Of a DNA stretch of 64,000 nt, positions 1 to 64,000 are shown one piece after another (positions within the stretch are counted from its first letter, which is position 1; each line of letters starts with the position of its first letter). The notes beneath the pieces were generated by a model that saw nothing but the letters and a program-made list of their open reading frames with translations, had not been told where the DNA came from and made no database searches. The position numbers and the translations under genes were made by a program. Source of the DNA: an uncultured Propionivibrio sp. (lineage in GTDB: Bacteria > Pseudomonadota > Gammaproteobacteria > Burkholderiales > Rhodocyclaceae); contig NZ_OY762657.1 of assembly GCF_963666255.1 (NCBI RefSeq), positions 62,001-126,000 of the forward strand, in the 5' to 3' direction.

Positions 1-1062
1 ATGGGCGCGCTGGCCGAAGCGCTCGGCATGAGCCTGCCGGGCGCGGCGACGGCACCGGCAACCTCGTCGCGACGCCTCGACCTCGCCGAACGCACGGGAC
101 GCCGCGCCGTCGCGCTGGTCCGGGACGGGATCGGCGCGCGCCGGATCATGAACGCCGACGCCTTCCACAACGCCCTGCGCCTGCTCCTCGCCACCGGCGG
201 CTCGACCAACGCCGTCATGCACCTGCAGGCCATCCACCGCGAAGCAGGCCTCGGCGAACTGCCGCTCGCCGAATTCGACCGCCTGAGCCGCGAAACGCCC
301 TTGCTCGCGGCCCTCTACTCGGCCTCCGAATACGACATGCTCGACTTCGACGAAGCCGGCGGCGTCGGCGCCGTCGAAAAGGCGCTGGCGCCGCTGCTGC
401 GTGGCGACGCACTGACCGTCGACGGACGCCGCAAGGCCGAAATTCTCGCCGACACGCCGTCGACGCCGCGCCCCGAAGTCATCCACACGCTGGCCGCGCC
501 GATCCGCCCCGAAGCCGGTCTCGCCGTGCTCTACGGCAACCTCGCGCCGCTCGGCGCCATCGTCAAGCCGGCGGCCGTTCCCGAATCGCTGCAGCACTTC
601 GCCGGACCGGCGCGCGTCTTCGACGCCGAAGACGACGCCGTCGCCGCCATCCTCGGCGGCGAGATCGCCCGCGGCAGCGTGCTCGTCCTGCGCTATGAAG
701 GCCCGAAAGGCGGTCCCGGCATGCCCGAGATGTTCCGGCCGATGAAGGTACTCGAAGGCATGGGACTCGCCGACGCCTGCGCGCTGATCACCGACGGCCG
801 CTTTTCCGGCTCCAACCGCGGCCTCTTCGTCGGCCACCTCTCGCCCGAAGCCATCGAAGGCGGCACGCTCGCACTGGTCGAGGCCGGCGATGAAATCGTC
901 ATCGATATCGCGGCGCGGCGCATCGAACTGCGCGTCAATGACGATGTGCTTGAAGCGCGGCGGCAGCACTGGCAGCCGGTAAACAAGGCCGTGCCGCACG
1001 GCATCCTCGACCTCTATCGCGACCGCGCCAGCTCGGCGGCGGCCGGCGCGACACTCATCTGA
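1..1062 (+). CDS. IlvD/Edd family dehydratase, 3' part (5' end outside window)
   Basis: This is the C-terminal 353 residues of a dihydroxy-acid dehydratase-type Fe-S enzyme, which removes water from a polyhydroxy acid. The block GGSTNAVMHL, the YGNLAP motif and the run RYEGPKGGPGMPEM followed by LITDGRFSG are hallmarks of the IlvD/Edd family. Full family members have about 560-615 residues, so roughly 200 or more N-terminal residues, including the usual cluster cysteines, lie before base 1; the Met at position 1 is internal (it aligns with the family's N-x-M-x-ALAEALG block). It could be ilvD of branched-chain amino acid synthesis or a sugar-acid dehydratase paralogue; the remaining part does not decide this. 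The gene ends about 100 bases before the next one. Confidence 0.85.
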   Translation: MGALAEALGMSLPGAATAPATSSRRLDLAERTGRRAVALVRDGIGARRIMNADAFHNALRLLLATGGSTNAVMHLQAIHREAGLGELPLAEFDRLSRETPLLAALYSASEYDMLDFDEAGGVGAVEKALAPLLRGDALTVDGRRKAEILADTPSTPRPEVIHTLAAPIRPEAGLAVLYGNLAPLGAIVKPAAVPESLQHFAGPARVFDAEDDAVAAILGGEIARGSVLVLRYEGPKGGPGMPEMFRPMKVLEGMGLADACALITDGRFSGSNRGLFVGHLSPEAIEGGTLALVEAGDEIVIDIAARRIELRVNDDVLEARRQHWQPVNKAVPHGILDLYRDRASSAAAGATLI

Positions 1063-1159
1063 ACACGACCGACGGACGCGCACCGACCGTGTTGCCAAGG
1101 GCCGGCGCCTGTGCGTATGATCGTTCCGCGGTCTACCGCCCTTCCCTGCGGAGAGCTTC

Positions 1160-2131
1160 ATGCGTTTGAAAACCCGGGTCCTGATCATCATCCTGGCATC
1201 GCTCGTCGGCCTGCTTGTCATGGCCGGCGCCGGCCTGCACGCGCTACGCGAGAGCCTGTACGAGGAACGTCGCGCGCAGATCGCCCAGCTGCTCGATTTC
1301 TCCGAAGCCCTGATCAAGCATTACTATGGCCTGGAAACGGCCGGCATTCTTTCGCGCGACGAAGCGCAACAACGCGCCAGGGAAGCCATCGCCGCACAAA
1401 AGCAGGGTAACAACTATTTCTTCATCCGCAACCTGAAGGACGACTACTTCATCCTTCACCCGATCGCCAGCCGCCTCGGCCGGCCCGATGACGGCGGCAA
1501 AACGCCGGACGGGCGCACGGTCGTACAGGCCTATCGCGACGGACTGGAAAAAAGCCTGAATGGACGCGCCTTCATCGAGCTCGAAGCGCCCAAACCCGGC
1601 GTGCCCGCCCAGAAAAGCTTCCCCAAACTCAACGGCGTCCTCAAGTTCGAGCCCTGGGGCTGGATGCCCGGCATCGGCTTCTTCATCGACGACATCGAGG
1701 CGCGCTTTCGCGAGCAGGCCACGCTCTTCCTCTCCATCGGCTCGTTCCTGCTGGCGCTTGTCGCGCTCCTGCTGCTGCGCATGCGTGCCAGCATCCTGCG
1801 CCAGCTCGGCGGCGAACCGCATGACGCAGCCGAATGCATGCGCCGGATCGCCGGCGGCGACCTCTCGGTCAACATCCGCCTCGCCCGCGGCGACGACGAC
1901 AGCATGATGGCCTCGCTCAAGCTGATGCAGATGAAGCTGACCAACATCACCACCGCGATCCAGGACAACACCGCTGCCCTCGAAGACCAGGTGCGCAAGT
2001 TCGACGAGGCGGCACGCGCCTATGCCGACAGTCGCTCGGAAGAACAATGGCCGGCGCTGATGAAGGCCGTATCGCGGATTGGCAAGACCTCGGAAATCCT
2101 CAAACGCTCGATCGCCCGCTTCAAACTATGA
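1160..2131 (+). CDS. Membrane Cache-HAMP protein lacking an output domain
   Basis: The 323-residue protein has an N-terminal membrane segment (about residues 5-27), an extracytoplasmic single-Cache-like region (about 30-185, with the NNYFFIRNLKDDYFILHP stretch typical of sCache_2), a second membrane segment (about 190-210, SIGSFLLALVALLLL) and a HAMP-like region starting ILRQLGGEP. Receptors of this architecture normally continue into a methyl-accepting signalling domain or a cyclase; here the protein stops about 110 residues after the second membrane segment with a short helical tail. It may be a truncated receptor or a stand-alone ligand sensor. The same RQLGGEP HAMP entry occurs in the chemotaxis receptor at the right edge of the window. 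Start ATG at 1160 follows GGAGAGCTTC. Confidence 0.75.
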   Translation: MRLKTRVLIIILASLVGLLVMAGAGLHALRESLYEERRAQIAQLLDFSEALIKHYYGLETAGILSRDEAQQRAREAIAAQKQGNNYFFIRNLKDDYFILHPIASRLGRPDDGGKTPDGRTVVQAYRDGLEKSLNGRAFIELEAPKPGVPAQKSFPKLNGVLKFEPWGWMPGIGFFIDDIEARFREQATLFLSIGSFLLALVALLLLRMRASILRQLGGEPHDAAECMRRIAGGDLSVNIRLARGDDDSMMASLKLMQMKLTNITTAIQDNTAALEDQVRKFDEAARAYADSRSEEQWPALMKAVSRIGKTSEILKRSIARFKL

Positions 2132-2207
2132 ACGAATGCCGGGTGGCGGCGCTCCAAGCCTGAAACAACCCGCCGGCCCTGGCCCCTGACAATCAAAGGA
2201 CATACGC

Positions 2208-2741
2208 GTGGATCACTCGGCTGTACTGCATCTCACCGACAAGGGTGCCGACGAAGTCGCCCACCGGACCTGCAAGCTCGGCATCAAGCCGCGCAGTGTC
2301 CTGCTGTTCCTGCAACATCCGCAGAGCATCGCATTCACCCTGCAGAAAACGGTCTTTCCGGAAGCCGACATCCTCGATGCCATCGACAAGCTGGCGAGCG
2401 AGGGCTTCATCATCGTCGAAGCGCCGTCCGCGCCGGCGCCGCGTCACAACGCCGCGCCCACCGCGCCGCAAGCGGTCGCTGCCGCGCCCGCCAGCTGCGC
2501 CGCCGATTACGCCATCAATGACGATATCCTGGTCTCGGAAGCGCGCTTCCTGCTGATCGATTTCTGCGTCGACTGCTTCGGCATGGCCTCGGAGAAACTG
2601 GCCGAGGACCTGCGCGCCTGCAAGAGCGTGAGCGCCCTGCGCGCCGTGCTCAAGGAACTGCTGCCGCTGGTCGGCACGCAAAAACCCGAGCAATTGCCGG
2701 CCCTGCGCGACATCATCCGGGCGATCAACGACACCGCCTGA
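2208..2741 (+). CDS. Conserved hypothetical protein, 177 aa
   Basis: I do not recognise a named family. The protein has an N-terminal helical domain of about 65 residues that resembles a small winged-helix fold (TDKGADEVAHRT... EADILDAIDKLASEGFIIVE), an Ala/Pro-rich linker (about 70-98) and a C-terminal helical domain with two close cysteines (FCVDCFG). The GTG start at 2208 is chosen because AAAGGA lies 7-12 bases upstream. It follows the Cache-HAMP gene by 76 bases in the same direction. A DNA-binding or phosphotransfer adaptor role is possible but not shown. Confidence 0.6.
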   Translation: MDHSAVLHLTDKGADEVAHRTCKLGIKPRSVLLFLQHPQSIAFTLQKTVFPEADILDAIDKLASEGFIIVEAPSAPAPRHNAAPTAPQAVAAAPASCAADYAINDDILVSEARFLLIDFCVDCFGMASEKLAEDLRACKSVSALRAVLKELLPLVGTQKPEQLPALRDIIRAINDTA

Positions 2742-2747
2742 GCGGAA

Positions 2748-2767
2748 GACCCGGGACAGTCCGGGTC
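2748..2767 (+). terminator. Possible terminator hairpin after the 177-aa gene
   Basis: GACCCGG (2748-2754) and CCGGGTC (2761-2767) form a perfect 7-bp stem with a 6-base loop just downstream of the stop codon. No T run follows, so efficient intrinsic termination is doubtful. Confidence 0.3.
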
Positions 2768-3165
2768 AAGCGCGCACCGGAAAAACCACCGCAGTCCGAA
2801 ATGCGCTGAAAATCCCGACGCACTGCCGAACGCCACCCAGAGCCTGCCTGCGGTCGCTGACAACCGCCCGACACCCGACGACGCCGACCGGTCCCGAGAC
2901 GACGCGCCGGACCTCGTCGAGCGATTCTTCCACCGCCTCACACCGTTTCGTCGCCCGGCAAGGCGCGACAAGAGCCCCGCCCGTCGACGTCCGGAACCAA
3001 TGCTTTCCGCATAACCAGGCATCTGACAGACAAGATCGCCTCCGGGTGAATTATCCAATTTTGTGTGAATTTTCGCTCACTGAGCGGCAGTGTTCACGTG
3101 GTAATTTTCCATACAAAAATTACAAACAAAGAACCTGCGCCGCCTAACAAAGCCGACCAGTCCTC
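2768..3165. other. Intergenic region without a recognisable gene
   Basis: About 400 bases hold no convincing gene. The last 110 bases (3040-3150) are clearly richer in A+T than the rest of the neighbourhood, which points to foreign or residual sequence. A dyad CACTG (3078-3082) / CAGTG (3088-3092) sits inside a wider GTGAA (3065-3069) / TTCAC (3093-3097) pair and could form a hairpin. This is the left flank of the disrupted toxin locus. Confidence 0.5.
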
Positions 3166-4032
3166 GTGACAGGGATTCCTCCTTCGGCAGCGAAGTCTCT
3201 ATCAAGCCTCAATGCAAAGGGCGCCATCAGCGAGGCGACCGGCGGCAGCTTCAAGGACGGGGCGATCGGCAGCGTGGTCGGCAGTCTCGCCGCCACCGGT
3301 GCGGGAGTGATCGGTGATTACACGACGAATGCCCCGCTCGCCAACATCATCGCCCATGCCGCCTTGGGCTGCGCAGCGGCCTCGGCCGGCGGCAAGGACT
3401 GCGCCTCTGGCGCCGTTGGCGGGGCAGCCGGCGCCACGCTCGCCCGCATGATCGACGGCGCGATCAGCGAGACAGATCTCTCCGACACCGCCAAACGGGC
3501 CATCATCGGCGGTGGCGGTGTCGCCGGTTCAATGCTTGTCGCCGGAGCCCTCGGCAAGGATGTCCTCACCGCAGGGAATGCGGCGGGCAACGAGGTGTTG
3601 AATAATTATCTCTATCACTACAAAGGCAAGATCATTGCATATGACAAAAAAGACAACGACAAACTGATCGAGTTGAGCGATAAGGACGCCATCAAGTTGG
3701 CCTTGCAGAATCGGGAATTGATTTCTCCGGTGATTACCGGACTCACCAAACAGGATGGACCGATTCTGGTCTCCGAGGAATCGGCCGAGCAGATGAGTAC
3801 GAGCAAGACATATGATTTAAATAACGCAGCGGACAGGAAACAACTCGCACAGGAGGCAGGTATGGGCTACAAGAATCTCAGCGATCAAAACACGCGCATC
3901 TACGTGCAGACAGGCATGGACAACAAACCCGAGGATGCGATAAAGAGCGCGCAGACATTGAGCACCCTGCTCAAGCAACCCGTCGGCTACATCAACAACA
4001 GTACCGACGGTCTGATCGGCGACGTCGGCGAA

Positions 4033-4062
4033 TACCTGCCCAACAGTCTGAGCAAGAAGGAT
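4033..4062 (+). repeat. 30-bp direct repeat, copy 1 (in frame in toxin gene)
   Basis: The 30 bases here are identical to 4304-4333. This copy is read as YLPNSLSKKD (residues 290-299). The two copies start 271 bases apart, which is not a multiple of three, so they are read in different frames. Confidence 0.9.
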
Positions 4063-4303
4063 GTGCTGAACGAATACACACTCAGGACACTCGATGCCAA
4101 AGGCCCGACCCTGATCGTCGCGCACAGCGCAGGCAACGAGGATGCCCGCAAGGCCTTGATAGCCGGCGCCTTGTACGGCCACCAATACGACAACCTCAGC
4201 GTCATTTCATTCGGTTCGCCTGTAGGCTCAAGTGTCCTTCAATCGGCCATCAACAAAAGCGGCGCCACCTTCCTCGGACAAGTCAATGATTGGCGCGATC
4301 CGG

Positions 4304-4333
4304 TACCTGCCCAACAGTCTGAGCAAGAAGGAT
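4304..4333 (+). repeat. 30-bp direct repeat, copy 2 (abuts IS3-type end)
   Basis: This copy is identical to 4033-4062, but shifted in frame (read as PAQQSEQEG), and it ends exactly where the IS3-type terminal sequence begins at 4334. It looks like a fragment of a second copy of the toxin gene that carried the insertion and was then joined to this copy. Confidence 0.9.
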
Positions 4334-4441
4334 TGACCTGCTCCCCAAATTAGTCCGAAATGGCCAGAGAGTCTGCAGCAAAAAAAATATCTGCAAACTG
4401 GTCAGGGGTGAGATAGCCGACGGAGCTATGCCGACGCTGGC
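4334..4441 (-). mobile_element. IS3-family element end remnant with transposase C-terminus
   Basis: The sequence starts with TGACCTGCTCCCCAAATTAG, which resembles IS3-family terminal inverted repeats. On the minus strand, ending at the stop at 4350-4352, it encodes about 30 residues of the form QRRHSSVGYLTPDQFADIFF, the conserved C-terminal tail of IS3-family OrfB transposases. Only one end and about 107 bp remain, so the element is dead. It bridges two unrelated truncated genes. Confidence 0.75.
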
Positions 4442-4661
4442 TTATTGTAATTTCAGGCGCCATTCCGCGATGGCTCCAAGCTGGCTCAGCGCCTTGAGAC
4501 GGTACGCCGAGACGACCGTGTTCATCCGGAACGCCAACGCGTCGAGCTTCTCGGCCGTCTGCGACGAGGCCTGCGAGGCCACGTTGATGCCGACCATCAG
4601 CAAGCTGAGGATGGAGAGGCCAATCATGGCACTCAGGCGGCGGACGATGGAAAGCGTCATG
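4442..4661 (-). pseudogene. N-terminal fragment of a methyl-accepting chemotaxis protein
   Basis: The minus-strand frame beginning at the ATG at 4661 gives a 73-residue product: MTLSIVRRLSAMIGLSILSL, a classical receptor N-terminal membrane segment, then a helical stretch rich in Ala/Ser/Gln (NVASQASSQTAEKLDALAFR) as in four-helix-bundle ligand domains. The frame stops at 4442, at the border with the IS3 remnant, so the ligand domain, HAMP and signalling domains are missing. It is best read as a receptor gene cut by the same deletion that trimmed the IS. Confidence 0.65.
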
Positions 4662-4896
4662 GCAGGATTGCGCCGAAGTGTTTGACAATTGTTGAGGCCG
4701 CACCGTCCCATCCTAACCAGAAAACATTATTCCATAGCCATATATTCATGACAAATGCGGCGTTTTCCGGCGACACGGCTCGATCCGGTGCGCGCACGAC
4801 AACGCCACCTCGGCGGCCCGGCGATGACGCCGGCCCGCAGGTCAGCGCGGAAAATGCGGCGAGCGGAACCGCCGGGGCGCCCGACCGTAACAGACG

Positions 4897-5593
<697 letters not shown>

Positions 5594-5601
<8 letters not shown>

Positions 5602-6841
5602 AGCGCAAGGCCTCCGCGGGATTGACGCGCGAGGCGCGCCAGCTCGGATAGAGCGTCGCAACAAGCGACAGGACAAAGGAGACGCCGGTCACCGTCATGA
5701 CGTCGCCCCACTGCAGTTCGGACGGCAGGCTCGAAATGTAATACACCTGCTTGTCGAAGAGTTGCGTGCCGAGCACGCGCTCGATGAAGGGCACGACGAC
5801 ATCGACATTGAGCGCCAGCGTCACGCCGCCGACGATGCCGAGGCCGAGGCCGATAAAACCGATCAGCGCGCCCTGAACGATGAAGATCGCCATGACGCTG
5901 CCGGGACTCGCACCGAGCGTGCGCAGGATGGCGATGTCGGCACGCTTGTCGGTAACCGCCATGACCAGCGTCGAGACGATGTTGAAGGCAGCGACGGCGA
6001 CGATCAGCGAGAGGATGATGAACATCATGTTCTTCTCGATCTGCACGGCACGGAAGAAATTGGCGTGGCTGCGCGTCCAGTCGCTGAGATAGGCCGCCGT
6101 GTTGATTTTGCCGGCGAGCTGGCGGGCCACCGCCGGCGCCTTGAAGAGATCGTCGAGCTTGAGCCGTACGCCGGAGACGCGGTCATCCATGCGATAGAGC
6201 CGCTGCGCGTCCTCCATGCGGATCAGTGCCATGCCACTGTCGTACTCGAACATACCGACCTCGAAGAGGCCGGAGACGGTGAAGGTTTTCAGCCGCGGCA
6301 CGACGCCGGCCGGGGTGACGACACCCTGCGGCGCGATCAGCGTCACCTTGTCGCCGACGAAGACGCCGAGGGCATTGGCGAGTTCGCTGCCGAGGACGAT
6401 ATTGAATGAATCCGGCGTCAGCGAATCGAGGCGTCCGGCCTTCATGTGCGGGCCGAAATCGGCGACGCGGTCTTCAAGGTCGGGCAGGATGCCGCGCACC
6501 ATGGCGCCGCGCACCGACTGACCGAACGACAGCATGCCTTGCGCCTGCACATAGGGGGCCGCCGCCAGCACGTGCGGCTGACCTTCGGTCTGCTTGGCGA
6601 CTTCCTGCCAGTCGGCCATTTCGCCGGTCGCGCCACCGATCTGGATATGCGAGACGACGGCCAGGATGCGTCCGCGCAACTCGGTCTGGAAACCGTTCAT
6701 CACCGACAGCACAACGATCAGCGCGGCAACGCCGAGCGCGATGCCGAGCATCGAAATCAGCGAAATGAACGAAATGAAATGATTGCGTCGCTTTGCCCGC
6801 GTGTAGCGCAAACCGATCAGAAGCTCGTAAGGAGAGGCCAT
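5594..6841 (-). CDS. Lipoprotein-releasing ABC transporter permease LolC/LolE family
   Basis: The 415-residue permease begins [27 protein letters not shown], the canonical LolC/E start, with one N-terminal membrane helix, a large periplasmic domain (about residues 50-260) and three C-terminal helices ending [13 protein letters not shown]. With lolD it releases lipoproteins from the inner membrane. Only one permease gene is present here, whereas enterics have lolC and lolE; many other Proteobacteria use a single homodimeric permease (LolF-type), which may apply here unless a second gene lies elsewhere. The promoter region is shared with the divergent gene starting at 6918. Confidence 0.93.
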
Positions 6842-6917
6842 GCAGCCGGCTTTCGTATCCGAAGAGGAGAAAGACCGTATGGTACACTTTCTCGGCCTTC
6901 TTTCCTTCTCCGGCCCC

Positions 6918-7982
6918 ATGTCGATCACGCTTTTCGCCCCCGAGCTCCTGTGGCCGGAACCGGGCGTACACCCCGAATCCCCCGCCTGCCCCGGGCTCGA
7001 ACGCCTGCTCGCCCGCGGCAGTCTGCGCCGGGCGCCCGCCCAGACCAGCGAAGACACGCTCTGCGCCCTTTTCGGCCATCCTGAGCGGCCGGCGCTGGCC
7101 GCCTTGCGCCGGCACGGCGAAGACGACGCCCCGGCCACCGGCGGACGCCGCTGGCTCTGCGCCGACCCGGTGCATCTGCGCTTCGACGACGACCGCCTGA
7201 TCCTCGCCGACGCGACACGGCTCGGCATCTCCACCGAAGAAGCTGACGCGCTCGTCGCGGCGCTCAACGGCGAATTCCCCGAACTCGGCCGTTTTCATGC
7301 CGCTGACGGCGGACGCTGGTACCTCGACCTCGCCGACACGGCACCGACGGCCCGCCTCGACGCCCCGCCGCTCTCGGCCGTCGCCGGCCGCCACGTCGGC
7401 ACCCTGCTGCCCGATGTCCTCGCCGACCGCGCCTGGCGCAGCCGCTTCACCGCCTTGCAGACGGCGCTGCACGCGCACCCCGTCAATCAGGCACGCACCG
7501 GCGACGGGCGCCTGCCGATCAACAGCCTGTGGCTCTGGGGCGACCACAACGACGCGGCGAACACCGGCGACACCCCGGCCAACGCCGGCTGGCAGCGTCT
7601 CTGGAGCGATGACCCGCTCGCCCGCGGACTGGCGCGCAGCGCCGGGCTCAAGCCGCAGCCGATCCCGGAAAGCGCCGCCATGCTGCTCGCCGAGGCCTCG
7701 ACCAAGCGACGCAGTCTGGTCGTCCTCAACGAACTCGTCACCCCGGCCAGTTACGACGACGCCGACGCCTGGCGCGACGCGCTCGCCCGCCTCGACGCCG
7801 ACTGGTTCGCGCCGCTCGCCGCCGCCGTGCGCGCCGGCCGTGTGGACCGGCTCGAACTGATCGTCCCCGCCGCTTACGGCACCTTCTGCTGGACGATCCG
7901 CCGCCCCGACTTCTGGCGCTTCTGGAAAAAAAACGCCACACTGGCCAGTGTCGCCACGCGACTGGCCGAGGACCGCCAATGA
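6918..7982 (+). CDS. COG4255-like conserved protein upstream of recJ
   Basis: The 354-residue protein begins MSITLFAPELLWPEP and has the features LCADPVHLRFDDDRLIL and INSLWLWGDH that I associate with the uncharacterised betaproteobacterial family COG4255, distantly related to cofactor-independent phosphoglycerate mutases. The alkaline-phosphatase superfamily metal ligands are not evident, so enzymatic activity is uncertain. I prefer the ATG at 6918 to the upstream one at 6840, which lies inside the divergent lol start region. Its last bases overlap recJ (ATGA), so the two are co-translated, a common arrangement in this group. Confidence 0.7.
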   Translation: MSITLFAPELLWPEPGVHPESPACPGLERLLARGSLRRAPAQTSEDTLCALFGHPERPALAALRRHGEDDAPATGGRRWLCADPVHLRFDDDRLILADATRLGISTEEADALVAALNGEFPELGRFHAADGGRWYLDLADTAPTARLDAPPLSAVAGRHVGTLLPDVLADRAWRSRFTALQTALHAHPVNQARTGDGRLPINSLWLWGDHNDAANTGDTPANAGWQRLWSDDPLARGLARSAGLKPQPIPESAAMLLAEASTKRRSLVVLNELVTPASYDDADAWRDALARLDADWFAPLAAAVRAGRVDRLELIVPAAYGTFCWTIRRPDFWRFWKKNATLASVATRLAEDRQ

Positions 7983-9685
7983 CACGATTCAAGCCCCGCG
8001 CCGTCCCGCCGCGGCCGCAATGGCAACTCGAACAGCAGGGCCTCCACCCGCTGCTCGCCCGCCTCTATGCCGCCCGCGGCGTCACCACCCGCAGCCAACT
8101 TGATTACGACCTCAAGCAGCTGATTCCGCCCGCCGAGCTAACACACGCGGGCGACGCGGCAGTGCTGCTCGCCGACGCCATCGAAGCCGGCGCCCGCATC
8201 CTGATCGTCGCCGACTACGACTGCGACGGCGCCACCGCCTGCGCCGTCGGCGTGCGCGCGCTGCGGGCGATGGCCGGTGAATCCGGCGCCGTCATCGACT
8301 ACCTGGTGCCGAACCGCTTCACCTACGGCTACGGCCTCTCGCCCGAGATCGTCGATCTCGCCGCCGAGCAGAGTCCCGACCTGCTCGTCACCGTCGATAA
8401 CGGCATCGCCAGCATCGAGGGGGTCGCACGCGCCAACGAACTCGGCATCGCCACGCTGATCACCGACCACCACTTGCCTGCGGACACGCTGCCGGCGGCC
8501 GAGTGCATCGTCAATCCCAACCAGCCCGGCTGCGACTTCCCGAGCAAGCACCTGGCCGGCGTCGGCGTCATGTTCTACGTCATGCTGGCGTTGCGCGCCG
8601 AACTGCGCACACGCGGCTGGTTCGGCGAGACGGTCGCCGAACCGAACCTCGCCAACCTGCTCGACCTCGTCGCCCTCGGCACCGTCGCCGACGTCGTCCG
8701 CCTCGACGGCAACAACCGCATCCTCGTCAGCCAGGGCCTCAAGCGCATGCGCTCGGGACGCATCAATCCAGGCCTGCAGGCGCTCTTCCGGGCCGCCGGA
8801 CGCGATCCGGCCAAGGCCGGCAGCCTCGACCTCGGCTTCATGATCGGTCCGCGCCTCAACGCCGCCGGACGCCTCGCCGACATGTCGCTCGGCATCGAGG
8901 CGCTGATCACCGACGACCCGGCGCGCGCGCTCAACATCGCCCAGCAGCTCGACGCGCTCAACCGCGAGCGCAAGGACATCGAAGCCGGCATGCAGGAAAC
9001 GGCGCTGGCGCATCTCGACGCCATCGACCCGAGCGAGGCGGCCGCACTGGCACTGTTCGACCCGACCTGGCACCAGGGCGTCATCGGCATCCTCGCCTCG
9101 CGCATCAAGGACCGGCACCATCGTCCGGTCTTCGCCTTCGCGCGCGGCGACAATGGCGAGATCAAGGGTTCCGGCCGCTCGGTCCCGGGCCTGCACCTGC
9201 GCGACGCGCTCGACCTCCTGTCGAAGCGCGAACCGGGGCTGCTCAAGCGTTTCGGCGGCCACGCGATGGCCGCCGGCGCGACCATCCTCGAAGCGGATTT
9301 CCCGCGTTTCCGCGACGGCTTCACCCGCATCGCCGACGAACTCCTCGACGTCGCCGACCGCACCCGCACGCTCGACACCGACGGCCCGCTCGAAGCTGGC
9401 TACCTGTCGATCCAGACCGTCCGCCTGCTTGAGGACGAAGTCTGGGGCCAGGGTTTCCCGCCGCCGCTGTTCGACGACGAATTCCTCGTCGACAGCCAGC
9501 GCGTGCTCAAGGAAAAGCACCTCAAGCTGCGCCTGCGCAAGGATGCCCTCAGCATCGACGCGATCCAGTTCAACTTCAGCACCGCGCCGGGCCGCCGCAT
9601 CCGCGTCGCCTACCGGCTGGCGATCAACGAGTACAACGGCGTGCAATCGCCGCAGCTCATGATCGAACACTTCGAAAACACCTGA
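7979..9685 (+). CDS. recJ: Single-stranded-DNA-specific exonuclease RecJ
   Basis: RecJ is the 5'-3' ssDNA exonuclease of recombination and mismatch repair. The 568-residue protein carries the DHH-family motifs VADYDCDGATA, the DNGIAS block, ITDHHLP (the DHH itself) and, further on, the DHHA1 motif KRFGGHAMAAG. The length matches the family. It overlaps the preceding gene by 4 bases and is followed by ppnN after 17 bases, so the three probably form an operon. Confidence 0.97.
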   Translation: MTRFKPRAVPPRPQWQLEQQGLHPLLARLYAARGVTTRSQLDYDLKQLIPPAELTHAGDAAVLLADAIEAGARILIVADYDCDGATACAVGVRALRAMAGESGAVIDYLVPNRFTYGYGLSPEIVDLAAEQSPDLLVTVDNGIASIEGVARANELGIATLITDHHLPADTLPAAECIVNPNQPGCDFPSKHLAGVGVMFYVMLALRAELRTRGWFGETVAEPNLANLLDLVALGTVADVVRLDGNNRILVSQGLKRMRSGRINPGLQALFRAAGRDPAKAGSLDLGFMIGPRLNAAGRLADMSLGIEALITDDPARALNIAQQLDALNRERKDIEAGMQETALAHLDAIDPSEAAALALFDPTWHQGVIGILASRIKDRHHRPVFAFARGDNGEIKGSGRSVPGLHLRDALDLLSKREPGLLKRFGGHAMAAGATILEADFPRFRDGFTRIADELLDVADRTRTLDTDGPLEAGYLSIQTVRLLEDEVWGQGFPPPLFDDEFLVDSQRVLKEKHLKLRLRKDALSIDAIQFNFSTAPGRRIRVAYRLAINEYNGVQSPQLMIEHFENT

Positions 9686-9702
9686 TTCCCCCGGAGCCTG
9701 AC

Positions 9703-11067
9703 ATGACCCTTGCCCGCGTCGACGCCGAAGTCGCCCCGATCGGCACCCTCGAAGCCCTCTCCCGCGCCGAAGCGGCGATGCTGCTCGATCGCGGCCACGG
9801 CGGCCTGCACGGACTCTTCCGCGACTGCGCGCTGGCAGTCCTCAATTGCGGCAACGAAACCGACGACGGCAAGGAACTGCTCGACCGCTACACCGACTTC
9901 GACATTCGCCTGATCCCGCGCGAGCGCGGCATCAAACTCGACATCCGCAACGCGCCGGCGAGCGCCTTCGTCGACGGCCGCATGATCGCCGGCATCCAGG
10001 AGCATCTCTTCGCCGTGCTGCGCGATGTCGTCTATCTCGGCGAGGAAATCCGCAACAGCGCACGCTTCGACGAGCACACGTCGGAAGGCACGACCGACAT
10101 CGTCTTCCACCTGCTGCGCAATGCCGGCATTCTGAAGCCGACGCTGCACCCGAAGCTCGTCGTCTGCTGGGGTGGCCACTCGATCGGACGCGACGAATAC
10201 GAATACACCAAGCATGTCGGCTACCAGCTCGGCCTGCGCGGTCTCGACATCTGTACCGGCTGCGGCCCCGGCGCGATGAAAGGCCCGATGAAGGGTGCCA
10301 CCATCGCCCACGCCAAACAGCGCTTCGACGGACGCTACATCGGTCTCACCGAACCGGGCATCATCGCCGCCGAGGCGCCGAACCCCATCGTCAATGAACT
10401 TGTCATTTTCCCCGACATCGAGAAGCGGCTCGAAGCCTTCGTCCGCGTCGGTCACGGCTTCATCGTCTTCCCCGGCGGCGTCGGCACGGCCGAGGAAATC
10501 CTCTACCTGCTCGGCATCCTGCTGCATCCGGACAACGCCGACCTGCCCTTCCCGCTGATCTTCACCGGGCCGGCCAGCGCCGAAGGCTATTTCCGCCAGA
10601 TCGACGCCTTCATCGGCGCAACGCTCGGCGTCGAAGCGCAGCGCCGCTACAAGATCATCATCGACGACCCCGAGCGCGTCGCCCGCGAGCTCAAGACCGG
10701 CATCCAGGCGGTGCGCGAATTCCGCAAGGACAAGCACGACGCCTACAACTTCAACTGGTCGCTCAAGGTCGATCACGACTTCCAGCAACCGTTCCAGCCG
10801 ACCCACGCCAACATGCGCGCGCTCGACCTGCACCGCGACCAGCCGCCGCACCGCCTCGCTGCCCAGTTGCGCCGCGCCTTCTCCGGTCTCGTCGCCGGCA
10901 ACGTCAAGGCCGACGGTATCCGCGAGATCGAGCGACATGGTATCTTCGAGATCCGCGGCGATGCCGACATCATGGCGACGATGGACACCCTGCTGAAATC
11001 CTTCGCCGCCCAGCGCCGCATGAAACTCTCGGGCAAGGACTACACGCCCTGCTACCGGATCGTCTAA
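9703..11067 (+). CDS. ppnN: Pyrimidine/purine-5'-nucleotide nucleosidase PpnN (LOG family)
   Basis: PpnN hydrolyses nucleoside monophosphates to base and ribose-5-phosphate and in E. coli responds to (p)ppGpp. The 454-residue protein has the LOG-domain signatures WGGHSIGRDEYEYTKHVGY, TGCGPGAMKGPMKGA and FPGGVGTAEEI, flanked by the N- and C-terminal extensions that distinguish the YgdH/PpnN type from short LOG proteins. The start at 9703 is preceded by CCGGAG at a good distance. It lies directly behind recJ. Confidence 0.92.
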   Translation: MTLARVDAEVAPIGTLEALSRAEAAMLLDRGHGGLHGLFRDCALAVLNCGNETDDGKELLDRYTDFDIRLIPRERGIKLDIRNAPASAFVDGRMIAGIQEHLFAVLRDVVYLGEEIRNSARFDEHTSEGTTDIVFHLLRNAGILKPTLHPKLVVCWGGHSIGRDEYEYTKHVGYQLGLRGLDICTGCGPGAMKGPMKGATIAHAKQRFDGRYIGLTEPGIIAAEAPNPIVNELVIFPDIEKRLEAFVRVGHGFIVFPGGVGTAEEILYLLGILLHPDNADLPFPLIFTGPASAEGYFRQIDAFIGATLGVEAQRRYKIIIDDPERVARELKTGIQAVREFRKDKHDAYNFNWSLKVDHDFQQPFQPTHANMRALDLHRDQPPHRLAAQLRRAFSGLVAGNVKADGIREIERHGIFEIRGDADIMATMDTLLKSFAAQRRMKLSGKDYTPCYRIV

Positions 11068-11076
11068 GCGCCTGAA

Positions 11077-11673
11077 TCAGAACAATTCATCGACGACGAT
11101 CCACAACGCTGTTCCGGCCAGCAGCGCCGCCATCGCCAGATTGAAGCAGCGCAGCGCCCGCGGCGCATGCAGGGCGTCGCGCAAGCGGTCGCCGGCGACC
11201 GCCCAGACGGCGATGCACGGCAGATTGATCAGCACGCAGGTCACCATCAGCGACAGGATGGTCCCGACGCTCCGCTCCTGCGGCAGGAACAGCACGGCCA
11301 TGTTGAGCGCCATCACCCAGACCTTGGGATTGACCCACTGGAACAGCGCCGCGCCGACGAAGCCAAGCGGACGCGGAGCCGCCCCGGCGCCGGGACGCGC
11401 CGCCCGCGCCTGACGCCAGGCCAGCCAGGACAGATAGCCGCAACCGCCCAGCACCAGCAGCGGCCGCAGCGCCGCCAGCCAGACCATCGCCCAGGCCATC
11501 AGCGCCGCCACCAGGCCGACCAGGAAGGCGTGACCGACGGTAATCCCGAGCATCATCGGCACGGTGCGGCGCAGACCGAAATTGACGCCGCTCGCGGCCA
11601 GCATCAGGTTATTCGGACCAGGCGTCACCGACATCGTCGCGACATAGGTCATCAGAGGCAGATCGGTCAGCAT
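11077..11673 (-). CDS. LysE/RhtB-family amino-acid exporter
   Basis: The protein begins MLTDLPLMTYVATMSVTPGPNNLM; the TPGPNN motif in the first helices is diagnostic for LysE/RhtB exporters. Six hydrophobic segments are visible over about 198 residues, the family length. The Met at 11673 fits family starts, but the one at 11682 (MPAML) is also possible. It is divergent from a MocR regulator, with a dyad operator in between, so the regulator probably controls this exporter. Substrate unknown, likely an amino acid or derivative. Confidence 0.88.
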   Translation of the reverse strand: MLTDLPLMTYVATMSVTPGPNNLMLAASGVNFGLRRTVPMMLGITVGHAFLVGLVAALMAWAMVWLAALRPLLVLGGCGYLSWLAWRQARAARPGAGAAPRPLGFVGAALFQWVNPKVWVMALNMAVLFLPQERSVGTILSLMVTCVLINLPCIAVWAVAGDRLRDALHAPRALRCFNLAMAALLAGTALWIVVDELF

Positions 11674-11707
11674 GGCGGGCATCTCGGCAGCGACAAAGGA
11701 AGTGCCA

Positions 11708-11767
11708 CTGTATCCAGGCTGCCGACAAAGATACAGAACCACCAATATCGCTATATACTGGATACAG
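11708..11767. promoter_or_regulatory. Candidate MocR operator: repeated CTGTATC / GATACAG half-sites
   Basis: CTGTATCCAG (11708-11717) and CTGGATACAG (11758-11767) are perfect inverted copies 40 bases apart, and another GATACAG half-site lies at 11730-11736. A good -10 box for the regulator, TATACT (11754-11759), overlaps the right-hand site. The arrangement in the gap between the exporter and the MocR-type gene fits autoregulation plus control of the exporter. Confidence 0.7.
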
Positions 11768-11801
11768 ATTTTATTTCATCCATCTGAACCCATTACCAGC
11801 G

Positions 11802-13262
11802 ATGCCAACTGTACCCACCGCCGCGAACGACACGCGGCCCCGCTACGAGCGCCTGGCCGAGGAATTCCACGCAGCGATCGACGACGGCCGACTGCCGCCG
11901 GGCAGCCGCCTGCCTTCGATCCGCGAAACGGCGCAGAGCCGCGGACTCAGCATCAACACCGTCGTCGCCGCCTATCATCAGCTTGAAGCGCGTGGCCAGG
12001 TCGAGGCGCGGCCGCAGTCCGGCTATTTCGTCAGCGCGCGCTGGCCGAGCGCGGCGATGCAGCCGACCCCGGCGACCTTGCCGCAGGAGCCGCCGGCCCT
12101 GCCCGACAGCGCCGTGCTCGACCGCATCGCCGCCGTCGTCGCGGCGCAGGCCAACCCGGCAACGATCGACCTGTCGCTCGCCTGTCCGAAACGCAGCGAC
12201 GCCTATCCCGACAAGACGCTCAGCCGGATTGCCGCCGAGACCGCCCGTCGCCAGCCGGAACTCCTGACCGACTATTCGCTGCCGCCCGGACCGCTGCGCC
12301 TGCGCCAGGCGATCTGCCGCCACGCCCATGACCTTGGCATGACGCTCGAAGCCGACGAGATCATCCTAACCAACGGCTGCATGGAGGCGCTGCAACTGGC
12401 GCTGCGGGGCGTGACCCGGCCCGGCGACACGATCGCGATCGAATCGCCGACCTATTTCAACCTGCTCTCGCTGGCCGATCACCTCGGCCTGAAAACGATC
12501 GAGATTCCGACGCACCCCGAACGCGGCATGGCACTCGATGCACTCGAACTGCTGCTCGCCGAAGGACGCGTCCAGGCCGTCGTCTGCATGCCGAACGTCC
12601 ACAACCCGCTCGGCACCGGCATGCCGCTCGAGGCCAAGCAACGCCTCGCGACACTCGCCCGCGATTACCGCGTGCCGGTGATCGAGGACGTGCTCTATGC
12701 CGAACTGCAATATGCCATGCCACTATCACCGGCGGTCAAGGCCTTTGACCATGACGGCTGGGTCATCGTCTGCACGTCGTACACGAAGACGCTGGCGCCG
12801 GGGCTTCGTGTCGGCTGGATGCACGCCGGGCGCTTTCATCAACGCATCGCCGCGCTCAAGTTCAGCGCCTCGATCGCCCAACCTGCCTTCCTCGGCGAGG
12901 TGCTCGGCGCCTACCTCGACACCGGCGGCTACGCGCAGCACCTGCGCCGCTTGCGGCGTCTCAGCGCGGCACAGGTCAACCGTCTCTGCGGACTCGTCAA
13001 CACGCACTTTCCGGCCGGTACGCAGGTCGCACGGCCGACCGGCGGCTTTCTCGTCTGGATCGAACTGCCGCCGGGCTGCGACGGCAACCGCCTGTGCGAT
13101 GCGGCCCTGACACAGGGCATCACGATCACGCCGGGCAGCGTCTTCTCACCATCCGGACGGCATACCCGTCATATCCGGCTGTCGGGTTGCCACAACTTCT
13201 CCGATCGCCACATCCACGCGCTGGTCACGCTCGGACAACTGGCGCATCGACAACAGGATTAA
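11802..13262 (+). CDS. MocR-family transcriptional regulator (GntR HTH plus aminotransferase fold)
   Basis: Residues about 12-80 form a GntR-type winged helix (YERLAEEFHAAIDDGRLPPGSRLPSIRETAQSRGLSINTV), and residues about 115-480 form a fold-type-I aminotransferase-like domain with the PLP lysine in CTSYTKTLAPGLRVGWM. Such regulators sense PLP or PLP adducts of an effector amine. The protein has 486 residues, normal for the family. It is divergent from a LysE-type exporter, which suggests it activates export of the compound it senses. It overlaps the convergent TMEM165-like gene by 4 bases. Confidence 0.9.
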   Translation: MPTVPTAANDTRPRYERLAEEFHAAIDDGRLPPGSRLPSIRETAQSRGLSINTVVAAYHQLEARGQVEARPQSGYFVSARWPSAAMQPTPATLPQEPPALPDSAVLDRIAAVVAAQANPATIDLSLACPKRSDAYPDKTLSRIAAETARRQPELLTDYSLPPGPLRLRQAICRHAHDLGMTLEADEIILTNGCMEALQLALRGVTRPGDTIAIESPTYFNLLSLADHLGLKTIEIPTHPERGMALDALELLLAEGRVQAVVCMPNVHNPLGTGMPLEAKQRLATLARDYRVPVIEDVLYAELQYAMPLSPAVKAFDHDGWVIVCTSYTKTLAPGLRVGWMHAGRFHQRIAALKFSASIAQPAFLGEVLGAYLDTGGYAQHLRRLRRLSAAQVNRLCGLVNTHFPAGTQVARPTGGFLVWIELPPGCDGNRLCDAALTQGITITPGSVFSPSGRHTRHIRLSGCHNFSDRHIHALVTLGQLAHRQQD

Positions 13263-13834
13263 AACCCGAAGGCCTCGCCGACACCCATCAGCGTGGCGAC
13301 ACCGAGCACGGCAAAAATGCCGGCGGCAATGCGATGCACAAGCGCAACCGGCATGCGTTCGGCAATACGGTCACCGAGCAGCACCGCCGGCACGTTGGCG
13401 ATCATCATGCCGAGCGTCGTCCCGGCGACAACGGTATAGAACGCGTGATAGCGGGCCGCCAGCGCCACCGTCGCCACCTGCGTCTTGTCGCCCATTTCCG
13501 CCAGGAAGAAGGCGAGCAGCGTCGTGCCGAAGACGCCGAAGCGCGCGAACTTGGCATCCTTCTCGTCGAACTTGTCGGGAATCAGCGTCCAGCCGGCCAT
13601 CGCCAGGAAGGACACGCCGAGAATCCAGCGCAGCGTTTCCGGCGTGATCATGCGCGTCAGCCAGGCACCGACAGCACCGGCGAAGGCGTGATTGGCGATG
13701 GTCGCGGCAAGGATGCCGAGGCAGATCGGCAGCGGACGGCGAAATTTGGCGGCGAGGATGAAAGCGAGAAGTTGCGTCTTGTCGCCGATTTCAGCGAGGG
13801 CGACGATACCCGTCGAAACGAGAAGGGATTCCAT
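13259..13834 (-). CDS. TMEM165/GDT1 (UPF0016) family manganese exporter
   Basis: The 191-residue membrane protein has two copies of the family signature E-x-G-D-K-T-Q (ALAEIGDKTQLLAF and LAEMGDKTQVATV), each opening a three-helix repeat; the family transports Mn2+ (MneA in Vibrio). The start ATG at 13834 (MESLLVSTGIVALAEIGDKT) is the family start. A manganese-sensing yybP-ykoY riboswitch lies directly upstream, so the gene should be induced by high Mn2+. Confidence 0.92.
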   Translation of the reverse strand: MESLLVSTGIVALAEIGDKTQLLAFILAAKFRRPLPICLGILAATIANHAFAGAVGAWLTRMITPETLRWILGVSFLAMAGWTLIPDKFDEKDAKFARFGVFGTTLLAFFLAEMGDKTQVATVALAARYHAFYTVVAGTTLGMMIANVPAVLLGDRIAERMPVALVHRIAAGIFAVLGVATLMGVGEAFGF

Positions 13835-13847
13835 GACAATACCATAG

Positions 13848-13884
13848 GCCGGAAAAGACGAATGACCACGCGACTTCTCCGGCC
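13848..13884 (-). promoter_or_regulatory. Hairpin in the leader just upstream of the Mn exporter start
   Basis: On the minus strand GGCCGGAGAAG pairs with CTTTTCCGGCC (one wobble) around a loop of about 15 bases. It lies between the riboswitch aptamer and the start codon at 13834 and may be part of the expression platform. No long U run follows it, so control of translation initiation is as likely as termination. Confidence 0.5.
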
Positions 13885-13885
13885 A

Positions 13886-14004
13886 GATGGGAGGTCGTGT
13901 GGTCAAAGGTCTTGCCAGGCGGGAACACTGCCTGCGCCATGCCGGAACCGGCAAGTGTGTTGACGCAAGCCTCTTCGCGCGGAAGAGCGGCTACTCCCCA
14001 ATGA
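13886..14004 (-). ncRNA. yybP-ykoY manganese riboswitch
   Basis: Read on the minus strand, the leader opens with TTGGGGAGTAGCC (plus 13989-14002) and about 90 bases later has CCTTTGACCACACGACCTCC (ends near 13890). These are the two most conserved blocks of the yybP-ykoY motif, whose two loops dock to bind Mn2+. The element sits between a strong promoter and a TMEM165/GDT1 gene, its most typical partner. The intervening hairpin (GCCGGTTCCGGC) fits the variable arm. Confidence 0.9.
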
Positions 14005-14012
14005 CGGGGCGG

Positions 14013-14041
14013 ATTATAAGGACATCGGCTGGTCCTGTCCA
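14013..14041 (-). promoter_or_regulatory. Sigma70 promoter of the Mn riboswitch/exporter
   Basis: On the minus strand TGGACA (14041-14036) and a perfect TATAAT (14018-14013) are separated by 17 bases. Transcription would start near 14006, right at the 5' edge of the riboswitch. Confidence 0.8.
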
Positions 14042-14285
14042 ATCCGGCAGGCTTGTACGGGAATTCTCCCGTGATGGCACACCGGAGCCTCATCGCATCT
14101 GCCGCAAGGACTCATTGTCGGCGTCGTCATCACCGCAAGGGGGCCGGCCTCGCGCCCAACTCCGGCGTGCTCACGAGAGGACGAACGCCCGATTCGGCGC
14201 AACGCCACGCTGCGGATGACAGCCGGGCGCGAGACCACGGACGCAAACATGACGTCGCGAAGCGCCCGACCTGGCGGCACGCAGC

Positions 14286-14489
14286 TCACGCCGTCGTGTT
14301 GATCGTCCTGCCGACAACCTGGCCGTTCAGATTGACCGACGGCGCCGGGTTTGCCGGCGCAAGCACCTTGTCATCCTTGTCGCCGTCATTCTCCGTCTCG
14401 CGCCGCACCTGCGGGGCCGCCGAGGCAGTCGCCTGCTGTTGAAGGGTGGCCAACGTACTGATGGCCGAACCGATGGATCCCGTCGACAT
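14286..14489 (-). CDS. Small conserved hypothetical protein, 67 aa
   Basis: The protein begins MSTGSIGSAISTLATLQQQA and ends NLNGQVVGRTINTTA, with a charged middle (ETENDGDKDDK). I recall unnamed small betaproteobacterial proteins with a similar GSI... start and NTTA end, but no function. A strong Shine-Dalgarno, AAGGAGAAG, precedes the ATG at 14489, which supports a real gene. No membrane segment or cysteine is present. Confidence 0.6.
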   Translation of the reverse strand: MSTGSIGSAISTLATLQQQATASAAPQVRRETENDGDKDDKVLAPANPAPSVNLNGQVVGRTINTTA

Positions 14490-14644
14490 GAACTTCTCCT
14501 TTTCGCGAATGGGCAATGGCGCCTAACGTACCTGACGGCAAATCGAACCACGACTTGATAGCCACCGAACATAAGAAAATTCCGACTTCCTGCCCTTGCA
14601 CCACCTATTGCTTCGCCCCACTCCTCGCCGCGGACCCGGCGTCC

Positions 14645-15877
14645 CTAAGCCACCGCGGAAAGACTGGGCGCGGGGAAGAACGACGAGCGCTCGTATTCGC
14701 CGAGCACCCAGACGAGTTTGTCGATCTGCCGGCGCGTATGACCGGCGTTGAGAATGACGCGCAAGCGCGCCTGTTTGCGCGGAACGGCCGGGAACTTGAC
14801 GCTATCGACATGAATCCTCTCCTTGCGCAAGCGTTCCGACAGGACATCCGTCGCGCCCTCGTCACCAACGAGAATCGGCACGATCGGCGTACTCGTCGAC
14901 AGCAGCTTGTAGGACAGACGACTCATGCTTCTGACGAAATACCGCTGGTTTTCCCACAGACGTTGCCGGCGCTCCGGCTCCTCGGCGACGATGTCAATCG
15001 CCTCGCTGACGGCATATACCTGGTCCGGCGGCAGCGTCGACGTAAATCCATAGGCAGGACAGGTGAGCCGCAACAGATCGCCGATATGCCTGTCGGTGGC
15101 CACGAAGCCGCCGATCGCGCCGTATGCTTTGCTCAGGGTGCCCATGCAGATCAATCTCGGGTGATCGAGACCGAAATACTCCGTCGTTCCGCCGCCATTC
15201 GCCCCGAGCACGCCGGTGCCGTGCGCATCGTCAACATAGACCATCGCATCGAAACGTTCGGCCAGATCGAGCATTTCCGGTAAAGGCGCGATGTCGCCGT
15301 CCTGGCTGAACACACCGTCGGTAACGATGATCTTCGACGACGCAGTCGATTCCTTCAGCAGATTTTCGAGATGTCCCAAATCACGATGACGATAGGTTTG
15401 CCGGTCGGCATCCGACAGACGGATACCCTCGCGAATGCTGATGTGATTGTATTCATCGGAGAAAAAGGCGTAGCTGTGCCGCTTCTTTGCCCGATATCCA
15501 TAGATTCTGGCCGTCTGGCCAGCCTTGACCAGCGCCGACAGCGCCCCGAGATTGGTCAGGTATCCGGTCGCGAAAAGCAGCGCGGTGTCCTTTTTCTTCA
15601 AGCGAGCGAGCTTGCTTTCAAGCTGGTCATAGATGTCGAGATCGCCGCCCAGGAGCCGCGATTCGCAATTGCCGACGCCATAGCGTTCCAGCCCTTCACG
15701 CGCCTTATCGATCATGCGCGGGTGCTGGGCAAGACCGAGATAATTATTCGTGCTGAACGAGACGAAGTTCTGGTCGTTCATCCTGAACGTCGGTTGCGGC
15801 AAGGTCTCGACGACGGGAATGGCATGCACCGCCCCGCGCGACGACAGCCAGGTGCTGATTTCTGAAAATTCTTTCAT
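14645..15877 (-). CDS. Alpha-oxoamine synthase family PLP enzyme (BioF/KBL/SPT-like)
   Basis: The 410-residue enzyme condenses an amino acid with an acyl-CoA/ACP in the manner of AONS, KBL, ALAS or serine palmitoyltransferase. Visible motifs are SFSTNNYLGLAQHP, GNCESRLLGGDLDIYDQLE, VDDAHGTGVLG (PLP ring contacts) and the Schiff-base lysine in MGTLSKAYGAIGG. An insertion at about 130-150 (RIYGYRAKKRHSYAFF) is unlike typical BioF, and there are no biotin genes nearby, so a lipid or signalling-molecule role is more likely than biotin synthesis. It is the last gene of the set RND adaptor, pump, outer-membrane factor, small membrane protein, synthase, separated from its neighbour by 41 bases. Confidence 0.82.
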   Translation of the reverse strand: MKEFSEISTWLSSRGAVHAIPVVETLPQPTFRMNDQNFVSFSTNNYLGLAQHPRMIDKAREGLERYGVGNCESRLLGGDLDIYDQLESKLARLKKKDTALLFATGYLTNLGALSALVKAGQTARIYGYRAKKRHSYAFFSDEYNHISIREGIRLSDADRQTYRHRDLGHLENLLKESTASSKIIVTDGVFSQDGDIAPLPEMLDLAERFDAMVYVDDAHGTGVLGANGGGTTEYFGLDHPRLICMGTLSKAYGAIGGFVATDRHIGDLLRLTCPAYGFTSTLPPDQVYAVSEAIDIVAEEPERRQRLWENQRYFVRSMSRLSYKLLSTSTPIVPILVGDEGATDVLSERLRKERIHVDSVKFPAVPRKQARLRVILNAGHTRRQIDKLVWVLGEYERSSFFPAPSLSAVA

Positions 15878-15918
15878 GGATTTCGCTTGAAAATTAAGGT
15901 CTCGGACACCGACCGGGG

Positions 15919-16158
15919 TCACTGGAAGGAAAAAATCAAATAGCCGAAAAACAAAGGAAATCCGACTAGGCAAAGCGCGACAACCTTCCTCAACGACGCC
16001 CTGGCCGCAAGCCTCTCGGATAATGGGCTACCGGCGTCGTTACGGATGATGCCAAGAAGATAGTCAACATAGATGACCACCCCGAACAAGATCAGCACTG
16101 AAAGAACGATCAGTGCGATCTCTATGTTTGGCCAATTTCGCAACGGCATAATCGGCAT
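15919..16158 (-). CDS. Small membrane protein, 79 aa, two predicted helices
   Basis: The protein has two hydrophobic segments, IEIALIVLSVLILFGVVIYV (about residues 12-31) and VVALCLVGFPLFFGYLIFSF (about 59-78), joined by a basic/polar loop. It starts 27 bases after the outer-membrane factor gene ends and stops 41 bases before the oxoamine synthase gene starts, so it is very likely part of that operon. No family recognised; its position suggests it works with the pump or the synthase. Confidence 0.65.
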   Translation of the reverse strand: MPIMPLRNWPNIEIALIVLSVLILFGVVIYVDYLLGIIRNDAGSPLSERLAARASLRKVVALCLVGFPLFFGYLIFSFQ

Positions 16159-16185
16159 GATCCCCTCCGCCCAGATATTTATACG

Positions 16186-17676
16186 TCATTGCACTGCGCT
16201 CAACTGCTCGGCGTCGGGCCACCCGCCCCCCAGGGCGAGGAACAGACCGGCCGTATCCGTGAATCGCGCCGCCTGCGCCTGGATCAGCGCCAACCTGGCC
16301 TGCTGGTAGCTCTGCTCCGCGCTGAACAGGGCGAAGGCGTTGACCGCCCCCAACTCGATCTGCCGGCGCGTCAGGTCGAGCGTCCTGCGAGCCGCCGACT
16401 CGGCGTTGGCAGCGGCCACCAGAGTCTTGGCGTCGGCCTGCAGTGCATGCAGCGCGTCAGCGACGTTCTGGAACGCCGTCAGCACCGTGCTGCGATACTG
16501 CGCACCCACCTGTTCCAGCGCGGCTTCGGCGGCCAACTGGCGATGCCGGAGCGTGCCGAAATCGAAAACGGTTTGACCGACATTGCCGCTGATGCCCCAG
16601 AATTTGTTGTCGCTCGAGAACATGCGGGCAAATGCCGTCGACGTACCGCCGAACAGGCCAACGATCGAAAACTGTGGCAACCGGTTGGCGATCACCACAC
16701 CGACCTGCGCGCTCGCGGCATGCAACTGCGCTTCGGCGGCACGCACATCGGGACGCCGTTCGACCAAAGAAGACGGCAGGCTGACAGGCAGATCACGCGG
16801 CAAGCTCAGCGCTTCGAGATCGAAGCCCCCTTTTACGCCCTGACTCGGCATACGACCGGTGAGGACGGCGATCAGGTTGCGCGTTTGCTCCAGTTGCTTG
16901 ACCAGCGGCGGCAAGGACTGCTCGGCCTGCGCCAGCGCCGACGCCTGCGTCGCGATATCGAGATCGCTGGCCGCCCCCAGTTCGGCCTGACGGCGTATCA
17001 GATCGAGCGCCTGGCGGCTCGACGCAATAATCTCGTTGGCGGCCTGGACCTGCGCCGACAGCGAAGCTTCCTGAATCGCCGCGGAAACGACGTTTGTCGC
17101 AATCGTCATGTACGCGGCCCGAAGCTGGAAGCCTTGTGCTTCTTCCTGTGCTGCCAGCGATTCGATAGTGCGGCGATTGAGACCGAAGACATCGGGCACG
17201 TACCCAACCGACATCTGAGCCGTATGCAGGGTGTAAAGCGGTTCTCCGGACGCCAGCGTCGGCGAGATCGTGCCGACCGGGTTACGCTGGCGGGCGCCGG
17301 CGTAGTTCGCCTGGATGACGGGAAAATAGACGCCGTATTGCGCCGCGACGTTCTCATGGGCAACGCGCAGGGCAGCCTTGGCGCTGTCGATCGACGGATT
17401 ATGACGTAGCGCCTGCTCGACCAGTTCGTTCAGCGCCGGCGAACCGAAGGCGGTCCACCATTGCGGCAACACCTCGCTATCCGACACCAGACGTTGCGAC
17501 TCGCCGCCATGCACCCCAACCGTGGCCGTGGCAACAACCGGTTCGCGCGTGAAGGCATCGACGTCCGGCGCCTTGGGACGGACGAAATCCGGGCCGACCG
17601 CACAACCGCTACAGAGCGCAGCTGTCGTCAACGCCGCGATGACGGATCCATACCCTGAAGACAACAAACGGATCAT
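16186..17676 (-). CDS. RND efflux outer-membrane lipoprotein (NodT/OprM family)
   Basis: The 496-residue protein has a lipoprotein signal with lipobox LCSGC (Cys about 25), then the AVGPDFVRP start of the NodT subfamily of TolC-like channels and two OEP repeats. It forms the outer-membrane exit duct of a tripartite pump. The start ATG overlaps the stop of the pump gene by 4 bases (ATGA). Confidence 0.92.
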   Translation of the reverse strand: MIRLLSSGYGSVIAALTTAALCSGCAVGPDFVRPKAPDVDAFTREPVVATATVGVHGGESQRLVSDSEVLPQWWTAFGSPALNELVEQALRHNPSIDSAKAALRVAHENVAAQYGVYFPVIQANYAGARQRNPVGTISPTLASGEPLYTLHTAQMSVGYVPDVFGLNRRTIESLAAQEEAQGFQLRAAYMTIATNVVSAAIQEASLSAQVQAANEIIASSRQALDLIRRQAELGAASDLDIATQASALAQAEQSLPPLVKQLEQTRNLIAVLTGRMPSQGVKGGFDLEALSLPRDLPVSLPSSLVERRPDVRAAEAQLHAASAQVGVVIANRLPQFSIVGLFGGTSTAFARMFSSDNKFWGISGNVGQTVFDFGTLRHRQLAAEAALEQVGAQYRSTVLTAFQNVADALHALQADAKTLVAAANAESAARRTLDLTRRQIELGAVNAFALFSAEQSYQQARLALIQAQAARFTDTAGLFLALGGGWPDAEQLSAVQ

Positions 17677-20600
17677 GACGATTGCTCCTCATTGGCCGCT
17701 GGCGCGGGCTTCCGCCGCTTCTTGCCGTGCTTGTTCGACCATTCGATTACCATGACCTGCAGGGCCGGCGCGACAACCAGCAACATGATCGGCCCGAGCA
17801 GCATGCCGCCGACAACGACGGTCGCCAACGGACGCTGGACCTGACTGCCGATGCCGGTCGATATGGCAGCCGGCAGCAAACCGATACAGGCCGACAAGGC
17901 CGTCATCAGCATCGGCCGCATGCGCTGCTCGGACGCCATGAACATGGCCTCGCGCGGCGTATGCCCCTCGAGTATCAGGTGATTGAAGTAAGTAAGGACG
18001 AGAATACCGTTCATGACAGAAACGCCGAACAGCGAGACGAAGCCGATCGCCGCCGAGATCGAGAGGTCGAGGCCGGTAAGCGAGAGCGCCATGATGCCGC
18101 CGGCCACGGCGAACGGAATGGCGGCCAGCGTCAGCAGGGCGTCGCGCAGGGAATTGAACAAGGCGTAGAGCAATACCAACACCATGCCCAGCGTGATCGG
18201 CAGGATAACGGCGAGGCGGCCCTTGGCCTGCTGCAGCGAGTCGAACTCGCCGGCCCAGTCGATGCGATAGCCGGGCGGCAGATCGATTTTCTGCTTGAGC
18301 CGCACCTGAGCCTCGGCAACGGTACTCCCGAGATCGCGGCCGCGGATGCTGAACTTGACCGGGATGTAACGCTGGTTGCGTTCGTGGTAAATGTAGGAGG
18401 CGCCCGTTTCCAGGCTGACGCTCGCCACCTCGCTCAAGGGGATGGTGGCCGTACCGCCGCCGGCGGTTGCGTAGCTCACCTTGAGATTGCGAATGGCATC
18501 AAGGTTGTTGCGGAACTCCGGTGCCAGGCGAACAATGAGGTCGAACTGCTTTTCCTCCTCAAGCACCGATGTTGCAGGGACGCCTGCTGCGGCCGCCTGG
18601 ATAACAGTGTTGATGTCGCCGGTATTGAGTCCGTAACGCGCGGCCTTGGCACGATCGATCTTGATGTTGAGATTCGGCTGACCCAGCACATGGAAGATGC
18701 CGAGATCGGTGACACCGCGAATCTGGGTCATCTCGCGCAACACCTGGTCGGCAATCTTCTCGAGCACATTGAGATCCGGACCGATGATCTTCACGGAATT
18801 GGCCCCCTTGACGCCCGAGAGCTGCTCCTGGATGTTGTCCTGGATGTATTGAGAATAATTGAACTCAATACCGGGAAACTCGGCGGCGAACTCCTGTTGA
18901 ACCTCCGCCATCAGCATTTCCTTGGTATATCCGGAGCGCCACTCCTTGAAGGGTTTGAGCGGGACGAACAACTCGGCGTTGTAGAAGCCGGCGGCGTCGC
19001 TGCCATCGTCGGGACGACCGTGCTGCGAAACGACGGTGATCGTTTCCGGATGCGCCTTGAGAATCTGCCGCATACGGTCGACCTTGCCCATGCCGGCTTC
19101 GAGCGAGATGGTCGGCGGCATCGTCGCGCGAATCCACAGATTGCCCTCTTCGAGCGTCGGCAGGAACTCGGTGCCGATGCGAAGCAGCAGGACAATGGCA
19201 ATCAGCAGGAAGGCGGCACCGCCGGCCACCGTCTGGCGACGATTTTCGAGCGCCCAGATCAGCACCGGCTTGTAGAGACGATGCAGGAAGCGAACAAAGA
19301 AGGTCTCCGCTTCCTCGATTTTCTTCGGCAGGAGAATCGATGACAGAACCGGCGTCACCGTGAAGGTGGCGATCAGCGCGCCGATCAATGCATAGGCATA
19401 GGTCTTTGCCATCGGGCCGAAAATCTGCCCTTCGACACCCTGCATGGCGAACAGCGGAATGAAGGCCGCCACCGTGATCGCCGAGGAAAACAGGACTGCC
19501 TGGTCGACCTGCATGGCCGAGATGAAAATCATGCGAACCCGCTCGGGCCAGTGTTTGAAGGCCTGTCCCTCAACGGTCAGATTCGAAATCTTGCCGACTG
19601 ATTCGAGAATCTCCTTCTTGTCGTCGCCGCTCTTCTGCAGGTTGCGGAAGACGTTCTCGACCAGGATCACGGAGGAATCGACGATGATGCCGAAATCGAC
19701 TGCGCCCAATGACAAAAGGTTGGCCGATTCACCCTGGATGACGAGAATGACGATGGCAAAGAACAGGGCGAAGGGAATGTTCGTGCTGACAATGATGGCG
19801 CTGCGAAGATCGCCGAGGAACACCCACTGGATGAAGAAGACCAGCAGGCAGCCGAAAATGAGGTTGTGCAACACGGTGTGCGTCGTCACCTCGACGAGCG
19901 ACGAACGGTCGTAGTACGGCACCATCTTGACGCCGGCCGGCAGCGTGCCGTCGTTGTTCATCTTCTCGACTTCGGCGTGCACGCGAGCGATGACTTCGTT
20001 GGTCCGCTGCACGCGGCTCATGATGACGATGCCCGTCACCACGTCGCTCTGGTCGTCGCGGCCGGATTTGCCGAGGCGCGGCAGTACGCCGACACTGACC
20101 TTGGCCACATCCTTGACCAGAATCGGCACACCGTTTGTCTGGGTCAGCACGATATTGCCGATGTCAGCCGTATCCTGGATCAAACCGACACCACGTATAT
20201 TGACCGACTGTTCGCCGATATTCAGCGTTCGCCCTCCGACGTTGCCATTGGCATTGCCGATGGCACCGACGAGCTGCGGCAGCGTGATCTTGTAGCCTTC
20301 GAGCTTATGCAGATCGGCTTCGACTTCGTAGTCTTTCGTCGTACCGCCCCAGGTGACCACCTGCAGCACGCCGGAGACGTTCTTGAGCCGGCGCGTCACT
20401 ACCCAGTCCTGCAGTGTGCGCAAGTTGGTCAGCCCGAAATGCGGGGGGCCTACCAGCTGAAAGCGGTAGATTTCTCCGACCAGACTCGAGGCCTGGATCG
20501 TCGGCTGGACGTTGTTCGGCAAATTGACGTTCTGCTGCAGATTCAGCGCCGCCTGCGTGTAGGCCGAGGAATAGTCGATACCGTATTTGAAGGTGACGCG

Positions 20601-20879
20601 GACGAACGACAGCCCGTAGAACGAGGTCGAACGGATATTGTCGACCCCCGGCGTCGTCGCCAGTCCGACCTCCATCGCCCGCGTGTAATAGCGTTCCATC
20701 TCCTCGGCCGACAGGCCGGGCGCCTGGGCCGTGATTTCGAGAATGACGGGCGCCGGGTTCGGATACGCCTCGACGTTCAGTTTAAGGTAGGCGACGACAC
20801 CGGAAACCATGAAGACGAGGAGGCCGAGCAAGACGATGGGCCTGCGACTCAATGCAAAAGATACGATACCCCGGAACAC
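17673..20879 (-). CDS. RND efflux pump inner-membrane subunit, CzcA/CusA-like branch
   Basis: The 1068-residue protein is a full-length RND permease with twelve predicted helices and two large periplasmic loops. The start FRGIVSFALSRRPIVLLGLLV, EAYPNPAPVILEITAQAPGLSAEEMERYY, the SSLVGEIYRFQLVGPP stretch and helix 4 motif VDFGIIVDSSVILVEN place it near heavy-metal-efflux RND pumps. The DSSVI variant differs from the CzcA DGAV form, so metal transport is not certain. The start is a GTG at 20879 preceded by AAAGGAAG. It is flanked by its adaptor (61 bases upstream) and its channel. Confidence 0.92.
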   Translation of the reverse strand: MFRGIVSFALSRRPIVLLGLLVFMVSGVVAYLKLNVEAYPNPAPVILEITAQAPGLSAEEMERYYTRAMEVGLATTPGVDNIRSTSFYGLSFVRVTFKYGIDYSSAYTQAALNLQQNVNLPNNVQPTIQASSLVGEIYRFQLVGPPHFGLTNLRTLQDWVVTRRLKNVSGVLQVVTWGGTTKDYEVEADLHKLEGYKITLPQLVGAIGNANGNVGGRTLNIGEQSVNIRGVGLIQDTADIGNIVLTQTNGVPILVKDVAKVSVGVLPRLGKSGRDDQSDVVTGIVIMSRVQRTNEVIARVHAEVEKMNNDGTLPAGVKMVPYYDRSSLVEVTTHTVLHNLIFGCLLVFFIQWVFLGDLRSAIIVSTNIPFALFFAIVILVIQGESANLLSLGAVDFGIIVDSSVILVENVFRNLQKSGDDKKEILESVGKISNLTVEGQAFKHWPERVRMIFISAMQVDQAVLFSSAITVAAFIPLFAMQGVEGQIFGPMAKTYAYALIGALIATFTVTPVLSSILLPKKIEEAETFFVRFLHRLYKPVLIWALENRRQTVAGGAAFLLIAIVLLLRIGTEFLPTLEEGNLWIRATMPPTISLEAGMGKVDRMRQILKAHPETITVVSQHGRPDDGSDAAGFYNAELFVPLKPFKEWRSGYTKEMLMAEVQQEFAAEFPGIEFNYSQYIQDNIQEQLSGVKGANSVKIIGPDLNVLEKIADQVLREMTQIRGVTDLGIFHVLGQPNLNIKIDRAKAARYGLNTGDINTVIQAAAAGVPATSVLEEEKQFDLIVRLAPEFRNNLDAIRNLKVSYATAGGGTATIPLSEVASVSLETGASYIYHERNQRYIPVKFSIRGRDLGSTVAEAQVRLKQKIDLPPGYRIDWAGEFDSLQQAKGRLAVILPITLGMVLVLLYALFNSLRDALLTLAAIPFAVAGGIMALSLTGLDLSISAAIGFVSLFGVSVMNGILVLTYFNHLILEGHTPREAMFMASEQRMRPMLMTALSACIGLLPAAISTGIGSQVQRPLATVVVGGMLLGPIMLLVVAPALQVMVIEWSNKHGKKRRKPAPAANEEQSS

Positions 20880-20940
20880 GGCAGGACTTCCTTTGGCGTT
20901 GTGTTATGACAGCAAGAGCGAGAGATCCGAAAAGACCCGG

Positions 20941-22119
20941 TCACCGGATCGAGAGCGCGAGCGCATTACTAAGAAACAAGGCGCCCTCTGCCGCAACTTT
21001 TTCCCCAACCCGCACGCCCTCGAGAATCTGCTGGAATCCGCCCTGAGATACGCCCGGCTTGATGACGCGCCGTTCGAAACGGAGACCGTTTTCCGTGACA
21101 TAGACCGTCGTCGTGCCGTCGCCCTCGCGCACGACAGCGCCTTGCGGCACCGCCGGCATGACACTCGGCGCACCGGTGCGGATGACAAATGTCGCGAGCA
21201 TTTGCGGCAACAGCTCGTGCTTCGGATCGCTGATTTCCGAGCGGACAGGGATCGTATGGGTTGTCGCATCGGCGGCTGCGCCGATATTGACGATCTTGCC
21301 TTCGAAGCGGCGGCCGGGATAGGCGCTCAGCATGACGCTCACCCTGGCGCCGACTTGCAGTCGCGGCAGAAGCGATTCGGGAACATTGGCGATCATCCAG
21401 ACGCTGGAAACGTCGGCAACCGTAATCGGCGCCGGCGACCCGCCGGGCTGCACGAGCATCCCGGGCGCAGCATTGCGAACCGTCACGCGGCCGTTGATCG
21501 GGCTGAAGATATTGAGCAGACCATTCGGCTTGCGCTCGGCCACCAGACGGTCCATCTCTGCTTCGCTCTTGCCGAAGATCCTGACGGCATCGCGGGCGGC
21601 CTTGTAGTTGGCTTCGGCCGTCTGCTGGTCGGAAATCGCCTGTTCCAGGTCCTTCTGCGACACGCTCCTGATCTCCGCGAGTTGCCGTGCGCGCTCAAGC
21701 GATTTGCTGGCGAGTTGCAGCACACCAGCGCTGGAAATCAGGGTCGAACTTGCCTGCACCAGATCGGGACTGTCGAGCGTGAACAGCACCGCCCCCTTCC
21801 TGACGCTGTCGCCAGCTTTCACGTTGACACTGACGATACGACCGGACCACGGCGATGACACCGGCACCGTCTGTTCCTGGTTGAAGTCGATATTGCCGAC
21901 TGCCTCGCGCTCGTCCGAGAATTCGCGGCTGCCGATCGGTTCGACCTTGATCGCCTTGGCCTGCAGATCGGTCACCGTGACCGAATTCCCTTCACATTTG
22001 GTCGTTTCCTGAACGACGGCGCCCTGCGCCTTGTTGTCCTGCGTCAGTGACGCAGACGCAACGGCAGTGGCAACGGCGGCGATGGAGCACAGTATGATTT
22101 TGAGCTTTTTCGATAACAT
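20941..22119 (-). CDS. RND efflux periplasmic adaptor subunit
   Basis: The 392-residue membrane-fusion protein has an N-terminal signal/anchor (about 1-25), the lipoyl-like halves PVSSPWSGRIVSVNVKAGDSV and FSPINGRVTVRNAAPGMLVQPGG, an alpha-helical hairpin between them, and a beta-barrel domain. It connects the pump to the outer-membrane channel. It is the first gene of the operon and is divergent from the OmpR-type response regulator, with 141 bases in between. Confidence 0.92.
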   Translation of the reverse strand: MLSKKLKIILCSIAAVATAVASASLTQDNKAQGAVVQETTKCEGNSVTVTDLQAKAIKVEPIGSREFSDEREAVGNIDFNQEQTVPVSSPWSGRIVSVNVKAGDSVRKGAVLFTLDSPDLVQASSTLISSAGVLQLASKSLERARQLAEIRSVSQKDLEQAISDQQTAEANYKAARDAVRIFGKSEAEMDRLVAERKPNGLLNIFSPINGRVTVRNAAPGMLVQPGGSPAPITVADVSSVWMIANVPESLLPRLQVGARVSVMLSAYPGRRFEGKIVNIGAAADATTHTIPVRSEISDPKHELLPQMLATFVIRTGAPSVMPAVPQGAVVREGDGTTTVYVTENGLRFERRVIKPGVSQGGFQQILEGVRVGEKVAAEGALFLSNALALSIR

Positions 22120-22218
22120 GATGACAATCGCGATGCTTCAGAATGAATCAAGACCATTCGCTCAGCCGGTCAATCGCGCTTGCATCGACCGGCGGCAGCG
22201 TAGAATAGAAATATTCCC

Positions 22219-22235
22219 CTTACAAAGTTCTTACA
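22219..22235 (+). promoter_or_regulatory. Direct repeat CTTACA-N5-CTTACA, candidate response-regulator site
   Basis: CTTACA at 22219-22224 and 22230-22235 are spaced exactly one helical turn (11 bases) apart, as in tandem half-sites bound by OmpR/PhoB-type dimers. The site is 26 bases before the regulator gene and in the gap shared with the efflux operon. An identical arrangement occurs at 25923-25939. Confidence 0.6.
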
Positions 22236-22260
22236 CCTTCCATCCGTTCGTGAGCGCAGC

Positions 22261-22932
22261 ATGAGAGTCCTGTTGGTCGAAGATGACGTTCAACTTAGAG
22301 AAGCCCTGCACCAGGCCTTGCAAAGCGCCGGTTATTCGGTCGATGCCGTCGCCGACGGCAGGATGGCCGACACCACGCTGCTTGCCGGTGCGTATGACGC
22401 CATAGTGCTCGACCTGGGCCTGCCGCAGCTCGACGGCATAGAGGTGTTGAGACGCCTGCGCGCGCGCAGCGACAGCACGCCGGTTCTGATACTGAGCGCC
22501 CGCGACGGGATCGAGCAACGCGTCCAGGGACTCAAGGTCGGCGCCGACGACTACCTGACCAAGCCCTTCGCATTGCCTGAACTCGAAGCCCGCATCGGCG
22601 CGTTGATCCGGCGCGCGTCGGGCGGCCAGATCCGCCTGAGCAACGGACCGCTGGAACTCGACATGACGCACCGGGAAGTACTGCTCGACGGCAAACCGAT
22701 CGACATATCCGCGCGCGAGATGTCGATCCTCGAAGCATTGATGCAACGCCTCGGGCAAGTCGTCATCAAGACGCGCCTGGCGCAGCAGATCAGCGACTGG
22801 GATAGCGAGGTCGGCAGCAACGCCGTCGAAGTCTATGTCCATCGGCTGCGCAAGAAGCTGGAACCGCATGGATTTGTCATTCGCACCATCCACGGTCTTG
22901 GGTATCTGCTGGAGCGGCATGGTGAAGCTTGA
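22261..22932 (+). CDS. OmpR-family response regulator (QseB/PmrA-like)
   Basis: Residues 1-120 are a receiver domain with acidic pocket E7-D8-D9, phosphoacceptor Asp51 (IVLDLGLP), and KPF; residues about 125-220 are an OmpR-type winged helix ending HGFVIRTIHGLGYLLE. The partner kinase gene starts 14 bases before the stop of this gene. The divergent efflux operon and the CTTACA repeats are the likely targets. Confidence 0.94.
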   Translation: MRVLLVEDDVQLREALHQALQSAGYSVDAVADGRMADTTLLAGAYDAIVLDLGLPQLDGIEVLRRLRARSDSTPVLILSARDGIEQRVQGLKVGADDYLTKPFALPELEARIGALIRRASGGQIRLSNGPLELDMTHREVLLDGKPIDISAREMSILEALMQRLGQVVIKTRLAQQISDWDSEVGSNAVEVYVHRLRKKLEPHGFVIRTIHGLGYLLERHGEA

Positions 22933-24304
22933 CTATCTCACCCTCCAGCAGCGACTCATGGTGTGGCTGCTGCTGCCGATCATCACCGTCGCATCGCTGG
23001 GTGTCTACGCGGCTTATCTTGCCGTTCTGCACTTCACCAACATCGCCTACGACCGGGCACTCGAAGACACGGTCCGCACACTGGCGCGGCAGATCCAGGT
23101 CGAGCGGGACGCCATCCACGTCAACCTGCCCGAAGAAGCCCGGCAGATGCTCGAGTTCGACCAGGTCGACCGCGTCTACTTCAGCGTTTCCGATCAGCAG
23201 GAAACGCTGCTCGTCAGCAACGCGGGCTTGCTGCCGTCATCCAACCGCGCCCACGCGCTGAGGTCGGCCCATTTCTATCGCGCCACCTTCGACGGACATC
23301 CCGTCCGCATTGTCGAATATGACATGGCCGGTTTGGGCAAGGAACTGCTCTTCATCCGCGTCGCGGAGACCATGAACAAGCGGGAGATCGCAGCACGCGA
23401 AGCGCTGATCTACATGCTGATCCCCCAGTTCTTCTTCCTGTTTTTCACCGTGTTGCTGGTCTGGTTCGGCAGCGGCTACGCGATTGCGCCGCTGACCCGT
23501 GTCCGCGAAGCGATCGCCCGGCGCACACACGAAGACCTGACCCCGCTCAACCCGGCGGGATTGCCGCTGGAAGTCTCTGAACAGGTGCGCGTCATCAACG
23601 CCCTGATGGCAAGACTCGGCCGGACAATCGACGGTCAGCGTCGCTTCATCGCCGATGCAACGCATCAACTTCGCACACCGATCGCCGTGCTCCAGACGCA
23701 GATAGAGCTTGCGCTGCGCGCGCAAAATTTCGACGAAGTACATGCGGCCGTCGAACGCATGGGCGCGACCACTACCCGCCTCGGGCGCCTTGCCAATCAA
23801 CTACTCAATCTGAGTCGCGCCGAAGCAGGCAGCGAGGGCAGCATCGAATTTTCGCGGATCGACCTCGGCGAGTTGATCGAAGACGTTGTCGCCGGTCTGG
23901 TCCCGTACGGCCTCGCCAAAGACGTCGAAATATTCGTCGACGTTGCACAGCATCTTCCCCGTGTCCTGGGCGACCGGCGCCTGCTTGCCGACATGCTGGC
24001 CAATCTGGTCGACAATGCCATCCGATATACACAAAGCAAGGGTCGCGTGCACATTTCCGGAGAGCGCTCCGGCGATAAGGTCATCGTCATTGTCAGCGAC
24101 AACGGCCCCGGCATTCCCCAGTCGGAGATGGATCGCGTCATGGAAAGATTCTACCGGGGCGAGCACGCGAGTTCAGAAGGTTCCGGACTCGGCCTCGCGA
24201 TCGCCCACGAGATTGCGGCGCTGCACAAAGGCCGCATCGACTTGTCGCAAAGCGCCGACGCACCGGGCCTGCACGTCACCGTGATGATCCCGGCATCGGC
24301 CTGA
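22919..24304 (+). CDS. Sensor histidine kinase (QseC/TctE-like)
   Basis: The 461-residue kinase has membrane segments at about 15-40 and 160-185, enclosing a periplasmic domain, then HAMP, HisKA with His249 (FIADATHQLRTPIAV), N-box NLVDNAIRYT, G1 SDNGPGIP and G2 GSGLGLAIAHE. It phosphorylates the overlapping regulator. The start could be ATG 22919 or GTG 22922. The periplasmic domain (1TM_sensor/TctE-like) does not reveal the ligand. Confidence 0.93.
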   Translation: MVKLDYLTLQQRLMVWLLLPIITVASLGVYAAYLAVLHFTNIAYDRALEDTVRTLARQIQVERDAIHVNLPEEARQMLEFDQVDRVYFSVSDQQETLLVSNAGLLPSSNRAHALRSAHFYRATFDGHPVRIVEYDMAGLGKELLFIRVAETMNKREIAAREALIYMLIPQFFFLFFTVLLVWFGSGYAIAPLTRVREAIARRTHEDLTPLNPAGLPLEVSEQVRVINALMARLGRTIDGQRRFIADATHQLRTPIAVLQTQIELALRAQNFDEVHAAVERMGATTTRLGRLANQLLNLSRAEAGSEGSIEFSRIDLGELIEDVVAGLVPYGLAKDVEIFVDVAQHLPRVLGDRRLLADMLANLVDNAIRYTQSKGRVHISGERSGDKVIVIVSDNGPGIPQSEMDRVMERFYRGEHASSEGSGLGLAIAHEIAALHKGRIDLSQSADAPGLHVTVMIPASA

Positions 24305-24340
24305 ACCTGCCGACGGCATCGCACCGGTATCGCCAAGCAC

Positions 24341-24820
24341 TCAGTCTTCGGAAACGACGTTGCCGGTGGGAATGCCGTAGAGCAGCAGATGCCAGCGCAA
24401 TTTCGATACCTGATGAAAGATGATCGCACGACCGCTTTCATCCTTGACCGGCTTGCCGTGACGCATTTCCCGCGCGATCGTCGTCGCCAGGGTGCCGTTG
24501 TCCTCGCACTGCCAGTTCCTGCCGCTGACGATATTGCAACGCGTGTATTTATTCGAAGGACGGGGCGACCCGGCCGTCCAGACCAGCACCTCGCCGCTTT
24601 TCCGACGCGCGACGAATCGATAACGCTCTGACGGCACCAGGATTCCGAGACAAGTGTCGCCCTGCCAGTCACCATCGCATTCGGCCGTATAGATCGTCCT
24701 GTCTCCCTTGAGCGTGACACCGTCGGTGGCCCAAAGCGCGAATGCCAGCAGCAATGCCAGCACCGAGACCAGAGACCACGACACCCTTTGCAGCCCGCTC
24801 ATTCCGGATGCTTGAGACAT
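24341..24820 (-). CDS. Secreted or membrane-anchored hypothetical protein, 159 aa
   Basis: An N-terminal hydrophobic segment (about residues 12-31, SWSLVSVLALLLAFALWATD) is followed by a polar domain with four cysteines (ECDGDWQGDTC, CNIVSGRNWQCED) that could form two disulfides. No family recognised. It stops 36 bases after the kinase gene, convergently, and lies 30 bases downstream of the DUF535 gene, so it is probably cotranscribed with DUF535. Confidence 0.65.
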   Translation of the reverse strand: MSQASGMSGLQRVSWSLVSVLALLLAFALWATDGVTLKGDRTIYTAECDGDWQGDTCLGILVPSERYRFVARRKSGEVLVWTAGSPRPSNKYTRCNIVSGRNWQCEDNGTLATTIAREMRHGKPVKDESGRAIIFHQVSKLRWHLLLYGIPTGNVVSED

Positions 24821-24850
24821 CGCTTCAGGCGTCAGGAGGGAACCGCATCA

Positions 24851-25789
24851 TCACAGGCCCGCCGCACGCGTTGCCACGCTCTGCCGCATGGTCGCCAGGA
24901 ACGCCATCTTTTTCCGATGCGCCGAGCGATGTTTGCTGTCGATGTCATCTTCTGATTTGTGCAGAATTTCAGACGGCACGTCGAACATCCCGCGCGGCCC
25001 CGGCCGCGCGCCGAGTTCCTGCCAGAAGGCATCGTAATCGGCATAGGTCCGCGCCGAACTGAATACCCGGTTGGCATTGGAAACACCGACGATCCCGTCG
25101 ACCTGCCACCCGTGCGCCAGGACCGACATGACTTCCATCAGGAGCATCTTCGGCCGGTTTCCAAGCATATCCTTCGTTGCCTGCCTGATCCGCGCCCGCG
25201 CCGCATCGCCCTTTTCGCCTTGCAGACATCCGATTTCGAGGATCTTCGTCCCGTTGACGCTCGGCAGGGAAAATATCAGGTAGAAAATACCGTCCTGTTC
25301 GGCGCATTCCTTGAGGACAAGACCGAGTTCGCCCTCGCGATCGAATTTGTTCGTCTTGCGCAGCACAATCTCGTAGGGCAGGCCGCTCTTGCCGGAAAAC
25401 TCCGCCAGCTTCAGCAACTGCCCCTGCGCCAGCGCTGCCACCGTTTCCGCCGAAAACAGACCGCCGATGCGTCGATAGTGACTTTCGATCCGCTGGATTC
25501 GGTCCGCGATCGAGTAGTCCCGGTTGATGTAGTGCCGGCTCGGCTTGATGAACAGCCGGGGGCTATGGGCGCACCAGTAGCGGAGCATCGGGTCGTGGTG
25601 CGTCGAATCGAGCCAGCGGGTGAACGCCGAAGGCGCCCGACCGCTTCGGAAAAGAAAACGGACGACGCGCGACGCACGTCGATTCGAATCCAGATGCCAG
25701 AGGCAGAGGAGCGAACGGAAGTAACTGGCCATTGTTCGCATCCCGAGCACTCCAGCGTACTCATGTAAATCCACGCAACTCGCCTTCAT
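24851..25789 (-). CDS. VirK/YbjX family protein (DUF535)
   Basis: The 312-residue protein shows the DUF535 pattern: YWCAHSPRLFIKPSRHYINRDYS, LRKTNKFDREGELGLVL, IFYLIFSLPS, GCLQGEKGDAARARIRQATKDMLGNRPKMLLMEVM and VFSSARTYADYDAFWQELG. In Salmonella the relatives VirK and YbjX are PhoP-linked and tied to envelope stress and antimicrobial peptide resistance; the mechanism is unknown. The start may be ATG 25741 (MRTMASYF), which has GGAG at a good distance, rather than 25789. The upstream region carries the CTTACA repeats shared with the OmpR-type regulator locus. Confidence 0.85.
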   Translation of the reverse strand: MKASCVDLHEYAGVLGMRTMASYFRSLLCLWHLDSNRRASRVVRFLFRSGRAPSAFTRWLDSTHHDPMLRYWCAHSPRLFIKPSRHYINRDYSIADRIQRIESHYRRIGGLFSAETVAALAQGQLLKLAEFSGKSGLPYEIVLRKTNKFDREGELGLVLKECAEQDGIFYLIFSLPSVNGTKILEIGCLQGEKGDAARARIRQATKDMLGNRPKMLLMEVMSVLAHGWQVDGIVGVSNANRVFSSARTYADYDAFWQELGARPGPRGMFDVPSEILHKSEDDIDSKHRSAHRKKMAFLATMRQSVATRAAGL

Positions 25790-26255
25790 CGTCCCACAGT
25801 TCGCAAACCCTTCGTTGGAGAAAAACCCGCACGGAAGCGCCGATCACGATTTGGAAAATCCCGACAAAACAGACATCTCGAAACATTTTGTAACAAATTG
25901 TAAATTATTGTAATTTCACATGCTTACAAATTGCTTACAGCGAGCAGCGCGACGGAGACACGATCGCGACTGCCGCCACCGGAACGAACGCACTTTAGGG
26001 AAGCACTTCCCATTCCGATCCATTCGGGCACTCCAATCCAGCGCCGGTAGAGCGCGATCGGAAATCCTCCGCGGGATTTGGGCCGCACCTTCAAGCTTGA
26101 AAGCGCAGAACAGATAAAGGCGGACACTCGAAAAAATGCCATTATCCTTGTCTTTTCCGAGCATCCTACATACTATGCAATGACAATCGACGGCGGACAC
26201 AGCGGTGGCTTGACGCCGCATATGAAACGATCAGGGTGCAAACAGTCACAACAGC
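25790..26255. other. AT-rich intergenic regulatory region
   Basis: No gene is supported in these 466 bases. The left half is AT-rich and holds the phased TTGTAA and CTTACA elements listed separately. It contains the promoters of the DUF535 gene (minus) and of the hybrid kinase (plus); no clear -35/-10 pair stands out. Confidence 0.5.
25888..25939. promoter_or_regulatory. Phased TTGTAA triplet plus CTTACA-N5-CTTACA
   Basis: TTGTAA occurs three times with exact 10-base period (25888-25893, 25898-25903, 25908-25913), and CTTACA follows at 25923-25928 and 25934-25939 with 11-base period. TTACA and TGTAA are reverse complements, so five like half-sites lie on one DNA face in two orientations. The second part matches the repeat at 22219-22235. 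Confidence 0.6.
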
Positions 26256-27986
26256 ATGACGAACAATTTTCACGAAGAAAGCATCGACTACCGTGCAATC
26301 GTGGACGGCCTGCCCGGCCTGTTCGTGATCATGGATACCGAGCTGAGGATCGTCGGGGTGAGCAATGCCTACACCCGGTCGACGATGACGCGGCGTGACG
26401 AGATCCTCGGAAAGACGATGTTCGAGGTCTTTCCCGACAACCCGGATGACCCGGCCGCCGACGGCGTGCGCAACCTTCGTGCCTCGCTGCAACGCGTGCT
26501 GAAATCAGGCGTTCCGGACACCATGTCCGTGCAGAAATACGACATCCGCAGACCCCCGGAGGAGGGCGGCGGGTTCGAGGAGCGTTACTGGACACCGATC
26601 AATTCCCCGGTACTGGACAAGGACGGACGGGTCCGCTACGTCATCCACAAGGCCGAAGACGTCACCGAATTCGTTCGCCTCAAACAGAAAGGTCTTGAGC
26701 AACTGCGCTGCAACGAAGGCCTGAACCAGCAGGCTGCGCAGATGGAAGCGGAGATTTTCGAGCGCACCCGCGAAGTCGCGGCGGCCAGCGCCTTGCTCAA
26801 GACCACCAACCAGGCGCTGGAAGACGCAAAAGTCGCGGCCGAGGCAGCCAATGTTGCCAAGAGCGCGTTTCTCGCGACCATGAGCCACGAAATCCGCACC
26901 CCGATGAACGGCGTCCTGGGCATGGTCAGCCTGCTACGACGGAGCCCGCTCAACCCGAAACAACAAAACCACCTCGAGAAAATTCAGACTTCCGGCGAAC
27001 ACCTGCTCGCGATCATCAACGACATCCTCGATTTTTCCAAGATCGAAGCCGGCAAGATCGAACTCGCCAGCGACGACTTCCGGCTCGCCGACCTCATTCG
27101 CGAATCCTGGACGCTCGTCGGCGACCGAATCACGGCCAAAGGACTGGAGCGCCGGACGATCTGCTGGAACCCCGAACTGATCCTGCGTGGCGACAAGACC
27201 CGACTCGAACAGGCGCTGGTCAACTTCCTGAGCAACGCCGTCAAGTTCACCGAAATGGGCAGTGTCACGCTTGCCTGCCAGGTGGAAGAGGACACGGGCG
27301 CCGGCTACCGGCTCCGCTTCGAAGTCACCGACACCGGCATCGGGCTGACCGACGAACAGCAGACACGGATTTTCAACGCGTTCGAGCAGGCCGACAGCAG
27401 CACCAGCCGAAAATATCAAGGGACGGGACTTGGCCTTGCGATCACCCAGCGTATCGCCCACCTGATGGGCGGCGAGACCGGCGTCATCAGCACCCCCGGC
27501 CGGGGCAGCACCTTCTGGCTGACGTGCCGCCTGCCCAAGGGAGAACACGCCAAGCCGGTCATGGCACCGTCGGCCGAAGTGCCGGAGGCCATTCTGGCGC
27601 GCGACTTCCGCGGACGAAAGATCCTGGTGGTCGATGACGAGCCGATCAATCGTGAAATCATCGGTTACATCCTCGATGACATCGGATTGAAGATCGACAC
27701 CGCTGAAGACGGCAAGGACGCGCTGATGAAAGTCCGCCAGACCGACTACGACATCGTGCTGATGGACATGCAGATGCCGGAGCTCGACGGCCTCGACGCA
27801 ACCCGGCAACTACGCGCGCAGCCCGGCTTCGGACAGCCGGTCATCATCGCCCTGACGGCGAACGCCTTCGATGACGACCGCGTCCGCTGCCTGGCCGCCG
27901 GCATGAACGATTTCATCGCCAAGCCCTTCAAGCCCGAGATCGTCTTCGAGAAGCTGCTCTACTGGTTTCAGCAAGGGCATCGCTGA
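26256..27986 (+). CDS. Hybrid sensor histidine kinase (PAS-HisKA-HATPase-REC)
   Basis: The 576-residue protein has no clear membrane segment. Order: PAS-like domain (about 10-135, ending RYVIHKAEDVTEFV), a coiled-coil linker (about 140-195), HisKA with His211 (FLATMSHEIRTPMNGVLG), ATPase with N-box NFLSNAVKFTE, G1 DTGIGLT and G2 GTGLGLAI, and a receiver domain with Asp504 (IVLMDMQMPELDG). There is no Hpt domain, so it needs an external Hpt or acts through another regulator. The start at 26256 lacks a good Shine-Dalgarno. Confidence 0.92.
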   Translation: MTNNFHEESIDYRAIVDGLPGLFVIMDTELRIVGVSNAYTRSTMTRRDEILGKTMFEVFPDNPDDPAADGVRNLRASLQRVLKSGVPDTMSVQKYDIRRPPEEGGGFEERYWTPINSPVLDKDGRVRYVIHKAEDVTEFVRLKQKGLEQLRCNEGLNQQAAQMEAEIFERTREVAAASALLKTTNQALEDAKVAAEAANVAKSAFLATMSHEIRTPMNGVLGMVSLLRRSPLNPKQQNHLEKIQTSGEHLLAIINDILDFSKIEAGKIELASDDFRLADLIRESWTLVGDRITAKGLERRTICWNPELILRGDKTRLEQALVNFLSNAVKFTEMGSVTLACQVEEDTGAGYRLRFEVTDTGIGLTDEQQTRIFNAFEQADSSTSRKYQGTGLGLAITQRIAHLMGGETGVISTPGRGSTFWLTCRLPKGEHAKPVMAPSAEVPEAILARDFRGRKILVVDDEPINREIIGYILDDIGLKIDTAEDGKDALMKVRQTDYDIVLMDMQMPELDGLDATRQLRAQPGFGQPVIIALTANAFDDDRVRCLAAGMNDFIAKPFKPEIVFEKLLYWFQQGHR

Positions 27987-28004
27987 GCGATCGCCCCCCG
28001 GCGC

Positions 28005-28778
28005 TCAGCGTCCGCCAGGCTCCAGCGCCGCACAGATCGCCGTCATCGCTTCGGCCGCGCCGGTCGCCAGCCGATAGCGCACACTGCCGCTCAGCCGCGT
28101 CGTCGCTGGATTGATCTCGACCGTCGGCACGCCGCGCCGTACGGCCTGCAGCACCGGTTCGGCGATATAGGGAAATACCGCCGTCGTACCGATGATGAAG
28201 ACGAGATCGAAGCCTTTCGCCAGTTCGTCGTACAGCCGCTCGATCGCCGGCCCCGGCAACTGCTCGCCGAAGAGCACGACGGCCGGCCGGACGACGCCGC
28301 CGCACTGCCGGCAACGCGGCGGCACCTGCGTGTCGGCAATATCGGCCTCGGCGCCGCAGTCCTGGCAATAGCGCTGCGCCAGCGTCCCGTGAATCTCGAT
28401 CAGGTCGCGGCTGCCGGCGCGTGCGTGCAGGCCGTCGATGTTCTGCGTCAGCACCACCACCTCGTGCGTGCGTGCGAGCGCGACGATCGCCCGGTGCGCT
28501 GCATTGGGCTCGACATGATGACAATTACGTTCTATCTGGGCCAGGTACTTCCAGGTGATGTCGGGGCGCACCGCCAGGCAATCGCCGGACAACGCATCCT
28601 CGATCTCGAGCCCGTCCTCGGTCGCCTCGCCGTTATACAGGCCACCGACGCCGCGGTAGGTCGGCAGACCGGAGTCCGCCGAAATGCCGGCACCGGTAAC
28701 GAAAAGCACGCGCTGCGCCGTCCTGAGCAGGCCGGCAATTTCGCGGCAGGCAAGCAGCGCGTCCGCAGTCATTACCAT
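28005..28778 (-). CDS. NAD-dependent protein deacylase, SIR2 family
   Basis: The 257-residue sirtuin has VTGAGISADSGLPTYRG (NAD site), LTQNIDGLH, the catalytic His in IEIHGTL, a four-cysteine zinc site (YCQDC and PPRCRQC) and IIGTTAVFPY. It removes acyl groups from lysines using NAD. The sequence lacks the Y-x-x-R desuccinylase pair in the usual place as far as I can see, so it is probably a deacetylase. The start ATG at 28778 is 1 base after the deaminase stop, so the two genes are one transcript. Confidence 0.93.
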   Translation of the reverse strand: MVMTADALLACREIAGLLRTAQRVLFVTGAGISADSGLPTYRGVGGLYNGEATEDGLEIEDALSGDCLAVRPDITWKYLAQIERNCHHVEPNAAHRAIVALARTHEVVVLTQNIDGLHARAGSRDLIEIHGTLAQRYCQDCGAEADIADTQVPPRCRQCGGVVRPAVVLFGEQLPGPAIERLYDELAKGFDLVFIIGTTAVFPYIAEPVLQAVRRGVPTVEINPATTRLSGSVRYRLATGAAEAMTAICAALEPGGR

Positions 28779-28779
28779 G

Positions 28780-30964
<2,185 letters not shown>

Positions 30965-31003
30965 CGGGTTCCGCTCCTCGGGAAGAAGAAAAATCGAAAA
31001 ACA

Positions 31004-31056
31004 AAAAGGGCTCCGGCTGGCGGCGCGCAAACGCACGCATCCAGCCGGAGCCCTTT
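31004..31056 (-). terminator. Intrinsic terminator of the cobalamin riboswitch
   Basis: On the minus strand AAAGGGCTCCGGCTGG (31056-31041) pairs perfectly with CCAGCCGGAGCCCTTT (31020-31005) and is followed by TTTTTGTTTTT. It lies between the aptamer and the cobT start, so it is the expression platform for transcription attenuation. Confidence 0.88.
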
Positions 31057-31084
31057 CCATGGCTCCGTATCGATTCGATCCGTC

Positions 31085-31250
31085 TTCTGGCTCCCGGATC
31101 AGCCGAAGTCTTGCGTCTTCCCGGCGAGGTCTGCCTCGTCAGTGACTGGTCTTTGCGACCCAGCAAGCTTCGTCCCCGGATACAGCGGCGGGCCCGCCAC
31201 GGATTCACACCGTGTTCCGTTGATCAAATCTCAAGGAGCCGGCATTTTCT
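31085..31250 (-). ncRNA. Cobalamin riboswitch upstream of cobT
   Basis: The minus strand contains the typical order: GGAACACGGTGTGAATCCG, then GGGCCCGCCGCTGTATCCGG, GGGGACGAAG, CCAGTCACTG, and GCCGGGAAGACGCAAG. These match the B12 aptamer core, including the GGTG-AATCCG and CCACTG-like elements. The element is placed in front of a cobalamin gene and is followed by a strong terminator, so adenosylcobalamin should switch cobT off. Confidence 0.9.
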
Positions 31251-31300
31251 TCGCCGTCCGCGCCGCTGTCAAGTCGGCGCCCGGGCATGCCCGCCAGCGC

Positions 31301-32314
31301 TTACCGCCGGCCCCGCGCGAAGATCTGGTCGAACGACCCGCCCTCGGCGAAATGCGCCTTCTGGGCCTTTTGCCAGCCGCCAAAGACGGCGTCGATGGTG
31401 ATCAGATTGACCTTGCCGAATTGCTTCGCATATTTCGCGGCGACCTTTTCATCGCGCGGCCGGTAGTAATGCCGCGCCGCGATCTCCTGTGCCTCGGGCG
31501 AATACAGATACTCGAGGTAGGCCTGCGCAAGCTTGCGCGTTCCTTTCTTGTCGACCACCTTATCCACCACCGACACCGGCGGTTCGGCCAGAATCGACAG
31601 GGACGGCGTGACGATATCGAATTTCTCCGGCCCGAGTTCCTTGACCGCCAGATACGCCTCATTCTCCCAGGCCAGCAGCACATCGCCGATGCCGCGCTCG
31701 GTAAAGCTCGTCGTCGCCCCGCGCGCACCCGAGTCGAGCACCTTGACGTTGTTGAACAACGCGGCGACGAATTCCTTCGCTTTCTCCTCGCTGCCGCCGG
31801 GTTGCTTGAGCGCATAGGCCCAGGCCGCCAGGTAGTTCCAGCGCGCGCCGCCGGAAGTCTTGGGATTGGGCGTGACGACGCCGATGCCCGGCTTGACGAG
31901 ATCGCCCCAATCCTTGATCTGTTTGGGATTGCCCTTGCGTACCAGGAAGACGATTGTCGAGGTGTAGGGCGAGGCATTGTGCGGCAGGCGTTTCTGCCAA
32001 TCGTCCGGAATCAGCTTCTTGTCGGCCAGTGCGATGACGTCATAGCCGAGCGCCAGCGTCACGACGTCGGCTTCGAGCCCGTCGATGACGGCCAGCGCCT
32101 GCTTGCCCGAGCCGCCATGCGACTGTTTGACGGACACGACTTCGCCGGTCTTTTCCTTCCAGTGGCGGGCAAACGCCGCGTTGTAGTCCTGATACAGTTC
32201 GCGCGTCGGGTCGTAAGAGACATTGAGCAAGCTCGTGTCGGCGCGCGCCGGCGACAATGCCGCCGAAAGAAGAAGGCCGACGCCGAGACCGGCAAGCAGT
32301 TTGCGAATTTCCAT
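31301..32314 (-). CDS. Sulfate/thiosulfate ABC transporter substrate-binding protein
   Basis: The 337-residue protein begins with a Sec signal (about 1-25, cleaved near ARADTS) and has the family motifs [51 protein letters not shown] and [15 protein letters not shown] of Sbp/CysP proteins. It binds sulfate or thiosulfate in the periplasm. No permease or ATPase genes are next to it, so it either serves a transporter encoded elsewhere or is scavenged. The neighbouring enzyme gene, transcribed divergently, is of sulfur amino-acid metabolism. Confidence 0.92.
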
Positions 32315-32517
32315 GTTCCGACTCCAGTCCGAAATAAGGGTTGAAGCGAGTCTAGGGAAAACGCCAACTCGACGGAACGACGGATTTCTTATGAGCTTAT
32401 AGGCAAAATCGGCCATCGGAAGCCGACATGGCAAAATCGGCGCCAACGCGGCACAGCGGCGAAAAATAGACGACAATACGCGCTTGTCTTTTCCTCTCAC
32501 GCACCTTCACGTCGACC

Positions 32518-33750
32518 ATGAAAGCATTCGGATTCACCACTGCCACCCTGCACAGCGACCGCGCCAAGCCGGTCGAACACGGGGCCATCCACAAGCCGAT
32601 CCATAACTCGGCCGCCTTCGGTTTCGCCGATGTCGGCGACCTCGTTCGCGTCTTCCAGGGCGAGCAGGCCGGCTTCGTCTACGGCCGCCAGGGCACGCCG
32701 ACGACGGCGGCGCTCGAAGAGAAAATCACCCGCATGGAAGGCGGCATCGCCACCGCCACCTTCGGCAGCGGCATGGGCGCCATCTCGTCGACGCTGATCG
32801 CGCTCCTGCGCGCCGGCGACCACTTCATCGCCAGCAGCTTCCTCTTCGGCAACACCACCAGCCTGTTCGAGACTTTCGCGCAAATGGGCGTCGCCGTCAG
32901 CTTTGTCGACGCCACCGACGTCGCCCAGGTCGAAGCCGCCATCCGGCCCGAAACGCGCCTCGTCTTCGTCGAAACAATCGCCAATCCCTGCACGCAGGTC
33001 GCCGATCTCGCCGGCATCGGCAAGCTCTGCGAAGCGCGCGGACTCGTCTATATCGTCGACAACACGATCACCTCGCCCTATCTGTTCCAGCCGCAAGCCG
33101 TCGGCGCCTCGCTGGTCGTCAACTCGCTGACCAAGTACATCGGCGGACACGGCAACGCCCTCGGCGGCGCCGTCACCGAAACCGGTCGCTTCGACTGGAG
33201 CCGCTATCCGAACCTCTACGACTACTACAAGAAGGGCAACCCGGCGACCTGGGGCATCACGCAGATCCGCAAGAAGGGCCTGCGCGACGCTGGCGCCACA
33301 CTCGGACCGGAAGCGGCGCACCACCTCGCCGTCGGCTCGGAAACGCTGGCGCTGCGCATGGAACGCATCTGCGCCAATACCCAGCGCCTCGCCGAATTTC
33401 TCGACGCCCACCCCGGCGTCAGCCGCGTGTACTACCCCGGGCTTGCCGAGCATCCGCAGCATGAGCGCGCCAAGGCCCTGTTCAAAGGGAACAGCGGCAT
33501 CCTCTCGTTCGAGCTCGTCGACGGCCGCGACTGCCTCGACCTCTTCCGCAAGTTCCGCGTCGTCATCTCATCGACCAACCTCGGCGACAACCGGACGCTG
33601 GCGATCCCCGTCGCCCAGACGATCTACTTCGAACTCGGTCAGGCGCGCCGCGCCGAACTCGGCATCGCCGAATCGCTGATCCGCGTCTCGGTCGGCATCG
33701 AGGACAGCGACGACCTCATCGCCGATTTCGCGGCGGCGCTCGAAGTCTGA
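32518..33750 (+). CDS. Cystathionine gamma-synthase family PLP enzyme
   Basis: The 410-residue enzyme belongs to the Cys/Met metabolism family: YGRQGTPTTAALEEKITRMEGG, TFGSGMGAISSTL, VFVETIANP, VDNTITSPYLFQP, and the PLP lysine in VNSLTKYIGGHGNALGG. Members include O-acylhomoserine sulfhydrylases, cystathionine gamma-synthases and lyases; the sequence alone does not fix the reaction. The divergent sulfate-binding protein gene supports a sulfur assimilation role, for example homocysteine formation. Confidence 0.88.
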   Translation: MKAFGFTTATLHSDRAKPVEHGAIHKPIHNSAAFGFADVGDLVRVFQGEQAGFVYGRQGTPTTAALEEKITRMEGGIATATFGSGMGAISSTLIALLRAGDHFIASSFLFGNTTSLFETFAQMGVAVSFVDATDVAQVEAAIRPETRLVFVETIANPCTQVADLAGIGKLCEARGLVYIVDNTITSPYLFQPQAVGASLVVNSLTKYIGGHGNALGGAVTETGRFDWSRYPNLYDYYKKGNPATWGITQIRKKGLRDAGATLGPEAAHHLAVGSETLALRMERICANTQRLAEFLDAHPGVSRVYYPGLAEHPQHERAKALFKGNSGILSFELVDGRDCLDLFRKFRVVISSTNLGDNRTLAIPVAQTIYFELGQARRAELGIAESLIRVSVGIEDSDDLIADFAAALEV

Positions 33751-33767
33751 GGCCGATTATCCCCAAC

Positions 33768-33796
33768 GCCTGAAGACCGCATGGCGGTCTTCAGGC
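33768..33796. terminator. Bidirectional terminator between convergent genes
   Basis: GCCTGAAGACCGC and GCGGTCTTCAGGC form a perfect 13-bp stem with a 3-base loop in the 54-base gap between the convergent PLP enzyme and L-serine dehydratase genes. T runs are weak on both sides. Confidence 0.65.
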
Positions 33797-33804
33797 CGTT
33801 GTCA

Positions 33805-35019
33805 TCACAGGTGGCGCTGCAGGCGGACGATCTTGGCCAATCCGCCGGCAGCCGTCTCGCGATACCCCGAATTGAGATCGCGGCCGGTCTCCCACATCGT
33901 CTTCACCACTTCGTCGAACGAAACGATATGCCGCCCGTCCGACAGCAGCGCATAGGCGGCGCAATCGACGGCCCGCACGGCAGCAATCGCGTTGCGCTCG
34001 ATACAGGGGATCTGCACATAACCGCCGATCGGGTCGCAGGTCAGCCCGAGATGGTGCTCGAGCCCCATTTCAGCGGCATATTCAACCTGACGCGACGAAC
34101 CGCCGAGCAACTGGGCGGCAGCCGCCGCAGCCATGGCACAGGCGGTACCGACCTCACCCTGACAGCCGACTTCGGCGCCGGAAATCGACGCATTGCGCTT
34201 GACGAGATTGCCGATCAATCCGGCCGTCGCCAAGGCGCGAGCAACCTTCTCGTCCGAAAGCGCCGATTGCTGCCGGAGGAAGAACAGCACGCTGGGCAAG
34301 ACACCGCTGGCGCCGCAGGTCGGCGCCGTGACGATCGTCCGTCCCGACGCGTTTTCTTCGGACACCGCCAGCGCATAGGAAAAGAGCAAGGCCGTCTGGC
34401 CGAAATATCCGGCCATGCTGCCGGCCCGGGCGTGATAGGACGCAGCCTTGCGCGGCACGTTCAGGTCGCCCGGCAACTTGCCTTCGGCATCGAGTCCGCG
34501 TGCGATGGTCGCCTGCATGGTCGACCAGATGTCGGCAAGAAACGGCCAGATGGCCTCGCCCTCGCACTGCCCGACGATTTCCCACAAGGACAGGCCGTCG
34601 CGATCGCACTGCGCCAGCACCTCCTGCAATGAGGCGAAGGGATAGACGGCGGGGCCGCCACCGGCACGTCCCTCGGCATCCATCAGCGCACCGCCGCCGA
34701 CCGAATAGACGACACGCGTGGCGAGCACATTGCCATCGTCATCAAGCGCCTCGAACTGCAAGCCATTGGGATGGCGCGGGAGAACCGTTTCCGGCCGCCA
34801 GCATATTTCGGTCGGCAAGGGCAGGAACGGCTCGCTGACCGCCCGATCGGTCAGGTGTCCGCGCCCGGTTGCCGCAAGGCTCCCGAACAGGGACACGCGA
34901 ATCCGGCTCGCATCGCCGGGCAAGTCCGACCGGAAGGATTCGGCGGCAAAACGCGGCCCCATCGTATGACTGCTCGACGGACCGATCCCCACCCTGAAAA
35001 GCTCGCGAAGTGATTTCAT
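33805..35019 (-). CDS. sdaA: L-serine ammonia-lyase, iron-sulfur type
   Basis: The enzyme deaminates serine to pyruvate. The 404-residue single-chain form has the beta part (LFRVGIGPSSSHTMGPRFAAESF) followed by the alpha part with the likely cluster cysteines in TAPTCGASGVLP, GLTCDPIGG and IPCIERNA, and the SISGAEVGCQGEVG motif. It is about 50 residues shorter than E. coli SdaA, mainly in the first domain. The start is ATG 35019 (MKSLRELFRVGIGPSSSHT). Confidence 0.93.
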   Translation of the reverse strand: MKSLRELFRVGIGPSSSHTMGPRFAAESFRSDLPGDASRIRVSLFGSLAATGRGHLTDRAVSEPFLPLPTEICWRPETVLPRHPNGLQFEALDDDGNVLATRVVYSVGGGALMDAEGRAGGGPAVYPFASLQEVLAQCDRDGLSLWEIVGQCEGEAIWPFLADIWSTMQATIARGLDAEGKLPGDLNVPRKAASYHARAGSMAGYFGQTALLFSYALAVSEENASGRTIVTAPTCGASGVLPSVLFFLRQQSALSDEKVARALATAGLIGNLVKRNASISGAEVGCQGEVGTACAMAAAAAAQLLGGSSRQVEYAAEMGLEHHLGLTCDPIGGYVQIPCIERNAIAAVRAVDCAAYALLSDGRHIVSFDEVVKTMWETGRDLNSGYRETAAGGLAKIVRLQRHL

Positions 35020-35149
35020 TGAATGCCAGGCCAAAGGCAAGAGCCAAAAAATTGGGATGCCCGGAACCGCCCCGAACGTTAGCGCTGGCGTACCCACGGA
35101 CGTTCGCACTATAGCGCAATGGCGTATCGGCGTAAGCGATGATATTGGC

Positions 35150-35190
35150 AAAAAAATGCGGGGCATGAACCCGGGGGAAGTTCATGCCCC
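35150..35190 (-). terminator. Intrinsic terminator of luxI
   Basis: On the minus strand GGGGCATGAAC (35190-35180) pairs perfectly with GTTCATGCCCC (35170-35160), then GCATTTTTTTGCC follows. It lies 29 bases after the luxI stop. Confidence 0.85.
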
Positions 35191-35218
35191 TAAGCCAGAC
35201 GGCGCGATCGCTCCCGCA

Positions 35219-35782
35219 TCACACTGGATTGAACTCGATCCAGCAGGCAAAGAGAGGATACCCACCGACAACCACCGGAGGCCCTGCCCGGTGAGCGCGA
35301 AAACCTGCAAGACGCAACAGGCGCTCGACACCCAGCGGAGAAACGGTGATCAGCCGTTTCGCTCCCAAGCCCACCGCCGTCTCGATCGCTCCTTCAAGAA
35401 GGGCAACGGCAATGGGTGACGAAAACTGGCCACGCTGAGCGGAAGAAGCCGCGGAAACATCGACGGCGGCAAAACGCGAAAGCTCCCACACATCGGGAGA
35501 CGAGGGGGAAACGGCGCCGTTGAGCAATTCCGGAAAAACCTCGGCGAGCAAATAGGGCCGGACGGTCGGCAACAAACGCGCACACCCGTTGATGCGCCCT
35601 TTGCCATCCCTTGCAACCACATAGACGGTGTCTTCGCGGTCAAACTGGTCGCGCTCAAGACGCTCCGGCGTCGCCAGATCGGACCACCCCAGCATGTCGA
35701 CAAATACCTCGTGACGATACGATGCCAGGCGACGATACAAACCGGCCGGCAAACCGGCACGCATTCCAGAAAGAATATCCAT
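35219..35782 (-). CDS. Acyl-homoserine-lactone synthase, LuxI family
   Basis: The 187-residue enzyme makes N-acyl-homoserine lactone from SAM and an acyl carrier. The invariant LuxI residues are all in register: Arg23, Phe27, Trp33, Glu43, Asp45, Asp48, Arg69, Glu100, Ser102 and Arg103 (YRHEVFVDMLGW, ERDQFDRED, WELSRFA). The ATG at 35782 is preceded by GAGG 6 bases upstream. A lux box with a well spaced -10 lies upstream, so LuxR-dependent positive feedback is expected. It is followed by a terminator; the RsaM-like gene is upstream on the same strand. Confidence 0.94.
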   Translation of the reverse strand: MDILSGMRAGLPAGLYRRLASYRHEVFVDMLGWSDLATPERLERDQFDREDTVYVVARDGKGRINGCARLLPTVRPYLLAEVFPELLNGAVSPSSPDVWELSRFAAVDVSAASSAQRGQFSSPIAVALLEGAIETAVGLGAKRLITVSPLGVERLLRLAGFRAHRAGPPVVVGGYPLFACWIEFNPV

Positions 35783-35814
35783 TTAGACCTCGCCGCGATG
35801 CCAAACGAGGCTCA

Positions 35815-35860
35815 ATTAGAATGCCTTTCCCCCTTTTTCCGAAACTGACAGATCTGACAG
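35815..35860 (-). promoter_or_regulatory. lux box and -10 of luxI
   Basis: On the minus strand CTGTCAGATCTGTCAG (35860-35845) fits the CT-N12-AG lux-box consensus with a near-perfect dyad. The -10 candidate TCTAAT (35820-35815) is 24 bases downstream, so the box would be centred near -44, the usual position for activation by LuxR proteins. Confidence 0.8.
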
Positions 35861-35986
35861 GTTCACAAATACGTATTTAAAATCAATGCACTAAAAACAC
35901 AAAAAGGGTCGAAAAACCCTGAAGAACCAGACAAAGACGCTGGGCGCATCAAAAACCGTGATTTTGTACCAACTATTTCCTATTTA

Positions 35987-36424
35987 TCAGGAATACCGCA
36001 TGGCAATATGATCCCGGACCGAAGCCTCCCATGCCTGTTGGTCGATCCAGAGGACAATCCATGTTGCCGTTGCCTCGTCACCCATGTCGCGACCGCTCGC
36101 CGGATCAATAAGCATCATGTTCGATCGCGGCAAGCCGTCTCGAACGTATCTCGGCCTCCCCGTGGAAATCTGCAGCGACCAGTCCCAGCCGATCGATACC
36201 GCAGGCAGGGAAGTGGACACCCACTCCGTATACCCGGTGATCGCCGCAGGAGCGCCGCACGCGGCAAGGCGTTCGACCGGATCCGTATCAACCCCCGAGA
36301 GGAAATGCCTCATGGACAAGGACAGAAACGCCGCAGCCGACAGACGCAGATACCCATCCTGAGACGGGACAGAAAACGGAATTGACGCATCGTCGGACTT
36401 GCTTTTCAGGAATGATTGGCTCAT
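35987..36424 (-). CDS. RsaM-like quorum-sensing regulator (DUF4902 family)
   Basis: The 145-residue protein lies between luxI and luxR, on the luxI strand. The patterns LSMRHFLSGVDTD, GYTEWVS, SIGWDW and the C-terminal TWIVLWIDQQAWE resemble the RsaM family known from Burkholderia and Pseudomonas fuscovaginae, where RsaM genes sit between luxI and luxR and damp AHL production. No DNA-binding helix-turn-helix is visible; RsaM proteins act by an unsettled mechanism. A CTGACAG half lux-box at 36459-36465 is upstream of its start. The family call rests on memory of motifs and on position. Confidence 0.72.
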   Translation of the reverse strand: MSQSFLKSKSDDASIPFSVPSQDGYLRLSAAAFLSLSMRHFLSGVDTDPVERLAACGAPAAITGYTEWVSTSLPAVSIGWDWSLQISTGRPRYVRDGLPRSNMMLIDPASGRDMGDEATATWIVLWIDQQAWEASVRDHIAMRYS

Positions 36425-36526
36425 GTCTCGTCACCACGTCACGGGATTCACACACTACCTGACAGCCCAACCGGAAGCCAGCGTCAATAGCAGTAACGCC
36501 AGAGGCTGAAAAGCTGGAGAACTCAC

Positions 36527-37243
36527 ATGATAAAGGATTGGGAAAACGAACTGCTCCACCGCCTGCGCCAAGCGAGTACCGAGCAACTGCTGATCGCCGA
36601 ACTCAAGGCGGAAGCACGCCGCCTCGGATTCGATCACTGCGCCTATGGCGTTCGACTTCCCCTGCAACTGAGCAAACCCAGGATCATCATGTTCAATACG
36701 TATCCGACGACATGGCAGAAGCGCTACCAGTCGCGGAACTACCAATGCATCGACCCGACAGTCCAGCACGGCGTGCGATCGCAGGCGCCGCTCATCTGGA
36801 CTGACGAGGTCTTTCGCAACACGCGGGAATTCTGGGAAGAGGCGCGCGGTTATGGACTGCGCTACGGCTGGTCACAATCGGCGGTGGGCCCGCAGAGTCT
36901 GCGCGGAATGCTGACGCTGTCGCGGCGACATGGCTCCCTGACCGCATCGGAACTGAACGCGCACGGCTACCAGTTGGTCTGGCTGACGCAGGTCGTGCAT
37001 CAGTGCATGAGCAAGCTGCTCTCGGCCAGACTGCTTCCGGAAGCCGATGTCGATCTGTCGCTCCGGGAAAAGGATGTCCTGCGCTGGACCGCGGAAGGAA
37101 ATTCCTCGACGGAAATCGCCGAGGCCCTCAGCATCACCGAGCGCACCGTCAATTTCCACATCGCCAACATCCTGAAAAAAATGAACTGCACCAACCGGAC
37201 AGCTGCTGCGGTACGCGCGACGCTGCTCGGTTTGCTGGACTGA
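36527..37243 (+). CDS. AHL-responsive LuxR-family transcriptional regulator
   Basis: Residues about 15-160 are an autoinducer-binding domain with the conserved Trp63, Tyr67, Asp76, Pro77, Trp91 and Gly114 (TWQKRYQSRNYQCIDP, LIWTDE); residues about 170-238 are a LuxR helix-turn-helix (LSLREKDVLRWTAEGNSSTEIAEALSITERTVNFH). Length 238 is normal. The ATG is preceded by GGAG. It is divergent from the RsaM-like gene and close to luxI, so it is the cognate receptor. Confidence 0.95.
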   Translation: MIKDWENELLHRLRQASTEQLLIAELKAEARRLGFDHCAYGVRLPLQLSKPRIIMFNTYPTTWQKRYQSRNYQCIDPTVQHGVRSQAPLIWTDEVFRNTREFWEEARGYGLRYGWSQSAVGPQSLRGMLTLSRRHGSLTASELNAHGYQLVWLTQVVHQCMSKLLSARLLPEADVDLSLREKDVLRWTAEGNSSTEIAEALSITERTVNFHIANILKKMNCTNRTAAAVRATLLGLLD

Positions 37244-37353
37244 CCGGCCACCGCGCGTTCGCGCCATCCTGCCCTGACGGACCTCCGGACGCTCCGTCAT
37301 ATCGTGACCGAAACAGCCGGGACAACAGACCTGCCGAAGCGACCGTGTCGATC

Positions 37354-38436
37354 TCAGTGGGCCGTCGCGACCGTCACGCAGTTTCTCCCCTTGCATTTGG
37401 CCGCATACAGGGCAGCGTCACCGCGCGCCAGGAAGGTCTCGGCCGACTCGCCGGGCGCGTAGCTGGCAACACCGAACGAAACCGTCACCTGCGCCATTTC
37501 CTGTTGGGTATCGGTACGTCGGATACGACAGCTTTCAATTGTCGAGCGGATTTTTTCGGCGACCGAAAGCGCGCCTTCGATCCGCGTATCCGGCAGCAAC
37601 ACGACGAACTCCTCGCCGCCGAAACGCGCCGCCGTGTCCTTGCCCTTGACGTTGGCGCGCAGGATCTGCGCCACCGCCCGCAGCACCTTGTCGCCCATCA
37701 AATGCCCGTAGGTGTCGTTGACCCGCTTGAAATGATCGATGTCGGCGAACAGCAAACAGGTGCCCCGCCCCTCCGACGACTCTGCCGCCAGACACGATGC
37801 CAGCGTCATTTCGAAGCCACGGCGGTTCATCAGCCCGGTCAATTCGTCGGCCAGCGCTTCTTCGCGAGCGCGGGAGACGTCCTGCTGCAGCTTTTCGATC
37901 TCTCTCTGGCTCGCGTCGAGGCGCGCCTGCAGCGTCGTGACCGCCGCCTGCATTTCGCGCGTGCCCGACAGCAGGATGTCGATTTCCGCGCCGGACACGG
38001 CCGAAGCCGCTTCCTGCTCCTCGGTCCACCGGGCCAGGGTCGTGCCGAAACGATGCGCCGACGCCCCGGCACTGGCGGCACCCTGGGACACATCGTTCAT
38101 GACCTTCCTGAAGCCAGCCGCGACGCGATGGGCGACGCGCTGGTCGCGTTCGGTCACATAGGTCCTGAACAATTCTTCCGAAATTGCCTCGTTGAGCACC
38201 TCGCCGCGCCGGAGAAGTTCGTCGATGGCCGTCCGCAGAGGCGGATTGATGCCGGCAACGTACTCGTACCAGAGGCAATAGGAAACGGGATGAAACGGCA
38301 CTGCCTGCCTGGACATCAGCGGGATGGCAAGCCGCAGGTATTCGGCGCTCTGCTCTATCGTCTCTCGATACCGGATCACAGGAAAATTCCTTGGTGAAAA
38401 CGCGTCCGACACACCAAACACAAACGGCGCGATCAT
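37354..38436 (-). CDS. Diguanylate cyclase (GGDEF domain)
   Basis: The protein of about 360 residues makes c-di-GMP. The C-terminal GGDEF domain has DELTGLMNRRGFE, LLFADIDHFKRVNDTYGH and the active-site FGGEEF; the I-site RxxD is not obvious in the usual place. The N-terminal 190 residues are helical with a coiled coil (about 160-195), and resemble the DgcB/ cytosolic sensor-less cyclases. I take ATG 38436 (MIAPFVFGVSDA) as start. It is convergent to luxR, which may link cell density and c-di-GMP by position only. Confidence 0.9.
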   Translation of the reverse strand: MIAPFVFGVSDAFSPRNFPVIRYRETIEQSAEYLRLAIPLMSRQAVPFHPVSYCLWYEYVAGINPPLRTAIDELLRRGEVLNEAISEELFRTYVTERDQRVAHRVAAGFRKVMNDVSQGAASAGASAHRFGTTLARWTEEQEAASAVSGAEIDILLSGTREMQAAVTTLQARLDASQREIEKLQQDVSRAREEALADELTGLMNRRGFEMTLASCLAAESSEGRGTCLLFADIDHFKRVNDTYGHLMGDKVLRAVAQILRANVKGKDTAARFGGEEFVVLLPDTRIEGALSVAEKIRSTIESCRIRRTDTQQEMAQVTVSFGVASYAPGESAETFLARGDAALYAAKCKGRNCVTVATAH

Positions 38437-38615
38437 ATCAGCATCGATGCCGCGGGGCCATATCGAACGTACACGAAAGCATCGCCCGGCGGGGCGGAGG
38501 CGGCGCCGAGACCGGTATAATGCACGAGGATTTTCGGGGCCTCTGCCAAGCTGGCCGAACCCGCCGCGCCCCGACAGCCAGCCAATGAAGAGCGGATCGA
38601 CGCAAGCACATTGCC

Positions 38616-38888
38616 ATGACCACGACATCCCCCCCCGCACACGACACGGCCACGCCGATCGAACGCATTGAGCTCAGCCCCGGCGTCTTCGTCCATCGCG
38701 TCCAAGGCGCCGGCGACGAAGCGAGCCTCCTGTGCCCGACCTGCTTAGAAGCCGGAACCCGGTCGATCCTGCGGCGCAGCGAAACACCCCTGGCCGTGCA
38801 TCAGGTCTGCGAGCGCTGCAACGCACGGTTCCTTGAACGCAAGAAACCGCTGACGAATCTCGCGATGAGTCCCTGGAGCGGCTTCTAG
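38616..38888 (+). CDS. Small zinc-ribbon-like protein, 90 aa
   Basis: Four cysteines in two pairs, LLCPTCLEAG and QVCERCNARF, spaced by about 25 residues, suggest a structural zinc ribbon. The rest is polar without membrane segments. The ATG at 38616 has no clear Shine-Dalgarno. No known family; could be a nucleic-acid-binding or metal chaperone-like protein. Confidence 0.55.
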   Translation: MTTTSPPAHDTATPIERIELSPGVFVHRVQGAGDEASLLCPTCLEAGTRSILRRSETPLAVHQVCERCNARFLERKKPLTNLAMSPWSGF

Positions 38889-38897
38889 CGGGTATTT

Positions 38898-38927
38898 GCA
38901 ACCAACCGCAACCAACCGCAATCAACC
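38898..38927 (+). repeat. Three tandem copies of a 10-bp unit
   Basis: GCAACCAACC is repeated at 38898-38907 and 38908-38917, with a one-base variant GCAATCAACC at 38918-38927. The repeat is in the short gap after the zinc-ribbon gene. Confidence 0.9.
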
Positions 38928-38943
38928 GCCGGATTGAGCCCTC

Positions 38944-39357
38944 CTAGCCCAGCTGCGGCTGGACAAAGGCGGCGGCCTCGCGCGCGACGAAGGCATCCTC
39001 ATCGGCTTTCATGCCGCTCACCCCGAGTCCGCCGACCACCTCGCCGGCGGCATTGCGCAGCACGACACCGCCCGGCAAGGCCGTCATCTTCGTATCGCAG
39101 AAATAGGCAATCGACAGGTTCTCGCGCTGCAGGCGGGCGAGGAAAATGTCGGTATCGACGCCCATGCGCACCGCCGTGTAGGCCTTGGCCAGCGAGATGT
39201 CGACGCTGCGGAACAAGGCGCCTTCCACCCGGCTGAACGCCATCAGCAGACCGTTGGCATCGTAGACCGCGACACACGCCGGTTTGCCATACTCGGCACG
39301 CGCCACTTCGATTGCCTTGTCGATCGCCGCCTGCGCCGTTTTCAATGTCAATTCCAC
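38944..39357 (-). CDS. GlcG/HbpS-like haem-degrading/binding protein family
   Basis: The 137-residue protein has the family pattern LKTAQAAIDKAIEVARAEYG, VAVYDANGLLMAFSRVEGA, SVDISLAKAYTAVRMG and a C-terminal GLGVSGMKADEDAFVAREAA. Relatives include GlcG of glycolate loci, PduO C-domains and haem-binding HbpS; the function here is unknown. The start is GTG 39357 because AAAGGAG stands 6 bases before it and no ATG fits the family start. Confidence 0.82.
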   Translation of the reverse strand: MELTLKTAQAAIDKAIEVARAEYGKPACVAVYDANGLLMAFSRVEGALFRSVDISLAKAYTAVRMGVDTDIFLARLQRENLSIAYFCDTKMTALPGGVVLRNAAGEVVGGLGVSGMKADEDAFVAREAAAFVQPQLG

Positions 39358-39494
39358 ACCGGTCTCCTTTATGCGTCCGCACGCATCCGTCGAGATAAAG
39401 CGCCCTGCTGCCGGACAGCAACGCGGCCCCGTCAATCGGCGACAGCACGAGCAAGTCGTCGCGGGGCCGTTGTCGGACGGCTGCGGCGCGATGA

Positions 39495-39588
39495 TGCAAT
39501 CACAATAGCGCATGATTGCAAAAACGATGTCCCGGGTAAATAGCGCCTTGTCCCCGGGCGTTGCCCTCGCCAACTGACAAAATTGTCA
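39495..39588. promoter_or_regulatory. Two palindromic operator candidates in a 345-base divergent gap
   Basis: The gap 39358-39702 between the GlcG-like gene and dsbB has no gene. It contains TGCAATCA (39495-39502) / TGATTGCA (39513-39520), a perfect 8-bp dyad with 10-base spacer, and TGACAAAATTGTCA (39575-39588), a perfect 14-bp palindrome. These look like binding sites of dimeric regulators; the cognate proteins are not evident nearby. Confidence 0.5.
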
Positions 39589-39702
39589 TTTTGGCGTCAC
39601 CCGTTTGTTGCCCCCGGCCGCCTAAGATGGCGGCAGGCTCGACAAACGGGCGCGCGAACGCCATCCTCTCGCACCCGAACCGCATAACAGGCCGTCGCAT
39701 CC

Positions 39703-40158
39703 ATGAACACGCCCGAAAACTCCGACTCGCCCGAAAACCCGGGATCCGCCGGCTGGACGCCGGCCTTCGCCGCCTGGCTGATTGCCGCGATCTCGACGCT
39801 GGGATCGCTCTTCCTGGGCGAGATCATGGGATACACGCCCTGCGTGCTCTGCTGGTACCAGCGCATCGCCATGTATCCCCTCGTCCTGATCCTCGCGGCC
39901 GGACTGTTTCCCTTCGATCCGCGCGTCGTGCGCTATGCCTTGCCGCTCGCCCTGGTCGGCGAGGGCCTGGCGCTCTACCACCTGGCGCTCGTCGCCGGCT
40001 GGATTCCCGAAGCGCTCAAGCCCTGCCAGCAGGGTGTGCCCTGTTCCGAGGCGCAGTCGCTCTGGTTCGGCTTCGTCTCGATTCCGCTGCTTTCCGCCAT
40101 GTCATTTTCATTGATCGCCGCCCTGCTCCTGGCGGCCCGTCGCAAAGGATCCAAATGA
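39703..40158 (+). CDS. Disulfide bond formation protein B (DsbB family)
   Basis: The 151-residue, four-helix membrane protein reoxidises a DsbA-type thiol oxidase with quinone. It has the first redox pair Cys47-Cys50 (YTPCVLCWYQR, the CVLCWYQR signature) and the second pair Cys108/Cys114 (KPCQQGVPC). An Asn/Ser/Pro-rich tail of about 17 residues precedes the first helix. The stop overlaps the next gene's start (ATGA), which encodes its likely partner. Confidence 0.93.
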   Translation: MNTPENSDSPENPGSAGWTPAFAAWLIAAISTLGSLFLGEIMGYTPCVLCWYQRIAMYPLVLILAAGLFPFDPRVVRYALPLALVGEGLALYHLALVAGWIPEALKPCQQGVPCSEAQSLWFGFVSIPLLSAMSFSLIAALLLAARRKGSK

Positions 40159-40811
40159 AACAGAAAACCGTCTTCATCATCTCCGCCGTCATTCTCCTGC
40201 TGGCCTTCGTCGCCGGTACGCTGTTCTACAAGGACCAGCAGGAAAAAGCCGCCAGTCAGAAGGCCGAGGCCAATCGCGCCCTCCTCTCCCGCATGCATTC
40301 GCCGACCTTTGGCAGCCCAAGCGCGCCGGTGGTGATCGTCGAATTCCTCGACCCCGCCTGCGAGACCTGCGGCGCGTTCTATCCGCGCGTCAAGAAAATG
40401 ATGGCCGAGCATCCCGACAAAATTCGCCTGGTGCTGCGCCACGCACCGTTCCATCGCGGCTCCGACAACGTCGTCGCTGCGCTCGAAGCCGCGCGTCGGC
40501 AGGGCAAGTTCTGGCCGGCGCTGGAGATCCTGCTGGCCAACCAGTCCGACTGGGCGCGGAACCATACGGCCAGCATCGAGCGGGCGTGGATATATTTCGA
40601 ACGCGTCGGCCTCAACATGGAACAACTGGCGCTCGACATGCGCTCGCCCGAAATCGCCAACGTCATCACACAGGATCTTGCCGACGCCAAGGCTCTCAAC
40701 GTCACCATGACGCCTGAGTACTTCGTAAACGGCAAGCCCTTGCCGAGCTTCGGCTTCGAGCAATTGAAGGAACTCGTCGACCAGGCTCTCGCCGACACCC
40801 GGACCCGCTGA
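40155..40811 (+). CDS. DsbA/DsbG-like thioredoxin-fold protein
   Basis: The 218-residue protein has one N-terminal membrane anchor (about 6-24) and a periplasmic thioredoxin-fold domain with an atypical active site Cys69-Glu-Thr-Cys72 (DPACETCGAFYP) and the cis-proline loop VTMTPEYFVNG. It is a probable disulfide oxidase or reductase paired with the overlapping DsbB gene. The acidic CETC pair differs from the CPHC of DsbA, so redox potential and substrates probably differ. Confidence 0.88.
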   Translation: MKQKTVFIISAVILLLAFVAGTLFYKDQQEKAASQKAEANRALLSRMHSPTFGSPSAPVVIVEFLDPACETCGAFYPRVKKMMAEHPDKIRLVLRHAPFHRGSDNVVAALEAARRQGKFWPALEILLANQSDWARNHTASIERAWIYFERVGLNMEQLALDMRSPEIANVITQDLADAKALNVTMTPEYFVNGKPLPSFGFEQLKELVDQALADTRTR

Positions 40812-41236
40812 ACGCCCCGGGGACGACCGGCCCCCAACGCTTCAGGACCGGCGCGTATCGCCACGCGCCCGGCAAACAGCGCCCGGGACTTAACAGGAAG
40901 CGCCGCGATCTTTATGATGTCCGCTTGGCGGGAGAATTCCCGGACCACAGCGACGCAAACGCCGCACGAAGCCTGCCGCCAGCCAACAAACACGGGGGTT
41001 CATCAAGCGATCCCGCTCGCGGGGTCGGGGAAAGGTCGGCGACAACGGATGCTTCATGCCACACGACAGGGCGCAGCCTCTGCTGCAGACGCCACGCATC
41101 GCCATGATGACGGCGTTTTCGGCGACGACATCCTGCCCGATCCCATTGTCCTGACGGCAAGGCTTTGGGGCGTTTCCGGCCAAAAGGACAGGCGTGTTGC
41201 CAGCCCTGTCCAAGTCCCCTGGCGCTAAACACCGCC
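40812..41236. other. 425-base gap without a supported gene
   Basis: Between the DsbA-like and DMT-transporter genes no coding frame has recognisable content. Short GC-rich inverted repeats occur (for example CCCGCTCGCGGGG near 41025), but none has a T run or a good promoter partner. Confidence 0.5.
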
Positions 41237-42103
41237 ATGCCCATATCTTTTGCCCTGATCGCCACCCTGTCGCTGACGACGCTGCTCTACGCGCTGCATG
41301 ACGCAACCATGAAATACCTGAGCGTCGCCTACGCCGTGCCGCTGCTCGTCTGGGCGCGCTATCTGATCCAGATGGTCCTGATGCTGATCGTGCTGGGGCC
41401 GACGATGGGGCGCAGCCTCGTCATCACCGGACGGCCGCTGCTGATGAGCTTTCGCGCGCTGATGCAGGTCGGCAGCGCGCTTGGCGTCCAGCTCGCGCTG
41501 CGGACGATGCCGCTGGCAGAGACGACGGCGCTGCTCTTCCTGACACCGATGATCGTCGCCCTGCTGGCCGGCCCGACGCTCGGCGAGCGGCCCGGCCGAC
41601 GTGGCTGGATGGCGATCCTCGGCGGCTTCGGCGGCGTCCTGCTGATCGCCCGCCCCGGCAGCGGCGTCGATGCTGCCGGACTGGTCTTCGCGCTCGGCGC
41701 GGCCTTCTGCAGCGCCTGCTACCAGCTATCGACGCGCTATCTGTCGGCGAGCGAACCGCCGCTGCGCCAGCTTTTCTACCTGACGCTGCTCGGCACGTTC
41801 AGCATGTCCTTCGCCGTGCCGGCTGAATGGACCGGCGAGATCCCCGACGCCATCTCGCTGGTTCTTCTCGTCGGCGCCGCGCTCAGCGTCGCCACCGGCC
41901 ATTTCCTCTTCATTCGGGCCACCCGCGACACGCCGGTATCGACGCTCTCGGCGCTGCTCTACACCAAGCTGATCTGGGCCGTGTTGCTCGGCCTCGCCAT
42001 CTTCGGACAGGCGCCCGACGCCTTCTCCGTCGCCGGCATGATCGTCATCGGCGCCGCCGGCCTCAGCCTGATGCGGCCGGCACCCACCGCAGCGGTGGCC
42101 TGA
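41237..42103 (+). CDS. DMT-superfamily (EamA) transporter
   Basis: The 288-residue protein has ten predicted helices in two EamA repeats (FALIATLSLTTLLYALHDATMKYLS start; second repeat from about 150, LVFALGAAFCSACYQLSTRYL). Such proteins export small metabolites or amino acids. The ATG at 41237 gives the normal length. It converges on the marR gene. Confidence 0.88.
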   Translation: MPISFALIATLSLTTLLYALHDATMKYLSVAYAVPLLVWARYLIQMVLMLIVLGPTMGRSLVITGRPLLMSFRALMQVGSALGVQLALRTMPLAETTALLFLTPMIVALLAGPTLGERPGRRGWMAILGGFGGVLLIARPGSGVDAAGLVFALGAAFCSACYQLSTRYLSASEPPLRQLFYLTLLGTFSMSFAVPAEWTGEIPDAISLVLLVGAALSVATGHFLFIRATRDTPVSTLSALLYTKLIWAVLLGLAIFGQAPDAFSVAGMIVIGAAGLSLMRPAPTAAVA

Positions 42104-42123
42104 GCGGCCGACACCGGGCCGCT
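42103..42123. terminator. Possible terminator between convergent transporter and marR genes
   Basis: AGCGGCC (42103-42109) and GGCCGCT (42117-42123) form a stem with a 7-base loop, followed by TTCCCC on the plus strand. Confidence 0.45.
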
Positions 42124-42128
42124 TTCCC

Positions 42129-42671
42129 CTACGCTAGCAGCATTTCCGCGTTGTCGAGCAAACGCCCGAGCAGCGCCACCGCCTGCGCCAGTTCGGCCGC
42201 CTCGATGCCGGCCAGCATCTGCCCGCGCACGGCCAGCACTTCGCCTTCGATCTCGGCGGCCAGTGTCCGCCCGGCATCGGTAATCTCGATGTACTTCTGG
42301 CGCCGGTCCTGCGTGTCCGGCACGCGGCGCAGCAAGCCAAGGCTTTCCATGCGATCGACGATGTGCACCAACGTCGGCGTCTCGATGTTGAGCCGGGCCG
42401 CCAGCGACCGCTGGTTATAGCGCTCGCCGTCGCTGCGCAGGATCCACAGCGCCCGCCAGGTCGTCTGCGTCATGCCCCAGGGACGCAGACGCTCGTCGAG
42501 ACGGTTGCGCCAGAGCGCGGCGCTGCGATGCAGCAGCGTCGCAAAATCCTGACGGAGATCGGCCAGCGATGCGGCCGGGTCGGCCCCCTCCGCCCGCCGT
42601 GCTCCCGCCTCCCCGCGATCCGCCCGCGGCGTCTCGCCGCCGGGAGGAGCCATCCGTTGAACTTTTGACAT
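42129..42671 (-). CDS. MarR-family transcriptional regulator
   Basis: The 180-residue protein has a winged helix with WGMTQTTWRALWILR, YNQRSLAARLNIETPTLVHIVDRMESLGLLRRVPDTQDRRQKYIEIT (the DxRxK/R wing) and a dimerisation helix at the C-terminus. The N-terminal 25 residues are unusually polar and may be a mis-set start. It is divergent from an MFS exporter, with a dyad in between: a classical multidrug/toxicant-sensing pair. Confidence 0.92.
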   Translation of the reverse strand: MSKVQRMAPPGGETPRADRGEAGARRAEGADPAASLADLRQDFATLLHRSAALWRNRLDERLRPWGMTQTTWRALWILRSDGERYNQRSLAARLNIETPTLVHIVDRMESLGLLRRVPDTQDRRQKYIEITDAGRTLAAEIEGEVLAVRGQMLAGIEAAELAQAVALLGRLLDNAEMLLA

Positions 42672-42678
42672 GATTAGC

Positions 42679-42700
42679 TTACTAACAATTATCTTGGTAA
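42679..42700. promoter_or_regulatory. Candidate MarR operator TTACTAA-N8-TTGGTAA
   Basis: TTACTAA (42679-42685) and TTGGTAA (42694-42700) form an almost perfect inverted repeat around the start of both divergent genes, a position that would block both promoters when the regulator binds. Confidence 0.65.
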
Positions 42701-42731
42701 TATGCTGCACTTTTCGCCGCCATTCGTCCAC

Positions 42732-44174
42732 ATGAATTTTCTGCCGTCCGCCCGTTCCTACGATGACCTGCAAGCCCGCTACGGCCGTCGCGCCAAGTGG
42801 TTGCTGCTCTGGATCGTCGGGACCGGCACCGTCGCCGGCGTGTTGTCGACGACGAGCTTCAACGTTGCCGTGCCGGCGCTGATCCGCGCCTTCGGTCTCG
42901 GCCAGCACGAGGTGCAGTGGGCGATCACCGGTTTCATGGCGGCGATGACATTGGCAATGCTGCCGACTTCCTGGCTACTTGACCGCTTCGGCTTCCGCCG
43001 CGTCTTCCTGACGGCGCTGACGGCGCTCGCCGTGACCAGCGTGCTCGGCAGTCTGGCGCCCAGTTTCCCCGCCGTTGTCGGCGCACGCATCCTGCAGGGC
43101 ATGGCCACCGGCGTCCTGCAACCGCTCGGCGTGCTCGCCGTCATGCGCCTGTTCCCGCCGCATCGCCAGGGCAAGGCCTCGGGCATGCTGAGCTTCGGCA
43201 TCGTCCTGGCACCGGCCGTCGCACCCGCGCTCGGCGGCGGTCTGCTCGACCTCTTCGGCTGGCGTGCGATCTTCCTGATCAACCTGCCCTTCTGCCTGAT
43301 CGCCGGCATCGCCGGGCTCTTCCTCTGGCCGGCACCGCAGAAACGCCTGCGCCGCGCCTTCGACTGGACCGGAACGCTGCTGCTCGTCATCCTCACGCTG
43401 TCGCTCGTCGAATGCGCCGTCAGCCTGCAGAATCACGGCCTGCTGGCGCCCTGGACGCTCGCCCAACTGGCGGTTGCCGGCACCGCGACGGGCTTCTTCC
43501 TGCGCCACGCGCGGCGCGCGCCCGAACCGATCATCCGCCTCGAACTGTTCGGCCACCGCAACTTCCTGATGGGCAGCCTCGTCTCCTTCGCCTACGGCTT
43601 CGGGCTGTATGCCTCGACCTACCTGATCCCGGTCTTCCTGCAGAGCGCGCTGCATTTTTCGGCGACCGCCGCCGGACTCGCGCTGATGCCGGCCGGCGTC
43701 GCGCTGGCGCTGACGATCCCGCTCGCCGGCCGCATGGCCGACCGCCACGCGCCCAAATGGATCACCGCCGGCGGACTCGGCTGCTTCGCCCTCTCTTTCC
43801 TGCTCTTCGCTTTCTGGGGCGGCCGCATCAACCACGCCGAACTGGTCGGCGCCACCGTGCTCGGCCGCATCGGCCTCGGCCTGATCCTGCCGGCGCTGAG
43901 CCTCGCCACGCTGCGCCATCTGGCGCCCGAACAACTGTCGCAATCCTCGGTAGTGGTCAGTTATACCCGGCAGCTCGGTGGCGTCCTCGGCGTCGCTGTT
44001 GCCGCCGTCTTCGTCGAATGGCGGGAAACAATCTACGGCCACGTCGCCCCCGGCGTCTTCACTGCGTATGCGCAGGGCTTTCTGCTGCTCACGGCCATCT
44101 TCGTCCTGGCGCTCTGCGCTGCCAGTCTGATGAAGGCGGAGACACGCGCGCCGGCGAGTATCGGAGTGTCATAG
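42732..44174 (+). CDS. MFS drug efflux transporter, DHA2 family (EmrB/QacA-like)
   Basis: The transporter of about 480 residues has fourteen predicted helices. Characteristic motifs are STTSFNVAVPALIRAFG in helix 1, WLLDRFGFRRVFL (motif A), GARILQGMATGVLQPLGVLAVMRLFPPHRQGKASG (motif C region) and WRAIFLINLP. It exports toxic compounds by proton antiport. I prefer the ATG at 42732 (MNFLPSARS) because the one at 42702 touches the operator dyad. The MarR repressor is divergent. Confidence 0.93.
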   Translation: MNFLPSARSYDDLQARYGRRAKWLLLWIVGTGTVAGVLSTTSFNVAVPALIRAFGLGQHEVQWAITGFMAAMTLAMLPTSWLLDRFGFRRVFLTALTALAVTSVLGSLAPSFPAVVGARILQGMATGVLQPLGVLAVMRLFPPHRQGKASGMLSFGIVLAPAVAPALGGGLLDLFGWRAIFLINLPFCLIAGIAGLFLWPAPQKRLRRAFDWTGTLLLVILTLSLVECAVSLQNHGLLAPWTLAQLAVAGTATGFFLRHARRAPEPIIRLELFGHRNFLMGSLVSFAYGFGLYASTYLIPVFLQSALHFSATAAGLALMPAGVALALTIPLAGRMADRHAPKWITAGGLGCFALSFLLFAFWGGRINHAELVGATVLGRIGLGLILPALSLATLRHLAPEQLSQSSVVVSYTRQLGGVLGVAVAAVFVEWRETIYGHVAPGVFTAYAQGFLLLTAIFVLALCAASLMKAETRAPASIGVS

Positions 44175-44200
44175 CAGAAATCGCCGGGCCGCGCGGTGAC

Positions 44201-44253
44201 AGGCGGCATGCTGAATGAGTGGTGGCTGGAAGGGGCGACAGGTCATGCCGCCT
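44201..44253 (+). terminator. Hairpin after the MFS gene
   Basis: AGGCGGCATG (44201-44210) and CATGCCGCCT (44244-44253) form a perfect 10-bp stem with a 33-base loop, followed by CTCTTTG. It may end the MFS transcript; the large loop makes this uncertain. It also marks the left edge of the AT-rich island. Confidence 0.4.
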
Positions 44254-44734
44254 CTCTTTGCTCGCACGCGCTCCTATCGATCATTGAACACGGCTCAGGC
44301 GAACTAAAAAGTTTGATAACAGCTGCATATAGCTGCCATCACGGCATCTATTCGACATGATGCTGAACGCGTACAATCGGCCAAGTGCTGTCCTTCGCCT
44401 CCGTCTCAAAAATATCACTTGAATGACCGTTGTTCTCGAGAGTTCGTTGGATGAAAAATCGTGTTTTCCGTCCAACGAGAATCCTCAAGATTTAGATGCA
44501 TACGTTGAAAAGAAAAATCCAGACGTTCTAGCTCGCTGTTTCGTTGTAATAACTGTATATTTTTATCGAACTAGAGAGAAAAGTCAGAAAGCCTATGATT
44601 CGTTCCGTCCCTGCGCAAATTTCTAAGCGTATTCAAAATCGGTACTTTTTCACAGCATGACTTTGATATGTGTGATAACAAAGGAACCCGTCTGTTACTT
44701 CGATCTTCGTTATAAATAGCTAATTTTAAATTCT
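44254..44734. other. AT-rich leader of the ATPase/PIN island, no supported gene
   Basis: The composition changes sharply near 44290 from very GC-rich to AT-rich. A 67-codon frame at 44423-44626 is open on the plus strand but shows no family features or good Shine-Dalgarno. TTATAAATAG at 44710-44719 is a possible -10 for the ATPase gene; no good -35 is at the right distance. Confidence 0.45.
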
Positions 44735-46033
44735 ATGAAAATCTCTATTGAAGGTTACAAATCAATCGCCGATGAGCGATCACTGAATTTTTCTGATTTA
44801 ACAATACTTTCTGGAGCCAATAGTTCCGGAAAATCAACTTTTATGCAGCCATTGTTGCTAATAAAACAGACATTGGAAAATGATTTCGATGCTGGCTCAT
44901 TAATGCTTGACGGGCCCAATGTAAAACTTAATGACTCAAAAGAGATCGTTTCTAAAATTGCAACACGCGAAAAAAAAGACTTCTCCGTATCGGTATCCAA
45001 TGACAAATCAGAGGTTAAAGCTACGTATAAATACAGGCCTCGCAGGGGAATGCACATTGATCGCATATTTCACCGAAGCCCGGAATTTAAAGACGGCATT
45101 GAAATTCACCATGGCCTTACGCAACTTGAAGCAGAGAACTTGTTACCCGAAGAGCAGGTGAAATTGTTTAAAGAGGCTGTCGGCAAGGAGAAAAGTGTAC
45201 GCTGGAAGGTGGAGCGTGATCGTTGCTTTTTGGATGTAAAAATGCTAATTGGAGGAAAAGTTACCCCTTTTCAGCTTGGTTTTGATCCGGCTCGAAAGCT
45301 TGGCATACTTGCAACTCGTTTGATACATGTTCCAGGTTTAAGAGGAAACCCGGAGCGCTCATATAAAGTGGCCTCATCAGAGGCTGTTTATCCGGGATCG
45401 TTTGAACGCTACGTTGCCAGCATCGTTCATCAATGGGGAAAACAAATTCGCCACCGGTCGAAGTTCGAATTGTTAAAAAGACAACTTAACGATTTAGGTT
45501 TGGCTTCGTCAATAACTACAGAAAATATTAACGAAACTCACTTAGAGATACGGATTTCAAGATTCGCTGGCTGTTCAAAATGCGCAACGGATTTCGTAAA
45601 TATCGCCGACGTTGGATTTGGTGTGTCTCAGACGTTGCCAGTTCTTGTGGGGTTGCTAGCCGCAAAAAAGGACCAGTATGTTTATATTGAGCAACCAGAA
45701 CTACATTTGCATCCTAAAGCTCAATTTGGGCTGGCTCAAATTATTGCAACAGCGGTAGTTGATCGAAACGTGAAAGTCATCATTGAGACGCATAGCTCAG
45801 TTTTGATACGTGGAATTCAAATACTGGTGGCGAGTGGAAAATTGAATCCTGAGGCCGTCTCCCTAAATTGGTTCACTCAGAACATTGAAGATGGCCAGAC
45901 AGAAATAAATGAAGCCAAAATGGATAAATATGGAGCCTTCGGCGACTGGCCGGTTGATTTCGATGACGTAGCATTAACTGTCGAACAAATGTATTTGGAT
46001 GCCGTCGAGGAGGCTTTGTCTAATGAAATTTAA
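44735..46033 (+). CDS. ABC-type AAA ATPase (OLD/DUF3696-like) of an island system
   Basis: The 432-residue protein has N-terminal MKISIEGYKSIADERSLNFSDL, Walker A GANSSGKST (residues 27-35), a central region of about 230 residues, an ABC-signature-like DVGFGVSQTLPVL (about 292-304), Walker B with catalytic Glu and D-loop-like YIEQPELHLHPKAQFGLA (Glu319 on) and a switch His353 in IIETHSS. These are marks of SMC/OLD-like ATPases found in defence systems such as Septu, Gabija, PARIS and retron effectors. There is no TOPRIM domain. The C-terminal WP-D-F end resembles DUF3696 proteins. Base composition is far from the chromosome average, a sign of horizontal transfer. It overlaps the PIN-like gene by 11 bases. 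Confidence 0.85.
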   Translation: MKISIEGYKSIADERSLNFSDLTILSGANSSGKSTFMQPLLLIKQTLENDFDAGSLMLDGPNVKLNDSKEIVSKIATREKKDFSVSVSNDKSEVKATYKYRPRRGMHIDRIFHRSPEFKDGIEIHHGLTQLEAENLLPEEQVKLFKEAVGKEKSVRWKVERDRCFLDVKMLIGGKVTPFQLGFDPARKLGILATRLIHVPGLRGNPERSYKVASSEAVYPGSFERYVASIVHQWGKQIRHRSKFELLKRQLNDLGLASSITTENINETHLEIRISRFAGCSKCATDFVNIADVGFGVSQTLPVLVGLLAAKKDQYVYIEQPELHLHPKAQFGLAQIIATAVVDRNVKVIIETHSSVLIRGIQILVASGKLNPEAVSLNWFTQNIEDGQTEINEAKMDKYGAFGDWPVDFDDVALTVEQMYLDAVEEALSNEI

Positions 46034-46541
46034 CGGGGAAAGTATTGTTGTTGATGCGGACGTGGCAAGAGCTGCTGGCGTTACTGAACACCCCGTATCA
46101 AAAAACTCTCGAGTCCTTCTACAAACATTGCTTGCTATGGACTACAAAGTCGGATTCTGTCCGGTATTGTTTGGCGAATGGAAAAAGCATCGTTCATTGT
46201 TCGCCAAGAGGTGGCTCGGAAGCATGGTTGCTAGAAAGAAAGTCGTTCGATTAACCCCCGTGTCTATAGCTTTAGGTTTGATTGACTCAGCGAATATAAC
46301 CGAGGAGCAAAGGAGTGTCGCAAACAAAGATGCTCATGTTGTAGATGCGGCCTTGGCGTCCGACAGGTTTATTGCTTCAAATGACAAAAAAGCAAGAGAT
46401 GTATTTTGCTGCGTAGCGCAAGATACTGCGGCGTTTCGCGACGTAATATGGACAGTGCCATCTTTACACGGCGAAAAAATATCTGAAGTGCTTAGTTCAA
46501 AGGACGATATTCCTCCACAGTGGCGACTTACTTTGACCTAG
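46023..46541 (+). CDS. PIN-like nuclease domain protein partnered with the ATPase
   Basis: The 172-residue protein has a PIN-like arrangement of acids: Asp11 and Asp13 in SIVVDADVARAAG, Glu52 in FGEWKKH, Asp103 in NKDAHVVDAALASDRFIASND and Asp121, in the order and spacing of PIN ribonucleases (D, E, D, D). The ATG at 46023 overlaps the ATPase stop, so the two are translationally coupled. No antitoxin is next to it; the ATPase may hold it inactive until a trigger. It could also act on DNA. Confidence 0.7.
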   Translation: MKFNGESIVVDADVARAAGVTEHPVSKNSRVLLQTLLAMDYKVGFCPVLFGEWKKHRSLFAKRWLGSMVARKKVVRLTPVSIALGLIDSANITEEQRSVANKDAHVVDAALASDRFIASNDKKARDVFCCVAQDTAAFRDVIWTVPSLHGEKISEVLSSKDDIPPQWRLTLT

Positions 46542-46939
46542 CAAAGACCGACGAGTGCTTGGTCAGCCAACTGTTCGTACAGCAGCCTTTTACTCAGAAT
46601 GTTGCCACCGCTCCGCTAGACCTGCGAAGGTCTGCTGCGGGTCGATACCCGCCAGTTCAGCTTTGTTCCTCCCTGCCCCGATGACACGCCGCAGCGACTA
46701 ATGTTTGTCGGATGAGTGGGCGACTCCCGCCGTTATTGCGAGGGAGAGTGGCCACAGGACGCCAACCGCGCTTTCGCGACAAGACCACGCACACACGACC
46801 CCTCGCTGATCCCTCTGTCATGGCGCGCCAACAGGGCAACCGCGATCTTCATACCCGAACGCCGAAAATATTGTCGGTATCCCTGCGGCGCCGACACGGC
46901 TATCATTGGCAATCAGGTCATTCCAATGGTATTGCCATA
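46542..46939. other. Gap at the right edge of the island, no intact gene
   Basis: GC content rises again here. On the minus strand, about 46660-46590, a frame reads AELAGIDPQQTFAGLAERWQ before a stop, which looks like the tail of a real protein but has no intact continuation, so it may be a decayed gene. Nothing else is supported. Confidence 0.4.
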
Positions 46940-48667
46940 ATGCATCGCCTGTTTTCCGCCTGCCTGCTGCTTTTCTCCCTGTTCAGTCTGCCTCTCCAGG
47001 CGACTGAGGCGCCCGACACCCGCGTTCTTTTCATCAACTCCTACCATCGCGGTTACTCGTGGAGCGACGGCATTGAGGAGGGCTTGCGCCAGCGGTTGAG
47101 CGAGTCGGACAAGCGCATCGAACTCTCCATCGAATACCTCGACAGCCGCCGCTTTGCCTACGATACCCAGATCGAATTACTGGCCAGGGCGTTCGAGACG
47201 AAGTACGCCAAATACCGTCTTGACCTGATTGTCGTCTCCGACAACGCGGCCTTCGACTTCGCCATCCGGTACCGGGCACGCCTGTTTCCGACACAGCCCA
47301 TCGTCTTTTGCGGCTACAACAACTTTCGCCCCGAGGTCCTCAAGGACCTGCGCAACATCACCGGCGTCAACGAGGAAATCGCCATCGAGGACACAGTCAA
47401 CATGGCGCTGAAGATCCACCCCAACACGCGCACGCTCGCCTTCGTGACATCGACGGGCGATGCCAGCAGCAAGCGCATCGGCGAGGTGGCCGAACAATCG
47501 GCGTTCCCGTCGCTGCGCAAGCGCTTCGAGGTCGTGGACATGAAGGACTTCTCGGTCGAGCAGATCCGCAAGCGTCTTGCCGAACTGCCGCGTGACAGCC
47601 TGCTGTTCCTCAGCGGCCAGACCGCTGACCAGAGCACCGGCCGCGCCCTGACCCCGCCGGAAAACGGCGTCCTCATCACCGCCGCCAGCCCCTTCCCGAC
47701 GTACAGTTTCTGGGACTTTCATCTCGGACACGGCACCCTCGGCGGCCACATCATTACCGGCCCGGAGCAGGGCCGCGCTGCCGGCGACATGGCCTTGCGC
47801 GTCCTGGCCGGCACGCCGGCGGACAGCATTCCCGTACTCATGACCACGCCGACCCGCGACGTCTTCGACTACAACGCCATGAAACGCTTCGGCATCCGGA
47901 TCAAGGACCTGCCGGAAGAAGCGCTGATCCTCAACCGCCCCTTCTCCCTGTGGGACAACTATCGCTGGCAGATGATCGGCGTCATCGCCCTGCTCGTCGT
48001 CGAAACCGCCCTGATCGCACTCCTTTTGCATATCAGCCGCGGTCGCCGCAAAGCGCTGGCCGCACTGGACGAAGAGCGCGCACTCCTTGAGCAGCGCGTG
48101 GCCGAGCGTACCCATGAACTCCGGGTGGCCAACGAACAATTGGCGAGCATCAGCATGACGGATGTCCTGACCGGGTTGCCCAACCGGCGCCGTTTCGACG
48201 AAGCGCTCGATACCGAGATCGCACACCTGCGCCGTTCCGGCGGATTCCTGTCGATGATCATGCTCGACGTCGATTTCTTCAAGCCGTTCAATGACACCTA
48301 TGGCCACGTCGATGGCGACGATTGCCTGCGGCGAGTTGCCTCCGTCATCTCCGGCCAGGCAAATCGCGCCACCGACCTGGCGGCGCGTTTCGGCGGCGAG
48401 GAGTTTGCGCTGATCCTGCCCGAGACCGACGCACAGGGCGCCGCCGCCCTTGCCGAACGCATTCGCGCCGGGATCGAACAGCTGGCTATTCCGCACAGCG
48501 CGTCGAAAGTCGCCGACCACGTGACGGCCAGCCTCGGCGCCATCACCCTGCTGCCGGCAACCCTGCCCTCCCGTGACGACGTCATCCGGCTGGTCGACGC
48601 ACAGCTGTATCGCGCCAAGAAAGATGGACGCAACCGCGTCGCGATCATGGACAGCACACAGACATAA
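46940..48667 (+). CDS. ABC-type substrate-binding domain fused to a GGDEF diguanylate cyclase
   Basis: The 575-residue protein has a Sec signal (about 1-22), an ABC_sub_bind-like periplasmic domain (about 28-330: VLFINSYHRGYSWSDGIEEGL, LIVVSDNAAFDFAIRYR, GQTADQSTGRALTP, FWDFHLGHGTLGGHIITGPEQG), a membrane helix (about 346-366, MIGVIALLVVETALIALLL), a coiled coil and a GGDEF domain (MTDVLTGLPNRRRFDEAL, DVDFFKPFNDTYGHVDGDDCLR, FGGEEFALILPETD). It should couple a periplasmic ligand to c-di-GMP synthesis. The start ATG at 46940 gives the signal peptide; the Shine-Dalgarno is weak. Confidence 0.92.
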   Translation: MHRLFSACLLLFSLFSLPLQATEAPDTRVLFINSYHRGYSWSDGIEEGLRQRLSESDKRIELSIEYLDSRRFAYDTQIELLARAFETKYAKYRLDLIVVSDNAAFDFAIRYRARLFPTQPIVFCGYNNFRPEVLKDLRNITGVNEEIAIEDTVNMALKIHPNTRTLAFVTSTGDASSKRIGEVAEQSAFPSLRKRFEVVDMKDFSVEQIRKRLAELPRDSLLFLSGQTADQSTGRALTPPENGVLITAASPFPTYSFWDFHLGHGTLGGHIITGPEQGRAAGDMALRVLAGTPADSIPVLMTTPTRDVFDYNAMKRFGIRIKDLPEEALILNRPFSLWDNYRWQMIGVIALLVVETALIALLLHISRGRRKALAALDEERALLEQRVAERTHELRVANEQLASISMTDVLTGLPNRRRFDEALDTEIAHLRRSGGFLSMIMLDVDFFKPFNDTYGHVDGDDCLRRVASVISGQANRATDLAARFGGEEFALILPETDAQGAAALAERIRAGIEQLAIPHSASKVADHVTASLGAITLLPATLPSRDDVIRLVDAQLYRAKKDGRNRVAIMDSTQT

Positions 48668-48683
48668 CGCTGGGCCTCGCCTC

Positions 48684-48711
48684 GTAAAAAAAACCGCGCC
48701 CGAAGGCGCGG
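48684..48711 (-). terminator. Intrinsic terminator of the dctP gene
   Basis: On the minus strand CCGCGCC-TTCG-GGCGCGG forms a tetraloop hairpin followed by TTTTTTTTAC, about 33 bases after the dctP stop. It also lies just behind the convergent cyclase gene. Confidence 0.85.
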
Positions 48712-48743
48712 CATGAGGAGGATATCCGTACCGGCGCAGGCGC

Positions 48744-49763
48744 TTACTTGGCTTTGCGCACTTTCTCGACTTCGGCATAGAAACTCTTGACGAAATCGGG
48801 GCCGATCGAGGCCGAGAACTTCTCGATCACCGGCTTGACCGATTGGCGCATCTTGTCGAGCTCGGCCGGGGCGAGTTCGGTCACCGCCATGCCTTTCGCA
48901 TGAAGCTGGCCGACCGCGTCCTTGTCCTGGCGGATTTCCTCTGCCCGCTGGAAGTCGCGGGCGATGACCGCCGCCTTGCGGATCGCTGCCTGCTGGTCTG
49001 CCGGCAACGTGGAGAACCACTTGTTCGACACGACGAGCGCCACCGGCGTATAGACGTGGTGCGTGATGGCCAGGTGTTTCTGTACTTCGTAGATCTTGTT
49101 CTGGAACATATCGACCGGCGGATGCTCCAGTCCGTCGAGCGCCCCGATCTCCAGCGCTGTAAATACTTCGGCATACGCCATCGGCGTGGCGTTGATGCCC
49201 ATCGCCTTGAAGCTCTCGATCGCCACAGGACTCTGCATGACGCGGATCTTGAGGCCCTTGAAATCCTCGAACTTCCGGATCGGGCGCTTGCTGTTGGCGA
49301 CGTTGCGGAACGCCCCGCCCGCCCAGGTCAGGCCGACAGCCCCGGTGTCCTTGAGGTCGTCGAGCAGCTTCGTGCCCACCGGGCCGTCGAGCACCTTGGC
49401 GACTTCAGCGTCATTGGAGAACAGGAAAGGGAAGTCGAAGATCTGGAGTTCCTTCTTGCGCACGGCAAACGGCACGAGCGAACCGAGATAGAACTCGAGG
49501 ACGCCGCCCTGCACCGATTGCAGCATCTTTTCTTCCGAACCGAGCGACGAATTGGCGAAGACCTTGATCTTGACCTGGCCGTTGGTGGCTTTGTCCACTT
49601 CGGCGGCAAAACGCGCCATCGCCTGGCCGCGCGGGTGCTGTTCGGTGAAGCCGTGGCCGAGGCGCGCCTCGACCGCCAGCGCCGACGTCGACGCGAGCAG
49701 GCTGGCGGCGCCGATCAGGGAGGAGATACGTGTCAACATCGAAGCTTTCGCGTGCATCGTCAT
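48744..49763 (-). CDS. TRAP transporter substrate-binding protein, DctP family
   Basis: The 339-residue protein has a signal peptide (about 1-31, ending ASTSALA), and the DctP-type motifs LGHGFTEQHPRGQAMARFA, SLGSEEKMLQSVQGG, FKGLKIRVMQSPVAIESFKAMGINATPMAYAEVFTALEIGALDGLEHP. The conserved Arg (KIRVMQ) binds a carboxylate, so the ligand is an organic acid. No dctQ/dctM genes are adjacent. The ATG at 49763 follows GGAG. It precedes an SDR dehydrogenase gene set divergent from a LysR regulator. Confidence 0.92.
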   Translation of the reverse strand: MTMHAKASMLTRISSLIGAASLLASTSALAVEARLGHGFTEQHPRGQAMARFAAEVDKATNGQVKIKVFANSSLGSEEKMLQSVQGGVLEFYLGSLVPFAVRKKELQIFDFPFLFSNDAEVAKVLDGPVGTKLLDDLKDTGAVGLTWAGGAFRNVANSKRPIRKFEDFKGLKIRVMQSPVAIESFKAMGINATPMAYAEVFTALEIGALDGLEHPPVDMFQNKIYEVQKHLAITHHVYTPVALVVSNKWFSTLPADQQAAIRKAAVIARDFQRAEEIRQDKDAVGQLHAKGMAVTELAPAELDKMRQSVKPVIEKFSASIGPDFVKSFYAEVEKVRKAK

Positions 49764-49797
49764 AAAATTCTCCAGGAAGGTCAAAAAAGGGCGTCGT

Positions 49798-50565
49798 TCA
49801 GACGCAACTCGTCATGCCGCCATCGACATAAATGATCTGGCCATTGACGAAATCGGAAGCCGACGACGACAGGAAGATCGCTGCGCCCTGCAGTTCCTCG
49901 ACCTTGCCCCAGCGGTTGGCCGGCGTGCGCTTGCACAGCCAGGCGGAAAACTCCTCGTTCTCGACGAGGGCGCGGTTCATCTCGGTGGCGAAATAGCCGG
50001 GCGCGAGACCATTGGCCTGGATGCCGTACCTCGCCCAGTCGGCGCACATACCCTTGGTCAGGTTGGCGACGCCGCCCTTGGCCGCCGTGTAGGGCGCGAT
50101 CGTCGGCCGGCCGAGCAGGCTCTGCACCGAACAGATATTGACGATCTTGCCGGCGCCGCGCGGGATCATGTGCCGCGCCACCGCCTGCGAAACGTAGAAG
50201 ACGCTCGACAGGTTGGTTTCGAGGATCGCCGCCCAGCTCTCCGCCGCGAACTCTTCCAGCGGCGCCCGGCGCTGGATGCCGGCGTTGTTGATGAGGATGT
50301 CGATCGGACCGATCTCGCGCTCGACGCGTTCGATGCCGGCCTGCACGGCCGCCTGATCGGTGACGTCGAAAACGACGTAGTCGACCGTATGGCCTTCGGC
50401 GCGCATCTTCGCCGCCGTCTCGCGCACACGTTCCTCGTTGCGACCGTTGAGCACGATCGCCGCGCCGGACGCGGCCAGCCCGTACGCCAGCGAAAGGCCG
50501 ATTCCCTGCGTCGATCCGGTAATTAGCGCGCGCTTGTTCTTGAGGCAGAAGAGTGAGTTTTGCAT
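49798..50565 (-). CDS. SDR-family oxidoreductase (gluconate 5-dehydrogenase-like)
   Basis: The 255-residue enzyme has the NAD(P)-binding ALITGSTQGIGLSLAYGLA, LINNAGIQRR, catalytic Ser in NICSVQS and Y-x-x-x-K (APYTAAKGG), and a C-terminal SDFVNGQIIYVDGGMTSCV. It resembles gluconate 5-dehydrogenase/2-deoxy-gluconate 3-dehydrogenase. Together with the downstream dctP gene (34 bases apart) it may form a sugar-acid uptake and oxidation operon controlled by the divergent LysR gene. The ATG at 50565 lacks a clear Shine-Dalgarno. Confidence 0.88.
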   Translation of the reverse strand: MQNSLFCLKNKRALITGSTQGIGLSLAYGLAASGAAIVLNGRNEERVRETAAKMRAEGHTVDYVVFDVTDQAAVQAGIERVEREIGPIDILINNAGIQRRAPLEEFAAESWAAILETNLSSVFYVSQAVARHMIPRGAGKIVNICSVQSLLGRPTIAPYTAAKGGVANLTKGMCADWARYGIQANGLAPGYFATEMNRALVENEEFSAWLCKRTPANRWGKVEELQGAAIFLSSSASDFVNGQIIYVDGGMTSCV

Positions 50566-50643
50566 GTCAGTGATCAATATTCAGGAGGGATACGTATTCA
50601 ACAAAAATCCGCTTACCAGCGGGATCCATGACGTTATACTGCG

Positions 50644-50655
50644 GCGGAATTCCGC
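50644..50655. promoter_or_regulatory. 12-bp palindrome GCGGAATTCCGC in the SDR/LysR gap
   Basis: This perfect palindrome lies in the 147-base gap between the SDR gene and the divergent LysR regulator and could be part of the LysR recognition site. It is only a candidate, since LysR sites are usually T-N11-A. Confidence 0.4.
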
Positions 50656-50712
50656 TCGCCAATAGTCTTTGGTAATATTTGTTATCACTATTGCTGATCA
50701 CCGTACCAACGC

Positions 50713-51609
50713 ATGGAACTCAAACTGCTGCGCGCCTTCGTCGTGCTCGCCGAGGAACTTCATTTCGGCCATGCCGCCGGGCGCCTGTGCATCGTCCAGC
50801 CGGCGCTCAGCATGCAGTTGCAGAAACTCGAACGCGAACTCGGCGTCACGCTGTTCGAGCGCGACCGGCACCGCGTCGAACTGACCGCGCTCGGGCGGAC
50901 TTTCCTGCCCGAGGCGCAGGCGATCCTGGCGCAGGCCGAGCGCGCCGTCGGCCTCGTCAAGGCGGCCGATGCCGGCGAAGTCGGCACCCTCCGCCTCGGT
51001 TTCGTCTCGTCGATCCTGCCGGTCTATCTGCCCGAACTGATCCGCCGCCTGCGCGCCCGCTATCCCGCGATCGAACTCGAACTCAAGGACATGCCCAGCC
51101 CCGAGCAGTTGCAGGCGCTGCGCAGCAACCGCATCGATATCGGCTTCGTCCGCCTGCCGATCGACGATCGCCGCGTCACGACGCAGACGGTGCTCTCCGA
51201 ATCCTTCGTCGTCGCCCTGCCCGACGACCACCCGCTGGCGCAGACCGAAGCGATCACCCCGGCGGCACTCGCCGATATCCCGGTGTTCTTTCTCGCGCGC
51301 CGCTTCGCCCCCGGCTACTACGACGAGGTCATGGGCGCGTTCCGGCGCGCCGGGCATGCGCTGCAGGTCGCCCGCGAATTCGGCGAATTCACGACGATGG
51401 CGGCGCTGATCAGCGCCGGCATGGGCATCGGCATCCTGCCGAAATACGCGATGTCTGCCAAGTATGACAACGTCGCCATCCGCCCGCTCGCCGGCCCCGA
51501 CCTGCAAGCGCGCGTCGGCCTCGCCTGGACTGAGCCGGAAAGCCGCCTCAAACAGGCCTTCCTCGACATCGCCGGCGAAACGGCACAGGCGCTGGCAGCA
51601 ACGGCCTGA
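50713..51609 (+). CDS. LysR-family transcriptional regulator
   Basis: The 298-residue protein has the LysR helix-turn-helix at the N-terminus (ELKLLRAFVVLAEELHFGHAAGRLCIVQPALSMQLQKLERELGVTLFERD) and a periplasmic-binding-like effector domain from about residue 90. It is divergent from the SDR-dctP genes, its probable targets. The BenM/CatM-like sequence LHFGHAA...PALS and effector pocket suggest an organic-acid ligand. Confidence 0.93.
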   Translation: MELKLLRAFVVLAEELHFGHAAGRLCIVQPALSMQLQKLERELGVTLFERDRHRVELTALGRTFLPEAQAILAQAERAVGLVKAADAGEVGTLRLGFVSSILPVYLPELIRRLRARYPAIELELKDMPSPEQLQALRSNRIDIGFVRLPIDDRRVTTQTVLSESFVVALPDDHPLAQTEAITPAALADIPVFFLARRFAPGYYDEVMGAFRRAGHALQVAREFGEFTTMAALISAGMGIGILPKYAMSAKYDNVAIRPLAGPDLQARVGLAWTEPESRLKQAFLDIAGETAQALAATA

Positions 51610-51642
51610 CCGGCCGCCCCATCCGAAAACCATCGTCGGCAA

Positions 51643-51658
51643 TAGGGATTTTTCCCTA
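51643..51658. promoter_or_regulatory. Inverted repeat TAGGGA-TTTT-TCCCTA upstream of ttrB
   Basis: The perfect 6-bp dyad around four T is between the LysR gene and ttrB, 82 bases before the ttrB start. It may be a terminator for the LysR gene or, since it lacks a T tail, a site for the FixJ/NarL-type regulator TtrR. Confidence 0.45.
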
Positions 51659-51739
51659 GTCGCCTCGGCGATTCTTCCAATATCCGCCCGCCAGGACGCG
51701 CACTAAGCTCTGTCCGTTCCCATTTTTCCGGAGCGGATC

Positions 51740-52471
51740 ATGAGTGATCTCCCCGACCGCAGCCGCCGCACTTTCCTTTCGGCACTGCCCACCCTGACCG
51801 TCGGCCTGGCGGCACCGGCCAGAGCGGCCGACACCCCTGCCCGCCAGCCGCGCTGGGGCATGCTCGTCGACACCCGCCGCTGCATCGCCTGCCAGGCTTG
51901 CACGATGGCCTGCGCGATGGAAAACGCGACGCCCGAAGGCGCCTTCCGCACCGTCGTCGCCACCTACGCCGTCAGCGACGCCGACGGCAGCACCGGCCTG
52001 TCGGTGGTGCCGCGCCTCTGCAACCACTGCGCCCAGCCACCCTGCGTCGACGTCTGCCCGGTCGGCGCCACCTTCAAGCACGGCGACGGCAGCGTCCTCG
52101 TCGACGGCGAACGTTGCGTCGGCTGCGCCTATTGTGTCCAGGCCTGTCCCTATGACGCGCGCTTCATCAACCATGCCACCGGCAAGGCCGACAAGTGCAC
52201 CTTCTGCCATCACCGTCTCGAAGCCGGACTGCTGCCCGCCTGCGTCGAGACCTGTGTCGGCGGCGCCCGCATCTTCGGCAACCTCGGCGCGCCCGACAGC
52301 GAGATCTCGCGGCGCCTGAAAGCGGCCGGCGCATCGCTGCGCGTGCTCAAGCCCGAAGCCGGCACCGCGCCCAATGTCTTCTACATCGGCCTCGACGACG
52401 CGCTGACCGGCCATGTCGCCGGCGTTTCGGCCGCCGACCTGATGTGGCGCCCTGACCACCACGGAGGATGA
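51740..52471 (+). CDS. ttrB: Tetrathionate reductase iron-sulfur subunit TtrB-like
   Basis: The 243-residue protein has a twin-arginine signal (SRRTFLSALPT) and four ferredoxin-type cysteine groups: CIACQACTMAC; CNHCAQPPCVDVCPVGA; CVGCAYCVQACPYDAR; and CTFCHHRLEAGLLPACVETC, so it binds four [4Fe-4S] clusters. It passes electrons from the membrane subunit TtrC to TtrA in the periplasm. The gene order ttrB-ttrC-ttrA with ttrRS nearby identifies it within the PsrB/TtrB group. Confidence 0.9.
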   Translation: MSDLPDRSRRTFLSALPTLTVGLAAPARAADTPARQPRWGMLVDTRRCIACQACTMACAMENATPEGAFRTVVATYAVSDADGSTGLSVVPRLCNHCAQPPCVDVCPVGATFKHGDGSVLVDGERCVGCAYCVQACPYDARFINHATGKADKCTFCHHRLEAGLLPACVETCVGGARIFGNLGAPDSEISRRLKAAGASLRVLKPEAGTAPNVFYIGLDDALTGHVAGVSAADLMWRPDHHGG

Positions 52472-52473
52472 CC

Positions 52474-53562
52474 ATGACGACAACCGTCGAAGTGCTCGGC
52501 TTTGCGCGCGGCCCGGACTGGCTGCCCTGGGCGGTGCAATATTTTTTCCTGATCGGCGTTTCCTGCGCCGCCTTCTTCGTCTCGCTGCCCGGCCTCGTCT
52601 GGCGCCGCCCGGCGTGGCGCGCGCTGTCACGCTACGCGCTGCTCGCCGCGCTCGTCAGCGGCCTGACCGCGCCGGTGGCGCTGATGGCCGACCTGCACCA
52701 ACCCGGCCGCTTCCTGAATTTCTACCTGCACCCGAACTTCGGCTCGTGGATGGCCTGGGGGTCCTTCTTCATTCCGCTCTATGTCGGCGGGCTGCTGCTC
52801 TACGCCTGGCTCTGCCTGCGCCCGGCACTCGCCCGGCTGGCCGACGACGGCGGACGCCTGGCGCCGATCTACCGGCAACTCGCCTATGGCGGCCACGACA
52901 GCCCCGGCGCGATCCGCCTTGCCGCGCTCGCCTGCGGTCTCGGCGCCGTCCTGCTGCTGCTCTACACCGGCATGGAAACGATGATCGTCAGCGCCCGCGC
53001 GCTCTGGCACACACCGGTCCTGCCGCTCGTCTTCGCCGCGTCCGCCGGCGTCGGCGGCCTCGGCATGACGCAGCTCGTCACCGCGCTGGCCGGACAACGC
53101 GAACTCGCGCCGCTGCTCAACCGCTGGCTGGTCCGCTGCCTCGGCGCCAGCCTCGTCCTGATCGCCGTCTGGTTCGCGCTCGCCGTCTCCGGCAGTGCGT
53201 CGCACAGTGCCGAAGCGCTCGCCGCGCTGGTCGGCTCGCGCGTCTGGGCAACGACCGGGCTGTGGTTCCTCGCCACGACGCTTTTCAGCCTCTGGCTTTC
53301 GGCGACACGCCCGCAGGCGCTCTGGGCGCCGGCGCTGCTGGCGCTGCACGGCGCCTGGCTGCTGCGCTGGATCGTCTTCATCGGCGGCCAGGGCATTCCG
53401 AAGATGGGCAGCACCTGGTACGCCTATTCGCTTGGCATCGGACCCGACGGACTGCTCGGCATCGTCGGATCGCTCGGCCTCGCGCTGTTCCTGTATGTCG
53501 TCCTGACCGCCTTCGTCCCCTGGGACGCACGAAATGAAATGGGAGAAAACCATGGCATTTGA
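52474..53562 (+). CDS. ttrC: Tetrathionate reductase membrane subunit TtrC-like (NrfD/PsrC family)
   Basis: The 362-residue NrfD-type protein has about nine hydrophobic segments, PRPDWLPWAVQYFFLIG-like entry (GPDWLPWAVQYF), and ALMADLHQPGRFLNFYLHPNFGSWMAWGSFF, the conserved quinol-site region. It oxidises quinol for TtrBA. The GGAGG at 52463-52467 is 6 bases before the ATG at 52474 but directly adjoins the ATG at 52468, which decides for 52474. Confidence 0.88.
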   Translation: MTTTVEVLGFARGPDWLPWAVQYFFLIGVSCAAFFVSLPGLVWRRPAWRALSRYALLAALVSGLTAPVALMADLHQPGRFLNFYLHPNFGSWMAWGSFFIPLYVGGLLLYAWLCLRPALARLADDGGRLAPIYRQLAYGGHDSPGAIRLAALACGLGAVLLLLYTGMETMIVSARALWHTPVLPLVFAASAGVGGLGMTQLVTALAGQRELAPLLNRWLVRCLGASLVLIAVWFALAVSGSASHSAEALAALVGSRVWATTGLWFLATTLFSLWLSATRPQALWAPALLALHGAWLLRWIVFIGGQGIPKMGSTWYAYSLGIGPDGLLGIVGSLGLALFLYVVLTAFVPWDARNEMGENHGI

Positions 53563-56500
53563 CAAGCGCCGCCAACTGCTGGCCGCCGGCGGACTCGCCG
53601 CCTTCGCCGCCGGCTATGCGGAAACCGCCGGCCGCGTCGTCGGCACGCTGTTCGGCCGCGACGCGCCGAAGCACAAGACGGCCGGCGACGCGCCGGCCCC
53701 CGAATACCGCGTCGATGCCAACGGCAAGGTGACGCTCAACCCGGCGCAGCAGGTCAGCTACACCGTCTGCGTCGGCTGCACGACGCAATGCGGCGTGCGT
53801 GTCCGGCTCGACAAGGCGAGCGGCAAGGTGCTGCGCGTCTCGGGCAATCCCTACAGCCCGCTATCGACGGAACCGCACCTGCCGATGAAGGCCTCGGTAC
53901 ATGACAGCTTCGCGGCGGTGTCGGCGGCCATGGAGCGCGGCCTCGACGGGCGCTCGACCGCCTGCGGCCGCGGCAACGCGATCGCCCAGCAGCTCGACTC
54001 GCCGTATCGCGTGCTGACGCCGCTCAAGCGCGTCGGACCGCGCAATTCCGGCCAGTGGCAGCCGATCAGCTTCGAGCAATTGATCAAGGAAGTCGTCCAC
54101 GGCGGCGACCTCTTCGGCGAAGGCCCGGTCGACGGCCTCGCCGCGCTGCGCGACCTGAAGACACCGATCGACCCGGCACAGCCCGAACTCGGCGCGCGCG
54201 TCAATCAGGTCGTCGCGCTGTCGAGCGTCAATGACGGGCGCGAAGGCTTCGCCCGCCGCTTTATCCAGAAAGCCTACGGCACGCTCAACTTCGTCGGCCA
54301 CGGTTCGTATTGCGGCGGCTCCTACCGCTCGGGTTCGGGCGCGCTGTTCGGCAACATGAAGACGATGCCGCACGCCAAGCCGGACTTCGCCAACGCCGAG
54401 TTCATCCTCTTCGTCGGCACCGCGCCGGGCCACGCCGGCAATCCCTTCAAGCGCACTGGCGCGCTGGTCGCCAGGAGCCGCGCCGAGGGCACGCTCAGCT
54501 ACGTCGTCGTCGATCCGGTGATGACGCACGCCGACAGCCGCGCCAGCGGCGACCGCGCCCGCTGGGTGCCGATCCGCCCCTGCACCGACGGCGCCATGGC
54601 GATGGCGATCATCCGCTGGCTCTTCGAAAACGATCGCATCGACCGCGCCTTCCTCGCCCAGCCCAACGCCAAGGTGGCGCAAAAAGCCGGCGAGCCGTCC
54701 TTCTCCAACGCCACCCACCTCGTCGTCGTCGAACCCGGCCACGCGCGCGAAGGCCGCATGCTGCGCGCTTCCGACCTCGGCGCCGCGATCGCCGAAGACC
54801 AGCGCTACAAGGACGCCGACGCTTTCATCTGCATCGACGCGAACGGGCGCCCGGTCGCGCACGATCAGGCGACGGGACCGGCCGAGCTTTTCGTCGACCG
54901 CGTCATCGACGTCGGCGGCACGCCGCTGCGCGTCAAATCCTCGCTGCAACTGCTGCGCGAGGAAGCCCTGCGCCTCGACCTGCCCGACTACGCCGCGGCC
55001 TGCGGCATCCCTGCCGACACGCTCGCCGCGCTGGCCGAACAGCTCGCCCGCCACGGCAAGCGCGCCTCGGTCATCGCGCACGGCGGCATGATGAGCGGCA
55101 GCGGCTTCTACAACGCTTACGCGCTGATGAGCATCAACGCGCTGCTCGGCAACCTCAACTGGAAGGGCGGCTTCGTCGCCAACGGCGGCGGCTTCCGCGA
55201 CGACGGCCCCGGCCCGCGCTACAACCTCGACACTTTCCCCGGCATGGTCCAGCCCAAGGGTACGCCGCTCGGGCGCAACGTGCCGTACGAGAAGAGCAGC
55301 GAATTCGGCAAGCGCAAGGGCGCCGGTGCCGCCTATCCGGCGAGCGCACCCTGGTTCCCGAACGCGCCGGGGCTGACGACCGAGATCCTGCCCGGCGGCC
55401 TCGCCGGTTACCCGTATGCGATGAAGGCGCTGATCCTGTGGTCGGCCAACCCACTCTACGGCATCCCTGGCCTGCGCCAGCGCATCGGCCGCGAGCTCGC
55501 CGACCCGAAGAAGCTGCCGCTGATCGTCTCGATCGATCCCTTCATCAACGAGAGCAACGCTTATGCCGATTACATCATCCCGGATTCACTGCTCTACGAG
55601 AGCTGGGGCTGGGTCTCGGCCTGGAACGGCGTGCCGACCAAGGCGATGGCCGCGCGCTGGCCGGTGATCGAACCGAAGGCCGCGAAGACCGCCGACGGCG
55701 AAGCGATCGGCATGGAGACTTTCTTCATCGGCCTCGCCCGCGAGATGAAATTGCCCGGCTTCGGCGAGGGCGCGCTGAGCGACGCCGAAGGCAATCCCTG
55801 TGCGCTGAAGACGCCCGCCGACTGGTACCTGCGTGCCGGCGCCAACGTCGCCTGGCAGGGCAAGGAACCGGTCGGCGACGCCAGCGACGAAGACCTCGTC
55901 TATTCCGGCGTCGAGCGCCTGCGGCCGCTGCTCGAGCGCACGCTCAAGCCCGAGGAGGTCGCCAAGGTCGGCTTCCTCTACAGCCGCGGCGGTCGCTACC
56001 AGCCGGCCAAGGACGCCTTCGACGAGGAACAGCCTGAGTGGATGCGCAATCCGATGAAGGCGATGTGTCATCTCTGGAACGAATCGGTCGGCGGCGCGCA
56101 CAACAGCCTCTCCGGCCAGCGCTTCCACGGCAGCGCGCGCTGGCAGGAACCGTCCTTTGCCGACGGCACGCCGATGCGCGCGCGCTATCCGGCCGAACGC
56201 TGGCCGCTGCTGCTCGTCAGCTACAAATCGGCCTTGCAGAGCGCCCATTCGGTCGGCGCCACGCGACTCCTGCGCCTGCATCCGGAAAACCCGGTGCTGA
56301 TGCATCCGGACGATGCCGGCCGGCTCGGACTGCGCACCGGCGACCGGGCCGAGATCCGCACGCCCGGCGGCACGCTGGCGGCGCGCGTCACGGTTCATCC
56401 GGGTGTCATGGCCGGAACGATCGCCTGCGAGCACGGCTTCGGCCATCGCGAGCTCGGCGCCCGCGCGCACCGCATCGGCACGCAGCGCCAGCCGGACAAT

Positions 56501-56638
56501 CCTGCGCTTTCCGCCGGCATCAACCTCAATGACATCGGCCTGATCGACCCGACCCGCCCGGACCGCGCGCCCTGGGTCGACGCGATCTCCGGCGCCGCCG
56601 TGCGCAACGGTTTGCCGGCGTCGGTGCAGCGGATCTAA
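53552..56638 (+). CDS. ttrA: Tetrathionate reductase molybdopterin subunit TtrA-like
   Basis: The 1028-residue DMSO-reductase-family enzyme has a twin-arginine leader (DKRRQLLAAGGLAAFAAG), a [4Fe-4S] motif Cys73-x2-Cys76-x3-Cys80 with a later Cys (STACGRGNA), and the Mo-bis-MGD domains including HGSYCGGSYRSGSGALFG and the C-terminal NPVLMHPDDAGRLGLRTGDRAEIRTPGG. Length fits TtrA. The start ATG 53552 has GGGAG 6 bases upstream and lies 11 bases inside ttrC. It reduces tetrathionate, and TtrA relatives may accept other oxyanions. Confidence 0.88.
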   Translation: MAFDKRRQLLAAGGLAAFAAGYAETAGRVVGTLFGRDAPKHKTAGDAPAPEYRVDANGKVTLNPAQQVSYTVCVGCTTQCGVRVRLDKASGKVLRVSGNPYSPLSTEPHLPMKASVHDSFAAVSAAMERGLDGRSTACGRGNAIAQQLDSPYRVLTPLKRVGPRNSGQWQPISFEQLIKEVVHGGDLFGEGPVDGLAALRDLKTPIDPAQPELGARVNQVVALSSVNDGREGFARRFIQKAYGTLNFVGHGSYCGGSYRSGSGALFGNMKTMPHAKPDFANAEFILFVGTAPGHAGNPFKRTGALVARSRAEGTLSYVVVDPVMTHADSRASGDRARWVPIRPCTDGAMAMAIIRWLFENDRIDRAFLAQPNAKVAQKAGEPSFSNATHLVVVEPGHAREGRMLRASDLGAAIAEDQRYKDADAFICIDANGRPVAHDQATGPAELFVDRVIDVGGTPLRVKSSLQLLREEALRLDLPDYAAACGIPADTLAALAEQLARHGKRASVIAHGGMMSGSGFYNAYALMSINALLGNLNWKGGFVANGGGFRDDGPGPRYNLDTFPGMVQPKGTPLGRNVPYEKSSEFGKRKGAGAAYPASAPWFPNAPGLTTEILPGGLAGYPYAMKALILWSANPLYGIPGLRQRIGRELADPKKLPLIVSIDPFINESNAYADYIIPDSLLYESWGWVSAWNGVPTKAMAARWPVIEPKAAKTADGEAIGMETFFIGLAREMKLPGFGEGALSDAEGNPCALKTPADWYLRAGANVAWQGKEPVGDASDEDLVYSGVERLRPLLERTLKPEEVAKVGFLYSRGGRYQPAKDAFDEEQPEWMRNPMKAMCHLWNESVGGAHNSLSGQRFHGSARWQEPSFADGTPMRARYPAERWPLLLVSYKSALQSAHSVGATRLLRLHPENPVLMHPDDAGRLGLRTGDRAEIRTPGGTLAARVTVHPGVMAGTIACEHGFGHRELGARAHRIGTQRQPDNPALSAGINLNDIGLIDPTRPDRAPWVDAISGAAVRNGLPASVQRI

Positions 56639-56687
56639 GAGCCTATTTCGGTGGGGATCGTGGGGCGAGCCCTACCGAAATAGGCTC
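56639..56687. terminator. Bidirectional terminator between ttrA and ttrR
   Basis: GAGCCTATTTCGGT (56639-56652) and ACCGAAATAGGCTC (56674-56687) form a perfect 14-bp stem with a 21-base loop between the convergent genes. Confidence 0.65.
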
Positions 56688-56707
56688 CAAGCCCCTCCGG
56701 CGCGCCC

Positions 56708-57340
56708 TCAGTCGAGGGCCGCCGGATCGACGCGCAGCATCAGCCGGGCGAGTTCGGCCGCCGAGGCGATGCCCATCTTCTCCATGACGTGCTGACGGTG
56801 GATATGCACTGTCTTTTCGCTGATCGCAAGCGTCGCCGCGATCAGCTTGTTCGGCTCGCCGAGCGCGACGCAGCGGGCGACTTCGCGTTCGCGCGGCGAC
56901 AGTGTCTCGAACAGGCGCAAAGCATCGGCGCGCCGCCGCGCCTCGGCCAACTGTTCGGCGCTGCGGCGCACGGCAACCGAGACGGCGTCGAGCAGCACCT
57001 GGTCGCGGAACGGCTTCTCGATGAAATCGGCTGCCCCGGATTTCATCGCCTGCACAACCATCGACACATCGGCATGGCCGGTCATGAAGATGATCGGCAA
57101 GGCCACGCCGCGCTCGCGCAGGATCTGCTGCAACTCCAGCCCGCTCATTGCCGGCATGCGGATGTCGAGCAGCGCGCAGGCCGGCGCTTCGAGCGGCGCC
57201 AGCGCGTCGAGAAATTCTTCGGCCGAAGCATGCAGCCGCACCTGCCAGCCGACCGATTCGAGCAGGAAACGCAGGGCGCGGCGCAAGGCGCCGTCGTCGT
57301 CGACGACGTGGATGACACAGTTTTCAGGCAGCGGATTCAT
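56708..57340 (-). CDS. ttrR: Two-component response regulator TtrR-like (FixJ/NarL family)
   Basis: The 210-residue regulator has a receiver domain with DDD acids and phospho-Asp in ALLDIRMPAMSG, IIFMTGHADVSMVVQAMKSGAADFIEKPF (FixJ-like), and a LuxR helix-turn-helix (LSPREREVARCVALGEPNKLIAATLAISEKTVHIHRQHVMEKM). It overlaps the end of the kinase gene, so the pair is coupled. The start may be ATG 57352 or 57340. It should activate ttrBCA in response to tetrathionate. Confidence 0.9.
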   Translation of the reverse strand: MNPLPENCVIHVVDDDGALRRALRFLLESVGWQVRLHASAEEFLDALAPLEAPACALLDIRMPAMSGLELQQILRERGVALPIIFMTGHADVSMVVQAMKSGAADFIEKPFRDQVLLDAVSVAVRRSAEQLAEARRRADALRLFETLSPREREVARCVALGEPNKLIAATLAISEKTVHIHRQHVMEKMGIASAAELARLMLRVDPAALD

Positions 57341-59126
57341 CGCTCGGCTCATGACACGGCAATTGGAAGAGGAAACGCATCCCGATGCCATCGGCATTGG
57401 CCTCGGCCCACAGCCGGCCGCCGTGGGCCTCGATGATGCTCTTGCAGATCGGCAGCCCGAGGCCGAGGCCGTCGGGCTTGGTCGTAAAGAAAGGCTCGAA
57501 CAGGCGTTCGCGCTGGTCATCGTCGAGCCCGGCGCCGCGATCGGCGACCTCGACGACGACGCGATTGCCGGCGCGCGCGAAGCCCAGGCGGATGCCCTGG
57601 CGCGCCTCGGGCAGGCCGCGTGCGGCATCGATCGCGTTCTTGATCAGGTTGACCAGCACCTGCTGGATCTGCAGACCATCGCAGAGCGCGACGCACGATG
57701 ACGTCGGCGCCTCGATGGTAATTTCGGGACACTGCACCAGCATGCCGGCGACAAGCCGCCGCGCCTCTCCTGCCAGTGCGACGAGGTCGACCGGCTCGCG
57801 CACCGCCGCGCGTTTTCGCGCGAAATGACGGATGCGTTGGACGACACCGCTGGCGCGCTCGGCCTCGCCGGCGATCTCGCCGCAGGCCTCGCGCAGCGCC
57901 TCGGGCGTCAGCGTGCCGGCGGCATCGCGCCGCAGCAGGCTGTTGGCATAGGTGGCGATGCTCGCCAGCGGCTGGTTGATCTCGTGCGCCAGGCTCCCCG
58001 ACAGCTCGCCGAGGATCGACAGCCGCGACAGATGCTCCATCTTCTCCTGCTGGTCGCGCGCCCGGTGCTCGGCGGCCTCGCGGGCGACGAGCGAGTCCTT
58101 GAGTTCGCGCGTGCGCCGATGCACGAGATGCTCGACGCGTACCGTGTGCGCGACACCGGCGACGAGTACCGCCAGCAAGGCGAGCAGCCACGGCCAGAAG
58201 CGCCGGGCCAGCCCTTCGGGCGTGATCTCGCGCAGGTAGGCGTACGGCCCGAGGCGCAACTCGCGGTAGAGATCGAAGACCGGCTGATAGTCGCGCGGCA
58301 CCGACCAGCTGACGTGCTCGGCGTTCTCCGGCATCGCCAGCAGCACGCGCGCGACCGCCTTGGCCAACGCCGGATCGAGCCGTCGCGTGACGGCGATCGG
58401 CCAGTCGGGATAAAGCGCCGACGAGAGCGCGCAATCGAAGCCCTCGACCTGCCGCGGCGACAGGATGCGAAAGTCATCGAGGCGCAGCGCGCCCTCGCGC
58501 GCCAGCTGCTCGGGCAGACAGGCGCGGACGATGCCGGCGTCGACCTCGCCGTCGCGCACGGCGTCGAGGATGCGCGTCATCGGCAGGCCGAGAAAGCGCA
58601 GTTCGCCGAGCGCCGATTCGGGATCGACACCGGCCTGCAGCAATTCGCGCGCCGCGATCAGGTAACCGCCGAAAGCCTCCGGCGCCACCGCAGCGACGCG
58701 CCGTCCGGCGAGATCGGCAAGCGTGGACAGATCGGTCCGGTCGGCCCGCGTCAGCACCACCGATCCGAGCGCGACCCCGTCGCGCGCCGCATTGCGCGAT
58801 TGCAGCGTGGCAATGCGGCTCAGGCCGAAGGCGGATTCGAGCGTGACGTAATAGCCCGGATTGGTGATCACCAGATCGACGCGGCCGGCGGCCAGCGCCG
58901 CCTGCAGCCCGTCGGCATCGAAGCTCTTGAGGCGAAAGCCGTGCCCCGGTAACTCACGGTTCAGCGCGGCGACCATCGGCGACCAGTCCGACATCGCCGC
59001 GCGCTCGCCCTGATAGGCGAAGACGCCGATCGTCACCTCGGCACGCAACGGCAGCGCAAGCGTGGCGAGCGCCGCGAGGACGCAGCCGCAGACGGCAAGA
59101 CGGAAATTCGGCACGCAGGGCTTCAT
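57324..59126 (-). CDS. ttrS: Sensor histidine kinase TtrS-like
   Basis: The 600-residue kinase has a signal peptide (about 1-28), a PhnD-like periplasmic binding domain (about 29-310; VTIGVFAYQGERAAMSDWSP, LVITNPGYYVTLES, LPMTRILDAVRDGEVDAGIVRACL), one membrane helix (about 325-350), and a HisKA/HATPase core with the His in LSGSLAHEINQPLASI, N-box NLIKNAIDAARG, and GLGLPICKSIIEAHGG. This is the TtrS architecture. It is divergent from yedE. Confidence 0.9.
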   Translation of the reverse strand: MKPCVPNFRLAVCGCVLAALATLALPLRAEVTIGVFAYQGERAAMSDWSPMVAALNRELPGHGFRLKSFDADGLQAALAAGRVDLVITNPGYYVTLESAFGLSRIATLQSRNAARDGVALGSVVLTRADRTDLSTLADLAGRRVAAVAPEAFGGYLIAARELLQAGVDPESALGELRFLGLPMTRILDAVRDGEVDAGIVRACLPEQLAREGALRLDDFRILSPRQVEGFDCALSSALYPDWPIAVTRRLDPALAKAVARVLLAMPENAEHVSWSVPRDYQPVFDLYRELRLGPYAYLREITPEGLARRFWPWLLALLAVLVAGVAHTVRVEHLVHRRTRELKDSLVAREAAEHRARDQQEKMEHLSRLSILGELSGSLAHEINQPLASIATYANSLLRRDAAGTLTPEALREACGEIAGEAERASGVVQRIRHFARKRAAVREPVDLVALAGEARRLVAGMLVQCPEITIEAPTSSCVALCDGLQIQQVLVNLIKNAIDAARGLPEARQGIRLGFARAGNRVVVEVADRGAGLDDDQRERLFEPFFTTKPDGLGLGLPICKSIIEAHGGRLWAEANADGIGMRFLFQLPCHEPSDESAA

Positions 59127-59321
59127 GACGAAGGATTGTACCCGGCCGCCTCCGACGCGCCCATCGCCACGGCGGACAGATCTCATGCCAATCGCCTATA
59201 CAAGCGAATGCTAATTGAGAACAACTCCTAGGCAAATCAGTGGAAAGCGAGGAAAATGCAGGGTTTGCGCGATTTGGCCGAGGGGGCCGGATCGGCATCA
59301 GGACTACCAAGGAACGCTGTC

Positions 59322-60428
59322 ATGAAAAACACCCTGAGCTCCTTCTTCGCCTCGCGCGGCGGCATCATCGCCGTCGGCGCCGTCATTGGCGCGCTCGCCG
59401 CCTGGCTCGTTTCGATGGGCAACCCGCCCAACATGGGCATCTGTGTCGCCTGTTTCGAGCGCGACATCGCCGGTGCGCTCGGCCTGCACCGTGCCGACGT
59501 CGTCCAGTATCTGCGCCCGGAAATCCCCGCCTTCGTCCTCGGCTCGCTGGCCGCCGCGCTGGCCTTCGGCGAATTCCGCGCCCGCGCCGGCTCGACGCCG
59601 CTGCTGCGCTTCTTCCTCGGCATGTTCGCCGCCATCGGCGCGCTCGTCTTTCTCGGCTGCCCGTGGCGCAGCATCCTGCGCCTCGCCGGCGGCGACGGCA
59701 ACGCCATCGTCGGCATCGCCGGACTGGCCAGCGGCATTTCGATCGGCGCACTCTTCCTCAAGAACGGTTTCACCCTCGGCCGCGCCCGCCCGGCGCTCAA
59801 GCCGGCCGGCTGGCTGATGCCGGCGCTGATGCTCGGCCTGCTCGCGCTGGCCTTCGCCCAACCGGCGTTCATCTTCGCCAGCAGCAAGGGCCCCGGCTCG
59901 ATGCATGCGCCGCTGCTCATCTCGCTCGGCGCCGGCCTGCTCGTCGGCTTCCTCGCCCAGCGCAGCCGCTTCTGCACGATGGGTTCGATCCGCGACGCCG
60001 TCCTGCTGCGCGACTTTCACCTGATCTCGGGCGTCATCGCCATGGCCATCGCCGCCTTCGCCGTCAATCTGCTGCTCGGCCAGTTCAAGCCCGGTTTCGC
60101 CATGCAGCCGATCGCGCACAGCAACCATCTCTGGAACTTCCTCGGCATGGTGCTCGCCGGCCTGTCGTTCGCGCTCGCCGGCGGCTGCCCCGGCCGTCAG
60201 CTGATCCTCACCGGCGAAGGCGACACCGATGCCGGCGTCTTCGTCGTCGGCATGCTCGTCGGTGCCGCCGTCGCCCACAACTTCGCGCTTGCCGCGGCCG
60301 CCGACAAGATGACCGAGGCCGTGCTGCAGGTCGGCGGACCCGGTTTCAACGGCCAGGTTGCCGTACTCGTCGGTCTCGTCTTCTGCCTCATCCTCGGCTT
60401 CTCGATGCGCGAGAAATTCGACGCCTGA
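59322..60428 (+). CDS. yedE: YedE-family transporter, putative selenium/sulfur transport
   Basis: The 368-residue protein has about ten membrane helices in two YeeE/YedE repeats: MGNPPNMGICVACFERDIAG, FLGCPWRSILRLAGGDGN, SRFCTMGSIRDAVLL, LAGGCPGRQLILTGEGD, each with the conserved cysteine/glycine motifs. It is the subgroup often named selenium metabolism membrane protein YedE. With the three following genes it forms a selenium/sulfur-utilisation set. It is divergent from ttrS, 195 bases apart. Confidence 0.88.
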   Translation: MKNTLSSFFASRGGIIAVGAVIGALAAWLVSMGNPPNMGICVACFERDIAGALGLHRADVVQYLRPEIPAFVLGSLAAALAFGEFRARAGSTPLLRFFLGMFAAIGALVFLGCPWRSILRLAGGDGNAIVGIAGLASGISIGALFLKNGFTLGRARPALKPAGWLMPALMLGLLALAFAQPAFIFASSKGPGSMHAPLLISLGAGLLVGFLAQRSRFCTMGSIRDAVLLRDFHLISGVIAMAIAAFAVNLLLGQFKPGFAMQPIAHSNHLWNFLGMVLAGLSFALAGGCPGRQLILTGEGDTDAGVFVVGMLVGAAVAHNFALAAAADKMTEAVLQVGGPGFNGQVAVLVGLVFCLILGFSMREKFDA

Positions 60429-60499
60429 TCGACACGCCCTGCGCGGGCCACCAAGGGCACGCGCAGCCTTTATTGCGACGACATTTGAAAGGACACTCC

Positions 60500-60715
60500 A
60501 TGAAAACACTCGATGTCTGCGGGCTCTCATGCCCGGAACCGGTAGTCCGCACCCAGGCCGCACTCAGGGCGCTGGCCGCCGGCGACAGCCTCGCGGTGCT
60601 CGCCGACACGGCCACCGCACGCGACAACATCCTGCGCACCGCGACGCAGGCCGGCTGTCTGGTCCGCGCCGACACGGACGGCGAAGCCTTCCGCATCGTC
60701 CTGACGAAAGCCTGA
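60500..60715 (+). CDS. TusA/YedF-like sulfurtransferase
   Basis: The 71-residue protein has the catalytic motif LDVCGLSCPEPVVRTQAALR (Cys-Pro-x-Pro) at its N-terminus, as in TusA and YedF/SirA. TusA-like proteins carry a persulfide or a perselenide. It lies 71 bases after yedE; the ATG at 60500 has GGACACTCC before it. Probably moves S or Se from the desulfurase to an acceptor. Confidence 0.9.
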   Translation: MKTLDVCGLSCPEPVVRTQAALRALAAGDSLAVLADTATARDNILRTATQAGCLVRADTDGEAFRIVLTKA

Positions 60716-60725
60716 TGCACAACGC

Positions 60726-61907
60726 ATGAGCGAGCGCCGGTCCATCTATCTCGACAACGCCGCCACGAGCTGGCCGAAGCCGCCCGTCGTCGTCGACGCG
60801 GTCGTGCGCGCGCTCACCGAGGTCGGCGGCAACCCCGGCCGCGCCGGCCATGCACGATCGATCGCCGCGGGACGCCTCGTCGATGCGGCTCGCGAAGCCG
60901 TCGCCGAATTCTTCGGCGCCGACGATCCGCTGCGCGTCGTCTTCGGCGCCAACGTCACCGAAGCGCTCAATCTGGCCTTGTGCGGCCTGTTGCGCCCCGG
61001 TGACCACGTCATCACCAGTTCGATCGAACACAATTCGATGATGCGACCGCTGCGCCAGCTCGAAAGCGAGGGCGTGGCGCTCACCGTCGTCGCCTGCGCG
61101 CCGGACGGAACGCTCGACCCGGCGCAGGTGCTGGCGGCGCTCCGACCGGAAACCCGGCTGGTGGCGCTCTGCCAGGCGTCGAACGTCGCCGGTACGCTGC
61201 TGCCGGTCGCCGAGATCGGGCGCCGCCTGCGCGCCTGCACGCTGGCGCAACCGCTGCTGCTCGTCGATAGCGCCGCTTCGGCCGGCATCGTGCCGATCGA
61301 TATCGAACGCGACGCCATCGACCTGCTGGCCTTCACCGGCCACAAATCGCTGCTCGGCCCGACCGGCACCGGCGGCCTGATCCTCGGCCGCCGCGTCGAT
61401 CCGGCGCGGATCCGGCCGCTCAAGCGCGGCGGCACCGGTAGTCTGTCGGAACAGGAAGAGCAACCGCGTTTCCTGCCCGACGCCTTCGAGAGCGGCACGC
61501 TCAACGTCGCCGGCCTCGCCGGTCTCGACGCCGGCCTGCGCTGGCTGCTCGCCCAGGATCGTGCGGCGCTACGCCAGCAGCATGCGGCCAACACGCGCCG
61601 TCTGCTCGACGGCCTCGGCGCCATTCCCGGCGTGACGCTGTTCGGCCCACGCGATCCGGCCCGCCAGGTCGACATCGTATCCTTCACGTTGGCCGGGATG
61701 TCCTGCTCCGAAGCGGGTTTCCGCCTCGACGAGGAATTCGGCGTCGAATGCCGCATCGGCCTGCACTGCGCGCCGGCGGCACACCGCACGTTCGGCACCT
61801 TCCCCGAGGGCTCGATCCGCTTCGCCCCCGGGCTGTTCACCGCCACCGACGCGCTGGATGCGGCGATCGACGCCGCCGCCCGACTGGCGAGTAGCGCGCA
61901 TGCCTGA
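60726..61907 (+). CDS. Cysteine desulfurase/selenocysteine lyase-like PLP enzyme
   Basis: The 393-residue class V aminotransferase-fold enzyme has IYLDNAATSWPKP, SSIEHNSMMRPL, VDSAASAGIVPIDI and the PLP lysine in LAFTGHKSLLGPTGTGGL, plus the catalytic-loop region RIGLHCAPAAHRTFG with a Cys, typical for the Csd/SufS-like family that liberates S or Se from (seleno)cysteine. It is 10 bases from the TusA/YedF-like gene and overlaps the DUF3343 gene by 8 bases. Confidence 0.9.
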   Translation: MSERRSIYLDNAATSWPKPPVVVDAVVRALTEVGGNPGRAGHARSIAAGRLVDAAREAVAEFFGADDPLRVVFGANVTEALNLALCGLLRPGDHVITSSIEHNSMMRPLRQLESEGVALTVVACAPDGTLDPAQVLAALRPETRLVALCQASNVAGTLLPVAEIGRRLRACTLAQPLLLVDSAASAGIVPIDIERDAIDLLAFTGHKSLLGPTGTGGLILGRRVDPARIRPLKRGGTGSLSEQEEQPRFLPDAFESGTLNVAGLAGLDAGLRWLLAQDRAALRQQHAANTRRLLDGLGAIPGVTLFGPRDPARQVDIVSFTLAGMSCSEAGFRLDEEFGVECRIGLHCAPAAHRTFGTFPEGSIRFAPGLFTATDALDAAIDAAARLASSAHA

Positions 61908-62130
61908 GCCGACGCCGGCCTACCTGCTGTTCCACACCAGCAACCACGCCTTCCGCGCCGAAAAGCTACTGGCCGCGCACGGCCTCGCCGTCAAGCTCGT
62001 GCCGGTACCGCGCCACCTGAGTTCCGACTGCGGCGTCTGCCTGCGCCTCGCGCCGGACGCGCGACAGGCGGCGACCGAGGCGCTGGCCGGCACCGGCGTC
62101 GAACTCGCGGACGTGCATCCGCCGCTCTGA
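61900..62130 (+). CDS. DUF3343 protein (Se/S carrier-like)
   Basis: The 76-residue protein fits PF11823 (Se/S carrier protein-like): YLLFHTSNHAFRAEKLLAAHGLAVKLVPVPRHLSSDCGVCLRL, with the CGVC motif. Family members occur beside YedE, YedF and cysteine desulfurases. The ATG at 61900 overlaps the desulfurase stop, so it is coupled. The two Cys could bind a selenium or sulfur group. Confidence 0.85.
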   Translation: MPEPTPAYLLFHTSNHAFRAEKLLAAHGLAVKLVPVPRHLSSDCGVCLRLAPDARQAATEALAGTGVELADVHPPL

Positions 62131-62238
62131 CCCGCCGGGCTTCCCCAGCCCCCTCTCAATGCCATTGGCTTGAAGCCGGCGGCTTTCACGCCTATCCTTG
62201 ACGCAATTCAACGCAGCGGGCATGGAAACGGACGGCAC

Positions 62239-62946
62239 ATGGAAACCCGGCAGATCGAATACCGCTTCATCCTCGACAACGCACCGGTCGCCACGTTTCC
62301 GCTCGTCTTCGACGCGATGACGATGCGTCCGCTGATGCCGCCGCCCACCGAGGTGCCCGACTGGTGCCGGCTCGACTGCGAACGCTGTGCTGGCTGCCGC
62401 CTGCCCGACGACACGCCGCTCTGCCCTGCCGCCCTGCGCATTGCCGATGTCCTGGCCTGGTCGCAACATCTCGATTCGTGGCGGCCGTTGCGTCTGGAAG
62501 TCCGCGCCGGCGGACGGACGACGACGATCGACACCACGGCGCAGCGCGCCGTCAGTTCGCTGATGGGCCTCCTGATCGCCACCTCGGGCTGTCCCGACAC
62601 CGAGTTTCTCCGCCCGATGGCGCGTTTTCACCAGCCTGTCGCCGACGAACTCGAAACCGCTTTCCGCGCGGTCTCGACCTATCTGATGGCGCAGTACCTG
62701 GCCGCGCAGCGCGGCCACCCCGAGGACGAAACAATCGACGGCCTGCGCGCCCGCTACCGGCGGATCAACGACATCAACCAGGCGTTCTGCCAGCGTCTGC
62801 GCCGGGCCGTCCACGCCGACGCCGTCCCCAATGCCATGATCATTCTGGACTGCTTCGCCAAGGCGGTACCGGGCATGCTCGACGACGCCCTCTCCGAACT
62901 GGCGGGATTGTTCGAGACCGGTTCGCGGGACCTGCCGGCCGCCTGA
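62239..62946 (+). CDS. DUF6901-like conserved protein, 235 aa
   Basis: The protein begins METRQIEYRFILDNAPVATFPL and has CRLDCERCAGCRLPDD with a possible metal-binding cysteine cluster (about residues 53-64), then TTAQRAVSSLMGLLIATSGCPDTEFLRPMARFHQPV and a helical tail. The pattern IEYxFxLD ... ATSGCPxTxFxRPMARFH is that of a family I know as DUF6901, widespread in Beta/Gammaproteobacteria without function. The start was chosen at 62239, since the ATG at 62222 is out of frame. Confidence 0.75.
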   Translation: METRQIEYRFILDNAPVATFPLVFDAMTMRPLMPPPTEVPDWCRLDCERCAGCRLPDDTPLCPAALRIADVLAWSQHLDSWRPLRLEVRAGGRTTTIDTTAQRAVSSLMGLLIATSGCPDTEFLRPMARFHQPVADELETAFRAVSTYLMAQYLAAQRGHPEDETIDGLRARYRRINDINQAFCQRLRRAVHADAVPNAMIILDCFAKAVPGMLDDALSELAGLFETGSRDLPAA

Positions 62947-62971
62947 CGGCAGCCGGCACGAACACGCGCAC

Positions 62972-64000
62972 TCAGCAGCGGAAGCGACTGACCAGACTGC
63001 CGAGTTCGGCAGCGATCTGGTTCATTTCGTCGGCGGTCTCGGCCGTCGATTGCATCGCCGTGCTGGTCTCCTCGACCATCTGGGCAATCTGTTCGACACG
63101 CTGGGCGATGGCATTGCTGGCCATGCTCTGTTCCTTCGTCGCACCGGCGACGTCTTCGATGCTCATCAGCGTCGACTCCGCGCCCTCGCGAATCCGCCGC
63201 AAGGTATCGGCCGCCTCACCCGCCGCCCTGACCCCGGCCTCGATCTGCGGCAAGGCCGCGCCCATCACGCCGACAACCTGGACGGTGTCCGACTGGATGC
63301 CCGAGATCATCTCCTCGATCTCGACCGTCGCCACGGAAGTCCGTTCGGCCAGTTTGCGCACCTCGTCCGCCACCACGGCGAAGCCACGGCCCTGCTCGCC
63401 GGCCCGCGCCGCCTCGATCGCCGCGTTGAGCGCCAACAGATTGGTCTGGCCGGCAATTTCCTTGATGACGGCGGCAATCGACGAGATCTGGTTGGCACGC
63501 TCCTCGAGCTTGGCAATCCGCGCCGAGGCGCCGCTGACCGTCGCCGAAATCTGGTTGATTTCCTCGCTGGCCACCTGAATGCGGGCGACACCGTCCTCGG
63601 ACAACTCGGCCGACGCGCGCGAATGCTCCTGCGTTGTCCCGGCGCTGTCGGAGATGTGATTGACGCTGACGGTCATTTCCTCGATCGCCGCCGCCATCGA
63701 CTGTGTCGCATCGGCCTGCCGCTGCCCGGCGACCGCGACCTCGTGCGCCGCCGTGTTGATCCGCTCGGCGCCTTGCGCCAACCGCTGCGCGCTGCCCATG
63801 ATATCGGTGACCATCGAGCGGATCGCGCGCACCATCTGGTCGGCCGAGGCGAGAATGCTGCCCGGCGTGGAGGCCGGGAAGTTCACCGTCAGGTCGCCGG
63901 TCGCGACGCGCGACATCAGGTCGATCGCGGTAGCCGGCTCACCGCCGAGCTGGCGGACGATGCTGCGCGACACGAAGTACGCCACCACCGACACGACCGC
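62972..64000 (-). CDS. Methyl-accepting chemotaxis protein, 3' part (5' end outside window)
   Basis: The C-terminal 340 or more residues of a chemotaxis receptor remain: end of the second membrane helix ([18 protein letters not shown]), HAMP (about 60 residues), and the signalling domain with the conserved hairpin [41 protein letters not shown]. The ligand domain is cut off at base 64000. The end LVSRFRC lacks the NWETF tether for CheR/CheB. Confidence 0.95.

Follow-up and report, generated by a model that had tools for sequence, protein, structure and literature searches.

An A+T-rich two-gene island pairing an ABC-type ATPase with a PIN-fold protein: a candidate defence system in Propionivibrio

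The window, i.e., the whole 64,000-nucleotide stretch of Propionivibrio DNA analysed here, contains a small island with two adjacent genes on the forward strand. An initial reading made from the letters alone (hereafter the sequence-only reading) had described them as coupled through an 11-base overlap, and this was recovered at 44735-46033 and 46023-46541, with the start of the second gene lying inside the end of the first (46023-46033). The main features of the island are listed below.

44219..44734, no strand assigned: A+T-rich leader upstream of the operon, 43% G+C (from composition)
44735..46033, + strand: gene A, ABC/OLD-SMC-type ATPase of 432 aa with a single ABC domain and no TOPRIM (Pfam, AlphaFold, Foldseek)
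46008..46013, + strand: AGGAGG within gene A, the ribosome-binding site for gene B, 9 bases before its start (read from the sequence)
46023..46541, + strand: gene B, PIN-fold putative nuclease of 172 aa (AlphaFold fold)

The mechanical list of open reading frames (ORFs) puts the start of gene B at 45999; we prefer 46023 because the AGGAGG at 46008-46013 fits that position.

The island is as rich in A+T as had been claimed for it. The G+C content of 44290-46541 is 42.6%, compared with a mean of 64.3% elsewhere in the window, the reference being 571 segments of equal length outside the island (step 100, standard deviation 3.5, minimum 57.7%); the lowest value among all 618 segments belongs to the one starting at 44301. 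At third codon positions the two genes have 39% and 41% G+C, compared with 80–89% in three other genes of the window, and by base composition the small island is foreign-looking. The largest ORF listed in the leader encodes just 67 aa (44423-44626, + strand), while small listed ORFs of no more than 60 aa overlap the stretch downstream of gene B. Up to E 1, Rfam gave no match in 43500-47500; a scan of 44100-46800 found promoter-like and terminator-like sites close to chance level, and no repeats of note flank the island, whose neighbours within the window are, as read by eye, ordinary metabolic genes.

A same-genus genome (G005) provides a point of comparison for this locus. We take it as Propionivibrio dicarboxylicus, its PIN protein being equal to that of a locus (L023) of that species. 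There, the MFS gene of the left flank (97% protein identity to the window copy) is followed directly by material matching the window from 49766 onwards, and 44159-49765 is absent save for a 29-base terminator-like piece. Since the missing piece also carries a GGDEF gene and a TRAP-type gene (identified by eye) and its G+C bins there are ordinary, the difference may reflect either an insertion in the genome of the window or a loss in G005.

Gene A encodes an ATPase whose motifs were assessed in an alignment of 62 of 80 ATPases, 18 having been removed by hand (mostly Poribacteria and near-copies).

44813..44839, + strand: Walker A, residues 27-35, GANSSGKST
45608..45631, + strand: ABC signature-like block, residues 292-299, DVGFGVSQ (D-x-G-x-G-x-S-Q)
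45686..45715, + strand: Walker B, residues 318-327, IEQPELHLHP
45791..45793, + strand: switch (H-loop) His353, present in 61/62 aligned ATPases

All four motifs noted in the sequence-only reading are conserved across this set. The invariant residues are G27, N29, S30, G32, K33 and S34 of Walker A, D292, G294, G296, S298 and Q299 of the signature-like block, and Q320, P321, E322, H324, L325, H326 and P327 of Walker B, in which E319 is kept in 61 of the 62. Two of the Pfam families put forward for this protein matched (AAA_15 at 8.6e-25, AAA_21 at 9.8e-21). In its AlphaFold model (pLDDT 90.8) a single ABC domain carries a strand-rich insert and, at the C-terminus, a helix, and the model's neighbours in the PDB (Foldseek/VIA) are SMC and Rad50 heads, PtuA of Septu and the ATPases of retrons Ec78/Eco7. 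An OLD nuclease of classes 1–3 was considered and rejected, as there is no C-terminal TOPRIM: only two helices and two strands follow H353 in the model, and TOPRIM is not among the Pfam matches up to E 1. Amongst PADLOC profiles, NsnB of Menshen ranks first (2e-58), then HEC-03B (6.6e-40), and the AriA profile of PARIS matches at 5.3e-27. The NsnB and HEC-03B matches are not specific, because both profiles match all 62 aligned ATPases.

Gene B is predicted with confidence to adopt the PIN (Rossmann-like) fold (AlphaFold pLDDT 94.8), in agreement with the earlier suggestion that the second protein is PIN-like. Among solved structures, those that match it best are PIN toxins, VapC21 for instance, and the VapC-type matches include 7vwo and 5sv2. 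Sequence-based searches returned far less: Pfam, NCBIfam and PADLOC models gave nothing up to E 1 except one chance-level Pfam match, and a PIN-profile search of the PDB gave six matches at E 0.1–0.7, one of them a putative VapC6. A match to phrog_6050, named as an HNH endonuclease, was rejected as an HNH reading since it reached only E 0.002 and the fold is PIN. Pattern scans with gene B alone found no matches in genome contigs, plasmid records or phage records. Alignment of the window protein with 72 others (73 rows; omitted were four partial or broken proteins, L011, L047, L054 and L071, one duplicate of the place of L002, L023, one locus with no start found, L081, and three loci without a PIN gene) identified an active site of four acidic residues, arranged in the order expected of PIN.

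46053..46055, + strand: D11, after the first strand; D in 61/73, N in 12/73
46176..46178, + strand: E52, in an invariant EW motif; 73/73
46329..46331, + strand: D103; 73/73
46383..46385, + strand: D121; 73/73

These are four of the five acids named in the sequence-only reading; the fifth, D13, is rejected as a catalytic residue, being D in just 19/73 sequences. The 12 proteins with N in place of D11 are all from Poribacteria. As a PIN-superfamily protein, gene B may cleave RNA in a metal-dependent manner.

The two genes occur together well beyond this genome. A scan of genome contigs that used an alignment of two ATPases yielded 187 ATPase relatives, of which the best 80 were kept, and a PIN gene lies downstream on the same strand in 77 of those 80; because the search patterns favour close relatives, this rate is a statement about this ATPase clade. 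Two of the three loci lacking a PIN gene are at contig ends (L038, L075) and the third (L050) has 6 kb of downstream sequence with no match. Of the 77 measured pairs, in which one place is entered twice (L002 and L023) and L081 is excluded, 48 overlap by at least 1 base, with a median overlap of 4, and two (L047, L071) have large intergenic gaps with partial or broken PIN genes. Viral contigs provided a further 79 ATPase loci. A PIN gene is present in 11 of the 12 nearest by E-value, the contig of the twelfth (L100) ending with the ATPase, and in none of the other 67 at E 1e-3. The pairing also holds when searched from the other side: starting from the PIN gene in the phylum of Calothrix, 11 of 292 genomes were positive and the ATPase was adjacent in ten, the exception being a fragment with a stop, while in two of the ten the PIN gene is truncated or contains a stop. 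The two proteins have diverged in a correlated fashion (r 0.83 between ATPase and PIN distances over 56 pairs, with none of 2000 permutations as high). For gene families of at least 90 aa other than the pair itself, 16 of the 93 catalogued loci is the upper limit of occurrence; those present in at least seven loci come from Poribacteria or phages, save for three other loci in one family.

The structural likeness of gene B to VapC toxins and the overlap of the genes would suit a toxin-antitoxin-like addiction or stress module, in which the ATPase would act as the antitoxin of a VapC-like toxin, with self-maintenance or dormancy as its function and phage defence secondary. An AAA ATPase node is presented as antitoxin for several nuclease-type toxins in the excerpted text of PMC10440598, and the same PIN toxin fold is found in VapBC, whose VapC is mentioned as cutting tRNA in excerpts of PMC13092281 and PMC12409363. 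VapBC, however, has a small DNA-binding VapB, whereas the direct neighbour of gene B is a 432-aa ATPase, although the small ORFs flanking the pair might encode such an antitoxin. An ATPase of that size with catalytic motifs conserved in 62 sequences exceeds what a neutralising partner needs, the ATPase gene precedes the PIN gene in every one of the 77 measured pairs, and the pair is located in phage contigs; we therefore consider a toxin-antitoxin module unlikely.

In an ATPase tree (built by a quick method, midpoint-rooted and with some long branches), the 73 ATPases of the PIN clade, which include at least two with a missing or partial PIN gene (L038, L050), form one group together with L100 (SH-aLRT 100). 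Of the 67 viral ATPases lacking a PIN gene, 15 entered the tree (those of 350–520 aa, L100 being counted in the 15). This PIN-clade group extends over 17 labelled phyla, including Methanobacteriota amongst the archaea, and many of its genomes are metagenome-assembled. Co-occurrence outside the starting genome, which the sequence-only reading had left to be counted, thus amounts to 77 of the best 80 relatives, 17 phyla and 11 viral contigs. The window ATPase groups with those of Massilia and Duganella (62–63% identity), while the P. dicarboxylicus ATPase is 43–44% identical to the window copy and sits elsewhere both in the tree and in its genome. Because the two copies differ in identity, tree position and genome place, two separate arrivals of the pair in the genus are suggested.

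The spread is wide and mostly patchy. Only the window's own genome was positive in the sample of its phylum (1 of 398), and among relatives the count was 2 of 99, both within the 28 genomes of the same genus; Poribacteria (48 of 84 genomes in the phylum) and the family of Methanothrix (10 of 50) have higher counts, taken irrespective of adjacency. Records of mobile elements yielded little: the PIN proteins of L102 and L104 were not found in phage records nor those of L015 and L102 in plasmids, and the pairs of L101 and L102 had no match in E. coli genomes at the DNA level. The Poribacteria differ further in that 20 of 24 loci have one or more of six neighbour families in common, a synteny that looks like vertical inheritance. 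Within that phylum, the tree intermixes ATPases whose PIN partners are N-type with those whose partners are D-type (e.g., L061 beside L028), which hints at partner exchange to some extent.

A pair that is common and largely syntenic in one phylum, with a gene A fold resembling Rad50 and SMC heads, could instead be a housekeeping operon for RNA or DNA repair or processing, in which an SMC/Rad50-like ATPase would load the PIN nuclease onto damaged nucleic acid. The frequency of shared neighbours in Poribacteria (20 of 24 loci) speaks somewhat against the defence reading and in favour of this rival. Elsewhere, the distribution is patchy (1/398, 2/99 and 11/292 genomes, as above), phage contigs carry the pair and its base composition in the window is foreign, all of which argue against a housekeeping role and lead us to regard it as improbable.

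The pairs on viral contigs occupy accessory positions. In L102 a repressor-like regulator stands on one side of the pair and a phrog_1 integrase on the other. In L109 the pair comes immediately after an integrase; a regulator lies upstream and, at a greater distance, there is a gpA-type replication gene. The excerpted text of Rousset et al. 2022 (PMC9122126) places a hotspot for defence genes between cI and the integrase of a P2-related, K139-like phage, and we infer that L102 and L109 are of this type. The pair of L101 has a tail-collar fibre gene on one side and a tape-measure gene on the other, and that of L104 is flanked by an integrase-family gene and a large terminase; clustering indicates integrase and terminase neighbours of the L104 type for L103, L105-L107 and L110 also. 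In L106 the pair adjoins a protein with an ABC-3C C-terminal domain and HNH, and a DUF2326 protein. A defence reading gains support from these phage positions, as an argument of guilt by position.

The same positions would also suit a module for superinfection or for anti-defence or anti-satellite activity that serves the phage and was later captured by chromosomes, given 11 viral contigs with the pair and structural or lysogeny genes nearby in the four viral contigs tested; such a module could be a superinfection exclusion system working by the same mechanism. Set against it are the loci in cellular genomes of 17 phyla, archaea included, some of which may be prophages. A benefit to cells is likely because loci occur in cellular genomes of so many phyla, and we judge a purely phage-serving module very improbable.

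Chromosomal neighbourhoods point weakly in the direction of defence. Amongst 150 neighbours of chromosomal loci, but not amongst 141 control genes, there are members of restriction-modification families, each represented by a single protein (type I restriction and specificity, type II enzyme and methylases). The neighbours were 150 of 182 from 52 loci, with Poribacteria and four near-identical cyanobacteria omitted, the listing for the neighbour set covered 25 of its 39 families, and the controls were 141 of 156 genes taken from ten genomes (13 stretches), the sets being unmatched genome by genome; the signal is weak. Matches to DndA/SspA, PD-T4-6 and mad6 appear in neighbours and controls alike and are probably housekeeping cross-hits.

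We found no recognised description of the exact ATPase and PIN pair in the open-licence literature (preprints lying outside its scope), nor HEC-03's own description in that same literature. The closest kind is the PADLOC candidate HEC-03, in which the ATPase is related but its PIN-like partner is another protein. Its HEC-03A component matches in 11 of 200 genomes, and in all 11 loci the ATPase is scored by the profile of the pair's ATPase. The relationship of HEC-03A to gene B is remote (hhalign 81%, E 1.2e-5, 82 columns). D-T-N, E-Y and later D residues are retained in an alignment of ten HEC-03A proteins; on account of these conserved acids and the remote alignment, HEC-03A is probably PIN-like too. 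Membership of the present pair in HEC-03 was nevertheless rejected. Gene B has no match to the HEC-03A model up to E 1, just 4 of the 73 aligned PIN sequences match it (best 0.019), and the tree separates the 11 HEC-03 ATPases into a group of their own. The pair is thus a lineage distinct from HEC-03, while the general architecture of an ATPase with a PIN-like protein is not wholly new, because HEC-03 is already a PADLOC candidate. The earlier remark that no named system with this exact pair was known stands with respect to Menshen, Septu, PARIS and HEC-03, none of which is matched, and is qualified in so far as the broader architecture is already listed as the candidate HEC-03.

The nearest tested architecture is WonAB of the V. 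cholerae WASA-1 prophage, described in the excerpted source as a two-gene, prophage-borne OLD-ABC ATPase and nuclease which are both required and act by abortive infection (PMC12137116). The likeness is one of architecture, as WonB is a PD-(D/E)xK nuclease and gene B is PIN. In PARIS, the ABC ATPase AriA is reported to keep a separate nuclease, AriB, silent, and AriB to cut tRNA-Lys (excerpt of PMC12409363); AriB is a TOPRIM tRNase, whereas gene B has a PIN fold and matches no PADLOC family up to E 1, so the pair was not assigned to PARIS. Septu is stated in part of PMC13096335 to cut tRNA-Tyr, and OLD is there proposed to act via tRNA. Its PtuA, along with the ATPases of retrons Ec78/Eco7, is among the best PDB matches of gene A, but PtuB is HNH and gene B is PIN with no PADLOC family and only the E 0.002 match to phrog_6050, which likewise sets the pair apart from Septu. 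For the retrons, the comparison covered the ATPase fold and the genes next to the pair. Menshen (NsnA/NsnB/NsnC), whose NsnB gives gene A its best PADLOC score, was also rejected: the partner of gene A is PIN, a search of the genome for NsnC gave nothing up to E 1, and an NsnA-like protein is found only on another contig (C1) from that of the island (C3). Two validated defence systems from DefensePredictor, DS-3 and DS-5, contain PIN ribonucleases (excerpt of PMC13092281). DS-3 is one protein, and in DS-5 the partner of PIN is a DUF5830/AcrIF4-like protein; that excerpt describes an ABC ATPase for neither.

Taken with the pairing and the phage positions, these comparisons lead us to favour a horizontally acquired two-gene defence system, in which an ATPase-gated PIN ribonuclease brings about abortive infection, and we regard this whole reading as reasonably probable. 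The ATPase of gene A would oligomerise, bind the PIN protein and keep it inactive; such a state, silent until infection, is proposed by analogy with PARIS, Septu and WonAB. A phage-made signal acting on the ATPase would then free or activate the PIN protein, which may cut RNA, likeliest tRNA or another RNA of translation, through a metal site formed by D11, E52, D103 and D121. The infected cell would stop translating, the phage would fail and cells would presumably gain protection. For tRNA specifically as the target, we see about an even chance.

If this is correct, the PIN fold joins the nucleases controlled by OLD/SMC-like ATPases, and the pair offers a direct test of whether such systems converge on tRNA regardless of nuclease fold. 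Its design would be that of PARIS, Septu and WonAB, and its novelty would lie in the PIN effector. Somewhat more tentatively, at a little short of an even chance, it may represent an unnamed family of bacterial and archaeal defence systems whose VapC-like PIN tRNase is gated by an ABC ATPase sensor. PIN would then be one more nuclease fold, besides TOPRIM (PARIS, OLD) and HNH (Septu), that an ATPase of this kind uses to halt translation, with PIN effectors perhaps recruited repeatedly and repair built in on one side. Recruitment on more than one occasion is raised by HEC-03: its ATPases form a related clade, its PIN-like protein is a distinct one, and an RNA ligase stands next to the HEC-03 locus in four of four tested. 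As gene B is invisible to the Pfam, NCBIfam and PADLOC models, a model-based catalogue would probably report a stray ATPase at most at loci of this kind.

The RNA ligase genes found in HEC-03, the PADLOC candidate in which a related ATPase (HEC-03B) is accompanied by a different PIN-like protein (HEC-03A), bear on the possible target of that protein. In all four HEC-03 loci tested, the gene for HEC-03A adjoins one that matches the RNA ligase family PF09414 with an E-value of 2.6e-31 or lower, and the same arrangement with an RNA ligase was apparent by eye in a further HEC-03 locus, L090.

RNA ligase genes (PF09414) in HEC-03 loci
L091, 765-1448, RNA ligase gene
L093, 2013-2693, RNA ligase gene
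L094, 2022-2696, RNA ligase gene
L096, 2027-2755, RNA ligase gene

Because the ligase gene is adjacent, there is a hint that HEC-03A cuts RNA and that its cut can be repaired.

Within the phylum Poribacteria, the PIN gene occurs at an unusually high frequency (48 of 84 genomes), mostly in common neighbourhoods (20 of 24 loci). The first catalytic aspartate, D11 in gene B, is replaced by asparagine in 12 Poribacteria PIN proteins (loci L036, L052, L058, L061, L066, L069, L070, L072, L074, L078, L079 and L083), which may have altered or absent activity. The ATPases of these loci are interspersed in the tree with those of loci that retain the aspartate.

The A+T-rich leader upstream of the operon in the window holds two features of its own.

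Features of the leader
44314-44341, minus strand, 28-base terminator-like hairpin
44423-44626, plus strand, 67-aa ORF

Further downstream, a 29-base terminator-like piece (an A tract followed by a GC hairpin) is common to the window (48685-48713) and to P. dicarboxylicus (L183, 5963-5991). It follows a GGDEF gene in the former, whereas it follows an MFS gene in the latter, which suggests that the intervening 4.5 kb was gained or lost next to the terminator. The P. dicarboxylicus pair was also seen by eye to adjoin a serine recombinase-like gene (L002, 4-1263).

The genome containing the window encodes a protein similar to NsnA of Menshen (3.7e-114; L221, contig C1, 1276559-1277584), remote from the island. 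The NsnA model is not specific, as it also matches in 7 of 14 control genomes. On one phage contig, genes for a DUF2326 protein and for an ABC-3C (CTD11) HNH protein lie directly upstream of the pair (L106, 5069-7681) and likely form a second defence module.
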